This document shows, piece by piece, positions 1 through 64,000 of a DNA stretch of 64,000 nucleotides. The stretch is from Microthyrium microscopicum (lineage: Eukaryota > Ascomycota > Dothideomycetes > Microthyriales > Microthyriaceae): contig MU004231.1 in the NCBI GenBank assembly GCA_010405405.1, forward strand, positions 3,832,884 to 3,896,883, written 5' to 3'. Each line of letters starts with the position of its first letter. The stretch's first letter is position 1. A program made the position numbers and the translations under genes. The notes beneath the pieces were generated by a model. The model did no database searches. It saw nothing but the letters and a program-made list of their open reading frames with translations, and was not told the origin of the DNA.

Positions 1-422
1 AAGCGTTTGAGCATCCCTTTGGAGAGGTTCGCGTGCCGTTTGACAGTACGTGTTTCCTCCACAAACATGACACGGCCTTTTTTCTCTTTCGGCTTTTTCT
101 GTGAGCGGTCCTTGACTGTCTCGCCTCGTTTCGATGAGAAATTATGCCCTGAGAGTTCTGAATCCAGCGCAAGCGTTGTATTCGAAGGTGGTCGTGGTGA
201 ACCTCCGTCTGAAAGAGGAGGAGGAGGCGGCGGAGGCGGCGGAGGCGGTGGTGTCGGTCCTGAATTTGGGGGAGGTGGTTGAGGCGAATTAGGTGATGGA
301 GGTAGGGTAATCTCAATGTTTATATCCGTACGGTCCGAGATAGGAGGATTTTGGGACGGCATGGGCATATCAGGACTGGGCGCAGGGTGCCGTCGATGCC
401 CCGTCTCTTGTTGAGGCGCCAT
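1..422 (-). CDS. proline-rich protein, partial (runs off left edge)
   Basis: An open minus-strand frame starts at an ATG at 422 and stays open to base 1, giving about 140 residues with no stop. The N-terminus (MAPQQETGHRRH) is followed by Ser/Pro-rich sequence, a run of about 13 prolines (encoded around 210-260), then a Lys/Arg-rich segment (KPKEKKGRVMFVEETRT). The ATG lies 13 nt after a good 3' splice signal (ctacag), and gtgaga about 50 nt further upstream could be its donor, so this ATG may be internal to an exon and the real start may lie between 430 and 790. I could not join upstream sequence in a consistent phase. The family is not recognised. The low-complexity N-terminus suggests a disordered, cytoplasmic or nuclear protein. 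Confidence 0.45.
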   Translation of the reverse strand, partial: MAPQQETGHRRHPAPSPDMPMPSQNPPISDRTDINIEITLPPSPNSPQPPPPNSGPTPPPPPPPPPPPPLSDGGSPRPPSNTTLALDSELSGHNFSSKRGETVKDRSQKKPKEKKGRVMFVEETRTVKRHANLSKGMLKR

Positions 423-1908
423 AGGAGAAGGAAGACTGTAGACCAACTATCAGAGACAGGGTTCAAGTGGATGCCATGATGTCTCACAAGCGCTGCCTTA
501 GGGGTGAAGTTGTACTGGCCATCAAGGTAGTACTGTTTTATTGACGATAAGATGAAAATACTCAGGAGTTCGTCAAAGGGTACCCTAGAGTATCCTGGGA
601 AAGCCTGAGCCGCAATGGCGAGGCCCAAGGTGAGAGGATGACAGCTGGCAGGGTCAAGATATCCTGGACGTTGACTCGGAGTATATCTAGTGGCATAGGT
701 CGAAATGATGAAGCAACGAGTGTAGTTGCAGCTTGAGGGTCAAGGAGGGAGTCAAGAGTGTAGATCCACAAGATCCACAAGTCGCCTCGCTTTAGAAGAG
801 CCTAATTTGGCTCCCGCTACTGGGGCCCGTTGTAGTGCAGACTGGCGTTTGAGCCATGGCCCATAATGCAGCGTGGATCCACTCATCTTTGGGCTGTTTT
901 TAGGCCCTATATTAACCCTGCACCAATGAAAGTGTTTGTATTTTAGTCGCTCCACCTGCATGAAAGACCCCCTAGAGTCCCCACGCGGCTCCTTGAGAAT
1001 TACCAAGGTTTTCGAAGCACGGCTGCCTCTATCGTAGTGTTCTTGAGTTTGTGCCATATTCAGGTGTAAAGATAAATCCTTTAGAAAGAAGTTTTGTGCG
1101 CCTCCCAATCCTACAAGTCGGTCAATCAAGTAGAGCTGCAATTTGCTTCGCCGTTGATCATGCGGCTGAGAGGCACCTAGTGATTCCGCTCGCCTCACCT
1201 TTTACCCAGGTCCGAATGAAGTATGATAGGGGAAAGCGTGAAGCTTGGGCATTAAGGATACAAACCTTAAACCCTCCACATAATGGCCATTCATCCATTA
1301 AGATGTTAAGCGTCTCTAGAGGTGTACTTGGAGGAAAAGCGATGGATAAATAAACCATTTGGGCATGGCAATAGCTGAAGCTCAAAGGGAAGCTTCCTCA
1401 CCTTTACTTCATACCTTGCCACTGGTTCGTCGACTCGTTGACATACAATGGCGAAATCGCTTCCGCAATCATGGATAGAGGCGAACAAAATCCAATTAGG
1501 GGATCGATAAGTTTGAATACTCATACCTCTTGAAGATGCGGCAAAGAACTACCCATTTGGAATATTGAACAAGTTGCTCGCTGGCTTTCATCCTTATCCA
1601 ACCAGAAAACAGGCATTCAACAAAACCATTCACAAAACCAGGGTCCATTCACTGGAGCCTACTTCGAGGTGTATATTGGGAACCTTGCTGTCTTGCTTGT
1701 GACCACCATCTCAAGATCAGCCCCAGAGAGTAGTCCCGTCGACACTAGACAATGTACAAGGCCCAGCCTCCAGGATTACCTCCATATTGGTATTTTTCTT
1801 GAAAGCCATGCAAGCTCAGCTAACCAAAAAGAAAAAACTGAATTGATGAGATACCTGCGACAAAATTTCCCTATTGAACCTCATGCTTCGAGGCCCACTT
1901 TTACGCTA
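423..1908. other. gene-poor stretch, no supported gene
   Basis: Only short overlapping open frames occur here. A minus-strand frame at 320-628 (containing RVPFDELLSIFILSSIKQ) looks protein-like and could be an upstream exon or a relic belonging to the gene at 1-422, but no phase-consistent splice joins it. Nothing else is supported. Confidence 0.4.
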
Positions 1909-1979
1909 CTCATCGGTCAAGGACACGATCACCCCAGGTGATCGGGGACAGCTCAGTGCTAAGGACAGCTCAACGCTAT
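1909..1979 (+). repeat. left terminal inverted repeat of MITE
   Basis: This 71-nt arm is identical to the reverse complement of 2325-2395. It holds the GATCACC...GGTGATC palindrome and two GGACAGCTCA direct repeats, which are plausible transposase-binding sites. Confidence 0.88.
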
Positions 1980-2324
1980 CTTTTGATAATATAGGCTCGC
2001 ACGGGCCATAAAGTTATAAATCCTTATTATAAATATATTAATATCTTCTTCTCTATATAATAGAATAAGCTAAGATTCTAAATATAGGCTACTAGATATA
2101 TAAACTATATAATACTAAGTTTTTAGAGAATTCTAATAGAAGCTTATTAAGTAAGTTAGACTTTTATAAAATTCTCCTTAAAGAAACTTTAGAAAAACGT
2201 TAATAACTTAGCTATCTATAGCTCTATAAGTATAAAACTTCTTAAGGACATATATATAAGGGTACTCTATAGCTCCACTAAGTTTTAATAAATAATATAT
2301 AGTTTTAAATAAGTTATAGCAAAA

Positions 2325-2395
2325 ATAGCGTTGAGCTGTCCTTAGCACTGAGCTGTCCCCGATCACCTGGGGTGATCGTGTCCTTGACCGATGAG
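2325..2395 (-). repeat. right terminal inverted repeat of MITE
   Basis: This is the mirror copy of 1909-1979 with no mismatch over 71 nt. It is followed directly by the TA duplication at 2396-2397. Confidence 0.88.
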
Positions 2396-2397
2396 TA

Positions 2398-3378
2398 GAG
2401 GTGATTTGATAAAGCTGCATATCGCACCCGTTCGGTCGGGCGGATCTCTAGAGTCTTCCCCAGTAGAAAAGTAATATCACAAGCAATTTATGCTATTATC
2501 GACCGTGGAATGAAGTAGCAGGTGCCTGGACAGGCTATACCAACACTTCAAGTTCTCCGATACTCGTGTTTCGTAAACATGATATATCTTGAGCATCGAT
2601 TTGAGAGTCGCCAAATGCATCTCGTGAGGAAAATAAAGGAAATAAGTCAGTTGCTTCACATTGATGATCACTTCTACGAAGATCGTACGGGTGCGTGTCA
2701 AAAATCCCACTGCTGTTCTCGGTTGAAAGTCTGGCTGTGCGATATCTTCCGGGGGAGGTGCTTGGTCGCATGGTCTGGTACATGAGAAGAAAGTACTCTG
2801 CGCGGTATCCAACTTATACCCTGCTCTATCCATACCGACATCCTGGCCAAACACTACCCCTCATCGGACGGAAAGGTGTCAGCAGGCTCGTGGTATTTAG
2901 GTATGCAATCACCAATGTAACTTCTCAATTCAATTCAATTAGGAAAGTCCAGATTTGACTCCAAAAGCGAGATATAAACTACGGGGCAGTCCCATGCCTA
3001 CTAACCACTTCCACAGAGCAACCTTGTCTTCCAACGCTGTAGGATTCCAAAAGTCAAGTGCAATCTCCGTAGAAAGAATCAATCACTGGGGTGATATTGT
3101 AACACGCTCCAGCGTGACAATTCGGGTGATGGTCCAGGTACTTGTCTGGTACGGAGCTGCCCCTATGAGGCTCACAACAGCTAAAACTAGTACATATCTG
3201 CTTGGTTGGCCAGCTGGCAGACTAGGCTCGCCCCGCAGGTTAAATTCGGCCTACCACCCATCCTCTACGGTTTTGGCCGAGGGATAGTCATTCGCTCTGT
3301 TGTCATTCCCGCTGTTCTAGACATTAAGAGCTACTGTCCGGTGTCTGACGACACTTTCGCCTAGAGTCTGTTGTGACA
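2398..3378. other. intergenic, no supported gene
   Basis: Several open frames of 80-125 codons lie here on both strands, overlapping each other without a dominant one or recognisable motifs. The right end should hold the promoter of the DUF6590 gene that starts at 3379. Confidence 0.4.
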
Positions 3379-5270
3379 ATGTCCGACTTCCCTGGCAAAT
3401 GGGAATATGACAAGGCACGACAGTCGTATTACTACTACTCGAGAAGGGAGAACGCCTATATCTACCAAGACAAAACTCGCATTCCTATAAATGCGACAGC
3501 TGCAGCTGCGTATGTAGAAGCTTCCCAGTCTCCGATTATATGCGCTAAAAGACCGTGTTTAAAGCGTCACTATTCCTACATTACACCCTGCTACTCCCCG
3601 ATCCGAGGCGCAAAAGACCCTTGACCGAAATGTAGTCAAGCAAGCTACTAAGGTGGACGATGATGACGATGAAGAAGATGATGATGAGGACGAAGAAGAC
3701 GATGATGAAGATGAAGACGACGATGACGAAGAGGACACTACTCCGCAGGGACAAAGTTCGCGCTCGACTTTGGAGCAGAAGTTCTCCGGCATGAAAATAA
3801 ATCAAAGTAAGCTGATGAACGATCCAATGAAAACTAGTCGATGCCGTGAGCTCACTGATATTAGACTTCCCTCAACAACATTCGCAATATCAGAGTCCTA
3901 ATGTCTCGTCGTACACCACTGCACACTCATATGGAGGTCAGCAGCAGCAACATCCCTATGGTGGCCAGCAGCAACAGCAACAGCATCCTTCTTATACCTA
4001 TGGCACCCAAACTGGATACGCAGCGCCAAGGGGTTACGTAGGCCAGCAAGTGCCAGCAATGCATGCAGGAATGGGAATTGCTGGATCACACCGACCTACA
4101 GTCGGCGGATTCCCAAATGAAATTAACCTTGGAAAGGATCCTGCTAGGGACACCGATCCATTTCTTTTACAGTTCGGATTGCCAGCTAGAGGACGTATTC
4201 GAGGCGCGGCTTCTCCCAAACCGCAACCACAATTGGATCCAGGTACCATTATAATTTGGTCCACTACCTCGCCATTCAGTCTAACGCGTTACAGGCTACA
4301 AAGTTCGAAAACCCGGGCATAAATTCTTCAAAACCGGAAAAGTATGTGCCAAACAATCAGTCTGATTGATACTCGCTAACTCATCCTAGGTCTTCAAGAT
4401 TCTTTGGCCTGAAATTGCAGGGCAAGCAAATAACAGCGTCACAATAACATCTGACAATCGCTTCGTGAATGAATCGATTGCGAGCCATATACGTTGGTTT
4501 GTTGTTGTACGCGAAGGGAAGGGCTACTGTTCTTGCTTGTAAGCATCATTTCATTCGCCTCCCGCCATCCTGAAAACTGATCAATTAGGCCGATCAATAC
4601 CTATAACCGAAAGGGTGTTGCCAAGACTGGTGTGCTCAAATGGCAGCATGCTATTGCATTTTCTCAGAAAGATGAGCCGAGGCCATTTCCCGACGAGATG
4701 CCAACTGAGCAAGGCGAACGACCAATGATGCCAGGTATTCGTGTTGTGCCCAAGAGCAGAACCGAGAAGCTCGACAGCCGGGCACGCATAGACTTTGGTC
4801 GAATTTACACTGTTGAGCACAACGTGAAAGTGTACGACTTTGGCAATGCCGACGAAGTGTTCGTTGCCAGACTTCTGGATCAGTGGGTTCATGTTATACA
4901 AACCGACCTCGATATTATACGACGTAGCTACCTCTCTTCAATGCCAGATTCAAATGCAGCATCAACTTTGGGGTATCCGGCCACGGGTGGGATGACGACA
5001 GGAGGAGGAGCCGGCCACACTCCAACTGTACAGGAGGAGGAAGAAGACGAGGAGGATGACGAGGAGGAGGAGGATGACGACGACGACGAGGATGATGAGG
5101 ACGACGATGATGAAGAGGAAGAGCCGACCACAACCTCGAGAAGATCCGCGGCCGAAAAGTCACGAAAGTCGAGCACTTCCAAGTCAAGATCGTCCAAAAC
5201 ACCAAGCTCATCAAAAACGTCTAAGAGTGACGCATCAAAGAAGAAGAAGAAGAAGCGAGGATTCTTCTAA
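3379..5270 (+). CDS. DUF6590-type fungal protein with two acidic tracts
   Basis: The model has six exons (3379-3509, 3565-3806, 3865-4242, 4295-4341, 4390-4538, 4589-5270), all phase-consistent, giving 542 residues. The start MSDFPGKWEYDKARQSYYYY resembles the Trp/Tyr-rich N-termini of fungal DUF6590 proteins. Then come a pure Asp/Glu tract (about 3653-3735), a Gln/Tyr/Gly-rich low-complexity region, and the DUF6590-like core starting at KFFKTGKVFKILWPEIAG with RWFVVVREGKGYCSCLPI. The C-terminus has a second Asp/Glu tract (about 5032-5121) and ends in a Ser/Lys-rich tail with seven consecutive lysine or arginine residues before GFF. The biochemical role of DUF6590 is unknown. The basic end suggests nuclear localisation, which is inference. 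Confidence 0.82.
3653..3735 (+). repeat. GAY/GAR codon repeat encoding poly-Asp/Glu
   Basis: Almost every codon is GAT, GAC, GAA or GAG, giving an uninterrupted acidic run inside the DUF6590 gene. The opposite strand reads as long poly-Ser/poly-Ile frames that are artefacts of this repeat. Confidence 0.85.
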
Positions 5271-6215
5271 AAACTCGAGCCTTTCATATCTCAAACTCGA
5301 TCATCCCCGATTTACAGAAGATCTCAGTCATCATCTGAATGCAGCTCTTTTGGTACTCTCCCAGCACTACCAAGCATTTTTCCCATCAGCAGTTTTCCGC
5401 ATACAGTTTCAACCTCGAACTGTAAGAACTGCGCTGTTCTTCATCGTCTAATTTATACGCGATGGTGCCTGTGGCGCCCTCATGTGACACTTTCATCTGT
5501 GTTCCAACCTTATATCTGAACACATGATATTACGTATGCGGCCGACTTTGTCGAACCCGTGGATTCCGATCAATCATGTCTGTCAAAATTGCTTCTTCCA
5601 GCATGTTGAAGAGCGAGGCGTTTGGGATTTCTTTTGGTGAATTAGTATGTATCTAGGCATTTTGCTAGTTATGACCTGCTTTGGCATTGACGCGTATGTC
5701 TTATTGCATTGCATTGTTAACACATTCGCTGAGATATCCCCTATTGTTCCTTAGACTGCTTTCAGGTTGATGATCAATCAAACTTAATGGCCGCTTCACT
5801 TTCTCAATCAATGCAAACTCGTTCTGTATTTCCAGAAAATGTCCATTCCACTGTGAGAGTCTATTCTATGGGTGCTATTTTATCCTAGTACTTGACAAGT
5901 GAAGTGTGATCAAAAGAATATCATTTCAAATCAGACACATCATATTTGGCCCCGGGTTCCTCAGATGTGAATCCGGTATCACTTCTCACATGTCACACAG
6001 CGAAACAAATTGAACATAAGAGAATAATTTGATCGGTAACACAGATAATGCCTACCTTATTGAGGCATATTTCCCGTCCAATTCGCCAGTAGCCGATGAA
6101 GCTGATAGAATCTATAATTACAAGATGCTAATCCCTGTTCTTAGCGAAAAGAGGATATCATCACAACCGGTCCACCAAGTAATAATTCAATACCAATTAT
6201 AACGACTATGCAACC
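5271..6215. other. convergent intergenic region, no gene seen
   Basis: It lies between the stop of the DUF6590 gene and the stop of the minus-strand membrane-protein gene, so it should contain two 3' ends. I see no open frame with a recognisable motif and no repeat. Confidence 0.5.
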
Positions 6216-8005
6216 TCAAGACGAATCAATGCCATGCCTTGCGTTGAATCGATTCCAATAAGAATCCCTTCTGTCTGACCTTTGTGGTCGAATCTGCGAC
6301 CGGACCTCATATCCCTCGCCCGTCGGCCTCACCTGCGCTGTCGGACTGAAGAAACCGCTCGGTAGACTGTCTCCCCTCGCATCATCACGACTTATGCCCG
6401 CTTCACCACGGCTTATAGGAGAGGGCCCACTATCAACACTTGGTCCAGCCTGGCCTGCAACACCAGACGGCATACCCTTGCCAGCCCGCGCTTTTTTAGC
6501 AGCCCGTTTAGCCTCCTTGGCCCGCTGCTCATTATCTCGTTTCCTCTGCTTCTCTTCTTGTTCATACAATCGCTGTAGCGGTTGCGGTTGTCCACGACCA
6601 TGTCCGCCTCTATTGCGTCCACGCCGTTCCTCGCGCCTGCTGTATACTGGCACACCAGGCTTGTATGATCGCGGCGGTGATATAAGCTGCTTTTTCTCTG
6701 AGTCTACCACGCGAGGAGCAATTTCAGTGACAGAGATGCTGTGTTTGGCCCAAGGCCAGGAGAAGAAAGGTTGACGAGGAGAGGTCTGTTGAGACGAGCC
6801 TTTTGATTTGGGAGTGCGATTAGCCCGTCGGTGCCGTGTCCAGAGGAATATGAATAGGAGAATCAGCAGAACAGCGAAGATGGAGCCAAGAACGGGGCCA
6901 ATAATCAGTCCAAGACTCTGGGCGCTAGATTCGGTAGGAACGCCAGAAGCTACTGCGGGACTGGAGAGGCCGGATGTGGTGGAGTTTGGTGATCGTGTGG
7001 TGGACGTGTCAAAAGTTGTGCGGCTTGATGATATTGAATTGGAAACTCGCGACGTGGTTGAGGGTAGTGGTGCTGTGAGCCATGAGCCTGCTGAACTGTC
7101 TGCTGAACTAAATGGTCCAGTTGGCGTATCTGTGAGAGCCATTAGATTGGAATTGTTTGTCTTTTTCCAGAAAACTTACTGGTGGAGGAAATTGGGGTGA
7201 GAAATGACGGGCTGGCTGTGGTAAATGACGGCCAAGGTGACGTGACTGTCAGAGTAGTGTCCAAATCAATGGTACTCGTCACTGTCATTGTAATAGTGCG
7301 CACACAGGATTTATAGGTACTGCAGTATGGAGTGCCACTCCACCATTCTTGCTTGAGGGTTATGAAGACGGCAGTCCCATGATCCATTAACTGTTAATGA
7401 GAAGAAAATTCTCTGGGAACGTGGTTTGCAAACGAAATTCACGGCCCGCAGATTGGCAGTAGAGTTGCATATAACGCAAGCTGTGACATTGACTGCTGTG
7501 ACTGATCGCAAGTTACACGAGCCACTCAGAAAATGCAGCTCAAAGAAACGCAGTATGCAAACGCAGGAAAGGTAACAAAGCAAAGGAGAATGAAGCGATC
7601 TGGAAAGCAAGCAAAGAGTGATTCTGGGACGAGCTATAGACAAACTGGTGATAGCAGTAGCTCACACGTGGGAAATGAAGTAAGTGTCGTAGGCGCCCTT
7701 GCTACATGTATAACATAGTTCAGTAGTCATAAGACCGTCAAAGCGATGCACTCTGGTACCGTGAAAGATCCCCCAAAAAGTAATGACTCGCCAGGAAGCT
7801 GGATTCGATAATCCATGATGGCCAGCTGCAATGCGAGATTCTAGCCTGTCAAAGCCCATGTGAAAATCGAAGAAGAGAAAGAGTAATAACCTGGGGGCGT
7901 TTCAAACGTGGCGACCATGGCGACATGCTTAAAGGCTTGCAATGCGAAGCTATACCCGATGATGATGACTAGGAAGCTGATTTGAGTTCCATAAGGTCTC
8001 AGCAT
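6216..8005 (-). CDS. single-pass membrane protein with Ser/Thr-rich ectodomain
   Basis: Five exons on the minus strand (7891-8005, 7666-7840, 7443-7623, 7180-7390, 6216-7129) are phase-consistent and give 531 residues. The N-terminus (MLRPYGTQISFLVIIIGYSF) looks like a signal peptide. A cysteine-containing ectodomain follows, then a Ser/Thr-rich stretch, one transmembrane segment (LGLIIGPVLGSIFAVLLILL), and a long basic cytoplasmic tail rich in Arg/Lys/Glu (EEKQRKRDNEQRAKEAKRAA). This layout is that of fungal cell-wall stress sensors or Mid2-like proteins, although no WSC domain is seen. Exons 4-5 are well supported. Exons 1-3 are less certain because the first donor is a weak GTTATT and the third intron-exon choice leaves a Cys/Leu-rich segment that could be partly intronic. 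Confidence 0.6.
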
Positions 8006-9097
8006 TTCTGTAGACTCATCGTTGGCGGGATGAAAAAGCTCAAAAAGGATACAAGAACTGGCTTATATCCCTGTGATAATCCTTGGTCTAAACCATGTAG
8101 AGCAATGCCTCGCATACAACTAGGCAGGTGGATCACATCTTGATAGTTGTACTGCGCCGCCAAGAGCTAATTGTTGGACTTTGCGGCTATACCTGACGAT
8201 TGCAGTAGGTTGAGCAATCAACCCGTGGATAACAATAAATTTGTACCCGTCTCTGGGATGTGTAGTAGGATCATCCTATCTTGGTGTACACGTTAGTGAG
8301 CGAGATGTAAGCTTGCCCAGGATAAGTGCTGAAGCTGGCAGTTGACAACATGAAGCTTGGGCCAATTTAATATAAACTCGCAGATCCTTGATCGGGTACT
8401 AAATTAAGTTGATCTTAACAAGATGCCGTATCGGATCTAGTTTCTAGAGGCTCCAACGTTTCGAAGCTCCAGCCGTGGACATGCTTGATGGCAAGTGGTT
8501 GCCGTCCAACTGGACAGCGTATAACTATAGCAGTTAATGCTAGGTATCAGAAACGAAATACGATTGCCACATGCTTTTAGTCCCGCAATCCTGGCTGTAG
8601 TTTCCAGTTCAGCTTCATAGGAAAGAAAAGCCGGATTGTAGAGTCAAGGTCCCATAGAGATCAGAATAGACTGGTCGTGGGACACGCATGTACCAGTGAT
8701 GATGCTTGGGGGTATTTTTGACATAAAGTCAACGAAATCGCATCAGGGCCAGGTAATTCTGTCCGGTAGTTTCGGATTTACTATAAGACGGGGCAACTTG
8801 CCGCTGAGCCTGAATTTCTTGTTGTCGGTCCGATATCCAGACGGACCCAGCAAACACGACAATAGAACACACCGACGTGGTCCAGGATAAAGTACTCAAG
8901 CTTCTTGATGAGAGACTCATGTCTAGGACGAGCGTATACAAACAACATGAGCCACTGTATCACCAAAGAGACTTGGCAATAGAGTTGGATTTTGCAAACC
9001 TCTCGGTCATGCACTACTGCTGTTATGTTCCACGCTTGCTGCAGCGTGTTAGCCGAATCTCATCTTGAGCTGAACGTATCCGAGGAACAGATTGCTT
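8006..9097. other. intergenic, no supported gene
   Basis: This lies between the divergent start of the membrane-protein gene (8005) and the stop of the next minus-strand gene (9098). Only short frames without motifs are present. The left part should be the promoter of the gene ending at 6216. Confidence 0.45.
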
Positions 9098-10148
9098 CTA
9101 AGGCACAATCTTCTTTTTGAGAGGACTCGCCTCCGGACTTTCCGCCTTGCGTTTCTTGCCCCGTGCGCGGGATGGATCGATGGGTCGTGTTATTGATGTG
9201 ATTGGATCCAGGCGCGGTATATTCTGTGGAGATATTGGTGCGTGAATTACTTCGTCGGCCTCAAATGACTCTGGATGACGTTCCTTTGCGCCTCCATTCG
9301 CTGCCTGCGCTACCCAGGCTGCAAAGGGATCTTTCGCCTGCTCATCCTCTTCTCCACCATGAATATCATCAATGAGATCATCAAGCATCTCATCTGCATC
9401 CTCGTCTTGTGACATCATACTTGTTGCCAGTCGCAACAATGTAGCTTCATCAATCACAGAGCTGTCTAGGCCCTTGGATGACAGTTGAGCTTGAAGGGCC
9501 ATCTTCAATGCAAGCATCGTAACGGAGGGTTCGGAGCTATTTTGATCGGCTTTTGTCTCAGTGTCCATCTCTTGTAAATCGTCAGAATTGACAGCTTTGA
9601 TGATGGGTATTTCGCTTTTATCCAAGACGGCCCGCCAGTCTGGTAATACAGAGTACGCTTGCATTGCTTGGACATCTACAATTGGCTCATCTTTGTCCTT
9701 TGGCGTTGGCATGAACAATACAGGTGGCAGCATTGCAAGAGCTTTTGGATCAAGCTTTGCCTTCTTAGACGCCTTTGCTGCACCAAATGGCATCTTTCTC
9801 TTCTTGCTTGTCCCCTTTGCTCCTGCTCGAACGACCTTTCCTGTCTTGTCACCGATTTTCTTGCGCACGCGGCGGGGTTTGTCTTGAAAGCCATCTGAAT
9901 CGTAATCGATATCAAACCAGAAATCGAAGCGCGTCAGGTCGTCCCAGTCGTCATCGCCAGTGTAAATAGAGGGATCTGGTACAACCAGTTCGACGAGGTC
10001 ATCCTTTGTATTTCGTTAGTACACTGTCCATAATTGAGCTATAATCATCCAGCAAACCACTCACAGCTAAAGCGTATCCATCCTCAACCCAGAAGAAATT
10101 ATCTCCATCAGCCAGGAAAGTATCGCTATCGTATTCGTCGTCATCCAT
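9098..10148 (-). CDS. conserved acidic/basic protein, probably nuclear
   Basis: There are two exons (10065-10148 and 9098-10003) split by a 61-nt intron with a canonical gtgagt donor and a ctaac branch site; the product has 329 residues. The N-terminus is Asp-rich (MDDDEYDSDTFLADGDNFFW), followed by a conserved-looking aromatic/acidic segment (DDWDDLTRFDFWFDIDYDSD). Then come basic clusters (PRRVRKKIGDK, KKRKMPFGAAKASKKAK) and a C-terminal GKKRKAESPEASPLKKK that resembles a bipartite nuclear localisation signal. No enzyme motif is visible and I do not recognise the family. A role in chromatin or ribosome biogenesis would fit the composition, but that is inference. Confidence 0.75.
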
Positions 10149-10840
10149 GGTAGCAGCAGGTTACTGGCGATGCGCAGATGGACGGAATAGCGTAGCAGCT
10201 ATAAGAAGCGACAGCACTCCTCGCGGCCTAAACTTGTCTGAGAACACGTCGGGCAACTGTTGGTTGCTTGGTGGGCAGCAGGCTAACAAGATGCTAAGGG
10301 ACAGAGGATTGCACAACTAGGAGTCGTGCTACGCATGACCGTATGCGGGTCGCTTATAATGATGATGGAGTTTTGCGTAGAAATAGAGGAGCTTCCAGAC
10401 TCTCACGTCAATTTGAACCCTAGATTAGAGAAACCCTGGAGGAGTAGCAGGCGGGAGGTGGTGGTGATGATGCATAGCGATTGCCTGGTTGGAAATTTGG
10501 AATACATTGAACGTGTCGAGGTCGAGGCTTCCTTAATAAACGCGGCCACGCAGCGTCTAAAATGCCTACTGATTTGATCAATAGATCTTCGCTATGTGCC
10601 ACCCAAAGCTACTTGCACTTTAGGTGGCTCTCGACCTACTGACCCACGTAATTGTGCATGGATGCGCATATGGAATGCCACGCGCTCGGCTACACGCGGC
10701 CCATAAATACAACTTGTACATTGACCATCGTGACAATCGCCGGTACATTGTACAAGTCACTGCTGCTTTTCTTGGAATTAGATCATAGAATCATGACCTT
10801 CTTCGTCAATTGATTGTATGGCCAACATACACTTCTCGTG
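10149..10840. other. divergent intergenic/promoter region
   Basis: This separates two divergently transcribed genes (starts at 10148 minus and 10841 plus), so it should hold both promoters. The only notable item is the short upstream ORF at its right end (10818-10841). Confidence 0.5.
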
Positions 10841-10841
10841 A
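10818..10841 (+). promoter_or_regulatory. upstream ORF whose stop overlaps the mccA start codon
   Basis: ATG at 10818 opens a seven-codon peptide (MANIHFS) ending in TGA at 10839-10841. The A of that TGA is the first base of the ATG of the carboxylase gene (TGATG). Such 1-nt stop/start overlaps allow termination-coupled reinitiation in known cases. Whether this ATG lies inside the transcript is not shown by the sequence. Confidence 0.4.
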
Positions 10842-13105
10842 TGTATACCTTTCAGCGGCTTCGGCCAGCCGCCCGTAATTCCAAGCTCCTGTATCCCCTC
10901 CTCCAAGCCATTCGCAAGTCCTCTACTCAAGCAGGCGACATCAAGCCGCTCGCATCTTTACTCATAGCAAACCGGGGTGAAATAGCACTGTAAGCTGTCA
11001 AATTATGGGCTAGGGAGACTAGGTCGGCTGGATCTGACTGATATTTGCGCAGACGAGTTGGTCGAACAGCCTCCGAATACGGGATCCGAACCACTACCTT
11101 GTACACGAATCCAGACGCCCTTTCACAACATGCTCTATCTTCCCCCTTTTCAATCAATCTCGGCGACCCAAGTGCATATTTGGATGGAGACAGAATCATT
11201 GCCATTGCAAAAGAGCAAGGATGTGAAGCCATACATCCTGGATATGGCTTTCTCAGCGAAAATCCTGCATTTGCCCGGAAATGCGTCGAGGCTGGACTTG
11301 TATTCGTAGGCCCACCGTGGGAAGCTATTGAAGATATGGGTAGCAAGAGTCGGTCGAAAGAGATCATGACCTATGCTGGTGTACCTTGCATTCCTGGCTA
11401 CCATGGCCACATTCAGGATCCCGAATATCTCAAAGCTGAAGCTGCCAAAATTGGATATCCCGTTCTTTTGAAAGCCGTGAAAGGTGGAGGAGGAAAGGGC
11501 ATGAGAATTGTAAACACACCAGCCGAATTTCACCAGCAACTAGATTCGGCCAAGTCAGAAGCTCGAAATTCTTTTGGTGATGAAATAATGCTCGTTGAAA
11601 AGTACATTACCAAACCGCGACATATCGAAGTCCAAGTTTTTGCCGACAAACATGGTAACTGTGTCGCTCTCGGAGAGCGAGACTGCAGTATTCAAAGACG
11701 CCATCAAAAGATTCTCGAGGAGTCACCAGCACCACATCTGGAAGACAGTATTCGTAAGGATCTATGGGAAAAGGCACGAGCTGCTGCTTCAGCTGTGGGA
11801 TACGAAGGAGCTGGGACTGTCGAGTTCATTTTTGACAACGATACCAATGAGTTCTTCTTTATGGAAATGAACACTAGACTGCAAGTCGAGCATCCAGTCA
11901 CTGAGATGGTCACGGGTCAAGATCTTGTCAGATGGCAGCTGATAGTCGCCGAAGGAGGAAAGCTGCCTTTGACACAGGATCAGATTGAGGAAGAAATAGC
12001 TCAGCGAGGTCATGCAATCGAGGCGAGAATATATGCCGAGAATCCTGCTATGTAAGTTCAACTCCATGCAACTTGAACGACCCTAATAAGTTTGCAGGAA
12101 TTTTATTCCGGATTCAGGAAAGCTGCTCCATCTTCGCTTGCCCAAAGCATCCGATACAGTGCGAATTGACGCTGGATTCGTCGCTGGCGATGAAGTATCT
12201 TCGCATTACGATCCAATGATCGCCAAACTAATAGTTCGAGCACCAACTCGTCAAGCTGCTTTGAAGAAAATGACAGCAGCCCTCGAATCGTACGAAGTTG
12301 GCGGACCCATCACGAATATCGAATTTCTTAAAAAGGTATGCGTAAGCCCAGCATTCGTTGGCGGCGAGGTTGAGACAGGCTACATCAACAAATACCGAGA
12401 GGAACTTTTCGAACAAAAGCCTCCACCAAAAGAAGCTATAGCGCAGGTTGCGGTCGGGCTGCTCCTTCAAGAAAGAAATTCCGTTCAATCATTAGCTCCA
12501 AGTTGGGGACCTTTCTCAGCGCTAGGGGCTCATTTTCAAGAGCGTACTTATAACATTGTAGAACTGCCTGCAGATGTGCAACTGAAAACCGAGCCCATGA
12601 AGGTCACAATAAGAGAAGTATCTCCAGAAACTCTAGTGGTTACCGTCGACACAACAACATTCAATGTCTCAACCTCCGCATCCTCCCCCAAACAGTTCAC
12701 CACTTATTTCCCTCACACTCGGCTCGAAACTACCATGATTCGTGATGAAGATCGCATCACTATCTGGCAGCAGGGCCAACAGTATAAATTCAAACTTGTC
12801 ATGCCCAATTGGGTAGAGAAAGCGCTCGGAGTCAAGGACGAAGCTCACAGTGTTCTCGCACCAATGCCATGCAAAGTGCTACGAGTAGATGTTAAAGCCG
12901 GTGACGAAGTCAAGAAAGACCAAGTAGTCGCAGTGATTGAAAGCATGAAGATGGAGACTGTCATCAGAAGTCCAATTGACGGTATAATCTCGCGAGTAGT
13001 CCATGGGCCAGGTGTAAGTATCATATTCTCTCAAAATCTAGTTTATACTAATTTTTATAGGACATGTGCAAAGCCGGAACTGCCCTTGTCGAGTTCGAAG
13101 AATAA
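10841..13105 (+). CDS. mccA: methylcrotonoyl-CoA carboxylase, biotin-carrying alpha subunit
   Basis: It carries out the ATP-dependent carboxylation of 3-methylcrotonyl-CoA in mitochondrial leucine degradation, together with a beta (carboxyltransferase) subunit. Four exons (10841-10989, 11053-12051, 12098-13013, 13061-13105) give 702 residues, the usual family length. The N-terminus is Arg/Ser-rich and lacks early acidic residues, as expected of a mitochondrial presequence. The biotin carboxylase core begins at SLLIANRGEIALRVGRTA, with the ATP-grasp glycine loop KGGGGKGMR, IHPGYGFLSEN and MEMNTRLQVEHPVTE. The biotinyl domain carries ESMKMET, with the biotin lysine at about residue 667, 35 residues from the end. 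The partner beta subunit and isovaleryl-CoA dehydrogenase, clustered with it in some fungi, are not in this window. The gene converges with the GFA gene 90 bp downstream. Confidence 0.95.
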
Positions 13106-13195
13106 GCGTTATACCAATATAAATTATCCTATCGAGACAGTATTTACCCTCCCGTTCCCAAGTCCTCTTTTTCCAAGTTTCATCGTGCCATACTA

Positions 13196-13633
13196 TCAAT
13201 CATCAGGCTCCCCCTCCCAGCTTTCCACCCCTTCCGGCACCTTAACGACGCCTCTCCTTGTATGTATATGAGCTGCACCCTTCCAGTCCAAACCTTCTAC
13301 CAATCCGCCCTTCACACTCAACGTCGCCTTTTCCTTGCCGTCCCCCGTACGTCCGTGGTGCATTATCCGGTTGGCACAGATTTTGCAGAAGTAGCAGTCC
13401 ATGCTGCCGCCGGAGTCCGTCGGACGCGTCCATTTCCCTAACTTTGCGGAGAGACTAGGTGAGAGGGGTAAGAGGACGGTGGCTGGGAAGATGGCAGAGG
13501 TGCCGTATGCGCTGCCTGATTGCCTTCGACATTGCTGACAGTGGCAGTGGTAGACCTTTAGAGGGCCTGAGGGAAGGGGGACTGATATGGCGGCGCATTG
13601 GCACACTATTCGCGGTGAAATTGGCTCGGTCAT
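13196..13633 (-). CDS. GFA/CENP-V family zinc-binding protein
   Basis: A single-exon protein of 145 residues, the normal length for the glutathione-dependent formaldehyde-activating (GFA, DUF636) fold. The zinc cysteines are visible in order: CQC near residue 11, CHCQQC near residue 30, and CYFCKIC near residue 80, followed by the typical segment on small hydrophobic beta strands. Family members bind zinc; some condense formaldehyde with glutathione, but most fungal paralogues have no known substrate. The gene is convergent with mccA and has no evident functional link to it. Confidence 0.85.
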   Translation of the reverse strand: MTEPISPRIVCQCAAISVPLPSGPLKVYHCHCQQCRRQSGSAYGTSAIFPATVLLPLSPSLSAKLGKWTRPTDSGGSMDCYFCKICANRIMHHGRTGDGKEKATLSVKGGLVEGLDWKGAAHIHTRRGVVKVPEGVESWEGEPDD

Positions 13634-14489
13634 GCTGTGAAATACAAACTGGGCTCGTGACAGCTAGGCGCTCCTCTTTCTTTTGCTTCTTGGAGTAACA
13701 CGGTCTATTCCTCTAGAAGGGGCGCTCGCCGGATTTTCTTTGATGTCGGGCCGGTATTGTAGAGTAGATTGAGATGTGACGATGCGCTGTATCTCAGCTT
13801 CTCTTGAATGTTTCACGTGGGGTGGGGCTTGTATCACACCCCTTTGCGGCTCATTGCCAGTTGAGGTGATACTTCATGATATTCCAGGCGGCCTTCGACT
13901 AACACAACACTTTGCTGTAGTCAAAGTCCTGCCAGTGGGCCAAATGTTTTTGCAAGGCGTACAAAGAAGCTCAACAGAATTTCAAACCCGTCAACAAATG
14001 CCTACCGGGTCCCCAAAAGCTGAAGGCAATAGTAAGATTAAGGTTTCACGAGACAACTATAACCTGTAAGCCTACGCTAACGCCAGACCCAAATTAAATC
14101 TGTTTGTTGAAGACCGTAGCAATCCTAGCAATGCCCTACGATCTTGGCCGTGTTGAAACGCTCAAGCTTTCTTCCATCGGGCCATTATCAATATACATTA
14201 TGGGCACAGGCAGCCTGATGCTCATCACTTTATCGTTCCTAGGCAAAGCTTGTTTCACTCAGCTATCAATCGGTTATCGATCATAGAGGATTTCAACCTC
14301 CTCAACGTCATTATAATTTATCGTTCAGGGTTGATAGTAGCGATTTGAACCATACTTTGCTACAAGACTAAAGATGCTCAACCGAGAAAATGAAAGTTTG
14401 TATTCAAGCAATGATCAATTAATCAGCAGTGCAGGCCTTGGATCCTACATCGGATACCCCAAGACTCTCCAAAGTCTGGACGTGAAAAG
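13634..14489. other. intergenic, no supported gene
   Basis: This holds the divergent upstream regions of the GFA gene and the MFS gene. Two plus-strand frames (13776-14069 and 14104-14286) lack motifs and are not supported. Confidence 0.45.
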
Positions 14490-16424
14490 ATGAAAGCGAA
14501 TAGATCCGCAGATTCAAATCCGAATTTACAACTGGAGGCGATTGATAATAGTCCTGCCAAGTCATCAGGATACGAAATACAGGAGCGAGACGACTATTTC
14601 CAGCCCATAACCGGCAAAGAACAGAGAGACATCGAAAATGCGATTCTACTTAGAAGAACAACCACAGACACAACAACTCGAGCCCAACTGGCTTTGGCTG
14701 CGATCAGAGGACGAAAGGTTCTAGAACGAACGGAAACAACTCAATCCTTTCTACCTTCAACCGGTCCAGATGTAATCGTGGATTTCGAAGGAGATGATGA
14801 TCCTTATAGACCGCAAAACTGGCCTTTCAAGCAGAAATGCATCACAACACTGCTGTATGGACTGACCACACTCGGCGCGTCTTTTGCAAGCGCTGTGTAC
14901 CAGCCTTGTATACATCAAGTTCGAGACCAATTCAAGATGAATCGTGATATCACCCGTCTCGGCACGGCTCTACTCATGTTCGGCCTGGGAATGGGACCTT
15001 TGCTGTGGGCACCAATCTCGGAATTTCGTGGAAGGAAGGAGACTGTCTTGATACCATACTTTATCGCTGCCATTTTTGCTGTTAGCGGTGGCGCTTCGAA
15101 AGATATAGAGACGTTGTTGATATGTCGGTTTTTCATGGGCTTCTTTGCCAGCGCTCCAATGTGCATTACGGGTGGTGTTCTCAAAGACATCTGGTCGCCC
15201 ACAGATCGTGGAATTGCATTGGTGGGATATGGTCTTTCTGTCCTGACTGGTCCTTTGCTCGGTCCAATAGTTGGTGGCGCCATCGTTTCAAGTCCTTTGG
15301 GTTGGAGATGGACACAATACGTGAGTATTATGACAGCATCTTGGAGAGCTCTCGTGCCAGCATTCACTGATTAACCAATCCTTAGATCACTGGTATATGG
15401 ATGTTCACCATGCTAGGTTTAGATCTTCTATTACTAGATGAATCATTCCCACCTGCTCTTTTGGTTTCCAAGGCTCGTAAGCTTCGCTTTGAGACGGGAA
15501 ATTATGCACTTCATGCCAAACACGAAGAAATGGATTTTAGCCCGAAAGAACTTGCTCACAAATACCTGGTTCGTCCATGGATCATGATGGTCAGTACCCT
15601 CCCTGAGTCCGTCACAATCTACGGACTGTGCTAACAACCCGTTAGTGCACTCCAATTCTATTCTGTGTCGCATTGTATTCCAGCTTTGTGTATGGGATCA
15701 TGTATGCCAACCTTGGCGCGTTCCCAGTAGTATTCCAGGAAGGCCGAGAATGGAACGCTGTTATTGGAGCCTTGCCATTCATCTCTGTACTACTCGGCGT
15801 ACTCATCGCAGCGGGCGCAAATATCGCCAATCAAGGCTATTTCAAGCGTACTCTTATCGCCAACAACAACAAGCCGCTACCAGAAGCACGATTACCTCCT
15901 ATGATGGCTGGATCAGTGGTTTTCGCCGCTGGTCTATTCATTTTCGCCTGGACATCCTCTCCGCATATCCATTGGATGTGGTCACAGCTTGGTGCTGCTT
16001 GTGTCGGCTTTGGGTAAGGACTTCCTCCTGATCATGGCAGGGAAACTCATGCCTATTATACCAAACTGGTTTCATACTGACGGCTTTTAGTTTCTTTACG
16101 ATCATACAACCTGGAATCAACTACATTGTTGACACTTTCACTGAATCCGCTGCCAGTGCTATTGCAGCCCTAACATTTGTGCGAAGTGCAGTTGCAGGAG
16201 GCCTTCCATTGGTCATCGTAGAATTGCTCAGAAATCTAGGAATTCCCAAGGGCATCAGTCTCTTTGGTGGCATAGGTGAGTTCAAACAATGCTTCTAGAT
16301 TTCTCCTCTGCCGTTGTACGGACTGACACTGGTAGCTGTGGCAATGATTCCCATACCTTTCTTCTTCTTTTTCTTCGGTAAGCGAATAAGAGCCAAAGGA
16401 AATTGGTCAAGAGGATCTATCTGA
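14490..16424 (+). CDS. MFS drug/polyamine:H+ antiporter (DHA1-type)
   Basis: Five exons (14490-15320, 15386-15589, 15646-16013, 16091-16275, 16336-16424) with canonical introns give 558 residues. A hydrophilic cytoplasmic N-terminus of about 110 residues ends in DPYRPQNWPFKQK, the typical lead-in to helix 1 in fungal DHA1 transporters. Helices and the conserved loop after TM2 (GMGPLLWAPISEFRGRKE) are clear, as are LLICRFFMGFFASAP and the motif C-like GYGLSVLTGPLLGPIVGG of antiporters. The C-terminal half carries the remaining helices, including FFTIIQPGINYIVDTF. Members export drugs, polyamines or metabolites across the plasma membrane. The substrate cannot be read from the sequence, and no biosynthetic backbone gene is nearby. 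Confidence 0.9.
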
Positions 16425-17344
16425 GATACTCCAAGTAAAGAGCCTAGTAGGGTTAGTAAAGAAAGCAACAGTAGACAAGGTCAACCCACAATTCGAGCGT
16501 TGGCCAAGTCTGTTCACAGCGAAAGAAGCGGAAATCGGAAACCTCAGAGGAGAACATTCCCAGCCATGTTATATCATTCATCACCCAATGTTATCAGCTA
16601 GTGTGCATTGTGCATGGCACTAGGCGAGAGACGAAGTCCTATCTCTAGAGCCTAGACGGCTGGTCAACGGCGGTTGCGCTAGTGATGCCAAGCTGATTTT
16701 GAGCACTCTAATTCGTGGAGCCGGTTCGTACATAGGTCAATCCATGCTATCAGGCTTAGTCAGTATCCATCAGGCTGAAGCAGAAGCATATCTCATTAAG
16801 AACGCAAAACTACCAACCTTCAAGTCAAGGAAATACAGCAAATGGCCGTCTATCATTTGATTGTGATTGTAACTATACTTATGCTGATAGAACGAAATGT
16901 GTAGCCTATCCAGCCATTTCGAAGAGGATTTCCATCAGGTATGGACTGTGGGGCTTGCTTCGCATTACAGTAGGCTGTTTCCAATGTACCTACAACTGGG
17001 CAGTGCACTGCACCCTGATGCTTCTGATCACATTATTGTATATACTTAGCCACGCCAAGAACGGCCTGCATAGAATTCTCTCCAACGTACACACATAATG
17101 TGCTCCTACAAATTAGCTAGTCATTACGTGTCTGCATTATGAATGGTTCAAGCAATGCAATGATGCAGCCTTGACTCTCACCGTCCCCCACCTGTTTTCA
17201 GCCTGACGGTTCACTATGTGAGTACAAGAAGAGCAGCTCAAGCTTCCATAGTTGTTCATCCTCCGCAACATTCCACCAACAGTCCTATTTCTTCAGCCTT
17301 ACGGTCACTTCTTGATCCTATCATTTTAACGACAAATACACCTC
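16425..17344. other. intergenic with a coding-like orphan segment
   Basis: From about 16434 to 16623 the plus strand is open without an ATG and reads KATVDKVNPQFERWPSLF followed by TAKEAEIGNLRGEHSQPCY, which looks like real protein rather than chance. It could be an uncalled exon or a fragment of a lost gene. The rest should be the promoter of the gene at 17345. Confidence 0.3.
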
Positions 17345-18310
17345 ATGCCTAATACAAGTTTCCTGAGGGCCATACAAGCTCTTTTCCTTTGCCGGCTCTT
17401 TGCATTCGTCCTATCAGATGGTGTGGCCGTGGACTGGCATTGGTATCCAGACGCGACTCACAGCTGTTTAGAATCAGCAGTCCAGGTTGCAAATTGCAAT
17501 GAAGATGTCGTCGCAGATTTTAATGCTTGTGTGTGCACCAACGGAGGAAACTTTCTTGCCAACGCCTACGCATGCATCAATTCAAATGATCCAGGCGACT
17601 TGAGCAATGTATATTCCACAATGGTCGGCAACTGTGCCTACTCCAATACCCCAGTACCGTACACGCTGAATCAAATTCTTGCGCTTGGAGGCTCTGCTTC
17701 AACCACATCCAAAACAACGTCGACTACTGCCGTAGCAGCATCTACACTGAGTACGAGCACAACATCTTCAACATCTTCGTCTAAATCAACATCATCGAGC
17801 AATAAAACGTCGAGTACATCACCATCATCTCAATCTGCTTCAACTTCAACGACAGGGTCTGCAGCAGCCTCGTCATCCAGTGGTGCCAGTTCCAGCAAGC
17901 CATTGAGCAAGGGTGCGATTGCTGGTGCAAGCATTGGAGGGATAGTTGGAGGTGTCGCCCTGATGGGACTCCTGGCGGCTGGTTTACTCTGCTGTAAAAG
18001 AAAAAAGCGCAAGGCGACCGGAATTAACGCAGACGATAGACCTTTCATCCTAAACAACAATGACAGGCCAGAGTCCACCGTCACAACACTCCCCGGGAAT
18101 CCAGATATGCAACAACAACAATATGGATACGCTGGACCTGAGAGCTACGCCAAACCAGCTAACTACTACCATGCAGGCCAACAAAATTATACCGTGCCTT
18201 ATAATGGACAACAGTTTCCTCAATACGCTCACACTCCACAGAACAATGTGAACATGTCGCCAGTCGAGGCATCTGCCACGCCAGCCCCTATACATTCACA
18301 ACTTCATTAG
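17345..18310 (+). CDS. Ser/Thr-rich cell-surface sensor-like protein
   Basis: A single exon encodes 321 residues. It has an N-terminal signal peptide (FLRAIQALFLCRLFAFVLS), then an ectodomain of about 80 residues with six cysteines (SCLESA, ANCNED, ACVCTN, YACINS, GNCAYS). A Ser/Thr/Ala-rich, probably O-mannosylated stalk of about 65 residues follows, then one transmembrane helix preceded by GAIAGASIGGIVGGVAL and ended by LLCCKRKKRK. The cytoplasmic tail is rich in Gln, Tyr, Asn and Pro. The layout is that of fungal cell-wall integrity sensors. The cysteine spacing is not a clean WSC or CFEM pattern, so I leave the ectodomain unassigned. Confidence 0.75.
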   Translation: MPNTSFLRAIQALFLCRLFAFVLSDGVAVDWHWYPDATHSCLESAVQVANCNEDVVADFNACVCTNGGNFLANAYACINSNDPGDLSNVYSTMVGNCAYSNTPVPYTLNQILALGGSASTTSKTTSTTAVAASTLSTSTTSSTSSSKSTSSSNKTSSTSPSSQSASTSTTGSAAASSSSGASSSKPLSKGAIAGASIGGIVGGVALMGLLAAGLLCCKRKKRKATGINADDRPFILNNNDRPESTVTTLPGNPDMQQQQYGYAGPESYAKPANYYHAGQQNYTVPYNGQQFPQYAHTPQNNVNMSPVEASATPAPIHSQLH

Positions 18311-19411
18311 TAGAAAGGCCGCTGATGGCAAGTCCGACACAAGAACAGTATTTGGACAGAGAAAAAGTTGAATTATGCAGTAATTGGCAAATTTTGTCTA
18401 CTAACAATGCAATAATATAATATTTTTTCCGCTTTGTACAAGCCTCCATATTTAGACATGTATTTCGCGATGTGAATTTCTAAGAAAAATGCATATTCGA
18501 CATGAGTCGTCATAGGCTTAAATTGAGATATGGTTGGTCAAATGGCTGGGTGATTTTCGGAGGTCTTGCTGTAGTTGCCGGTGACAGATGTCCAGCCCCG
18601 TCGTTTTGTTTTGGTACGTTAGATCGGCTTAGGATTGGGCAGGAGCTCCGTGAGCCTGGCAAGTCATTGGCTAGGAATGTTAGCAAGCATGCCATGCCGT
18701 TTTGAGGCTCACTGTCCAAAGAAATGATGAAAGGAAGACATACTAAAGATATTTTATGCTTTTTGTGAGAGGCCCTTCTGAGCATGGCTGGTCCGTCACA
18801 TGTTCCTTCCTCGCGCAGATTTGTACCTTCCCTTTATCGCCATTACCACGAGGCGATGTTTACTCAGCCGATGCTAGTCACGTTGGGCATAGGTCACTTA
18901 ATTCTAGCTTCGTTTTATACATGGATGCTATCATCCAAGCTCCATCCACGCCATAAAAATGCATATATATGACAATTTATCATCTTATTCATGATGCTGG
19001 CGCATATCGATCCAGTCACCTTCATTTTCTCTATCGTTGATCATATCTCCCTAACGTCGCAGACTTTGTTACAGACTATCTCTCTGCTACAAGAACAAAT
19101 GCGTGACCAATAGTCCTGCCAAAGTCTAAAGCATTCAACTGACAAATGTGACCAACCATCAGCGAAGTATTATATCATAAACAATGACCGATAGCAAAGC
19201 ATCATAATCATCAGCACCACTTCCCTACCGACAGTAAAATTGGATTCACAGACACAGAGCGCATCTATTGGCAGAGGTTCTATGGGCCTATCATGTCACC
19301 AACTCAATATAAATCAGTGTTCCGACTTGAAATGTTCGGCCATCCTGCAGTTTATAGAACTACCAGAAACTACCCCACACGCCTGCGATAATTGCGTTAC
19401 CTATTCTTGAC
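18311..19411. other. convergent intergenic region, no supported gene
   Basis: Short frames on both strands (around 18502-18972) overlap one another and have no motif. The region joins the 3' ends of the flanking genes. No repeat was noticed. Confidence 0.45.
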
Positions 19412-20986
19412 TCAGTTGCCGTTCAGAAATCTGGCAACAGCCTCTGTAAATTGCTCAGGTTGTTCAACCATAGGCAAATGTCCTGCCCCTTCAATCTCTG
19501 CAAGAAGACTGCTTCCATCCCCATACGACGCCGCCATGTCTTTCATTGTTTTGGGTAAAGCACCGTCCGAGGCTCCAACCAAGAACATCCCTCGAACCGT
19601 AGAAGACTTCATGGCTGCCCGGAAGTCGTACTCATATAACGCCTTGACTGCTCCTTTGAAGCCTGCGAGGACATTTGTCTCAACCATGCTCTTCACACGA
19701 GCAATTTCTTGGGCCTTATCAGCATCCGTATAGCTATCTGCTGTGAACCAACGCCTGACTGTTGCTTCTGCCAGGTCCTCACCAACGATTGCAACATCAT
19801 GCTCTCCTCGTTTACCTTCTTTCTCTGCCATCTCAATTCGTTCATTCCAGGCTTTAGGGTTTCCTGGAGGGGCAAGAGCATTTGTATCACAAGAAATGAA
19901 TGCATCCAGACGGTCAGGAGATCGAAGGGCAACATTGAGAGCAGTAGCTCCACCAAGGCTCACTCCAATCACCGCAGCCGCTTTGGGTACTGTAAGTGTA
20001 TCCAAAAGTTCGATGACATCGCTAGCCAGTGTGTCAACAGTCACACCTGTGGGTCCGGTATTCTCGCTACGCCCACGCGCATTGAACCTCAAGATCTGGT
20101 ACTTCTGAGTTCTGGGGTCTTTGAAAAACACTTCAATGAACTTGTCCCAGATCCGCCAATCCACAAGGATCGAGTTTATAAGCACGATCATTGGGGATGA
20201 AGAATCGGGATGTCCCTCCAGGCGATATGGTAGAACGACGCCATCTGAGGTTGTAATGTAGGACTCAATAGCCGTGAAACCCCCGGTCTGTTTGACGAGG
20301 ACCTTTGAAAGGCCATCAGGAAAAGTAAAATCCTTTTGCGGAGAGAGATGGTCTCTTGGGGCAGCACCAAAAGTGTAGAACCTTTGAAACAATCGGTAGT
20401 CGACGTCATTTCGTGGAAGCTTCGAAAGTTGTGATTTTACTTCTTCCACTTGCGTTGGGTCAAAGGCATGCATTTGTACATCTTGAGCTGGTCTTGCGGC
20501 TTCGTACTGCGATGTTTTGAACGTTCGTGTGCTCTTCCAGCCTCTAACGCCTTGGAAATCAAAGCTAGTTGCTTCGTGAGGGCTTTCTGTGGACGAAATG
20601 GCGACCAGAAGCAGTTCATTGTCGGCTTTCAGTGAGGTTGGATGTGTGGCTTGAACGAGATCGTAGAACCTTCTAAGGATGGTAATTTGCTTCATGGTGT
20701 CCCTTTCACGCTGAGTTTGAACTGGTGGAGCTCGAAGCTTGGTATATATCTCCTTTTCTAGATTGGACATGTCTTTTATATCGTAGATGGCCATAAACTC
20801 AGGAATTAACCCGTCAATGGCTTTGTAGCGAAAGCCATTCTCCACGAAAGCCAGTCTGAGGCGGTTTGGGCCGTGTTCGTTGTTATACCAGTCATTGAAA
20901 TCATCCAGCGCAAGTGTTTCTTTCGGTTGCATAGTTACGAAGAGAACGCCATCTGGATTAGCCATTGCGGCGATGTGGCGCTGCAC
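19412..20986 (-). CDS. fusion: tandem EthD-like domains + 3-oxoadipate enol-lactone hydrolase
   Basis: A single exon of 524 residues; translation may instead start at Met8 (MANPDG). Residues 10-112 form an EthD/dimeric alpha-beta-barrel-like domain with the signature FNDWYNNEHGPNRLRL. Residues 123-208 look like a second, degenerate copy: it begins NELLLVAIS and ends LFQRFYTFG, parallel to ILRRFYDLV of copy one. Residues 235-524 are an alpha/beta hydrolase of the 3-oxoadipate enol-lactonase (PcaD/CatD) type, with nucleophile elbow GVSLGG (Ser343), acid Asp474 in VGASDGALP and base His503 in GAGHLPMVEQPEQF. The hydrolase makes 3-oxoadipate from its enol-lactone in the beta-ketoadipate pathway. 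The neighbours, a muconate cyclase and an intradiol dioxygenase, support this role. The N-terminal part may act as muconolactone isomerase (inference). Confidence 0.85.
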   Translation of the reverse strand: MQRHIAAMANPDGVLFVTMQPKETLALDDFNDWYNNEHGPNRLRLAFVENGFRYKAIDGLIPEFMAIYDIKDMSNLEKEIYTKLRAPPVQTQRERDTMKQITILRRFYDLVQATHPTSLKADNELLLVAISSTESPHEATSFDFQGVRGWKSTRTFKTSQYEAARPAQDVQMHAFDPTQVEEVKSQLSKLPRNDVDYRLFQRFYTFGAAPRDHLSPQKDFTFPDGLSKVLVKQTGGFTAIESYITTSDGVVLPYRLEGHPDSSSPMIVLINSILVDWRIWDKFIEVFFKDPRTQKYQILRFNARGRSENTGPTGVTVDTLASDVIELLDTLTVPKAAAVIGVSLGGATALNVALRSPDRLDAFISCDTNALAPPGNPKAWNERIEMAEKEGKRGEHDVAIVGEDLAEATVRRWFTADSYTDADKAQEIARVKSMVETNVLAGFKGAVKALYEYDFRAAMKSSTVRGMFLVGASDGALPKTMKDMAASYGDGSSLLAEIEGAGHLPMVEQPEQFTEAVARFLNGN

Positions 20987-22227
20987 GTCCTGCAGAAAGG
21001 GATGTTGAGAGTGAATATCAGCGATATTATGCAGACAGTTAGGTTGGAAGCGACGATTTTATAGATGCAATCGAAGGCGGCATTAGTGATGTTTAGTGGA
21101 TAGCTATATCGGGGCCCATCCTTGTCGGATTGATTCCTCGGCAGTTGTCGCTCACTCACTCATTCAGCCTCACATTTATTTAAGCTGCTGTACCATCTAG
21201 TGTTTTTCTCTAATTCTGAATGTCGTATCCATCTAGATGCCTGAACTCTGTAGTATATAGATTTGACGCATCTGCTGGAGAATGTAATGAGGGCTTAGCA
21301 CAGGATTAGTCAACCAGCAGAACTTCTATGTACCTCAAATTAGGTATATGCTGTTACCGTATTCTCTACTTCATGCTACTTCCAGTCTCATATGAAAACA
21401 TATCAATGCCTTTCGGTGGCCACGCAGCCTGTTCACTAAACTGACTTGATTGATGCTTGTTAGGCTAGAGATGTGAGTTAGATGTGTAACTCTGCGTTGA
21501 GTATCGACAGTGTGCGGCCTCCATGGTTCAAACATTCATCACATTAAGGGATTTGGCATGAAAAAGCTTTGCACTCGATGGCAAACACATCGCACTGGGT
21601 GGGAAACACCGCACTCGGTAGGAAACATCGCACTCGGTAGGAAACATCGCACTCGGTAGGAAACATCGCACTCGGTGGAAAACATCGCACTCGGTGGGAA
21701 ACATCGCACTCGGTGGGAAATATCGCACTCGATGGGAAATATCGCACTCGATGGGAAATATCGCACTTGATATTATTTTATAAGTTTCTGCTATACCTAT
21801 AAGTTGAACTTGTCGCAACCAGAAACAATGAATACCAGTGTTCCAGTTGTCACAAACATGAGCGGACGACTGCAGCTGCTGTCTTCTGTAAAGTTGGGCC
21901 TTAGAAAGTCCGTTGTCAGTGCACGCGAAACAGGTCTACAGCGCATGACAACTCTAGTGGAGGCTGGTATCTCTTTCTGTGGAACATTTAGTTGATGAAG
22001 TTTTTCATGGTCTTGTATACTTTCTTTCTATGCTTGTGAATGTAACTATTATTTTCAGGTAAACATGCAGGTCAAATGATCAGTTGGGTAAATTCGACCA
22101 TTAACGCGAGTTGGGAAAAGTTTCTATGATCATTATCCCTAAACTCAGAATTTGATCGATTACATTGGGAAACGATGCTTTTAAAAGTGATTTGGAGTGT
22201 CTAGCTTTCTGTGTCTTCTTTTTGTGT
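20987..22227. other. intergenic region holding a 19-bp minisatellite
   Basis: Outside the tandem repeat at 21571-21770 I see no gene. A short plus-strand frame at 21804-21995 has no motif. The left end is the upstream region of the enol-lactonase fusion gene. Confidence 0.5.
21571..21770. repeat. minisatellite, 19-bp unit, about 10 copies
   Basis: The consensus unit is GCACTCGGTGGGAAACATC. About ten full copies run head to tail, with an extra 2 nt in the first unit and a decayed last unit (gcacttgat). Variation between units is concentrated at a few positions (GG/AG/GA at bases 8-11, CATC/TATC at the end). Because 19 is not divisible by three and the unit has no stop on the minus strand in any register, all three minus frames are open through the array. 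Confidence 0.9.
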
Positions 22228-23454
22228 TCAGTCGTACCACACAGCATTCATTCCAAATCCAGGCTCCTTCACGTCACAATGAGCCACTCGAGCTAACCAT
22301 TCACCATCCCATCGATAGATTTCAAGCCAGCCTTGTTCATCATCAGTGAGAGCTAACCATTCATCACTCCAGTCGCAAGGAACAATTGCATTGCTATGAC
22401 CACCGCTTGTAGGCGTTGGACTTAGACACATTTGTCTTTGGATTGATCCATCAGCATTGAGTGCAAAGGCAGATATGTAGCCTGTAACAGCTGAACTATT
22501 GGATCTTGCTGTAGCGAAAAGGTATTTACCACTATGCGATATTGCTACCACATCAGCTCGATACATTTTGGGGTTGCGTTCAAATAGTACTGACAGGTTA
22601 GATTGATCGAGCGTTGTGGTTGGAAATCTTACTCTTAGGTACTAGTGGATATGATTTACCAGTGTATTCAGGCATATGAGTGTCTTTGGAGATCTTGTAG
22701 ACCCCTAGGGTGTTACCAGCTTCCATAAGAGCGTAGAGAAAATCTCCACTTGGATGCATTTCTACCCATCGAGGAGCATCGTGGTGTTTAGGGGCATCTT
22801 CGCTACCAACGAGGGTTAAAAGACCTGTTTCTGGATCTTTTTGATGACACCAGATCTTGTTTGCCCACATGTCTGCTGAATACAAGTACGACTCTGAGGG
22901 ATCGAAAACCATTCCATGGATAGCGGTTTCTGGTGAATATTCGTAGTTCTGGACGCTTTCTTGAAGGCCACCTGATTTATCTACTGAGAAAACATTGCCA
23001 TATCCAGCATAGTCGTAGAAAGGATTTCCATAGACGTTGAAAGGAGGTTTTTGGGCGGCAAGTACAAAGATTGCTCTGGTTTTAGTTGATGCGTCATTTG
23101 CTCGAGCTGAGTATAATCAGGATTTGGAACTTTATATTGCTTTGAAGAACATACCATCCCCTCCCATGGAATGAGATGAATGATGTTTAATGGAAGTTGG
23201 GCTTTGGACAGTAAAGCTATTCCATTTCTTCATTGCAGCTCCATATAATGTTGTTTTTTCATGCTGAGAATGATTAGAATGTTATGCAACACTTGTCGTG
23301 AATAGCTTACATTCAAGGTCATCCATGATATGGGTTCAGCCTCAGGTATTGCTGTACGAGCAATAAGCTTCAAATCGAAAGATTCATCATCAAATTCGAA
23401 GCTAAAAATAGCCCCTGGTGGAGTCCAGGTTCCAACAAACAAGTGATGCTTCAT
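22228..23454 (-). CDS. cis,cis-muconate cyclase, lactonase beta-propeller family
   Basis: Four exons (23311-23454, 23155-23263, 22633-23106, 22228-22589) give 362 residues, all in phase. The N-terminus MKHHLFVGTWTPPGAIFSF is typical of the fungal (Neurospora-type) 3-carboxy-cis,cis-muconate lactonizing enzymes, which are seven-bladed beta-propellers unrelated to the bacterial cycloisomerases. Propeller-like segments include IHGMVFDPSESYLYSADMWA, PRWVEMHPSGDFLYALMEAG and ADVVAISHSGKYLFATARS. The reaction closes (carboxy)muconate to a muconolactone in the beta-ketoadipate pathway. An upstream in-frame ATG at 23496 exists, but the start at MKHHLFVG matches the family. It is transcribed divergently from the ring-cleavage dioxygenase at 24022. 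Whether it prefers muconate or 3-carboxymuconate cannot be read here; the dioxygenase points to muconate. Confidence 0.85.
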
Positions 23455-24021
23455 GGTGGTGATTGATAGATTGTAGAGACAGTTACAGACATCCAATAGT
23501 GAATATTATCCATCGCATATATTCTTACCCGGGCAGAGAGGCAGCATGGATATCTAGCCAGTTAGCTTGCAGGTGGGAGCCAGTAAAAGTCCCGGCCGGA
23601 CTGCCGCGGTCGTTTGATATACTGGCTCAGACCAGGATGATAGTTCGGAAAGCTTCAGAGCTATCGGATACCATCGGCACCTGTTGAGGGGTTGATTCAT
23701 TTCTTCTTGAATGCTATTGATCAATTTTGTGATTGGGGTTTTCTGTGTCGTATCCGAATTGCGCAAGATGGAGGTGTTGGTGGCCAACAGAGCTACCTAT
23801 TAGATCCGACTAGCCGACCTAATTGCCGTCAGTATAAAAATGGTTTACACAACGGCAAATGTCGCCAGTAATCGTGTACGGATATAAACTGCGAGCGCGC
23901 TACTAACTGCAGTTGATTCATCCACAGCCTTCCAAATCAGTTCAATCCGTCTTTGATCTATCTTTTAACCTGTAAACTTCACCTCTTCCAGTTACCAGCA
24001 CAGTAAGCTCGAGTCTACACA
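23455..24021. promoter_or_regulatory. shared divergent promoter of the cyclase and dioxygenase genes
   Basis: These 567 bp separate the starts of two functionally linked, divergently read genes, so both promoters must lie here. A CG-rich patch near 23591-23612 contains CGG-ACTG-CCG and further CGG/CCG triplets, which resemble binding sites of Zn2Cys6 activators. A TATAAAAA lies at 23833-23840. Function is inferred only from position and motif. Confidence 0.5.
23833..23840 (+). promoter_or_regulatory. possible TATA box of the dioxygenase gene
   Basis: TATAAAAA lies 182 nt before the start codon at 24022, a plausible distance if the leader is about 100-150 nt. There is no direct evidence of use. 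Confidence 0.3.
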
Positions 24022-25039
24022 ATGGCAGAACACAGATTTGATCCCAACTTCACCCAAAATGTCATCAATGCCATTGGCCCAAAGGCGACACCACGAACTC
24101 GTGAGGTGTTCACGGCGCTCTTCAAGCATGTTCATGACTTTGCGCGAGAGGTGGAACTTACTATGGACGAGTGGCAACAGGGAATGCAGTTCCTTGATGA
24201 AGTAGGACACATCTACTTTACTTCCAACAAGACAAGACATGAGATGCATCGAATTTCGGACGTCATTGGACTAGAAAGGTGAATGGCAAAGCATCGCATA
24301 ACTTTGAAGTCGAAACTGACGTATAGCAGCCTAGTCGATGAAATCGCGCATACACATGCCTCAGAATCCGGAGCAGCACCAACAAGTAGTTCGATTCTAG
24401 GACCTTTCTGGTCACCAAACGCTCCATTCAGAGAACTTGGTGATAGTGTGATACAAGACTCTCACAAAGGGCAAGTATCTTATCTATATGGAAAAGTTAC
24501 CGACATGGAAACTGGAGAGCCTATAGCCAACGCTATCGTGGATATGTGGCAAGCTTCTTCTAATGGAAAGTACGATTTCCAGGATCCTGATAACCAGAGC
24601 CCAAACAACTTGCGAGGAAAGTTTCGAACCAATGCCGAGGGAAACTATTACTATTATGGACTCAAACCAACCGCCTATTCACTTCCAACAGACGGTAAGC
24701 CAGTGAAACCTTTCTGACATCCAGCATCAATGTCTGACGTACGATATAGGTCCATCATGGCAGATGTTGCAAGCACTCGATCGTCATCCAATGCGTCCCG
24801 CCCATATTCATATGACCGTCTCCGCCGATGGCTATCGCGCAGTAACTACACAAATCTACCCCAAAGACGATCCATGGTTAGAAACAGACACTGTGTTTGC
24901 TGTGAAGGATGATCTTGTCCGAGATTTCGTCGCTCGCGAAGGTGACGCAAAGGCACAAATACAAATGTACATGGACTTTAAGCTTGCACCAGCTCCAACA
25001 AATGGAGTAAACGGTCAGAATGGAGCAAACGGCCACTAG
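24022..25039 (+). CDS. intradiol ring-cleavage dioxygenase (catechol/hydroxyquinol 1,2-type)
   Basis: Three exons (24022-24278, 24330-24694, 24750-25039) give 303 residues. Residues 1-100 match the N-terminal helical dimerisation domain of catechol 1,2-dioxygenases. The catalytic core has [28 protein letters not shown] and [14 protein letters not shown]. The Fe(III) ligands are visible as Tyr167 (NGKYDFQ), Tyr202 (PTAYSLP), His226 and His228 (PAHIHM); their spacing (35, 24, 2) fits the known enzymes. It opens the ring of catechol or hydroxyquinol between the two hydroxyls, giving muconate or maleylacetate. The adjacent cyclase and enol-lactonase are needed only on the muconate route, so catechol is the likelier substrate (inference). 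The C-terminus ends in a low-complexity Asn/Gly tail. Confidence 0.92.
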
Positions 25040-25199
25040 ATACGGACGAAGAGTCATGAAAGAATATTTCATTGTAATTTCTTAGCCAAACAAGCATTAG
25101 GTTTAGAGACGCGAGTACTCCCAGTGCTACACGTGCTAATATGTCGATATAGACGACTCTGAAAGCAAACACTACGTACGATAAAGAAGAAATTAGCCA

Positions 25200-28100
25200 T
25201 TAACCTCCCATGTAAAACCCATTCTCGTCATATAAGCTCGCGGGAGTTGCCTGAGTACTTGGAGGTATTACTTTCACCGTCATTGGTGTCAGCGCTTTGG
25301 ATGCTTTGCTGTTGCCAGGTTCCACCAGCTTTGCTTTGACGGGCGTTAGCCTTTTTGCTTCATCAGTGAAACCCCAGAAGCCCTCCCCGTCTTCCCAGAC
25401 TGAGAAATCACTCGGCTTCTTTGCTGTTGACTGTGTATTGATGGAGCTCGAGTGTACTTTTCCATCCAAGCCGTTTCCAGTCGTCTTGAGATCACTCAAG
25501 TCTCCTGTTGTTTCATCTAGCTCTTTTACACCTTGTAAGAAGTCACCACCCAGAGAGGAATGCATCTCCAAGTCAGTCATATCTCGATTGTCAGCAAGCA
25601 TTAGATCAATCTCCGACTGATAGTCCATAGTGCCTCCGAAAATATGTGCGCTTGTGAGACTATCCCAGCTCTCACAACGATTGCTATTCATTGGCACTGG
25701 ACTCCCATTTCGGTCTGTCATGTGTAAATATCGCCTTGCAGCTTGTAATTCGGGCCTTTGAGAATCTCTTCTAGCTGAGCTGTTCATTCGGCGAAGAAGA
25801 GCCACTGAATCTCGGACTGGAGATGGCTCTTGTGCAAGAATTTCCTTAACACCAGACGCCAAAGAGAACTCGTTAGCTGGTGTCGAAGGGGCCATTTGAT
25901 CACTCGATCTATGGTTTTCTGCACGGTTATTGAAAACATGTGGATCTGAGCTTTGTGATCGAGTTGGTGGATAGAGAGTTGCTGGAGACTCGCCCTGACG
26001 CGAGCTAGAATGCGATTGCCCTGGATTTGATGCTTTCAGAGCGTTAGATGGTGCTCTTTGACAATCTGAAAAGTCCAATATCATCTCCCCCGTCTGCAAT
26101 GTACGCAAAGTCACATCAACCTGCTCGTCCTTGGCCTGCTCCGTAGCTTTTGAATCTTTTGCCCCAGCGTTATCAGCTGTCCGAACTGTTTGTTTTCTTG
26201 GCGAGATTGGCCGAGCTAGTATTTGGAATTCAGGCGGGATAGATGTTCTGTCGGACGTGTCGGTCACAGGGGCGGTGAATGAGAAAGCAGTCCCTGCGCT
26301 TTGTAGTGTAAATGTCGAAATAGATACACCTAGGGACTCAAGGCCTGGACTGGATGTCGAATTTGATACATAAGACGTTGCCGGTTCTGGTGCAAGTCCA
26401 AGCTCTCTAGAAGACAAATCTTGAAGATAGTTGACCAGACCTATATCTCCAGAGCTTGATGTCAAGGACGCGCGCAGTGAGGTTGGCCTGGTTGAAATTT
26501 CGGGAGCAAATGTAGATATACTAGGAGGCCTAGGAAGCGACCTGGGTCTCAGTCGGGAAACTCCTGTCGAGCTGCGTTTGCTCATTATTGTCGTTGACTG
26601 TGAGTCTTCTTCAAGTATATCGGCCATAGAAGGTGTAGGTGAGCGTGCTCGATTGATTATCGTCGGTGGTACTGATATACGCACACAATTCTGTCTTCGA
26701 TGACCCCGTCGAGAGTTCGGGCTTCCTTTGATCGCTGATGGTTTAGATGGTCGCGGTGACGGATCCCATTGAAATGGATTTCCATTACTACTTCGAGTTG
26801 ATGAGAGTCGATGAGAATCTGGAGATCGTCTGCCACTGCCACTTGGATATTGCTTTGGAGACGAATCATTGCTCATGTATGAGGCCGGTCGCTTTTTAGG
26901 GGAACCCTGAGGAGTCGACCAAGTTTCTTCCCGCCTGTCAAGCACAGACTTTGGCCATCGCTGTTGGCTATTTCTCTGTTGTGAGTGAGAAGATTGATGC
27001 TGTTCATTGCTAGTATCCGATGATTCTGGAACACCAATGAAGCTATATCGGCCTTCGAAACTATGAATTGATGGCATTGAGCTCAATGATTTATGATCGG
27101 TCCATGAAATAGAGTGATTGTGTAGGCTCTTGGTTTTGCGAAGAGGTCGTGAACTCAAGATAAGTGAATTCTTATACTCTCGATTTGCTCCGTTTCGAAG
27201 CCTCAAACTGGCAGATCTGGTGACCCTTGGGCTGCCAATTAAAACCGAGCTACCAACAGAGTCGATGCTCGACACGGATTGACGAGATGATGAGGTGGGT
27301 AGAGCCCAGCTTTTTGGACGTGGCGCAGCGGATATTCTCTTCACTGCTAATGGAAGCGGAGGGACAGGATCTTCAGGCGCATTGCCCGGATTTTGGCTGC
27401 CAAGACTGATGGATCTTGAATGAAGAAGTGGTCGTATTGAATCTCTTGATCGTGTGTTCTTTTCGAGGCTTGCTGAAGCACCAGCTACAGTCTGTGCTCT
27501 ATTTTTTCTCACAACTAATGGGCTCGGATTCGGTATGCCACCAACAGAGCTGAAGAGAGGTCGAGGACACAGACTGTTCTCGGTAGTCTGAAAAATATCT
27601 AATGGGAACTTTGGTAGCTCATTAGAATGAAAAGAGTGTGTGTTCGTATCTTTGTTATAATTCGCTAGTTGATACGATTCTCGAATAGAAGAAGGCGGTG
27701 ATGGTGAAGACGACAGACCCATTATTCCACTGGGGCTTTCCAAAACTGCCGACAGGTGGCGTGAAGCCACGATACCAGAAGAGGACTGATTGTTCGCCAT
27801 AGTTTTCCGAGCCGTCGTAAGGCTTCCCGGCCGTTTTGGCCAAGTGTGGATAGTTGGATTTATGGTGCCCATACTCATGGTTGGATTTGCGATGCTATCG
27901 GTAGATGATATTTGAGTCCAGTCTGTCTTGCCTAGCTTTCCAACTTGATATTTCCGAAGAACTCTCGGGCGCCCTGAGCGCGTTTTGTTGTCTTCAACGA
28001 ATCCATTTGTTAGACTTATGCCTTGGCTTTCAAGGTCTCGAAGGAGATGCCGATGATTTGTAATAAGACGAACAAGAAGATAACCCAAAGCGCAGAAGGC

Positions 28101-28304
28101 ACCAAGAATTACGGCGGCGGTCACGGATAGTGTGGCGATAGTTCCGGTGCTTAGACTTTGCGACATGGTGGAGTCTGCTGGCGTCCGTAATATATCCAAA
28201 AAGGCTCCTCCTGACGGGAATGGCGAAAATAGACCGAATGTTTCTCGATGGTTGTGAAAGTTTGGAGTTTCTGATCTTTTCCCTTCATTAGGGTCAATTT
28301 GCAC
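25200..28304 (-). CDS. large Ser-rich disordered protein with one transmembrane helix
   Basis: A single open frame of 1,034 residues. A hydrophobic segment near residues 55-80 (TLSVTAAVILGAFCALGYLL) is the only transmembrane helix. A start at Met47 (MSQSLSTGTI, genomic 28166) would place it near the N-terminus as a signal anchor and may be the real start. The rest is very rich in Ser, Pro, Arg and Asn with many SP and RSxS sites and no globular domain I recognise, so it looks disordered and phosphorylatable. The C-terminal 150 residues (FSVWEDGEGFWGFTDEAKRL, SLYDENGFYMGG) look more conserved. The function is unknown. Its 3' end converges with the dioxygenase gene 160 bp away. Confidence 0.7.
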   Translation of the reverse strand: MQIDPNEGKRSETPNFHNHRETFGLFSPFPSGGAFLDILRTPADSTMSQSLSTGTIATLSVTAAVILGAFCALGYLLVRLITNHRHLLRDLESQGISLTNGFVEDNKTRSGRPRVLRKYQVGKLGKTDWTQISSTDSIANPTMSMGTINPTIHTWPKRPGSLTTARKTMANNQSSSGIVASRHLSAVLESPSGIMGLSSSPSPPSSIRESYQLANYNKDTNTHSFHSNELPKFPLDIFQTTENSLCPRPLFSSVGGIPNPSPLVVRKNRAQTVAGASASLEKNTRSRDSIRPLLHSRSISLGSQNPGNAPEDPVPPLPLAVKRISAAPRPKSWALPTSSSRQSVSSIDSVGSSVLIGSPRVTRSASLRLRNGANREYKNSLILSSRPLRKTKSLHNHSISWTDHKSLSSMPSIHSFEGRYSFIGVPESSDTSNEQHQSSHSQQRNSQQRWPKSVLDRREETWSTPQGSPKKRPASYMSNDSSPKQYPSGSGRRSPDSHRLSSTRSSNGNPFQWDPSPRPSKPSAIKGSPNSRRGHRRQNCVRISVPPTIINRARSPTPSMADILEEDSQSTTIMSKRSSTGVSRLRPRSLPRPPSISTFAPEISTRPTSLRASLTSSSGDIGLVNYLQDLSSRELGLAPEPATSYVSNSTSSPGLESLGVSISTFTLQSAGTAFSFTAPVTDTSDRTSIPPEFQILARPISPRKQTVRTADNAGAKDSKATEQAKDEQVDVTLRTLQTGEMILDFSDCQRAPSNALKASNPGQSHSSSRQGESPATLYPPTRSQSSDPHVFNNRAENHRSSDQMAPSTPANEFSLASGVKEILAQEPSPVRDSVALLRRMNSSARRDSQRPELQAARRYLHMTDRNGSPVPMNSNRCESWDSLTSAHIFGGTMDYQSEIDLMLADNRDMTDLEMHSSLGGDFLQGVKELDETTGDLSDLKTTGNGLDGKVHSSSINTQSTAKKPSDFSVWEDGEGFWGFTDEAKRLTPVKAKLVEPGNSKASKALTPMTVKVIPPSTQATPASLYDENGFYMGG

Positions 28305-28596
28305 TAGACGCGGCTAAATGTGGCGTGTTTTGATTTTGGTGGTGTTGGTCTGGTATGCTGCTGTTCAAACAAAGGCGAACATGCAAGGAGCAAGACGAAG
28401 GAATGGATACACGTCCATGGCCAGTTTCTTTTCCCCCAAACCTCTTGTTGTACTTGCTTTCATTTTCATTTTCAGTAGACCATGTAGAAGATGTTAGGAA
28501 GTGTAAAATTTGATATTAAAGGGAGCTGTAAAAGGAGAAAGGGTACTATTAGATGGATGCAATGTTTGCTCATTCATCGACACCTAAGCTTCACTG

Positions 28597-29910
28597 TTAT
28601 ACGAAACCGTCAATTTGATCTCGCCTAGAAATCATGGAAGTGACTGGGTGTAATGAATGGTCATCCTTTCCATCGTTGGTCACCGGTTTAGTCAACTCGT
28701 CTCCAAACGGGTGGGTGAAAACAATTTTGTCTTCTACTGGACCAGTCACCGACTGGACAGCGCCATCAGACTTGGATCTTTCAGGTAGATTGACTGTTTC
28801 GTTGTGAGGATCTGACTTGTTTCCGTAGACATTCGTAGACAGACTTGTCTGGCGGTTTATGGACTGTCTTTTCTTCCAGCTGTTTACTCGTAAGAATGAC
28901 AACACTGATGGTCGCTTGCGTTTTTGTGACCCTTCCTCAGACGTTGCTTGATCCTCAGAAGTCCTCGAAGGGATACTCAACTCGCTCTTGCGATGCTGTT
29001 TGCCCATATTTGCCTGAAGCAGGGAGGTTTGTTGGTCTTTGTGTAAAGGATGAAATCTTTCCATTGCTTCTTGATAGCTGTCCTGCCATTGCTTGTTGAG
29101 ATAAGCCAAAGCACCATCAGTAGTGGCTGAAAACTCAGGGTAATCGTCTTGACATGAGTCCTTGATAAGTCGAAGCTTGGAACCGTCGTTAGCGGCTTTG
29201 TTGCGATCAAAAACCGGATGCCATCCCATCGCCTTGATGTCGTACTGAACGGCACGATTGATCCGATCGTTATTATCCATGGCTTCAATCACGTCGTCGA
29301 CACAACCACGGACTTTGTTGATATAGTCCTGAAATTTAACATTGTCCGTGATAATCCAGTGATGGTTCGTTGCGACTTTGGTGTGAGAGCGAACCAGACT
29401 CAAATACTGCTCTCTGAAAGCTTCTAATCTTGTCGAATCAAGCGCTGGCTCCGGACTATTGATAATTTTCTTTGAAGGACTGAGTCCATAGGTATGAGAG
29501 AGAGATTCTTTGTCCAGACTTGAAGGACCATGGGTGATTTGCTTTAGTGCTGTCTCGATCCGAATTCGATTGGTTTCATCGTCAATGCGCGAGTCTCGGA
29601 AATCATCTTCAGCGCAGATGCCAACAAATTGACCCCATGCAAGAAGTCTAGCTTGTTGTATGCCCAGTTTGGTAAGTAATAGCTTTTGAGGTCGATCCCA
29701 CTCTTTTTTGCCTTGGTGAAACGTGCCAAAGGACTCGATGCAATCTCCAAATAGGTGTGCCATCTGAAGAGCATTGTTGCTCTTGTTGTTGGGCGTTTCT
29801 TTCATTGTTAAATAAGAAGGAAGGGGCAAAAGGTTAACGAAAATTTGCAGGGTGGAGACTGGCAAGAAAAAAGCCGTAGTATTAGTACCTGCTACAAGCT
29901 TCCGGTCCAC
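28597..29910 (-). CDS. HeLo-domain protein (prion-inhibition/propagation family)
   Basis: An open frame of 437 residues that looks whole. From about residue 50 (MAHLFGDCIESFGTFHQGKK) to about residue 290 it follows the helical HeLo pattern, with KLLLTKLGIQQARLLAWGQF and a later VIEAMDNNDRINRAVQYDIK. HeLo domains, as in HET-S of Podospora, act in fungal allorecognition cell death, often triggered by an amyloid motif or a partner receptor. The C-terminal 150 residues are Ser/Lys-rich with a basic cluster (KRKRPSVLSFLRVNSWKKR), and I see no clear amyloid repeat. The first 49 residues do not match the family, and a 3' splice signal lies just before MAHLF, so the true first exon may lie further upstream. 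No NLR partner gene is in view. Confidence 0.65.
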   Translation of the reverse strand: MDRKLVAGTNTTAFFLPVSTLQIFVNLLPLPSYLTMKETPNNKSNNALQMAHLFGDCIESFGTFHQGKKEWDRPQKLLLTKLGIQQARLLAWGQFVGICAEDDFRDSRIDDETNRIRIETALKQITHGPSSLDKESLSHTYGLSPSKKIINSPEPALDSTRLEAFREQYLSLVRSHTKVATNHHWIITDNVKFQDYINKVRGCVDDVIEAMDNNDRINRAVQYDIKAMGWHPVFDRNKAANDGSKLRLIKDSCQDDYPEFSATTDGALAYLNKQWQDSYQEAMERFHPLHKDQQTSLLQANMGKQHRKSELSIPSRTSEDQATSEEGSQKRKRPSVLSFLRVNSWKKRQSINRQTSLSTNVYGNKSDPHNETVNLPERSKSDGAVQSVTGPVEDKIVFTHPFGDELTKPVTNDGKDDHSLHPVTSMISRRDQIDGFV

Positions 29911-30763
29911 ATTCTTCAGGAGTTGTCTAGATAATGCTTAGGACAAGTTTGGCTTGATTAAAGAGTAGTTTCTTCACCGATGATAGAGGAGCGCTGAGCT
30001 ATTTGTTTTAGTAAATGTCACCTGGCTAATAATACCTTATGGTCTGGTGCGGGGTGCAGCAGCCGTTGATCGTTGATGGGTTTGGTGTGCCTCAACATAA
30101 TGTTGAATCGATCCGAGTACGGATAGTCCCTGGCCGGCGGCCACTGACATCAAATGCTGTATGCATAACTTTGGCCAATCGTAGATTCTGAAAAGCCTTG
30201 CCAAGTCCAATAATGTCATTGCTGTGCTCAAGCTATACCTCGCTATCACCGAGCCAGGTATTTCTAGGCACCGCAAAGTGCATCAATTGGATGAATTGAG
30301 ACAACCTTGAATGATTTCCATATCGGATCCGAATTGGTTCATCGTGCTACTGTAAGCTCTAGAGGTGCCATCGGAAGACAGTAGAAAGGTCAATGATGAG
30401 GAAAGATCTTGATGAGAACACGAAGGGAACCAAGGAGTGGACAGGAGTTGTGGGAGCACAGGAGCAAAGTCAAGCAAAGCAAAAAGCTGGAATTTTCTTG
30501 GCATATATTCTAGTCACGTGAACACGCAGTCATGCAAAGGAAATCATTGGCGTCAGACCCGCTTTGACGCGTTGCTCCACGTCTTGTGGTCTCAGAGAGT
30601 CAGAGCCCAGGTCTCAACTCTTCACAGCTCCACTTTGATATTCCTGCACCATTATACTAGTGCTCTGTCTACATTTAATTGACCTCCAACTTTTGATCCG
30701 ATGGCATGCAAATTGCAGCGCTATAAACACTTGCTGTCTCAACTTCCTGGATAACCCTCACTC
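29911..30763. other. divergent intergenic region with one doubtful small ORF
   Basis: This separates the HeLo gene from the polymerase eta gene. A minus-strand frame at 30037-30219 (from MTLLDLARLFRIYDWPKL) reads plausibly as protein for about 60 residues, but has no recognised motif and no splice partner. The right part should be the promoter of the polymerase gene. Confidence 0.35.
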
Positions 30764-32686
30764 ATGTCTTCACCACAGTACACTTCCTCGCCTCCAGCCT
30801 CCAATCCGCTGGAGGGTCGAAGGAGATCCAAATTTACGTTCAAACATTTGAACCAGCTGTCTACATACTCTACAACTACTCCTCTGCGAACCATTGCTCA
30901 TGTCGACCTTGATGCCTTTTATGCGCAATGCGAAATGGTGCGCTTGGGCGTTGCAAGAGATCAGCCACTCGCCGTGCAACAATGGGGCGCATTGATCGCC
31001 ATCAATTATCCTTCCCGAAAGTTTGGACTGACAAGACACATAACCGCCGCCGAAGCAAAGAAGCTCTGTCCAAATATAGTCTGTCAGCATGTGGCGACGT
31101 GGAGAGAAGGAGATGATACTTGGGCATACCACGATGACGCCTTCAAGAACATGGGCACACACAAGGTCTCCTTAGACCCATATCGACGTGAAAGTAAGAA
31201 AATACTGGCCACCATCAAGGAATCCCTACCTCCTCCACCACTACAACGAGTGGAAAAAGCCGGTATCGATGAAGTGTTTATCGACATGTCAGCTCAGATT
31301 CACTCGATCCTACTCGAGCGATATCCAGAACTCGCAAGACTTCCTCCGTACGATGATCTTACCGAGAACTTACCTTGGCCATCTCAATCTACTATCAACT
31401 GGGAAGCGGACGCACTGGTAGATCTCGAAGCAGAAGAGCTAGAATCAGACGATCCTGATTGGGACGACATTTGTTTGTCTATCGGTGCGGAAATCATACG
31501 GCATGTTCGCAAAGGTGTATGGGATGCCCTACATTATACTTGTTCTGGCGGTGTAGCTCGCAACAAGATGCTTGCTAAACTGGGGTCGGGCTTTAATAAA
31601 CCAAACAAGCAGACTGTCATTCGCACTCGTGCGATACAAAAGTTCTTGAATGACTTCAAATTCACCAAGATCCGGAACCTTGGAGGCAAGCTTGGAGATG
31701 AAATCGTGGCCGCTTTTGGCACTGACTTGGTCAAAGAGTTGTGTGATGTGCCGGTTGAGCAGTTGCAAAAGCTGGGCGATGATACTGGAGTTTGGCTGTA
31801 CAATACGCTTCGAGGAATCGATAGTTCCGAGGTCAACTCTAGGACGCAAGTTAAAAGCATGCTTTCAGCTAAATCTTTTCGACCTTCAATAAACACCTTC
31901 GAACAAGGAGTGCGCTGGCTACGAATATTTGCTGCAGACATCTTCAGTCGTTGTGTTGAAGAGGGCGTGCTCGAAAACAAGAGGAAGCCAAAGACCATTA
32001 CGCTCCATCATAGACAAGGAGGAACAACCAAGTCGAAGCAAGCTTTGATACCGCAAGGCGGGCTAATCAGCGAGGAGCTCATATTTGACTTGGCTAAAAG
32101 TCTCTTGGCTCAAATAGTTGTCGATGGTCGCGCATGGCCTTGTAGCAACCTATCGCTCAGTGCTGGTGGTTTCGAAGACACAATAACTGGAAATATGGGC
32201 ATCAAGGGTTTTCTCGTCACTGGTGGCCAGAGACCAACCAAAGAAGTCGTTGATAGTTCCGAGGCCTCCGACTCAGAAGAAGAGCCGCCAACAGCGAAAC
32301 GGCAGAAGATAGATGTTGATGACGGAATACGAAGATTCTTTGCCCACCCTTCTGAAGCAGCCACTTCCACTCACAATGAGAATCAAGCAACTCAGGCCAG
32401 GTTTCCTACTGAGACGGACGTGTTGGATGGTATTTATATTTGCAAGAAGTGCTCCAAACCCATTCTACAAAGTGACGCTGGGGAGCATGAGGATTGGCAT
32501 TTCGCGAAGAATTTAGAAAATGAGCTACGACAGGAACCACGCCCTGCGCCGGTCCATCAAGTGGAGAGCCATGCGAAGGAAAAGGTAAAAGAAAAGACCA
32601 AGACCAAGAGAACAGCTGGTCAAGGCCATCAATCGACTGAGAAGGTTGAGAAAGGCCAACAACGCTTGAGGTTTGGCAATGGATGA
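30764..32686 (+). CDS. RAD30: DNA polymerase eta (Y-family translesion polymerase)
   Basis: A single exon of 640 residues. It copies past UV-induced pyrimidine dimers. The Y-family catalytic residues are visible: Asp48 in AHVDLDAFYAQCE and Asp169-Glu170 in KAGIDEVFIDMS, along with YPSRKFGLTR of the fingers. The helix-hairpin-helix region (KIRNLGGKLGDEIVAAFG) and the little-finger domain follow. Near the end is a ubiquitin-binding zinc finger (UBZ) with Cys560, Cys563, His575 and His579, matching the eta subfamily. DDGIRRFF upstream of it resembles a PCNA-interacting box with Asp in place of Gln, and the final QQRLRFGNG is another degenerate one. A basic region between them may be a nuclear localisation signal. 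The start at MSSPQYTSS is the first good ATG. Confidence 0.95.
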   Translation: MSSPQYTSSPPASNPLEGRRRSKFTFKHLNQLSTYSTTTPLRTIAHVDLDAFYAQCEMVRLGVARDQPLAVQQWGALIAINYPSRKFGLTRHITAAEAKKLCPNIVCQHVATWREGDDTWAYHDDAFKNMGTHKVSLDPYRRESKKILATIKESLPPPPLQRVEKAGIDEVFIDMSAQIHSILLERYPELARLPPYDDLTENLPWPSQSTINWEADALVDLEAEELESDDPDWDDICLSIGAEIIRHVRKGVWDALHYTCSGGVARNKMLAKLGSGFNKPNKQTVIRTRAIQKFLNDFKFTKIRNLGGKLGDEIVAAFGTDLVKELCDVPVEQLQKLGDDTGVWLYNTLRGIDSSEVNSRTQVKSMLSAKSFRPSINTFEQGVRWLRIFAADIFSRCVEEGVLENKRKPKTITLHHRQGGTTKSKQALIPQGGLISEELIFDLAKSLLAQIVVDGRAWPCSNLSLSAGGFEDTITGNMGIKGFLVTGGQRPTKEVVDSSEASDSEEEPPTAKRQKIDVDDGIRRFFAHPSEAATSTHNENQATQARFPTETDVLDGIYICKKCSKPILQSDAGEHEDWHFAKNLENELRQEPRPAPVHQVESHAKEKVKEKTKTKRTAGQGHQSTEKVEKGQQRLRFGNG

Positions 32687-33372
32687 GGCCGATAGGTTAA
32701 CCCAGAGAGCGAATGTGACGTTTGTTCTGTAGGAAACCCGGTATTCTATAAAGTAAGTACCCTTTTACACTATATTTTGATTATTGTAACTCGATTTCTG
32801 CAATTTTCACTGAAAATTGCCTAAAGAGCCTGACTCATTTTGCGTTAAGCCCCTCCGAAAACCTGGTTTCAAGACTTATGAGAAAACTCACAGGTCTTGG
32901 TTCTTCAATACCGAGGTTTGAACAGCATCGTCCCAATGTCATTGATGGGCATGAAGCATATTGCCATTTTGAGAAAGGAGCTATTTCACCACTTCCCATT
33001 TGGGTATAAAACGACCAAATCAAGCTCTGATTCGGTAAACGCAGCTTCTCAATCTAGCCTGAGGGCTCACGCTCTCAACTTTCGCGATGGTCGTCTCCCA
33101 GGCTGGTAGCTTCGTGGATCCTTCTCTTCTAGGGAACACCAACCTTTTGAAGGTCTATAAGAACCATCCTTCTCCTCCACTTCTCTCAAACATCTTCTTC
33201 CTCCATCACACAACTTTCTGCGAAACCTACAGCAAGTCTCACAAAACTTGCCTATATTCAATCCTCCAAACAAACCAATCAGCGTAAGTCGATTGGGTAT
33301 AGACCATCAATACCATGATTGGCTAACATCGTGATATACTAGCCACCAGCAATCCTTAAACAACTCCGCGAA
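32687..33372. other. intergenic and 5' leader with a predicted leader intron
   Basis: The right half looks like the leader of the gene at 33373. It holds gtaagt at 33284 and a tactag acceptor at 33342 with a ctaac branch site, a probable 59-nt intron in the untranslated leader. An ATG at 33087 opens a 66-codon frame that would act as an upstream ORF if transcribed. Confidence 0.45.
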
Positions 33373-33887
33373 ATGTCCAACCCAACTCCTGCTCTGTCGT
33401 GGAAAAAGGCGATGGCAAAAGGTCTCCTGTCTCAAAAAGAGATGGAGCGCTTCACTCAGGTTGCCCTCGCATTGGGCAAATTCCCAGAAGTAAGTGGCTT
33501 CCTCACCTGCTGAACCCAACACTTAACAGATGTTAGGGTGTTGATTGGGACGCTTTGGCGAAAGAGATGGGCAACACTGTCGGCTCCTACAAGGTAATGG
33601 TTGGTGCCACATTTACCAAGTTGCGCCGCAACAACTGCTTTCTTGGAGGTCCAGACGTGGACAATGACGAAAACGGCGCCGACTGCATTGCGCCCGCAAA
33701 GAAAGGTGGACGCAAGCGAGCCGCCGCTACAGATGGTGAGGGAGCACCAGCAACCAAGAAGCGTGCTTCTAAGAAGAAGGCTGCTAAGATCGAGGCGGTT
33801 CCAGAGGATGCGGAAAACGAAGGCAGTGGTGATGGCCAGGATCAAGGCCTAGCGGTCAAAATGGAACCTGAAGAGCATGAAGTTTGA
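33373..33887 (+). CDS. small basic HTH/Myb-like protein
   Basis: Two exons (33373-33489 and 33537-33887) give 155 residues. The first about 75 residues (SWKKAMAKGLLSQKEMERFT, VDWDALAKEMGNTVGSYKVM) form three predicted helices with spaced tryptophans, reminiscent of the small Myb/SANT-like domain found in short fungal nuclear proteins. The C-terminal half is low complexity with Lys/Ala-rich clusters (KKRASKKKAAK) and an acidic end, like histone-H1-type or HMG tails. DNA or chromatin binding is likely but inferred. The start is supported because the predicted leader intron ends just upstream. Confidence 0.75.
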
Positions 33888-34876
33888 AGAGCGGCTCCAT
33901 GATCCTCTTGGATAACGATGATTAATGCTGAAAGTCTCGTTTCTATGGTCTCTCACAACGAGGATGAAACCTGGGTGGACCACAAGTTATTAGGTTTGAC
34001 TGCTGGAAATTTGAGACCTTTGAACCTACTGAACTTTACCTTTAATGCCCAGTTTCTGTGAATGAATGATATAAACTTGTTGTTGTACCAAACCAGCCAA
34101 CAGTGAAGGTTGGATGTTGGGCGCAAGTGGTGAACTATTACCATCAGTACTACTACTCTAGTAGTACTCGTACGAGATGATTCTAGCCAATGATGATGAA
34201 CGATCATAACCATGGCGAGGATCGAAGTGCCATGCAGATGGGTAGCAGGGAGAGCACCCAATCATGCGCACACAAGAGAAAAGCTACCAGACCAATTGCC
34301 TTAGATTGGGCGGAGAGCAAAATCGATATGCACTTCCATGCAAGAAGCCGTTTATTCCACGACGGCGCTCTGCATCAGGCTCGAGTCTTTACAAACAGGC
34401 CTCGACGGCATGTGTGAGCGTCCAACGGGCTGTTGACAACTCAACGCCATCTGCACGAGATTTGACTTAGTAGCTGAACACGCCCATGGTCCATTCAGCT
34501 AATCCTGCGTCTCACTGCATCGCAAAAACCCCGCAACCTTACTCTTGCTTTTGTATATTTGTTTTCTCCGAGTCGTTCTGAATACTAGCATGGTCTTGTT
34601 CTGATTGCCTATTTGTCTATAGCCTGCACACGAGACTTGCGACTGCTGCGCGCGCTTCACTCTTGCTGGCGCTGATCCTCGTCTGATGCAGTTACTTCTG
34701 CACTCTTCACCTACATCCTGCGAGTCTATTCTTCCGTCTCATCTGTAATCGCCTCCGGAGTGCAGTAATTTCTTCTGGCTACATGCCAACTGCGTTTGAC
34801 TTCTCGTTGACTCTGCAAGCGTTGGCCTCTCCCTGAGCCGCAGCCATTCGTCCTATCTCCATCCATCGAGTCGATC
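33888..34876. other. intergenic/promoter with short palindromes
   Basis: No gene is seen. At 34146-34168 the arms AGTACTAC and GTAGTACT flank a 7-nt loop, followed directly by the perfect palindrome CTCGTACGAG (34167-34176). The 400 bp before 34877 are C/T-rich, as in fungal leaders. Confidence 0.45.
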
Positions 34877-35917
34877 ATGGCGAATGAGCCAATTCATACC
34901 ACAAACGATCCCAAAACAGCTAATAATACAATAAGCCAACAAACAACACCACAATCACCATCACAGCAAGAAATACGATTCGACCCCACTTATCGAGGGC
35001 CTGGAGCCCCAGACGCACAGGGCAACACCATCCTCAATTTGTCGGCCCTACGATATCGTCTATCACAACTTCGATCCTCTGAGATCAAATCCACCGGCAG
35101 TCGCTCAACGGTTTCCAGTGTGCCCGTTCTGGTACGCTCATACTCCGCCGCACACCATATTCCCCACCCACCTCCTCGCCGCGATAACAACACAGCGCAT
35201 CGATCGATGAGACATAACCCTCGTATGGAGCCTTTACCTTCGTTGCCGCCCGTGGCAAATTTCTCATTCGCGCATGTACTGTTGACAGTTGATTCCGATA
35301 TCCAAGAGCCACTGGATGCAATTTCCTCAATATGTGCAAGATCTCGCTATAGTCTTGCTGATGAATACGGCTCTCATCTTCCACCCCAAGGCCAATTCGT
35401 TCAACCCGAGAATCGTGACAGCTCGAGTATAAATTCATATCCAGGAAGGCAAGGACTGTTCATCCGTACAAACGCATTGGCAGATAGCGCTTTAAGCGTA
35501 GTACACGAGGCATCGAGTAGCAGCGCTGCTTCTGACTCTGGTACAATGAAGAGCGCTTATGGATCACTACGACATGTTCTGTCTCGTCGAGGTACGGCAC
35601 GTACACTCGATACTGGAGAGGCTTCAGACAGTTATGTTGGGCACTCAGGATACTCCTGGATAGTGCAACGGGAAGGAAGAGAGTCAATCGTTTTGGCAGG
35701 AGACCCTCAACCGTCAAGTCAAATAATCACAGAGCCTGCAACTGAAGCGACCTACTCGCCACGCAATCGCGGGAAGACCTCGATTTTTGCTGTTCCTTTC
35801 TCGAAATCTTTTGGATTAACCTGGCTCTGGAGTAGACAGAGCCCAAGTACTGGGGTCACTGCGGAGTCTCTATTGCGCAACACTCTCCTCTCCTCCTCCG
35901 CGTCCGATGTCGGCTGA
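34877..35917 (+). CDS. unknown Ser-rich protein, upstream ORF of a two-ORF locus
   Basis: An open frame of 346 residues starting MANEPIHTTNDPKTANNTIS. It is Ser/Arg/Pro-rich with a somewhat more ordered middle (FSFAHVLLTVDSDIQEPLDA) and a C-terminal segment FAVPFSKSFGLTWLWSRQSP that looks conserved. It overlaps the next frame (35907-36446) by 11 nt. The two are probably one gene: removal of a 45-nt segment from GTCGGC at 35909 to AACAG before CATCTTACC would join them in phase, giving about 510 residues, but GTCGGC is a poor donor. A natural or sequencing frameshift is the alternative. No function can be proposed. Confidence 0.5.
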   Translation: MANEPIHTTNDPKTANNTISQQTTPQSPSQQEIRFDPTYRGPGAPDAQGNTILNLSALRYRLSQLRSSEIKSTGSRSTVSSVPVLVRSYSAAHHIPHPPPRRDNNTAHRSMRHNPRMEPLPSLPPVANFSFAHVLLTVDSDIQEPLDAISSICARSRYSLADEYGSHLPPQGQFVQPENRDSSSINSYPGRQGLFIRTNALADSALSVVHEASSSSAASDSGTMKSAYGSLRHVLSRRGTARTLDTGEASDSYVGHSGYSWIVQREGRESIVLAGDPQPSSQIITEPATEATYSPRNRGKTSIFAVPFSKSFGLTWLWSRQSPSTGVTAESLLRNTLLSSSASDVG

Positions 35918-36446
35918 ACAACATGTTGGAGAAGAAAATTATCAATATCAACAGCATCTTACCAGGCAATTGGGCCCTATAATTCACCAATCAATCATAA
36001 GCGATACTTGGTGTTACGAAGACAAGCGATTCGGTCTATATGGTCGGCTTTTGAAAGCAATATATACGACTACAACATCCAAGCATACCTTGTGGGACAA
36101 GGATGAATTCATCGCCTCGAGAGACCTCTTTCATGAAGCGGATAAGATATACCCACGACAAATTATTGAACCCTTGTCTGGCCAAGTAAAATCATCTTCA
36201 AGCACAAATTGGTCGAAGGTGATATGCAGGAAGTCAACCATCGATGAGAGAAACGACATGTTCCCATCACAGGCGATAGGGAGTCAGTCGGTCAGTTTCT
36301 TCAGCGGCTGGCAGCCGCCTGACTCCTCGAGAATCGAGAAGAGCATCATCTTTACTACTCAAGTTGAAGCATCAGGGAGCGCCAAGAAGATTCAATTTCC
36401 ATTCCCACGCACAATATATTCATCATTTGCAACGCGTCCACGGTGA
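35907..36446 (+). CDS. unknown protein, downstream ORF, probably second exon of the same gene
   Basis: An open frame of 179 residues starting inside the end of the 34877-35917 frame. It contains TWCYEDKRFGLYGRLLKAIY and SVSFFSGWQPPDSSRIEKSI, which read like genuine protein. It has no promoter space of its own, so it is best taken as the continuation of the upstream frame through an intron or frameshift. The family is not recognised. Confidence 0.4.
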   Translation: MSAEQHVGEENYQYQQHLTRQLGPIIHQSIISDTWCYEDKRFGLYGRLLKAIYTTTTSKHTLWDKDEFIASRDLFHEADKIYPRQIIEPLSGQVKSSSSTNWSKVICRKSTIDERNDMFPSQAIGSQSVSFFSGWQPPDSSRIEKSIIFTTQVEASGSAKKIQFPFPRTIYSSFATRPR

Positions 36447-37010
36447 TGGGGTACGAGAACCAAAGTCTACTGTAGATGCCGCAGAAGTACATAGCTGGTG
36501 GTGACGCTGATACTCATGTGAAATCAGTAGCAGTACATAGCAACTTTATGTTGTGTTTCATAGATATCATCCTATAGAACGAAAAATGAAGAGAATGTCG
36601 ACCTGAATTGAAACACATCGTGAGCATCTAGAGCTCAAATGTGCGATTAACGCTGCGGGCTGTTTGTCTTTGAGCGGGACCAGCAAAATGCCAATCATTG
36701 ATGATCGTCCTTGAATCATACCAGTGGAAACTGGTCAAAGGGCGAAGGTAGCGCTCATGGTAAGAAAGAGAAGAAGAAGAGTTGCGCCTAAATTTTGAGG
36801 AAGAAGACATTGCCAAGGTTGCCCGAATATTCCCCGAAACTCGTGGCTTGTGATTGGCCACGGCTTTTGGTGGGCTGTTCCGAGGTCTTGGCACTACTCA
36901 ATTGAGAATCCCAACGACTTCATCTTCATGTCCACAGCTCAACGTCGCGCGGTTTGGTCTGAATTGCAAACTAATTCCCTCTCCACTCTGTCAACAACTG
37001 AGCCAAAATC
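36447..37010. other. intergenic/promoter of the SDHC gene
   Basis: No gene is seen. Open frames around 36628-37089 on both strands overlap the SDHC leader and first exon in other registers and are shadows. Confidence 0.5.
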
Positions 37011-37588
37011 ATGCTCGCTCAACGCGCTATGCAAGTCTCAGCCAGGCGGTTGCTGCTTGGCCAACATGCTGTCTCCACAGGCCAGATGATGGGCATCCGG
37101 AGGTATCATCTCGCCTTATACGTACTTACAGGCTCATACTAACTCAATTGCTTCTTAGAACCGTAACAACTCAGAGTGGCGAAAGCGAAATCCTCATCAA
37201 GCAGCGTCTGAACCGACCTGTCGCCCCACATCTTACCATTTACGAACCTCAAATAACTTGGTATCCATCCATGTTCCACCGTCTGACTGGTGTTGCGCTC
37301 TCCGGACCTTTATATCTTTTCAGCATTGCCTATCTTGCGGCACCATATCTAGGATGGCACCTCGAATCGACTGTTCTTGCCACTTCTTTTGCTGCTTGGC
37401 CAATTGCAGCCAAGGCTATCGCAAAGACCACCATTGCATTACCCTTCGTCTTTCACTCGTTCAACGGCATCCGCCATTTGGCGTGGGATCTTCGTCTAGG
37501 ATTTTCAAAGGTTCAGGTGGCACGAACAGGCTGGTTCGTCATTGCTTTATCGGCGGTGACAAGCTTGTATTTGGGTCTGGCATACTAA
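37011..37588 (+). CDS. SDH3: succinate dehydrogenase cytochrome b560 subunit (SDHC)
   Basis: Two exons (37011-37102 and 37159-37588) split by a 56-nt intron give 173 residues, the normal length. It is one of the two membrane anchors of mitochondrial complex II and binds heme b and ubiquinone. The N-terminus (MLAQRAMQVSARRLLLGQ) is a clear mitochondrial presequence. The mature part begins with the family motif LNRPVAPHLTIYEPQITWYP, then FHRLTGVALSGPLYLF (ubiquinone-site Ser/Arg region). Three transmembrane helices follow, the middle one leading into FHSFNGIRHLAWDL with the heme-ligand histidine. No oddities. A different frame overlapping exon 1 is a shadow. Confidence 0.95.
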
Positions 37589-37981
37589 AGAAGGAAGTCA
37601 TATTTAGTTCCATCTATTCGGTCTTGAGGTGGCATTGGCAGGTCGGGAGCTTGTATGTATATGTGGCAATGAAATATTAACAATACACTTACTAGAAACA
37701 ACATGCGTTCTCTCAACCCAATTCACAATTGGGACAGGTCAATTCTCTGTCTTTTAATGTTGGTATATTGTTTCACGTGACCAAACACTTGCTCAGTGCT
37801 GAACATTTCCATCTTTTCCAAAAAGCCCTGACTAATACAACAATAGTATTCTTGCAGCCTACATATGAAACTCTCTCTCTCTCTCTCCCGCAAAAGAACT
37901 TTGACTACCTCGCCTGCCAGGATCCATGGTCTGCAGAATAACTGTTCACCGTGTGTTTGAACTGAATTACCGCTCGAAATA
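37589..37981. other. intergenic with CT microsatellite
   Basis: This 393-bp spacer includes a (CT)n run at 37871-37887. No gene is seen. Confidence 0.6.
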
Positions 37982-40072
37982 ATGATCTGTCCAGGTCCAC
38001 CTCTTCCACTTCCAAAGGGCTTTACAACAGCAGGCGACTACGTCGATTCGCTGTTAGACTTTGCGACAAAGTCACATATTTTGCACTACCTCTGTGGAGG
38101 TGTTCACATTCTAGACTTTTTCACTCAGAGTCCGGATCTCTATTGCACAATCATTCCCGAAGAATGGCGACAATGGTTTGATACACAAGACATCCAAGAT
38201 ATATTAGAGTTTCTACTGAGAGAGAACCCCGATGTCTCTGTATCCGCAAAAAGCCTTCACTCCACAGCTCAAGAGCCAAGAAGTAAAAATGGTGGCCCCA
38301 TGCCCCCGCAGTCTCTGCTTCAATATGTCTGCAGCATCAAAAAGCTGTGTTTGGATACTTCATTCTCGCCGCAAAAGAAAGAGGCATCAAAGGTGTCCAA
38401 ACCACGGCAATCAGTGAAGCAGAATAAATCAAACTATATGCCATCAAACCATGCTCTGATCGCAGGAATGAGCCCCAAGAAACAACATGAAGTACTACAC
38501 TTTGCAAGCTTCGTTGCCGAATTGACCGATTCTCTCAACGCAGCTATGGAAAAAACCAACAATTCGCTAATCTCTCACATTGTGGATTTTGGTTCTGGCC
38601 AAAACTACCTGGGCCGTACTTTGGCGACTAAACCTTACTGTAAAGATATTATCGCCATAGAGTCTCGGCCTCATGTGGTACAGGGAGCCAAGCGAATGGA
38701 TTATCGAGTCAATCTCGTAGCGAAAGAGGTAGTGATGAGAAATAAAAAGGAGTTTAGGAATAATTCTGGAACGAAGCAACTAAAGAAAAGTAATGGTTTG
38801 GCAGACGTTGACTTGGAAAGTCTAAGCACCTTTCAACCTTCAAACGATTCTTCAACTACCGAGGCCAGTCACAAGGAGGCGAAGTTGGATAGTGTTAGTG
38901 CTGCTGATTCTTCAATGGGGAGCGTACAGTACGTTGAGCACCAAATTTCAAGTGGAGATCTCGCACCAGTTATCGAGAAAATCAAAACCAAGCCTGATGC
39001 CGTGGACGTAGCTCGAGGCCACAACCCACGTTTTGAACACAAAATGATGGTAGTGTCGTTACATTCTTGTGGCAACCTCCTTCACCATGGCATTCGTAGC
39101 CTTGTTCTGAACGATTCTGTCCACGCTGTGGCCATGGTTGGATGCTGTTACAATCTAATGACTGAGCGATTGGGTCCTCCAACCTACATTTCACCATCAC
39201 TACAGCATACCTTCCCCCGAACTGCCCAAGCTTCGGCGCGACGGGATCCACATGGCTTCCCAATGTCGGAACGCCTAGCCACACTCCAACATACCATGAT
39301 AGAACCATACAACTACTTACGTCTACAACAGACGGTCGATTCAAATGAGATTGAAGGACTAGCATCGATTCAGACTGGACTACGGCTCAACCTCACCGCC
39401 CGGATGATGGCGGTTCAGGCGCCTCGGAACTGGACACCCGATACATCAGAAGGCTTTTTCACGCGGCACTTCTATCGTGCGTTGCTCCAACGAATTTTTG
39501 TCGACAAAGGGGTGGTAGATTCTCCGAATCATAATAGTCTCCGCTCAAGCGGTGTATCTCTGCCCGATACTCTCGATGGAACTTCACCAATTGTTATTGG
39601 AGCTCTTTCCAAAGGCTGCTACACAAGCTTCACTACTTATGTAAGGGGTGCAGTTGCCAAGCTTGAACAGATTGCTATCAAGGAACGAAGTGGAAATGGA
39701 CAAGCATCACGAACTTCCGACCAAACTTCCCTGATGGGCGATGAACTGCTTAAGCATAGAGCCAATAATTTTGATATCGCCTCTCAACTGGCAAAAGAGA
39801 AAGTCGGGGTGTTGACAGACGAAGAAATTTTAGAGTATGAGACTCGTTTTCAGCAGCGGAAGAAAGATCTGTGTATAGTCTGGAGTCTCATGGCTTTCAG
39901 CGCGCAGATTTTGGAAGCACTTATCTTGATAGATCGGTGGCTTTGGCTCAAGGAGCAGGATTGTGTGGAGGAAGCCTGGGTTCAGACGGCTTTTGAGTAT
40001 GAGAAAAGTCCTAGAAACATGGTGATCGTGGGAATAAAAAAGAGCCTGAAGTTCGAAGAGGACCACAGATAG
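37982..40072 (+). CDS. METTL25/RRNAD1-like methyltransferase-domain protein
   Basis: A single exon of 696 residues, close to the family length. An N-terminal helical region is followed by HIVDFGSGQNYLGRTLA near residue 199, the glycine-rich S-adenosylmethionine-binding loop, and IIAIESRPHVVQGAKRM after it. Further on, VVSLHSCGNLLHHGIRSL (about residue 359) and VAMVGCCYNLMTERLG (about residue 386) match the signature of METTL25 and RRNAD1 proteins. A Ser/Glu-rich insertion (about 255-325) separates the parts. Animal METTL25-type proteins are linked to histidine or rRNA methylation, but the fungal substrate is unknown. The start at MICPGPPLPLPKGF follows an upstream region without competing in-frame ATGs. 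Confidence 0.85.
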   Translation: MICPGPPLPLPKGFTTAGDYVDSLLDFATKSHILHYLCGGVHILDFFTQSPDLYCTIIPEEWRQWFDTQDIQDILEFLLRENPDVSVSAKSLHSTAQEPRSKNGGPMPPQSLLQYVCSIKKLCLDTSFSPQKKEASKVSKPRQSVKQNKSNYMPSNHALIAGMSPKKQHEVLHFASFVAELTDSLNAAMEKTNNSLISHIVDFGSGQNYLGRTLATKPYCKDIIAIESRPHVVQGAKRMDYRVNLVAKEVVMRNKKEFRNNSGTKQLKKSNGLADVDLESLSTFQPSNDSSTTEASHKEAKLDSVSAADSSMGSVQYVEHQISSGDLAPVIEKIKTKPDAVDVARGHNPRFEHKMMVVSLHSCGNLLHHGIRSLVLNDSVHAVAMVGCCYNLMTERLGPPTYISPSLQHTFPRTAQASARRDPHGFPMSERLATLQHTMIEPYNYLRLQQTVDSNEIEGLASIQTGLRLNLTARMMAVQAPRNWTPDTSEGFFTRHFYRALLQRIFVDKGVVDSPNHNSLRSSGVSLPDTLDGTSPIVIGALSKGCYTSFTTYVRGAVAKLEQIAIKERSGNGQASRTSDQTSLMGDELLKHRANNFDIASQLAKEKVGVLTDEEILEYETRFQQRKKDLCIVWSLMAFSAQILEALILIDRWLWLKEQDCVEEAWVQTAFEYEKSPRNMVIVGIKKSLKFEEDHR

Positions 40073-41936
40073 TCACGTTGATGATCTTCAAATCGACCAT
40101 GATACTCGGTTAGAAACTTATGTACAAAGGTCATCTTTAAGTTTGGTGTAGTCTAAAAAACACCTGGCTGGAAAGCATCTGACTCTGTATAGGTTCCCAC
40201 CAAAGCCTATCGTATACAAGTGTACCCTGAAAGCGTGCTCTTATGATCTGAGATGGCCTACCTGAACAGGCTTACTAGTAGACAGCCTAAACAACATAAA
40301 TAGCTTCCATGCAGAGACAGCATGGTACCGGTAATCACGAAAAGACAAGTCCCTGCTTGGGACGACGACAACACGCCAGATTACCAGGCATCGAATTATC
40401 GAATATAAACAATGATTTTTGGAACTAACGCAGACTTGAATATAAAAGCCATAGCTTCAATCAAAGGTGTAGATCAAAATGCCGACGTGGTCAATGAACG
40501 TCATTTAACTATGCCACGTCTAATCTGATTGACTGTTTCAGCATCTTGTGCCAGAAAGCATATTGGACGCCATACTAGAGATCTTGAATAGTTTCCAAGA
40601 GGTTTACGAAATAGAACTGCCAACTGATAACAGAGTAGGTAGTGTACTTGGATAGCCGAACTCCAGCCAAGGAGAAGATATCGAAGCTTACCTCATGCAA
40701 TATTAAAATTGCAATCATATAATGGTATCAAAGCCAAACTTAAAATAATGCAAGTTTTGCTATATGAAGAAAATAGTTGCAGTAGCCGAGGCGATAAACA
40801 GGAGGGCGCATAAACTCATGGAATCTGATTCGCGGTTGGTGGTCCAGTTGACATGAAATTGACAACGCATCGATGTGATGCGTTGGCCCACAACAACGAA
40901 TGGGCGAAAGATGACTTAGTGCTACTAGTAGCCATCAAACAGCAAAAGCATCAATTGCAGGTGGTAGGAGGTCGGGTTCAGGTCAGGGTCCAAGGATCAA
41001 ATGAATAACGCAGGAGATGAGAGGTTCACAGCCAAGAGACGGGATATCCTTGGAAACCTAGTGGTTCAAAGTTCCAAACACTCATGTAGGAAAGATAATA
41101 GAAGATTCAATATCGTCTGGCGTAGCTACAATGTAGAAAATACTCATAGTGAGTGGGGCAACGAGGTTTCGAAGCTGTGTGAGTCACGGCTACAATTGGC
41201 TGTCGGCGAGCTCTCAGAGATGGTGAATCAGAGAAATAGAGGACTTTACATGTTTCAGTGAATACCATCGACGACAGTTTTGGTAACGTAGGAGCTGTAC
41301 TCTAGAGTAGTAGAGTAGTAAAGGGAATGGTGGCGACTGCGGTCTTATATGCAGCTGGACCTGTTTGGAAAACTTTACATTTGCCAACGCATGCACGCAT
41401 ATAACGGTCTTTCCTACTAGCTGTAGCGATTGGGCAGAAACGCTGGTTGAGAGGTGCTGAACTCGATAAGTTTGTCCAGGCTCAGTGTTCATCCGGTCAA
41501 ATCACCAAAGCACAAAGCCCCAAGCATGAAGCGGTGAGAGCAGCTGGAAGATTCATGGTGCGATGAAATGATTTCCATGGACTTTTGATTCTAGGACCTT
41601 TCGGAACCGTAGAGCTGTATCGCAGGTGATAGGCACAAACCCCTGTTATACAATGCTGAAAGCGGTCTGACAAGCCGCGAGCGTATGGATGGGTGTGGGG
41701 AGTGGTTGATACACCATGAGCTACCGGTGGGTACCGTACACGTACAGTAGAATATACAGTTCAATACCAAGGGCGAGTGCTAAGAGGTACTGAAACCAAG
41801 CCAATCAAGATCCTGTCCTGCACAAGAGTCAGCAGAAAAGCATGAAATGATTCAAGGATGGGGAATGTCTAGCCGCATTGCCACTGGACAGTGGCACTGG
41901 TCGAAGTTGAAGTTGGAGTTGGAGTCTGGTGTCCTA
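40073..41936. other. long gene-free stretch left of the transposon
   Basis: In 1.86 kb only shadow-like frames occur (for example 41001-41261). The base composition is ordinary, unlike the AT-rich transposon to the right. A 12-bp perfect palindrome TACTCTAGAGTA lies at 41298-41309 and recurs at 45698-45709 on the other side of the element. Confidence 0.5.
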
Positions 41937-42016
41937 TCTCTGCTGCGCGTTCTGAGGTTGAAAGGGCAAAATGTGGCCTGTTGATTCAGCTGCAGATCTA
42001 GGAATCTAATTGGGGG
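41937..42016 (+). repeat. left terminal inverted repeat of the transposon
   Basis: It pairs with 45177-45256. Differences between the arms are mostly C/T or G/A (for example aagggc/aaggac, attcag/atttag, gctgca/gctgta), as RIP would leave. Base composition is normal, in contrast with the interior. Confidence 0.8.
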
Positions 42017-42139
42017 AGACCCTGGACTAGAGGAGTATACTACAGTGCAAATTTATATAGTAGCGTGCTTAGTAGTCCTACATAATACTAGGGATAATAT
42101 ATCTTAATATTTAACTTTATATATTCTTAGTATTATTTA

Positions 42140-43200
42140 AATCCTTAGATCTTACTCGTTTTAACTAATCTCGTTATGGCGTCTCTTCCTACGACGAATA
42201 TAGGTAGGCACCTTAACAGATTTAAACGCCATTAGGTACAAGATATAATCCTTTAAGAATACTTAGCTCGTAAGATTATGAGCACTCTTAACTATTCCTT
42301 ATAGATTATCACTTACTAGCGAAAGAAGCTTAAAATAACTACTTTATTTAATACCGTTAGAGTCGTTCAATAGCGGCCCTTAATTAATTCTTTAAAAACT
42401 ATTATATTAGTAGAATATCTAATGTTAAAACCTGATTCTACTTAATTTGAAATAGTAGATTACCTAACGGATGTCTTTAACGTTAAAGTAAGCCATAATA
42501 TAGTATACTAAGCGCTAAAGCACATAAAATAGACCAAAAAGAGGGTAAGTAATTACCATCATTACTACAACTTTATTTAATCAATTCTTATCGTATTTAT
42601 ACTAAAACAGTGCTATAATATAGCTATTCAATGGTCCTTACACCTCTAACAAGAATTCTATAACGAAATGAATAATTATTATCTAGATTAGATTGTTTAT
42701 ATAGATAAATATGGCGTAGGAACTAACTATTTAGCCTATAGGATAAGATAGAGCCTAAAGGGTATAGAATGTACTATATTCTTACTACTTTAAAGCTCTA
42801 AGAAGTAGAATATACTACTAGTATATACTATATAAGGAATTTTAGTAATAGATCTATATTAATATAATACTAATAGCAAGAGATTTACCTATTAGTATAA
42901 ATATAACCTAATTCTAAAGTATTCTTCCTTCTCTACGCCTAGGAATTTAGTTGTTATAATAGATAACGCGCGCTTTTACTAAGCTAAAGATTTAAGGGCT
43001 TTTTTTAATCGTTTTAGTATTTAACTAGTATTTTTGCCTCCCTATAGCCCTAATTTTAATCCTATTAAGTAATTATTTAGTAATTTAAAAAAGTAGCTTT
43101 AATTAAATAATAGGCTTTATTAAGAAGGAAGATAAGAAGGTTAGCTCTTTAAAGAATATCTTAAGTTAGGATTAAAGGAACTTAATACTAGCTAGCAAGT
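42140..43200 (+). pseudogene. transposase relic, Tc1/IS630 DDE type
   Basis: Reading the plus strand shows pieces of a fungal IS630-like transposase despite many in-frame stops. NNYYLDQIVYIDKYGVGTN (about 42680) carries the first catalytic Asp, VVIIDNARFY (about 42955) the second, and FLPPYSPNFNPIK (about 43035) the region of the third, with Lys where Glu is expected (GAG to AAG, a RIP-type change). The upstream part should be the helix-turn-helix domain. The gene is non-functional. Confidence 0.7.
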
Positions 43201-45170
43201 AATAAAGCACTTTAAATATAGTAAATTTAATATTTAGCAATAGCTTATAACTATCTTATTCTATCTAACTCTCTTCTATAAGTCGTTTAGCTTCCTTTTA
43301 AGCCTAATTATGCTATTTCTTAACCTAAACGATAAAATAGCTTATAGTATTCTTTTTAATATTAGGGTTAATAGTAGTAAAGACCCTAATATCTTCTTCT
43401 ACTACTACTTAACTAATTCTTACATACTTACTTTAATAAACACCTAGAATTAACTTCACCTATTTAAACTAAGACGTCTTAATACCTATATAATAAGATA
43501 ACTACTCCTTAAATATCTTTAACTCTTTATTAGGATTGAAAATAATTAGATTTAATAGCGCGCGTAGTAGTAGACTACTAATACGTAAAATATTAATATT
43601 TAGGGTCGTAGTATTAACTACTAGCTTCTCCGCGCCTATAGCTACTATGGCCTAAATATCTACTAGCGTAAAGCTAAAATATAGGTTATTACTATTAAAG
43701 TGCCTTAAATTGTTTTTATCTTTACTACTACGCTTACCCCTAGAATAGGAATTCTTATTAAACTATTTACTAGTGCTAGGGGCAAAGATCTCTATTAAAA
43801 TCTTATCTAGAGGGCGTTTATTAAAGCTCTCTTAAGGCTCTATAGGACTAATAATATTAGCCTAATAACGAAGGGTTCCTAGATTAATAACTAGGTGCTA
43901 GTTACTACTTCTAATGACGTAGTAATGTCCCTTAAGCTTTGCTATAGGGTAAAGTAGTTTATAGTAACTATAAGTACTAGATAATATAGCGTAGGTGTTA
44001 GTATTATTATAAAGTTAATTCTTAGTAATAATAATATTAATTTTAGTATTATTAGTATCTTTTTAGGAGTTATTTTAGGCCTCTAGTTCTTTTAATATTA
44101 TAAACTCTTTAGGGGTGCCGTTAGCTTTATTTACTATCTATATTATCTCTTATTTAGGTATAACTAGTTTAGGTAGTATAGTACCTATTTTAGAATAGTT
44201 AAAGAAGCGTTTCTTAACCTTTACTAGTTCTTATTTAATATCTAGTCTATTCTCCTTAAAAGTGAATAATATAAATAGATTCTTACCTAATTCTTTAATA
44301 GAAAGTTAAAGATACGTCTATATAGACGTTATTAAGCTTAGAGGATAATGTTATTCTTTAGCACGCTAATTCTTCTACTTTAGAGCTTCTTTCTAACTAT
44401 TAGAAAGTGTTATAAATACTTCTATAGTTATCTTATTTAGTTAAGGCTTATTCCCTTCCTTTTTAATATTATATTTACTAATCTTAGTAGAGATAATTAG
44501 TATTAGCTCGCTATTAATTTAAATTAGTATAATTAAACTACTTCCTAGTTATAATAGCAGCTCTAAAACTTAAGATATAGTTAACTCGTTAAATCTAGGC
44601 TATTAAGATCTCTAGCTAGCGTTTGCCCTATTATTTATCTCTTCTATATAGCTAATTAAAGAGCTAGGAATTACTATTAAAGAGCTTTGATTTTAGCTCT
44701 ATATTAGACTTCTAGCAAGTATCTAGAAGGTATAGATATCTTAAGATACTATAGGAGCTATTCCTAGAACTAGAACGTTATTTTAGCCTATTTTACTTAT
44801 AATCTAAGTAAGTATATCTACTAGCGTCTTAGGTATTAATTTATTAGTCTTCTTCCTATAAGTAGGGCGTTAAGTAGCGATAAGATCTAGATCTACTAAT
44901 ATAGGGCGTTTACTTAATATAATTACTAAGAATAATAACGATAAGGCTATTTGCTAATAATTTAATAGGAATCTAGCTCTTTTAGGCTTTTAAACGGTAT
45001 AAAGATTAATTAATTACAATATATCCTTAATAAGGAATTCCTACTCTAAAATCTATATATTTTAGCCTATCTTTAGATTACTAGGGAGCATTATAAAACT
45101 AGCATTACTTTATAGCTACTAATAGTCTAATTATATACAAATCTACATACTAACGTACTCCTTAATCCTG
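43200..45170. other. right part of the transposon, RIP-saturated, content unassigned
   Basis: Nearly 2 kb inside the terminal repeats that the transposase does not need. Stops occur in all frames on both strands and I found no motif that assigns a family. It could be a degraded accessory gene or another element inserted before RIP acted. Confidence 0.4.
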
Positions 45171-45176
45171 TCGTGT

Positions 45177-45256
45177 GATCCAATCAGATTCCTAGATCTA
45201 CAGCTAAATCAACAGGCCACATTTTGTCCTTTCAACCTCAGAACGCGCAGCAGAGA
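45177..45256 (-). repeat. right terminal inverted repeat of the transposon
   Basis: This is the mirror copy of 41937-42016, followed by the TA duplication at 45257-45258. Confidence 0.8.
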
Positions 45257-45258
45257 TA

Positions 45259-46211
45259 TTTCGGGCTCATAGGCTGGAGAAGTGTAGAAGAGTACTATGC
45301 CCGACATCAGATGTGGATGAAACTTTTCGGATGGTTTAGATCAATTGCGTTCTTTTGCGATAGCTAGGTAGTTTGCATCTGGATGGCATTTTAGACCGTT
45401 CATGGTATCAAAATACTAAGGCAGTAGCCAGGACCAGGAGATGAATGGTTGATTGATGGTTGGAGATAGGTATTCCCAGTTCCCACTGCCCAGCCATCTC
45501 TCATCTCATGGTCCGATCCAACCCTATTCTCCTCATTCCAAACAATCAAGACCAACTTAATTTTCTTCATCTTCAATCTCATAGTACTGGTATCCTTACT
45601 CTCAACAAAGGCATACACTCAGGCGGCCTGTTGTTGTGTTGTTGTGTTGTTGCTGTTGCTGCTTCTTCTCAACTGCGCGGTACAGGTACCAGGACTCTAC
45701 TCTAGAGTAGTACTCTATGCTGCAAACCTGCAACTTCCCCGCTAAGCTGTTGACTGTGATTCGAAAAGTGCTCTGCTTACTTCTCCATGCTTCTCCACTC
45801 CTAGTCTCCTACGCTTCTTCTACTCTAGTCCTCTAGTCCTCTAGTCCTCTACAAACTACTCCACCATACTCTCCTATCACCAACTCTTTATTCTCTTCCC
45901 TTACTCTACTCTACCTTCCACGCATATTTTCTGTCCCTTCACTTGCTTCGCCCCGCCAAATAACAACTGTTCCTCTCTTTCTGATCAGTCGGCCAAACCC
46001 GCGCATCGCCCAACTGTTCGCTGTGCAGCTTTCAAGGCCATACATCTTTCGCCCTCATTCGCAAACCCATACGCTACTGGCCACGCTGTGCTACTTCGCC
46101 TGGGCAGCCTTGATTTATGTACTATTCACCAACGCAATTAACCATGCCGTTGTAGCACTCGACTTAGTCGACTAGACTCTGCGCCCACCTGCGCATTCTG
46201 TCCAGCCAAAT
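45259..46211. other. promoter/leader region of the 1,683-residue protein gene
   Basis: Ordinary base composition resumes right after the transposon. It contains the TACTCTAGAGTA palindrome (45698-45709) and three and a half copies of CTCTAGTC at 45823-45850, and becomes C/T-rich towards the start codon as in fungal leaders. No gene is seen. Confidence 0.5.
45823..45850. repeat. 8-bp tandem repeat CTCTAGTC, 3.5 copies
   Basis: Perfect head-to-tail copies lie in the probable promoter of the downstream gene. Confidence 0.8.
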
Positions 46212-49200
46212 ATGCAACAAAGCCAGCAAGTCCACTCAACGTCTCCCTCCGCCACGTCTCCTCGTAAGTTATTTTTTATTAGTCGCTTTTTCCTACAGTC
46301 CCAATTCATCTTGTTACATATCACTCCATTGCCCTGTTGCGCCGGCTCAATGTTGTTGCTGCGTTGCCCTGTGGCAGACCAATAGCCTTGCCGCCAGCCT
46401 CGACCGGTACCTTCTTCTGCACCGTTTCTGTATGATGCGTTGTCAAGCCGACTTACACGCCCCCTCGCTCTCACAGCTCTCACACGCCGTGCTTCCGACT
46501 GCTCAAGAAGCCTCACGCCCTCTGCTTCCGACCTAAATGAGCCTCTACCTCATCCCTCTCCCTCCCCGTCGATTATCTCCCCTCTACCTCCCTCACCCTC
46601 GCCGACGGGGGACACTATCTCCAAGGATGCGAGTCCTGATCTAAGTCTTCATCGTCCCAAGATGCCTCATTCTTCGGTTTCCGCGCCTGCTACCACATCA
46701 GTTTTTCCGAGATTACTGCCCTTGGACCATTCGACAATAACAGAGGCTTACTTGCCTATCTCGGCTCTTTCCAATTCCAAAACCTCTCTTTCCGAGCTTG
46801 CCCATTTGATCCGTTTCCAGCGTTACCAAGAGCAAAGGAGATCCCAGTCTCGCATTCGACTACATAGATGGCTAGTATCAGCAGCTTTGTCTGCACGCAT
46901 GCTACGATGTGGCGAACTTGCTTACAAGACCTTGGTGGATTGCTTTCGTGATGATGACAGAAAGGGTTTTGCGACCCTTCATGCCGCTCTTCACGATGTT
47001 CGCAGCTCCTGTGATGCTACTCGCCGCTATGCTCTCCTGGAAGGCGATATCGAAGGTTCCAAACTCAAATCACAGCCTGGCGCTGATCCAAGTCAAAATT
47101 CCTTTTCAACCTTTATGCATGAGATACCCCAGAAAATTCGCAATGATCTTTTGGCTTTCATTTCCGAAATACGTACCAATCCCGATTTTCTTGCCTCTCG
47201 TCTGTGTTCCTTGTCTCAACAAGAACTAAACAAGTTGGCTTCTTTTCGTCCTTCTGTGGATACCAACGATTTTGCCGTTATGGCTTCTGGCAAAACATCC
47301 TTGAAGAGAGGTGGAGTATTTACCACGGCCACTCCAGTTGAACGACTCCTTTCTTTCCAGAGGCATGACGGCCTGTCTGCGTTGTTATTTACTATTTTCG
47401 CCAACTCTTCAGGCTCGGATTCCATGGAAGATCTCCGAAGGACCAATACCTGGGCTACGGCATGTGCCAAGCTCTTCTTAGAAAAACCAGGAAATGAGCG
47501 CCTCATACGTAGTGTTTTAGATGCTTTTGCTGGAATGCGTGATTGGCCTGTAAAGCACAAGCTAGAAACCTTCCTGATGCAAGTTCTCCAAGATGGCCAA
47601 TTTCTTTTGGAAGGTCCGCCAGGAAAAGCTGGCTCCATTGATGAAAAGCAGGTAAACAAACCATTTGAGTACATGGCAGATGAATTCTTTGATCGTTCTG
47701 TTAAATCTCTTCTTGCTTTGATCGATGGAGAACCAAGCGCAGGAGGACTTCCGGAAGGTGCGATTGAAATTGGCCATGAAATCCTTCGGAAAGTAGGCTC
47801 TTCCAAGAAACAACGATACATGGCAGAATTCCATATTCTTTATCGGTGGTTTTTCAGTTCATATCTTCCAGCTGCCCTGATGTATCCTGAGGTATTATCT
47901 GGAATCTAATTTCATGGAGTATGTTTTCTTGCTGACATTGCTTAGGCTCATGGTATCATGGTTAGCTATCACATCTCAACCTTTGCAAGAGAACGCATAT
48001 TGAAGGAATTGGCAACACGGACTCAGATCCAGGTGTTTGGCGTGTTCAACTCTGTGTAAGTTGCGTTACGATATATGTCGCATTATTGGTTAACAGTTTC
48101 TTTAGCCGTCAATCGGTCCCCGTTTGGCCTGAGACCAAAGCCCACGTGGAACGACTCTTGGACCAACTGAGGAAACCACGAGGATTTTCAAGGCCTGTAC
48201 TAACTCCAGCCAAAGCACTGTCATCCCCAAAAGAGACCGTGGAGGTTCAGCCATTCCTGGTGCTCTGCCCATCTGACATTAAAACACTTGTGTATTCTCT
48301 TTTCCCTGAGCGCAAGCAGAGCTTTGCAACAGAAAAAGACATTCCCAACAACGGCCTGCTCTCAAGTTCTTCGTCAATATCCGGAATTTCCATACCTTTT
48401 ATTGGAGCCTCCACTCCTGGCGATGGAAGTTCCATTCTCAGCCAGAGCGTGTCCTCCATCACAAGTGATTCCACCTCTCGAGAACCGCTTTTGAACAGAT
48501 CTGCATCCGCGGACAGTCTGGTACAGGAACGACACAATACGCCAACCAACCAACCAGAGTCAACTGAGGAATATGGCCGCAAAATTCGCATGGCTTGCTC
48601 TGAAATGTCGCGGATACTTGGTACTGATAGTGTTGCCGGAGTATGCCATCCATTCGCTGATCGCTGGGCTGTCTTGCACATCTCTTCCGACGGAAGACAG
48701 CTTCTCACTAGAATGCGAAAAGATGTGGAAGATGAAGAAGAGATCGAGGACGACTCACTCGACAGTGGTAGTGAAGATGAGAACGGTACGTATGGGAATG
48801 ATCTGGAAAATGATTACCACCAGTTGAAGGATTCCATCTTCAAACTCCTATCGGAATACGAGCTGCCAAAAAATCTGAGTGAGTCCAAAGCTTTTAGCAA
48901 TGGAAAGAAGCTACAAAAATCTCGCAAAGCAATCAGTGGCCTAAGGAAGACGACACCTGTGCTTGCAGATGATCCTTCCTTGAAGCAACTCTACGACGTC
49001 CATGAGAGCTCAGCCAAGGAAAGAATATCGGAATTGGAGATCATGCTTGAAGCGGCACTATATCAATGCAACATTCGAGAAGAGTTCATGGATGCTGTCC
49101 TCTGGTATAAATCCCTTGATCAGCTTCAAAAGCTTTCCTCCTCTTCTCTCAAACGCGATGGTTACGGTCCCTTACTTCATTACTTTGCTCGAGGTCCCCG

Positions 49201-51580
49201 AGTGTCCCTTGGTCGATGCTTCAGTGCCATTGAAGAGTTTGATGCATGGTTTGTCTGGTTGAAGCAGTCACAAGAGAGGCACGACAGTCAAATGGAAGAT
49301 ATGATGGTCACCTTCAAGGTTCTGCGCGACAAGATGTGGTATAAGAATGCTGTTCTGACCTCTGCCGGCTACGAAGAAGCGAAAAACGTCACTATTGCTC
49401 TCAAAACAATGGGAAAGAAGTCGGACAAGACTGATCAGAAGCCCTCTCAACAACAAAAAAAGAACTTTGCAAGATCGAATACCACAAGTATCTTCATGAA
49501 GTCCGAAACACAGACTCTCAATCTTCTAGCTGCTGCAGAAGACCACGGTGGACCAAACAAGCTCTCGGATGATCAAGTTGAATTAACGAATGTTTGGCTG
49601 GCCCGAAATAGTGTCGAAGCTGATTTTTGCAAGGGCGAAGAACGCATTCATCGCTTTTGCGTCGAGATTGACAAGACCGTCAATAAACTCGTCGGTGATG
49701 GGGTTCTAGACGGCCCTGTGCTTTGGTCGAGCGATTTGTACCGTAGAGACAAGGAAATACTTGATGGCGGAAGATCAGATTTTTGGCTCACAGGCCCAGG
49801 TCTCATCATCCCCGGAGAGGAAGACTTTGACTCTAATGCCAGCCGTCCAGCCTCTATGAGCCTTGATTTTGTGCAAAGACCCAGCAAAGGTAGCCTCAGG
49901 TCCATCTCCACTCAAGCCTCGCAACAGAGCATTACATCCTCGGAGTGGAGTAATAGTGGCAAACCTGTTAACCTGATGGACGCACCTCAGGATTACTTTG
50001 GCACTTCCAGCCCAGCTCTCACGATTGATTCCACCAAGACCTTCTGGTCCCCATTCCAGTCAAAGGACGAGCAAAAATCCAAGCCCGGCTTGGATAGACT
50101 TTCATCCGCTACTTCAACCAAGTCGTCATCTGCCCTACCCAAGACGAATTCCGAGGAGAAGCGACGGTTTCTTCTTGATCTCAAGCAAAGCTTGACAGGT
50201 CTGCTCCTTAGTGATCTAGGTGCTATCTTGTTCAATGAAGGCAGCGAGACCGACGGCTGGTTTGCAGGCGAATATGTGGAAGAATGCATTCGCCGTCGAG
50301 ATGTTGATGATAAGAAGCGGAAACAAAAGCTATTGCGAAAGAAGAGTATGCGTAGTCTCAAGAACGCCCGAGACCAACAGAAAACAACAATACCAAATAT
50401 CGACAATACTTCTCGAGGTGACCGCACTACACCAACTCCATCCAACCCCACTCCTACTCAGCCTGAGCTGGACAATGCAGATGTAAGAGAAAGTTCGGGT
50501 AACTCGGGCGCAGAAGTTCAATCACGTTCTACCCCAGTCATGAAGAAGACATCATTCGCCGACTTCCCATACCACAGTGCCTATCGACTACTCTTGCGGA
50601 AGTTTTCGACTCATCCCAACCCATTTTCCAAACTTCAAGCGCTGTATGAGCTAAAACTTCTCATTGAGCATTCCATCTTTGCCAAAACAGGCAAGGGTCC
50701 GCTGCCCAAGAGAGATACTCTTCCGCCAGTTCCGCCATCCCCTACTCTTGGGGCTACGCCGGAGTTGAGCATCAGGACTTCTTCTGTACCCGTCACTCGT
50801 GCTCAAAACCTTCAGGAAGCAATTGCTCATGTCGCAGAAAGACGTTCACACAATATCAACACTCTGCAAGCACAACCTGGGCGTGGATCCCCAATGCCAG
50901 TTCGTATTGCTGGCTCGCCAAGCAGCGATCCTACAGTTGAGGCTCTCCAGGCTCTGTTTAGGGACTCCAACATTCGTCCTAAAACACTATTCCGCGATCT
51001 ACAGTATATCGCTGCTTTTGTCCCAGCCCAGATGCTTGACAAGACCCCTCGCGGAAAAGCGTTCTGGGATGCAGGTCTCGCTGCATTAGGATTAAAGCAA
51101 GATGTCGTGCGGTACATGGTTGCCATTGCTGATGGTATTGTTGAGGAGAACACCAAAGAACGCGGTGTTGCTGCCCAGCAAATTGCAGCTCAAGGACCTG
51201 CAACTGCAGGACCTACAGTGCCGATTACAGTCAACACAGCATCCCAGTCCGCACATGCTCCAAGATACACCATGCAGGATGCGGCAGAGATGTTCCTGAT
51301 TACTGCAAAGGAAGGTGATGCTGCTGCGGAGCGCGAGTTAGCCATCTTCTATCTTACACAGCCCGATGGTTTACCCAAGACCACTCTTCCGCTTGCCAAG
51401 CCACGTGAAGTGTTCAAAGGCGAGATCATTGCTCGCAAACGAACCGCTGACGACTTGCGCCGAAGTGATCCAGCCACCATGTGTTTGGCACAGCACTGGA
51501 TGGAGATGAGCCGTAAAGGGGGTGACGAGCTTGCGGCCAACTACTTACGATCACGCGATGACATGGAACGAATTCCCTAG
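46212..51580 (+). CDS. large conserved cytosolic protein of unknown function (1,683 residues)
   Basis: Four exons (46212-46263, 46477-47891, 47946-48055, 48106-51580), all in phase. The first intron is long (213 nt); its acceptor at 46476 was chosen because other nearby AGs break the frame. The N-terminal 100 residues are Ser/Pro-rich. A helical region follows, with FQRYQEQRRSQSRIRLHRWL, then AHGIMVSYHISTFARERILK at the exon 2-3 junction; this part faintly recalls Ras-GAP-type helical proteins. A domain around QPFLVLCPSDIKTLVYSLFP, long disordered segments and a conserved C-terminus come next (DAAEMFLITAKEGDAAAERE, MCLAQHWMEMSRKGGDELAA), which resembles a Sel1-like helical repeat. I cannot name its function. 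The RIP-affected transposon ends about 950 bp upstream. Confidence 0.8.
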
Positions 51581-52308
51581 AGGCATATTATTATTGTTCT
51601 TTCAAGCCCACCCTTGTGCTCTTTTGTCTTGAACTTTGTTCGAAGCGAGCATATTCAGCGAGCATTCACATGTTTTTGTTATTTATTTAGCATCATTGCC
51701 GATTCCCCCTTTGCATTTATTATGGTTGGAAGCGGATCATGGTTGCATTGTTCAAGCATTCGGCTTTTTTCTTGATATTTCTCCAATCTGGACGAAGTTG
51801 AATCTTTTGCATATCATGATTATAGATACGTAATGCACTGCTGATGGTAAGCTCTTGATGAGCTGCAGTGCCTAATATACGAAGAGAAAATGAATTCAAT
51901 AATGAGCAACTTGAGTGCCTGTGGGTTGACTAAATACCTGACGTGATGCCATTGAATGATTTGCTTCCCTTCGAGTACTTTATTGCCCATCGAGGACTCT
52001 ATTCCACGTCGAGTGCTCTATATGCTCTATCGAGTGCTTTGTTTTCTACAGAGATTTATATGAAAGTAGAAACTGCTACATGCAATAATCTATTCCTTTG
52101 GCTCAGTGCACGCTAGTCCTCTGACCTAGTACAAGTCAGTCAAGCTGACAGGGTTCGTCGTTAGGTTGATGATGTAGGGCATTTCAAGTCTTGGTGGTGA
52201 TGTTACAACATCTCATCATTGCTGGATTTAGATTTCCGCACTTCTATTTCCAAAGTCCAATATCTAGCTCTACAACACACTCTGATAATCTGACAACATC
52301 CAAAAACA
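51581..52308. other. intergenic, no supported gene
   Basis: Contains the 3' end of the large gene and the promoter of the small membrane-protein gene. No repeat or motif stood out apart from three loosely repeated tcgagtgctct-like words near 51975-52040. Confidence 0.5.
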
Positions 52309-52810
52309 ATGCCGATTGAAACAATCACACCAGCTGTGCTGTTCAAAACAGCAGCGTTTCTCAATGCCATTACTATACCGGGGCATCTTGTCTTTGGTCT
52401 GGACACTGTTCATCCTGGTCTGAACACTATGGAAACCAAGACGAGAAAAGGCAAAGTTGCCAAGGCTTCTGCTCAAGCCTGCTTCAATTACATCAATGGC
52501 GCGCTACTCACGGCTGGTATGTTATGCTTCTAACAGTTAGACGAGGGATATAACTGGAATTAACGTATGTAGCCTTGTTAAACTGGCAATGGGCTCGAAC
52601 CGCTGGCCCAAAGACGCGTGAGGAAATTATCATTTTCTGGACGTTAGTGATCAATGGCTTTATTGATGGTATGTATTGCACACACATGGTAGAACGAACA
52701 TGAGCTAAACGAATCTAGGCTTGACTTATTTCAGAGCAGGAGAGTATGGACCTTTGGGATTTGCTTGGGTTGCTCCAGGTCTCAGTGTGGCTGCCAAGTA
52801 CCTATTATAG
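52309..52810 (+). CDS. small fungal membrane protein, four-helix type
   Basis: Three exons (52309-52516, 52573-52668, 52719-52810) give 131 residues. Hydrophobic segments lie at LFKTAAFLNAITIPGHLVFG, around the first exon junction (YINGALLTAALLNW), at EEIIIFWTLVINGFIDGLTY and at GPLGFAWVAPGLSVAAKYLL, so three to four transmembrane helices are expected. The family is widespread in ascomycetes as short hypothetical membrane proteins, but I do not know a function. It is convergent with the exopolyphosphatase gene; the stop codons are 62 bp apart. Confidence 0.8.
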
Positions 52811-52872
52811 ATCTGATAGGCAGTTCAAAGGATGTGTATATAGACACTTATCTAGGAAACAGCGGTGTTTGA

Positions 52873-54105
52873 TCACAATCTACAAGCCTCCCTCAAAAGT
52901 GGTGCCACCTGCTTTCTGGAGTGCTTAACTGCTTTCTGCACCCATACTTTGAGTGATCCCTTGTCAATATCACCCATTTCTCCTTTCCAGGATGCTAGAG
53001 ACAGCTTGGAGGTACTATTTTTCTCAAACTGCTCCAATGAGCACACTGCTGACTCGCTGGATGCATATACGAGAAGCTCGCGAGAAAAAGCGTCACCTTC
53101 AGAAGTGTAAGTCGTCATGATAGCAAACATGTCCAACTTCCTGTCTTTGGCAAATAGTGCAACGGAGTCTGCAAAGCTTGAGGCGGCATCTTCAGACGAA
53201 GCTTTATCGATTAGGAAAGTCAATGGCTTGACCACCGACGCAATTCCCAGGTGCAATTCACCAGCCTCCCACTCTTTGTAATCCTTGCGCAAAATGTCGT
53301 GGAGACACAATCGACCAACATCTTGCTTCGCATTTTGCAGCTCGGCATAAAAAATGCCGGGATCAAAGTCTGGCAATTTGGTCTTGAGATATGCAACGGC
53401 CGCTTCATCATGGGCGGTGACCTTGCTCTTGTCGCCCATATTCACGGTATCAATGAGTATGCTCGCTAGTGCCAGCTTGGCGACCTGAGAATCGGACTCT
53501 CCAGCTGGTTCCAATGAGCTCCATTGATCTCCGAGATATTCGACGACTAGGCTGGTACAGCTACCAGCCTTATCGATTATGCGCGGCTCATCTGGGGTAT
53601 GATCTGGAACGGTGTGTTCATCATCGTGATGATCAATCGTCCCAACTAAGCGCTGGCGATATATTCCACCTAATGCGCCTTGAAGAGCGTTGTGGTCAAC
53701 TAGAATCCATTGGGTGTTTTCAGGCGCAAAGCCTGACGTGAGATCTCTGGGTAAATCATCAAGTGTGATCAGGCTTGAAGGTTGCAAACCAGCATGAGGG
53801 AGAAGGGCAGAGAATTCGGGACGAAGGGCGATATCGGCGGCAGGAATATTGGTTATAGGAATGTATAAGGAGCCGTAGGCAGGCTTGTGAGTAGCAGAGC
53901 GAATATAGGAATAGACGAGGGAGGAAGTTAACGAATCGAGGTCTATGCAATATCAGGACAATGGGTTTAGCAGATGATGCGGGAGAAGCTCACCTGCAGA
54001 TTCATTGCCAACGACCAAGGTGAGTTTTTGTTGAGATTGTATGGCCTGATGAAGAGATTCCTTTGCTTTGGCAAGAAAGGCTCTAATGGAGAGGCGCGAG
54101 GCCAT
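52873..54105 (-). CDS. PPX1: exopolyphosphatase (DHH superfamily, PPX1-like)
   Basis: Two exons (53994-54105 and 52873-53942) give 393 residues, the size of yeast Ppx1. It removes terminal phosphates from polyphosphate. Metal-binding motifs of the DHH superfamily are in order: VVGNESADLDSLTSSLVYSY near residue 31 spanning the intron, WILVDHNAL, and the name-giving VGTIDHHDDE. The DHHA2 domain follows in the C-terminal half (AKDRKLDMFAIMTTYTSEGD). The start MASRLSIRAFLAKAKESLHQ begins directly with the first helix; no strong targeting signal is seen, so a cytosolic enzyme is likely. Confidence 0.92.
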
Positions 54106-55149
54106 TGGAGGTGTAGGTAAAATGACTGTTGGCGCAGGCGATTAACAGATTGGCGTTAGGGTAACAGCGGGAAAATGATGATTAGATGGAAATGTACCGT
54201 ACTGGAGGTCAATGCGGATGCAATTTCAACAGGGCTGGATAGCGCTGATCCAGATCTTAGGATCTCAAGAGTAGGTGGATTTCGGGAAGATATTTGAAAT
54301 ATCAAATCTTAAATTAGGTCGTTACTACTAGTACTTAGGTAGTATTTATCAAATACAACAAGATAATAGGCCAGTGTTTCATGAATTCAAGAAAGTTTAA
54401 AGAAGGGTAGTCTGCTTTGCACCTGCTATTCCAGGATACAAACAACACAGAGCTTGCCAGTGAAAGAATAACTCTTATCTGCTTGCTTGGGCCATTTGAG
54501 AGTAAGATGAGCTAGCGTGTGGTACTGCATAACATAGAATGCCATTATATGTCATTGATTCTGCCCAAAGCCCAAGGAAGTTGACAACTTGACACACAAG
54601 TATCGGTAACTGATCTAGGTACTATGAACTATCGTACGGAACATCAATTGAATTTGGTGGAGCACGTGGAGTGCTGGGGAAACACCATACTAAAAATGGA
54701 CTAGTGGCTACCCGGTACCTGGGTCTAACTTTCTAAATTTGAATAATTAGGACTGTTTGGGCTTTGGGCTTTTTCTAAAGCTTCGATCGGTCGTTCCTTC
54801 TACAGTTTCACAGACCACAGACTTACAGTCCACTCTTTTCACTTTCCAATCTTAATGCCCCAAGGTTGCACTTTCTCATCTTGGACAGCCACCAGCCACC
54901 ATTGACCGCTTGCCAGATCGAGCTCCCCAAAGCCACTCAAGGGCCGTGACTGCCACTTGAACCAGACTCTGGCGCAAACCGCTTCTCTACTTCCTACATC
55001 TTGATCTTCATCACCTCAACACCAACTCCTTCCTCTCTCTCTCTCTCTCTTCATACAACACCCCCTGAACCTTTCTTGTACTTCCTACCCAGGTAGCATG
55101 AATACCAAAATCATACCGCCTTTCTAAACAAGTCCTCTGGTGCCGAGCC
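54106..55149. other. divergent promoter region
   Basis: Lies between the starts of the exopolyphosphatase gene and the RA-PH gene. The right end is a C/T-rich leader with a (CT)n run at 55034-55050. No gene is seen. Confidence 0.55.
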
Positions 55150-57729
55150 ATGGCTTCTCACCCGCCAATTCCCTCTTCAAACCCCCCTATGTCGCGTTAC
55201 CGATCTCAACGCAATGCACAAAAACAACGCCCTCCTCAAGTTGTACCGCCTGTCCCTGACCAGTCCGTCAGTCATCATAATGGCGCAGTTGATCGCACCA
55301 AGTCCATGTCGCGCTACCATCGCCCAGTTCGTGATGCTCCTGCCGCCCCGGCTTCCCCTCAACCCCGAAATATGAATCCTCTCGCCAGTCCCGTTTCCAG
55401 CAGCTCCACATTACAGTCCTCCAACAGAGCTCTTAGTTTGGATACGAAATCACAGCGCCCTACTGTCCCAGCTCAGCTTCCCAGTCCTCCACCACCAGCA
55501 ATAGCTCCGCCAGCAGCTTTTGCCAGCCGTTATCACGATCGCGTTATCACACCTCCTTCCGTCCCCCATACCTCTTCCAACCGTCGCCCTACTACTGCGA
55601 ATGGCAAGATAGAGGTCAAAAGGGAAGCCCATGAAACTTCTGAGCGTGATTTTGCCAGACAAGAGCGCATTTTGCGAGCACGACAAGAAACGGATCGAAA
55701 GGATCGGAAAGCTGCAGAAGAAATGAAGAGGGCCGACGAAGAGAAAAGGGCGGCAATAAGAGCAGACGTCGAAAAAACACGTCAAAAGCGCGAGTATGAA
55801 CAAGAACAATTACGAATGGCTGCCAAAGAGGAAGCTGGACTATGGGGTGCCAAGAAGAAATCGGATCACGACAAGCGCAAAGAGCAACACAAAATAGAAA
55901 AACTCAAAGCTCAGGCAATGGCCCCTGACGACTCCTTGACATCACCTCTAAGAGAAAAGTTTGGATTTTTCAGGAGACGGAAACAAGAGGATACCTCAGC
56001 ACCTCTTGCGCCTCTTCCCCGACCAAAAACAAGTTCTGGAGAGAAACCCACCATCAAACCTGGTGGGGGTGGTATAGTACCATTGTCAGATGCGCCAGTC
56101 TCTGCTGTCAATCACGGTGATCGCAGAGTGCGCATTATCACACAAGGCAAATCCATTTTGCTACCCATCAAGCCAACCACAACTCCACTTCAATTGATCA
56201 GATCTTGTGTTACATTTTTCGATGTGAACATTGACCCTCGAAATAGTTTATTGATGGAGAACTTTTCAAAATGCGGCATTCAGCGCACATTGCGCATGTA
56301 TGAACATGTACGAAACATTCTGAACTCATGGGATTCAGACGATCAGCATACCTTTACACTTGAGCCGTATGATTCTACTCAAGACAATAAGCTCTATGCA
56401 ACGTGGGCACCAAAGTCCAAACCAAGTGGTGGCTCTTGGAGCATATACTTTTCTCAAAAACGTGGGAAATGGGACAAGAGATTCATCACTATGACGGCTG
56501 AAGGTCAATTAACCTCTTCAAAGAATGAATCAGGCAAGGATACCATGAGTATCTGCCACTTGTCCGATTTTGAAATATACGCTCTGAGCAGAGAGGGAGA
56601 GAAGAAAAAGATCAAACCGTCTAAGAAGTACTGTTATGCCATCAAGAGTAACCAAAAGTCGAGTATGTTTCTGGGTGATACTGGATTCATACACTTGTTT
56701 TGTTCGAATGAAAAGGCCATCATGCAAAACTTTTATGACACCATTTACCGTTGGCGCTGCTGGTATCTTGTCAATGTCATGGGTGAAGATGGTAGTACCC
56801 CGAAAAAGATGATGGAAAACCCATCAGCTTCCACTTCCGCGCCTATGCTGGCTTCATCTCAGTCAAATCCAGGTCATCACCGACGTGGATCGTCGCAAGC
56901 CTCGCAGTACGTCTTGGGATCGTTTCTCAACGATCTTGACTTTGATCCCAGTAACTATAAGGTTCGAGAAGACGCCAAGAGGCCAAAACATACTCGCATG
57001 CCATCCGATACTCCACTGGCAGCTGCAATTGCCGTTCCCACTGTTAATGGTCTACAATCAGCCTCGGAGCATTCCAAAGCGTTACACGCTCGACAACTTT
57101 CTATCCGTCGCGCAGCTACCACGGCCAAACCTCCCGGCGCCTATTCCTCACACGCCCGCGGCGCAAGTAACAACAGTGGTGGCGCCTCGCAGATTACTCC
57201 AACCACTAGCTCATTTAACACTACACCCTCAACCAACACACCCTCTTCCCACTCGGCTGGCCTCGGACGCACTTCGTCTGTTCGTTCCACCCGCCAATCT
57301 TCAGAACAGTCGACATCCCATCGCCATAACACGTCAAATGGCGGCACAACTCAGCTTTTCCCAAAACCACTCCTCGACTTGACTCCCAAATACGTCGAGC
57401 CGGTCCAGCACCAGCGCAAAGGACGCGGTTTCAAGCCTGCTGCTCTAGGGCCTGGCGGTCTCATAGAAAATGCCACTGGCCTTGAAACTCTTCCGGGAGC
57501 AATAGTTGTACCTGAGGCAAGAGTCTGGCGCAGCAGGGCCGATTCACATGCTGCTGCACCGCAACAGACCGGTACTCCGAGTGCAGGGCTGGTACGGAAT
57601 GCCAGTGTACGTAGCACCAAACGAGGGATGGATGGCGCGGTGGGTGGACGAGGTCTCTTGGGTGATCTCGGCCACAATGCAGGATTTACAGGCGGTGGAT
57701 TGCTCGCTGATGTGGTGCCGCCCAAGTAA
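55150..57729 (+). CDS. RA-PH domain adaptor protein
   Basis: A single exon of 859 residues. Residues 1-150 are disordered and Pro/Ser-rich. Residues 155-258 form a charged coiled coil (RKAAEEMKRADEEKRAAIRA). Residues 325-408 fit a Ras-association (ubiquitin-like) domain (VRIITQGKSILLPIKPTTTP, RTLRMYEHVRNILNSWDSD). Residues 428-540 are a PH domain (GSWSIYFSQKRGKWDKRFIT, ending NFYDTIYRWRCWYL). The tail from about 560 is Ser/Thr-rich and disordered. The tandem RA-PH order is that of the Grb7/MRL adaptors, which link small GTPases and phosphoinositides to actin. A role in polarity or Ras signalling at the plasma membrane is inferred. Confidence 0.85.
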   Translation: MASHPPIPSSNPPMSRYRSQRNAQKQRPPQVVPPVPDQSVSHHNGAVDRTKSMSRYHRPVRDAPAAPASPQPRNMNPLASPVSSSSTLQSSNRALSLDTKSQRPTVPAQLPSPPPPAIAPPAAFASRYHDRVITPPSVPHTSSNRRPTTANGKIEVKREAHETSERDFARQERILRARQETDRKDRKAAEEMKRADEEKRAAIRADVEKTRQKREYEQEQLRMAAKEEAGLWGAKKKSDHDKRKEQHKIEKLKAQAMAPDDSLTSPLREKFGFFRRRKQEDTSAPLAPLPRPKTSSGEKPTIKPGGGGIVPLSDAPVSAVNHGDRRVRIITQGKSILLPIKPTTTPLQLIRSCVTFFDVNIDPRNSLLMENFSKCGIQRTLRMYEHVRNILNSWDSDDQHTFTLEPYDSTQDNKLYATWAPKSKPSGGSWSIYFSQKRGKWDKRFITMTAEGQLTSSKNESGKDTMSICHLSDFEIYALSREGEKKKIKPSKKYCYAIKSNQKSSMFLGDTGFIHLFCSNEKAIMQNFYDTIYRWRCWYLVNVMGEDGSTPKKMMENPSASTSAPMLASSQSNPGHHRRGSSQASQYVLGSFLNDLDFDPSNYKVREDAKRPKHTRMPSDTPLAAAIAVPTVNGLQSASEHSKALHARQLSIRRAATTAKPPGAYSSHARGASNNSGGASQITPTTSSFNTTPSTNTPSSHSAGLGRTSSVRSTRQSSEQSTSHRHNTSNGGTTQLFPKPLLDLTPKYVEPVQHQRKGRGFKPAALGPGGLIENATGLETLPGAIVVPEARVWRSRADSHAAAPQQTGTPSAGLVRNASVRSTKRGMDGAVGGRGLLGDLGHNAGFTGGGLLADVVPPK

Positions 57730-58186
57730 TGTTAGTTGGAGTTGGTTGATATCACGGCCGAAATTTAATGTGTTTTGGATTTTCGTGTGGTCTGCCACTC
57801 ATGGTAGCCACGCGTTTTGTACATCATTTGTTTTGATATATCAATAGGACACAAGCGAAGCTGCATTTATGGATCATTTTTCATAGCAAGGCATTGGTAT
57901 TTTGGCCCGTTACCAGCATAATCGGTAGTATACATGAATCTAATTATCTATATTCTCATTACGAATATCTTACACATTATGCTAGGACGGATTCTATTTT
58001 GCTTTGTCTGGGCTTGTGATCTGGAAGTTATTAGCATAAGATGAACAATGTCGAAGCCAATACGCGCTGAAATGATCATCTGATCTTTCCCTGGTAGGTT
58101 CCATGGCACTCTATGGGATTCATCAAATGCGATGAGAGCCATTGAGTACGATGGCAATAGCTAGTTCAGCGCAAAGGAATCAGAAC
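57730..58186. other. convergent intergenic region, no gene seen
   Basis: Holds the 3' ends of the RA-PH gene and the PhoD-like gene. Nothing else is supported. Confidence 0.55.
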
Positions 58187-60365
58187 TCAAGAGAACCCAA
58201 GGCTCTTTTTGATGTCCCAAAGCGCGTTGTAGGGGCCATGTGATGCGATGGGAGCCACCAGGTCTGTGGGCTATCACCGAGAAATTGATAATAGTGTTTT
58301 GAAGTAAGGGAACTCACCATATGTGTATATGTTTCTTCCCCATCGATAAATAGCCTGAACTTTAGAATCGACTGATCGCTGTTGGGCTGAGAAGAAATTT
58401 CTAAAGCGCCAAATTTGGAGTTGCCATGAGGAGTGTAGCTGTATCCTGTTAGCCTACTTCAAGTCATCATGAGCACCACTTACTTGATCTGTTGATCTTC
58501 CTGATCCTTCTGCTTGTACGTGTACGTAGGAGTGTAGAACATGTTCAACGGGCTGACCGCGAATTCGCTCACTTCGCCTGGTAAGGTTCCCGATTCGTCC
58601 ACCAGCCGTGTTACTGCAGCTTCATGTCGGTCTCCGCTAATAATGGTCATACCGACACCTTGAGCTAGACTCGCCGCCCACATGGCCTCAAGAATAATAC
58701 GCCGCTCCGCGAGGTATTTGCCCCACGTATCGTTGTCGCCGAAACGCCAGTTCTTGGTGAAAGGGACACTAGATACGATGACTTTCCACTTGACTCCTGC
58801 TGGAGGTTCTGCGCGGATCCAATCGAGTAAATACTCAAGCTGCGTTTGGCCCAGCATACTCTTCGCCGGATCCAGTGCATCATTGCTCTCAGGTGTTCGA
58901 TAACGGCGTGTCTCAAGCATGAAGACGGACACGGGACCTTGCGTGAACTGGAAGTAGCTCTCCCCGTCTTGAACTGCAGGCGGATTGACGGCTGCCTGGT
59001 AATGAGTCCAAGGATCAACCGCTGCAGACCAGATGCCAGTTGTGTTCTTATCCCAGTCATTAGCAATTTCGTGATCATCGATTACATGTCTAGATGTATG
59101 TTAGCTCCAAGTCACATGGTACTCTAGGTGGTGAACAACTAGATGAGAGCCAGCCAACTTAAAGTCGAGGCATCTAATGTTTAGGAGTTGAGCATATTTA
59201 ACTTACAGCCAGGGTAGCTCCGCGGTGGCCCGCTGCCAATCGGGGCTTGCGTAGACGCGACGATACTCTGATCGATATGTTTCGATGTCATTACCAAAAC
59301 GGTGAGGAACGTCAATGTAGATAAAGTCCCCCATGAAAAGCATGAATTGCGCTTTAAGGGAAGGGACGAGCTTGCCTAGCTGCTTAAGGCCTTGAATGTG
59401 AAGTGGATGATCAAATGGGTTGTAGGGGACGCGAGCTTTCAAGCAGCTGGTAAAGACAAATGTGAAAGTCCCGTCGTTGGTTGTCGTAGGGTGGCCTGGT
59501 AGCGGCGCAGTTCTAAAGAAGCCAGTTTGATTATTGGACCAGGTATACTGATAGCGAGTATTAGGTGAGAGTTGAGGTATTGTCACAGCTGCTGTGTAGT
59601 CTGTGTCGAGACTGAGGTCGTTGATCTGAGAAGAGTGTTTCCACGCAGTGTCCGGCTTGAGCCAGGCGCTCGATTCGACCGCCTTGTCGGCAAGTCGATA
59701 CGAAAGGAACAGTGGTAACTGTTCAACACGAGGCTCTCGAACGAGGACTTTGGCGCTGTCGTATGAAACGAATCCGACTCGAGAGAAGACCAGGTCATGT
59801 TCTTCATAGAGAAGTGGTCCACGATATACCATGTCAAGTGTCATGCAGATGAGAGCGAGATTGATTCCAGATGTTATCATGCTCCAGAGCAACGACACGG
59901 GGCTTGGAATGCCTAGCAAGAGGGCCTTCAATCGATGCGGCGATTTTTGCGCCAGAGTTATGGTTTCGGTGACATCAATCTCCTCCAACGGGGCTTCCTC
60001 GGCCCCCTCTAACAAACTGTTGTCCTCCTCGCTCTCATAGCCTTGGCTGACAGTCTCTCGTGTTATGATATCCAGCTCGTCAGAGATGATCTCAAAAGGG
60101 GAGGTTGTCAAGAAGCTGCGGAAGAAGGCAGTGTAGTATATGGCGCTCAAAGTAAGAATTATTGATGGGAAAACCTAATAGTTCGGTCAGATCTTGGTGA
60201 TATTCTAGTCCTGGGTCTGGCTTACATGGCCCGGAACCTACAAACAATGTTAGATATCGATCGAAATTTGTTCAGATTTGTTCTTACCCAGCGAAGGAAG
60301 ATATAAGAGAAAAGTCTCAGGAGAGTGGAAGCCACTCCGGCAACGACATCAGATGTGCGCGGCAT
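58187..60365 (-). CDS. PhoD-like metallophosphatase with membrane-anchored N-terminus
   Basis: Six exons on the minus strand (60288-60365, 60226-60237, 59207-60174, 58484-59089, 58318-58438, 58187-58270) give 622 residues; every junction keeps phase. The N-terminus has hydrophobic segments (STLLRLFSYIFLRW and IILTLSAIYYTAFF, then SLLWSMITSGINLALICMTL), so the catalytic part is membrane-anchored. The catalytic domain shows PhoD motifs: FTSCLKARVPYNPF, LFMGDFIYIDVPHRFG (metal Asp), HVIDDHEIANDWD (metal Asp/His) and TIISGDRHEAAVTRL (metal His). Bacterial PhoD enzymes are Ca/Fe-dependent phosphodiesterases/alkaline phosphatases, but the substrate of fungal homologues is not established. Exon 2 is only 12 nt (VPGH). 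Confidence 0.85.
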
Positions 60366-60852
60366 AGTGGCCAATTATATGGTGCTTGTTTTGATTGTTG
60401 CGATCGCAAGTACCAAGATTGCTGATCGTTGTTGTTTAAAGAGATTGTACCGCAGCGACCGCGCGAGAGTTAAAGCAGATGTCGTAGGAGCCAGTTGCTC
60501 AATAATAATCCAGTGGCTCTACCTTTTAGTACAAGAAATCCAAGAGAGAGAATATTGACAGAATGAATATAGATGACGTTGGGAGAGGTGGTGTAGCTTG
60601 GTCCGTGCTTGCCTATTCTGGTGGTGCTTGTCGCTCTTCTTTCTTCTCCAAATCCACATGTCTCTCTTTCCTCAACAGCTCCCTATACATCTCAACTTAT
60701 CAAATACATCCAGCCAGTCTTTCATACATACAGTGAACCGACTCAGCTATTTCATTGCCGCCTTTATTGCCCCCGGATAGTCCTGCTCATAGCACGCCAC
60801 TACCTCCGAACTTGCCGCACCAAACCTTCAACTCCCCTCATTACAACGCAAC
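60366..60852. other. divergent promoter region
   Basis: Lies between the PhoD-like gene and the SNARE gene, holding both promoters. The right half is C/T-rich. No gene is seen. Confidence 0.55.
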
Positions 60853-61676
60853 ATGGCTTCACCACAGAATCAGGATCCCTTCCTACAGGTCCAGGCGTAT
60901 GTTGCACTGCTTGATTCATCGATCTCGAAGCTAAAGTGATTCGCAGCGATGTTTTATCACTCCTCAACCAGTCCCGTCCACTCTTCTCGTCCTATCTTCG
61001 AATTAGATCTTCCGCATCCTCGGCTGCATCGCCCGAGCTTGTGGAAGCAAGATCCGAGCTAGAAAGCGTGCTTCGAGACTTGCAAGCAGATCTAGAAGAC
61101 CTGGTTGAGAGTGTGTCAATTGTCGAATCGGATCCCTATTCCTTTGGCCTGGAAATCGATGAGGTACAACGAAGACGCCAGCTGGTGGCCGAAGTTGGTA
61201 GGGAGGTAGAAAAGATGCAGGAAGAACTCCACAAGACGGTTCTTAACGCTCAGACTAAGGCCAAAGCCGCCATGCACTCTCTTCCGGATCCGGACACATT
61301 TGATGACGATGACGACTACGCGGCAGCTTTTGAAGGTCAACGGCAACAGGAGGTTATGCAAGAGCAAGATGAGGTTCTAGACGATGTATTTGGTACGGTC
61401 ACGACCTTGAAGCATCAGGCTGGAGCTATGGGACAAGAATTGGAAGAGCAGCATCAGCTCCTTGAGGAGGTCGATGTAATAGCCGACAGAGTTGATGGTA
61501 AAATACAATCTGGACTCAAACGATTAGGCTGGGTAATAAAGCAAAACGAAGGTATGTTAGCAGAAAGCAACCCTCGCGGATTCCTGACTGACCATTCAGA
61601 CACCTGGTCCAGCTGCTGCATTGCCTTGTTGATAGTTGTACTCATTGTACTCCTACTCATCCTTGTGCTTATATAA
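60853..61676 (+). CDS. TLG1: Qc-SNARE, syntaxin 6/Tlg1 type
   Basis: Three exons (60853-60896, 60947-61551, 61600-61676) give 241 residues. It acts in vesicle fusion at the trans-Golgi and endosomes. The N-terminus MASPQNQDPFLQVQADVLSL matches the syntaxin-6 N-terminal start (DPF..V...V), followed by a three-helix bundle. The SNARE motif spans about residues 150-210, with the zero-layer glutamine in GQELEEQHQLLEEVD, and the C-terminus is a single transmembrane helix (ALLIVVLIVLLLILVLI). Intron 2 is 48 nt, a multiple of three, and has no stop, so its retention would insert 16 residues between the SNARE motif and the membrane anchor. Confidence 0.92.
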
Positions 61677-63209
61677 CACTCGCCAATCTCAATAGTCCGC
61701 TATCTACTGGCTTCTGGATGTCCAGAATATCGACTACTAGGCAAAAGGCTACCGTTATTCCCTCGATAATCGCAGAACGAATTCATGCCATGGCTACTTT
61801 ACATGTGGTCAACGACTGAACTCATATCGAGTCACCACATGAGGACCAGGATACAGTTCCTCGTGACCAGCGATGTCTACTCTGACGACACTCTCCATGA
61901 ACCTCTTCTTAAATGCACCTAGACGGAATAGTATCGCTCTCTTGTTGCACTTCATGGCTCCCATCGCATACGATTGTTACCATCACAACCGATGGGTTTC
62001 GTGGCAGGAAGCCAACATCCGCGCTTTTTTCACATTTTTAGTGTCTATCTAGCCGCGGAAATGTACTATCATCTATAGCTCACATTGTACTTCACCCTAA
62101 TCATCAAAATCCATCACCCGGGTCCAGGAAGGTTCACCTCAAGACGAAACCGAAATGATCGATACCATTGGACTGCTTGAACATAAATACCTACGGCTTC
62201 GGTAAAACAAACTCTTATATGAGCCTGACATACCTCGAACCAGAAGCTTGGCCATCTCCAAGAGCCATTATCAGCTACAGTTCTTTGTCTTGGTATGGCA
62301 AATGGAACAGGTTAGGCTCAGGTCCAGGACCAAATGTCCTTACACAGGGACCAAATAGGCCGTATTCTGCCACCAGATTCGCCACCAATCTATTCACAAC
62401 CCAATTTCTTAGTTTAGCATCAAGTATTTCAAAGATGGTGTACTTGAATCCTGGCTTCTTAGTGTTGAGAGGGGCAAAAGGGTAAAAAGTGGTTTCTGAT
62501 GCGTTTCGTGCCTCAGCCTCGCACAGGTCAACAAAAGACATACACCACCGGCTGCTCAGGGTCTCAATCTTCCCCTAGTCACTTTACCACAGGGCATGAG
62601 AACTCCAATCCTACTCTTGAATCGATTTCAAACTCTTGTTGAAGGATTGATACAATGAAGGTCACACCAATTGTAACAACGAAAATAATGCATCGATTGG
62701 TCTAGTGACAACAGTATCAGAAAAGACCACGACTTTTACTACATAGTGATGATGTTCATATTCTGATGGGTTTTGATTTCAGATTCAATTGGCCCTAACA
62801 AGCTCTAGAGCAGTTTTCCAGGTACATCTCGCCAGCCTTATGCCGTGCCCGTATTGCGCCCTCGAATTCCATTTAGCTCACATCAATGGCTGGCCACTCA
62901 TTTTCGTCACTTCAGATAAATACCGTGAAAATGCAAATGTGTACAGGGCCTAGCTGCTTTTCAATGACCAGAATGCAAACAAAAGTATCTTCCCCGCCTT
63001 TGTTTTTGTCATCTCCAGGTATCTATATCCAGTCTGAGCTTTTGACCAACACCGAGCCGACAATAATTGATAATGTGCAAGACATCTTCTTTGCATGTTC
63101 TTCTTTTGGTTTTATGAGTTGCTGTTTCTTGTTCCGTTTGTCTTACGGACCCTGGCTGAAAGAACGAAACGGTCAATGGCATTTTTTCTTCTGCGTCCTT
63201 TGAGTAGAA
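61677..63209. other. intergenic with one doubtful minus-strand ORF
   Basis: A minus-strand frame at 62275-62541 (88 residues, with FKYTIFEILDAKLRNWVVNR) reads plausibly as protein, but I know no family and no flanking exon. The plus-strand frame 62168-62485 overlaps it and is a shadow. The remainder shows nothing. Confidence 0.35.
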
Positions 63210-64000
63210 ATGTTTCGTTTCGGCGACTTCAGATCTGCTAGAAACCGTTTCTCAGTCAACACGTTTATCGAAGCTCGAGAGAGAAAGACTCTCTCGCTTG
63301 GAATCACTCTTTCCCTTCATCTTCTGCTGTGGCTATCCACTTGCGGTTTGATATTGTCTGGATACACCATTGCTGCGCCGGTGGATGGAACCTTAGTACC
63401 ATCTGCTATTCTAGTAATACTAGCGGTAAGGTGCACTAGAACGGTCTTCAAGCTTGGGCTAACTGTACCAGTCTATATGTTCTATCGTTTACGTTGTCTT
63501 GCATCACATTTTCGCTCGACGACGGTACATTACCATCGAATATGGCGAGCAGCCGGACAGTCCACTTAGACAGCCTCGATATATTGTAGCTCGACTTGGG
63601 GGATTAATAACTCTACTTTGGCTTTGTTCGACAGGCTGGGGTATAATTGTTGCCGCGAGACGACCAGTCTGTTTAAACAACCATGTAGGCACGCCGCCAT
63701 CATGGCAAGCCGGTCTACCGTGCAGATGTCATAGGGGAGCAACTGCAATTTCCATGCTTCTACTGTTAGTTTGTACCTTTTCAAATGACTTCTTGGGTAC
63801 TAATAGTCGATAGTGTGGTTTCCTGCGTACTATTCGTCTTGATGCAATGGGATGCTAGTCCATTCGACAGCCATCTCCTAGGCCATTTCAGCGTTGCGGA
63901 CATGCAAGCTAATGATACTGCCTCTGTATCATCGGATCCTAAAGATGAGCTGGGAGCTCCCATGATCCGCGATATATCACTTCCTCTACCAAAGGACCTT
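63210..64000 (+). CDS. multi-pass membrane protein, partial (runs off right edge)
   Basis: Exons 63210-63425, 63472-63764 and 63814 onward are in phase and stay open to base 64000, so the C-terminus is missing. The visible 232 residues start MFRFGDFRSARNRFSVNTFI. Hydrophobic segments are TLSLGITLSLHLLLWLSTCG, LVPSAILVILA, LGGLITLLWLCSTGWGIIVA and SMLLLVVSCVLFVLM, giving four predicted helices. Between helices 3 and 4 lies a Cys/Pro-rich loop (RPVCLNN, GLPCRCHRG). A soluble acidic segment begins after helix 4. I do not recognise the family; a short tetraspan fungal membrane protein is the best description. Confidence 0.7.

Follow-up and report, generated by a model that had tools for sequence, protein, structure and literature searches.

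The window, the whole 64,000-nucleotide stretch of DNA that was analysed, holds on its minus strand a single unbroken reading frame at positions 19412 to 20986. The first codon of this frame is a GTG at 20986, which is unusual as a fungal start. From the ATG at 20965 the reading enters the first domain at once (MANPDGVLFVTM) and gives a protein of 517 amino acids and 57.6 kDa. An ATG start is expected because the window looks fungal, both in the size and type of its introns (GT-AG, 43–55 nt in the neighbouring genes) and in the Pfam matches found elsewhere in it, which include HeLo, impB/mucB/samB (DNA polymerase eta-like) and syntaxin 6/10/61. The frame that a sequence-only reading of this DNA had proposed is thus real, with its likely start moved to ATG 20965. 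The intronless coding frame then runs from 19412 to 20965 on the minus strand and probably encodes a ChdA-type 3-carboxymuconolactone decarboxylase/hydrolase. Residue numbers follow the 517-residue (ATG) reading unless the 524-residue reading is named.

A 3-carboxymuconate cyclase (CMLE) in four exons lies at 22228 to 23454, also on the minus strand, and aligns end to end with N. crassa 1JOF (531 bits; 225 of 360 positions identical, 62.5%). By position in this alignment, the window CMLE keeps His148, Arg196, Glu212 and Arg274 of 1JOF, which we take to be the proposed active-site residues. For A. niger CmcA, a value of 67% against the N. crassa protein has been reported (PMC10406623). The alignment places the window cyclase in the 3-carboxymuconate (protocatechuate) branch. 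If its activity is like that of its relatives, its product would be 3-carboxymuconolactone, from which a carboxyl has to be lost en route to 3-oxoadipate. The sequence-only reading had set an isomerase step between the cyclase and the hydrolase domain; because the cyclase is of the 3-carboxymuconate type, this step would be a decarboxylation instead. The stretch between the two-module gene and the cyclase carries a 19-bp tandem repeat of 9.5 copies with 94% match (ACATCGCACTCGGTGGGAA, 21587–21767).

The cyclase and an intradiol ring-cleavage dioxygenase on the plus strand (24022 to 25039; 303 amino acids, two introns of 51 and 55 nt) form a divergent pair, 22228–25039, beside the ChdA-like gene. 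Among solved structures, the dioxygenase is closest to the hydroxyquinol type (191 bits), with the catechol type at 120 bits and the bacterial protocatechuate 3,4-dioxygenase at 35. The fungal protocatechuate dioxygenase PrcA is reported to be 33.2% identical to the fungal catechol dioxygenase Acdo1p (PMC9204233), and this distant kinship to the catechol type makes protocatechuate a possible substrate of the window dioxygenase. If it takes protocatechuate, a three-gene cluster would be notable because such genes are described as unclustered in Scedosporium, as reported for A. nidulans (PMC8283699). The dioxygenase, the cyclase and the two-module enzyme together may place a whole aromatic-breakdown branch at one site. 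A possible uptake partner is an MFS transporter in pieces at 14490 to 16298 on the plus strand, in which 14490–15374 matches MFS_1 and the rest is read from frames alone. Two consecutive frames at 11045–13271 carry biotin carboxylase and biotinyl domains and resemble an acyl-CoA carboxylase alpha subunit, and 28597–29910 encodes a protein with a HeLo domain (PF14479, E 4.3e-27), named for prion inhibition and propagation.

The C-terminal half of the two-module protein (residues 245–514; 19424 to 20233, minus strand) is an alpha/beta hydrolase of the 3-oxoadipate enol-lactonase-like kind, by NCBIfam and solved-structure matches. The NCBIfam model for 3-oxoadipate enol-lactonase, TIGR02427, matches residues 252–521 of the 524-residue reading with E 1.7e-45 and 155.4 bits, and the best solved relative is 2XUA, an enol-lactonase (E 1.1e-23). 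Ser336 (within GVSLGG), Asp467 and His496 are all present and presumably form the catalytic triad. The enol-lactonase assignment made for this half by the earlier reading is borne out by these matches. As the score lies below the equivalog cut-off of 255.85 bits, the half is best classed as a divergent enol-lactonase and not as a certified PcaD equivalog. The PcaCD and PcaDC fusion models align to the hydrolase part alone.

The first domain (residues 1–106; 20648 to 20965, minus strand), here copy 1 and the proposed decarboxylase module, is recognised through bacterial relatives and profile comparison as a dimeric alpha/beta-barrel of the DUF4286/EthD-like kind. Neither the N-half nor its parts have a Pfam match up to E 10, and the gathering cut-offs of EthD (PF07110) and DUF4286 (PF14114) are not reached. 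The N-half alone has no match in NCBIfam, and among solved structures it returns three chance-level matches, the best with E 0.35. Scanning bacterial and archaeal genomes gave two relatives of the first part, one from Novosphingobium (L001; 40% identity, query residues 28–71) and one from a Myxococcales genome (L002; 38%, query residues 7–69). A search starting from these relatives found matches in 7 of 196 genomes, and viral contigs held no relatives of the full protein or of alignment A1. When 13 members are aligned, the window protein included, the sole invariant columns are a Trp, a Tyr, a His and an Arg. In the window protein these four columns are occupied by Trp26, Tyr27 and His31 of the DWYNNEH motif (residues 25–31; 20873 to 20893, minus strand) and by Arg46 (20830–20828).

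Further comparisons point the same way. At E ≤0.1 in Pfam, eight of the 13 aligned members touch DUF4286, one touches EthD and one ABM. The family profile finds among solved structures 2FTR (listed as BH0200; presumably an EthD-family structure) as its best match, E 0.022, followed by four weaker, unrelated-looking ones. Profile–profile alignment with hhalign gives a probability of 97.1% between copy 1 and the 12 bacterial members and 86.5% between these members and EthD (11 of 16 fetched EthD loci); EthD set directly against copy 1 reaches just 37.9%. A profile freed of the rows found with the query scores 24.9 bits on the window N-half (highest score among 1000 shuffles: 8.0), in a test that is not fully independent since the rows were gathered via an alignment that includes the window protein. 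A profile of two-part bacterial relatives scores 39.3 bits over residues 4–106, where the highest of 1000 shuffles scores 6.0; the profile holds 16 of the 21 two-part loci tried, as L090, L091, L101, L103 and L104 were missed by the motif rule. One such relative, L048, aligns with copy 1 by tblastn at 29.8% identity across 94 residues. Modelling with AlphaFold2 gave a mean pLDDT of 34.8 for the whole protein as a single sequence, too poor for a fold search, and an all-helical, unusable model of mean pLDDT 46.6 for copy 1 with L001 and L002. The proposal that the DWYNNEH-bearing copy is related to dimeric alpha/beta-barrels is nonetheless confirmed at the level of profiles: judged by its bacterial relatives, the segment from residue 1 to about 106 is a predicted member of this wider superfamily.

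The two-part relatives were found by wider sampling, in 10 of 200 and then in 26 of 398 genomes. They are bacterial proteins of about 225 amino acids in which the same first domain is followed by a second part (L048–L052, L075–L089, L102). Three were scanned with Pfam; the first half of L048 passes the DUF4286 cut-off (26.8 vs 25.8), and the third member scanned has no match. Their gene neighbours offer no functional lead; many of the neighbouring frames picked by an automatic rule resemble antisense frames and were disregarded. A search for the hydrolase domain in 104 loci, most of them spanning about 1.5 kb per side, matched only the CatC locus L020 at E 0.01. A 555-residue frame at L054, considered as a barrel–hydrolase fusion, was taken as a probable frame artefact, as it overlaps a 426-residue frame that resembles a real gene. 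In L074 (3457–8396) a barrel protein lies a few kb from TENA_THI-4/PQQC and Lactamase_B_2 matches that resemble pqqC and pqqB, and in L073 (3637–8499) alpha/beta hydrolase-like and radical-SAM-like frames, labelled by reading the frames, are found near one.

The second part of the N-half (residues 110–218; 20312 to 20638, minus strand) is unrecognisable by sequence. It had been proposed as a degenerate second copy of the barrel, from the pair RRFYDLV and QRFYTFG, which share the three-residue identity RFY. Local alignment of the two copies scores 21, below the shuffle mean of 25.9, and 93% of 2000 shuffles reach at least 21. With the ends left free, the alignment scores 17 where shuffles average 11.1; 13.6% of the shuffles reach at least 17, and only the ends of the copies are paired. 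Copy 2 scores –1.3 bits with the family profile, and the other family profiles are also negative on residues 110–218. The tandem-copy claim therefore lacks sequence support. ABM is another dimeric barrel, and the second half of one two-part bacterial member touches it (E 0.0016, below the cut-off, with no single stretch passing), so a diverged second barrel in the window protein is conceivable and may be counted as possible. Elsewhere in the family, the bacterial proteins L047, L019 and L016 have two W-Y/F-x-x-x-H barrel copies per chain (in L047 each half matches the profile, L019 was read by eye and the first copy of L016 is degenerate), so tandem forms of the domain do exist.

In the sequence-only reading, the N-half acts as a muconolactone isomerase and passes its product to the hydrolase domain. 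CatC, the bacterial isomerase, is of the ferredoxin-like fold class, as such barrels are, and the chemistry would be close, with both steps passing through a dienolate; the two-module layout would also agree with this reading, while lending no support to the isomerase step itself. Against it, the window protein has no Pfam match to CatC (PF02426), and profile comparison puts seven CatC sequences at 0.3% with copy 1 and 1.8% with the second part. The 12 bacterial barrel members reach 0.1% against the same CatC sequences. A separate muconolactone isomerase, AN4061, and a separate enol-lactone hydrolase, AN4531, are listed for Aspergillus (PMC12388069, PMC8283699); deletion of the former is reported to lead to muconolactone and of the latter to enol-lactone (PMC12388069). 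The dark metabolite seen on deletion of AN4531 is called “likely” enol-lactone in another paper (PMC7842363). In the literature searched, no link of EthD with muconolactone isomerase or 3-oxoadipate enol-lactonase was found, a search that synonyms could escape. With a neighbouring cyclase of the 3-carboxymuconate type, an isomerase N-half is very improbable. What survives of the proposed fusion is a barrel module set before an enol-lactonase, and the two-module chain very likely performs two consecutive steps on a lactone; isomerisation as the first of them does not hold.

Nor is the architecture new, as had been supposed. A ChdA-type enzyme was already described in 2023: A. niger ChdA (NRRL3_01409) is reported as a 60.95-kDa protein whose C-half resembles PcaD and whose N-half is uncharacterised, and the purified whole enzyme turns 3-carboxymuconolactone into 3-oxoadipate (PMC10406623). 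The decarboxylase role of its N-half is the authors' proposal, and a term search of the main text returned no assay of the separate halves (PMC10406623). The authors' AlphaFold model shows a “previously uncharacterized structure” for this half, to which the signature IPR003497 (BRO-N) is assigned; the relevant text of the paper makes no mention of an EthD match (PMC10406623). BRO-N has no Pfam match in the window N-half up to E 10. In A. oryzae, cmcA (AO090023000419) and chdA (AO090023000421) are two numbers apart (PMC12335040). In A. niger, prcA is NRRL3_01405, close in number to chdA, and cmcA is the distant NRRL3_02586, so the cmcA–chdA link is not general (PMC10406623). Expression of chdA on quinic acid has also been reported (PMC12610400).

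A ChdA-type protein would be a two-module chain of about 54–61 kDa with a PcaD-like C-half and a genomic link to cmcA; here the chain has the length and mass given above, its C-half matches TIGR02427 and the CMLE is its neighbour. By architecture, size and neighbourhood, the window protein is probably such a 3-carboxymuconolactone decarboxylase/hydrolase, working in two steps with the barrel as decarboxylase; its orthology to ChdA (NRRL3_01409/AN10520) is proposed on the same three grounds and not from an alignment. Sequence comparison shows both modules and the families they belong to, the residues Ser, Asp and His, and the neighbouring CMLE. The ChdA-type reading also draws on the A. oryzae and A. 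niger gene numbers, on the barrel assignment and on the precedent of the EthD-domain proteins MdpH and ClaH, for which cited work is said to show decarboxylase activity (PMC10890192); EthD proteins are labelled “putative decarboxylase” in another report (PMC4591646). Counting against it are the dioxygenase, far nearer to the hydroxyquinol and catechol types than to bacterial protocatechuate dioxygenase, the missing BRO-N match, the AlphaFold reading of the ChdA authors, the unrecognised second part and the poor models.

The enol-lactonase-like C-half would also suit a catechol-branch hydrolase like AN4531, in which case the N-half might have a structural or regulatory role or act on another lactone. 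The genes for AN4531 and for the catechol dioxygenase AN4532 are numbered consecutively (PMC7842363), and the window gene too is near an intradiol dioxygenase of catechol/hydroxyquinol type; a description of the domain layout of AN4531 was not found in the literature. The CMLE, however, sits between the two-module gene and the dioxygenase, and the spacing of cmcA and chdA in A. oryzae speaks for the other branch, which leaves a catechol-branch enzyme unlikely. The barrel might also be catalytically idle, since dimeric barrels can act as oligomerisation folds and the second part of the N-half is unrecognisable; the hydrolase would then work alone on the enol-lactone, and decarboxylation would take place elsewhere or spontaneously. 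This is a still less likely reading, as copy 1 keeps the invariant Trp, Tyr, His and Arg and whole purified ChdA carries 3-carboxymuconolactone through to 3-oxoadipate (PMC10406623).

Under the ChdA-type reading, the neighbouring CMLE would make 3-carboxymuconolactone, the N-half, built on a DUF4286/EthD-like barrel, would decarboxylate it to 3-oxoadipate enol-lactone, and the C-terminal alpha/beta hydrolase would open this to 3-oxoadipate. Trp26, Tyr27, His31 and Arg46 would line the site of the barrel, the putative decarboxylase module, with His31 and Arg46 plausibly holding the substrate carboxylates and handling the proton. Nothing found in print places the decarboxylase half among the DUF4286/EthD-like dimeric alpha/beta barrels; the half looks likely to be a diverged member of this barrel superfamily, which includes the fungal EthD decarboxylases. 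In the literature searched, carboxymuconolactone decarboxylase and EthD or dimeric alpha-beta barrels co-occur only as entries on different lines of a Cryptococcus gattii Pfam table (PMC4556806). The wider statement, that the fungal 3-carboxymuconolactone decarboxylase structure is a DUF4286/EthD-like barrel, kin to the bacterial two-part family and fused to an enol-lactonase, is slightly favoured. The motif and the relatives would give the “previously uncharacterized” half of ChdA a family and named residues. If the assignment is true, fungi built a decarboxylase–lactonase fusion independently of bacterial PcaL, using a decarboxylase fold unrelated to that of PcaL, and the fungal EthD-type polyketide decarboxylases share a superfamily with the decarboxylase half of ChdA. 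Bacteria and fungi would thus have arrived at one two-step fusion by way of different decarboxylase folds. The substrate lactone arises as fungi digest plant aromatic compounds.

Among known systems, the bacterial PcaD and CatD (TIGR02427; 2XUA) are alpha/beta hydrolases with the Ser, Asp and His that the window C-half also has, but their model spans the hydrolase alone and the C-half stays below its equivalog cut-off (155 vs 256 bits). Bacterial PcaL and PcaCD/PcaDC join a decarboxylase and an enol-lactonase in a single chain, as is proposed here. The PcaL-type decarboxylase belongs to the carboxymuconolactone decarboxylase (AhpD-like) family, a domain with no Pfam match in the window protein. 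CatC has no detectable profile similarity to the N-half. DUF4286/EthD barrels and the bacterial two-part proteins (L048, L075 and kin) resemble the window copy in W-Y-x-x-x-H and the following Arg; unlike the window gene, the two-part proteins are not accompanied by any match to a PcaD-like hydrolase in the examined loci. The fungal EthD decarboxylases MdpH and ClaH, likened here by description, tie an EthD domain to decarboxylation, but in xanthone and anthraquinone pathways (PMC10890192). ChdA, likened by its published description and not by alignment, differs in its reported BRO-N signature, which Pfam does not see in the window protein. It shares the layout, with a PcaD-like C-half behind an uncharacterised N-half, and is similar in size (57.6 kDa for the window protein vs 60.95 kDa); its substrate is the product of a cyclase of the type found beside the window gene.
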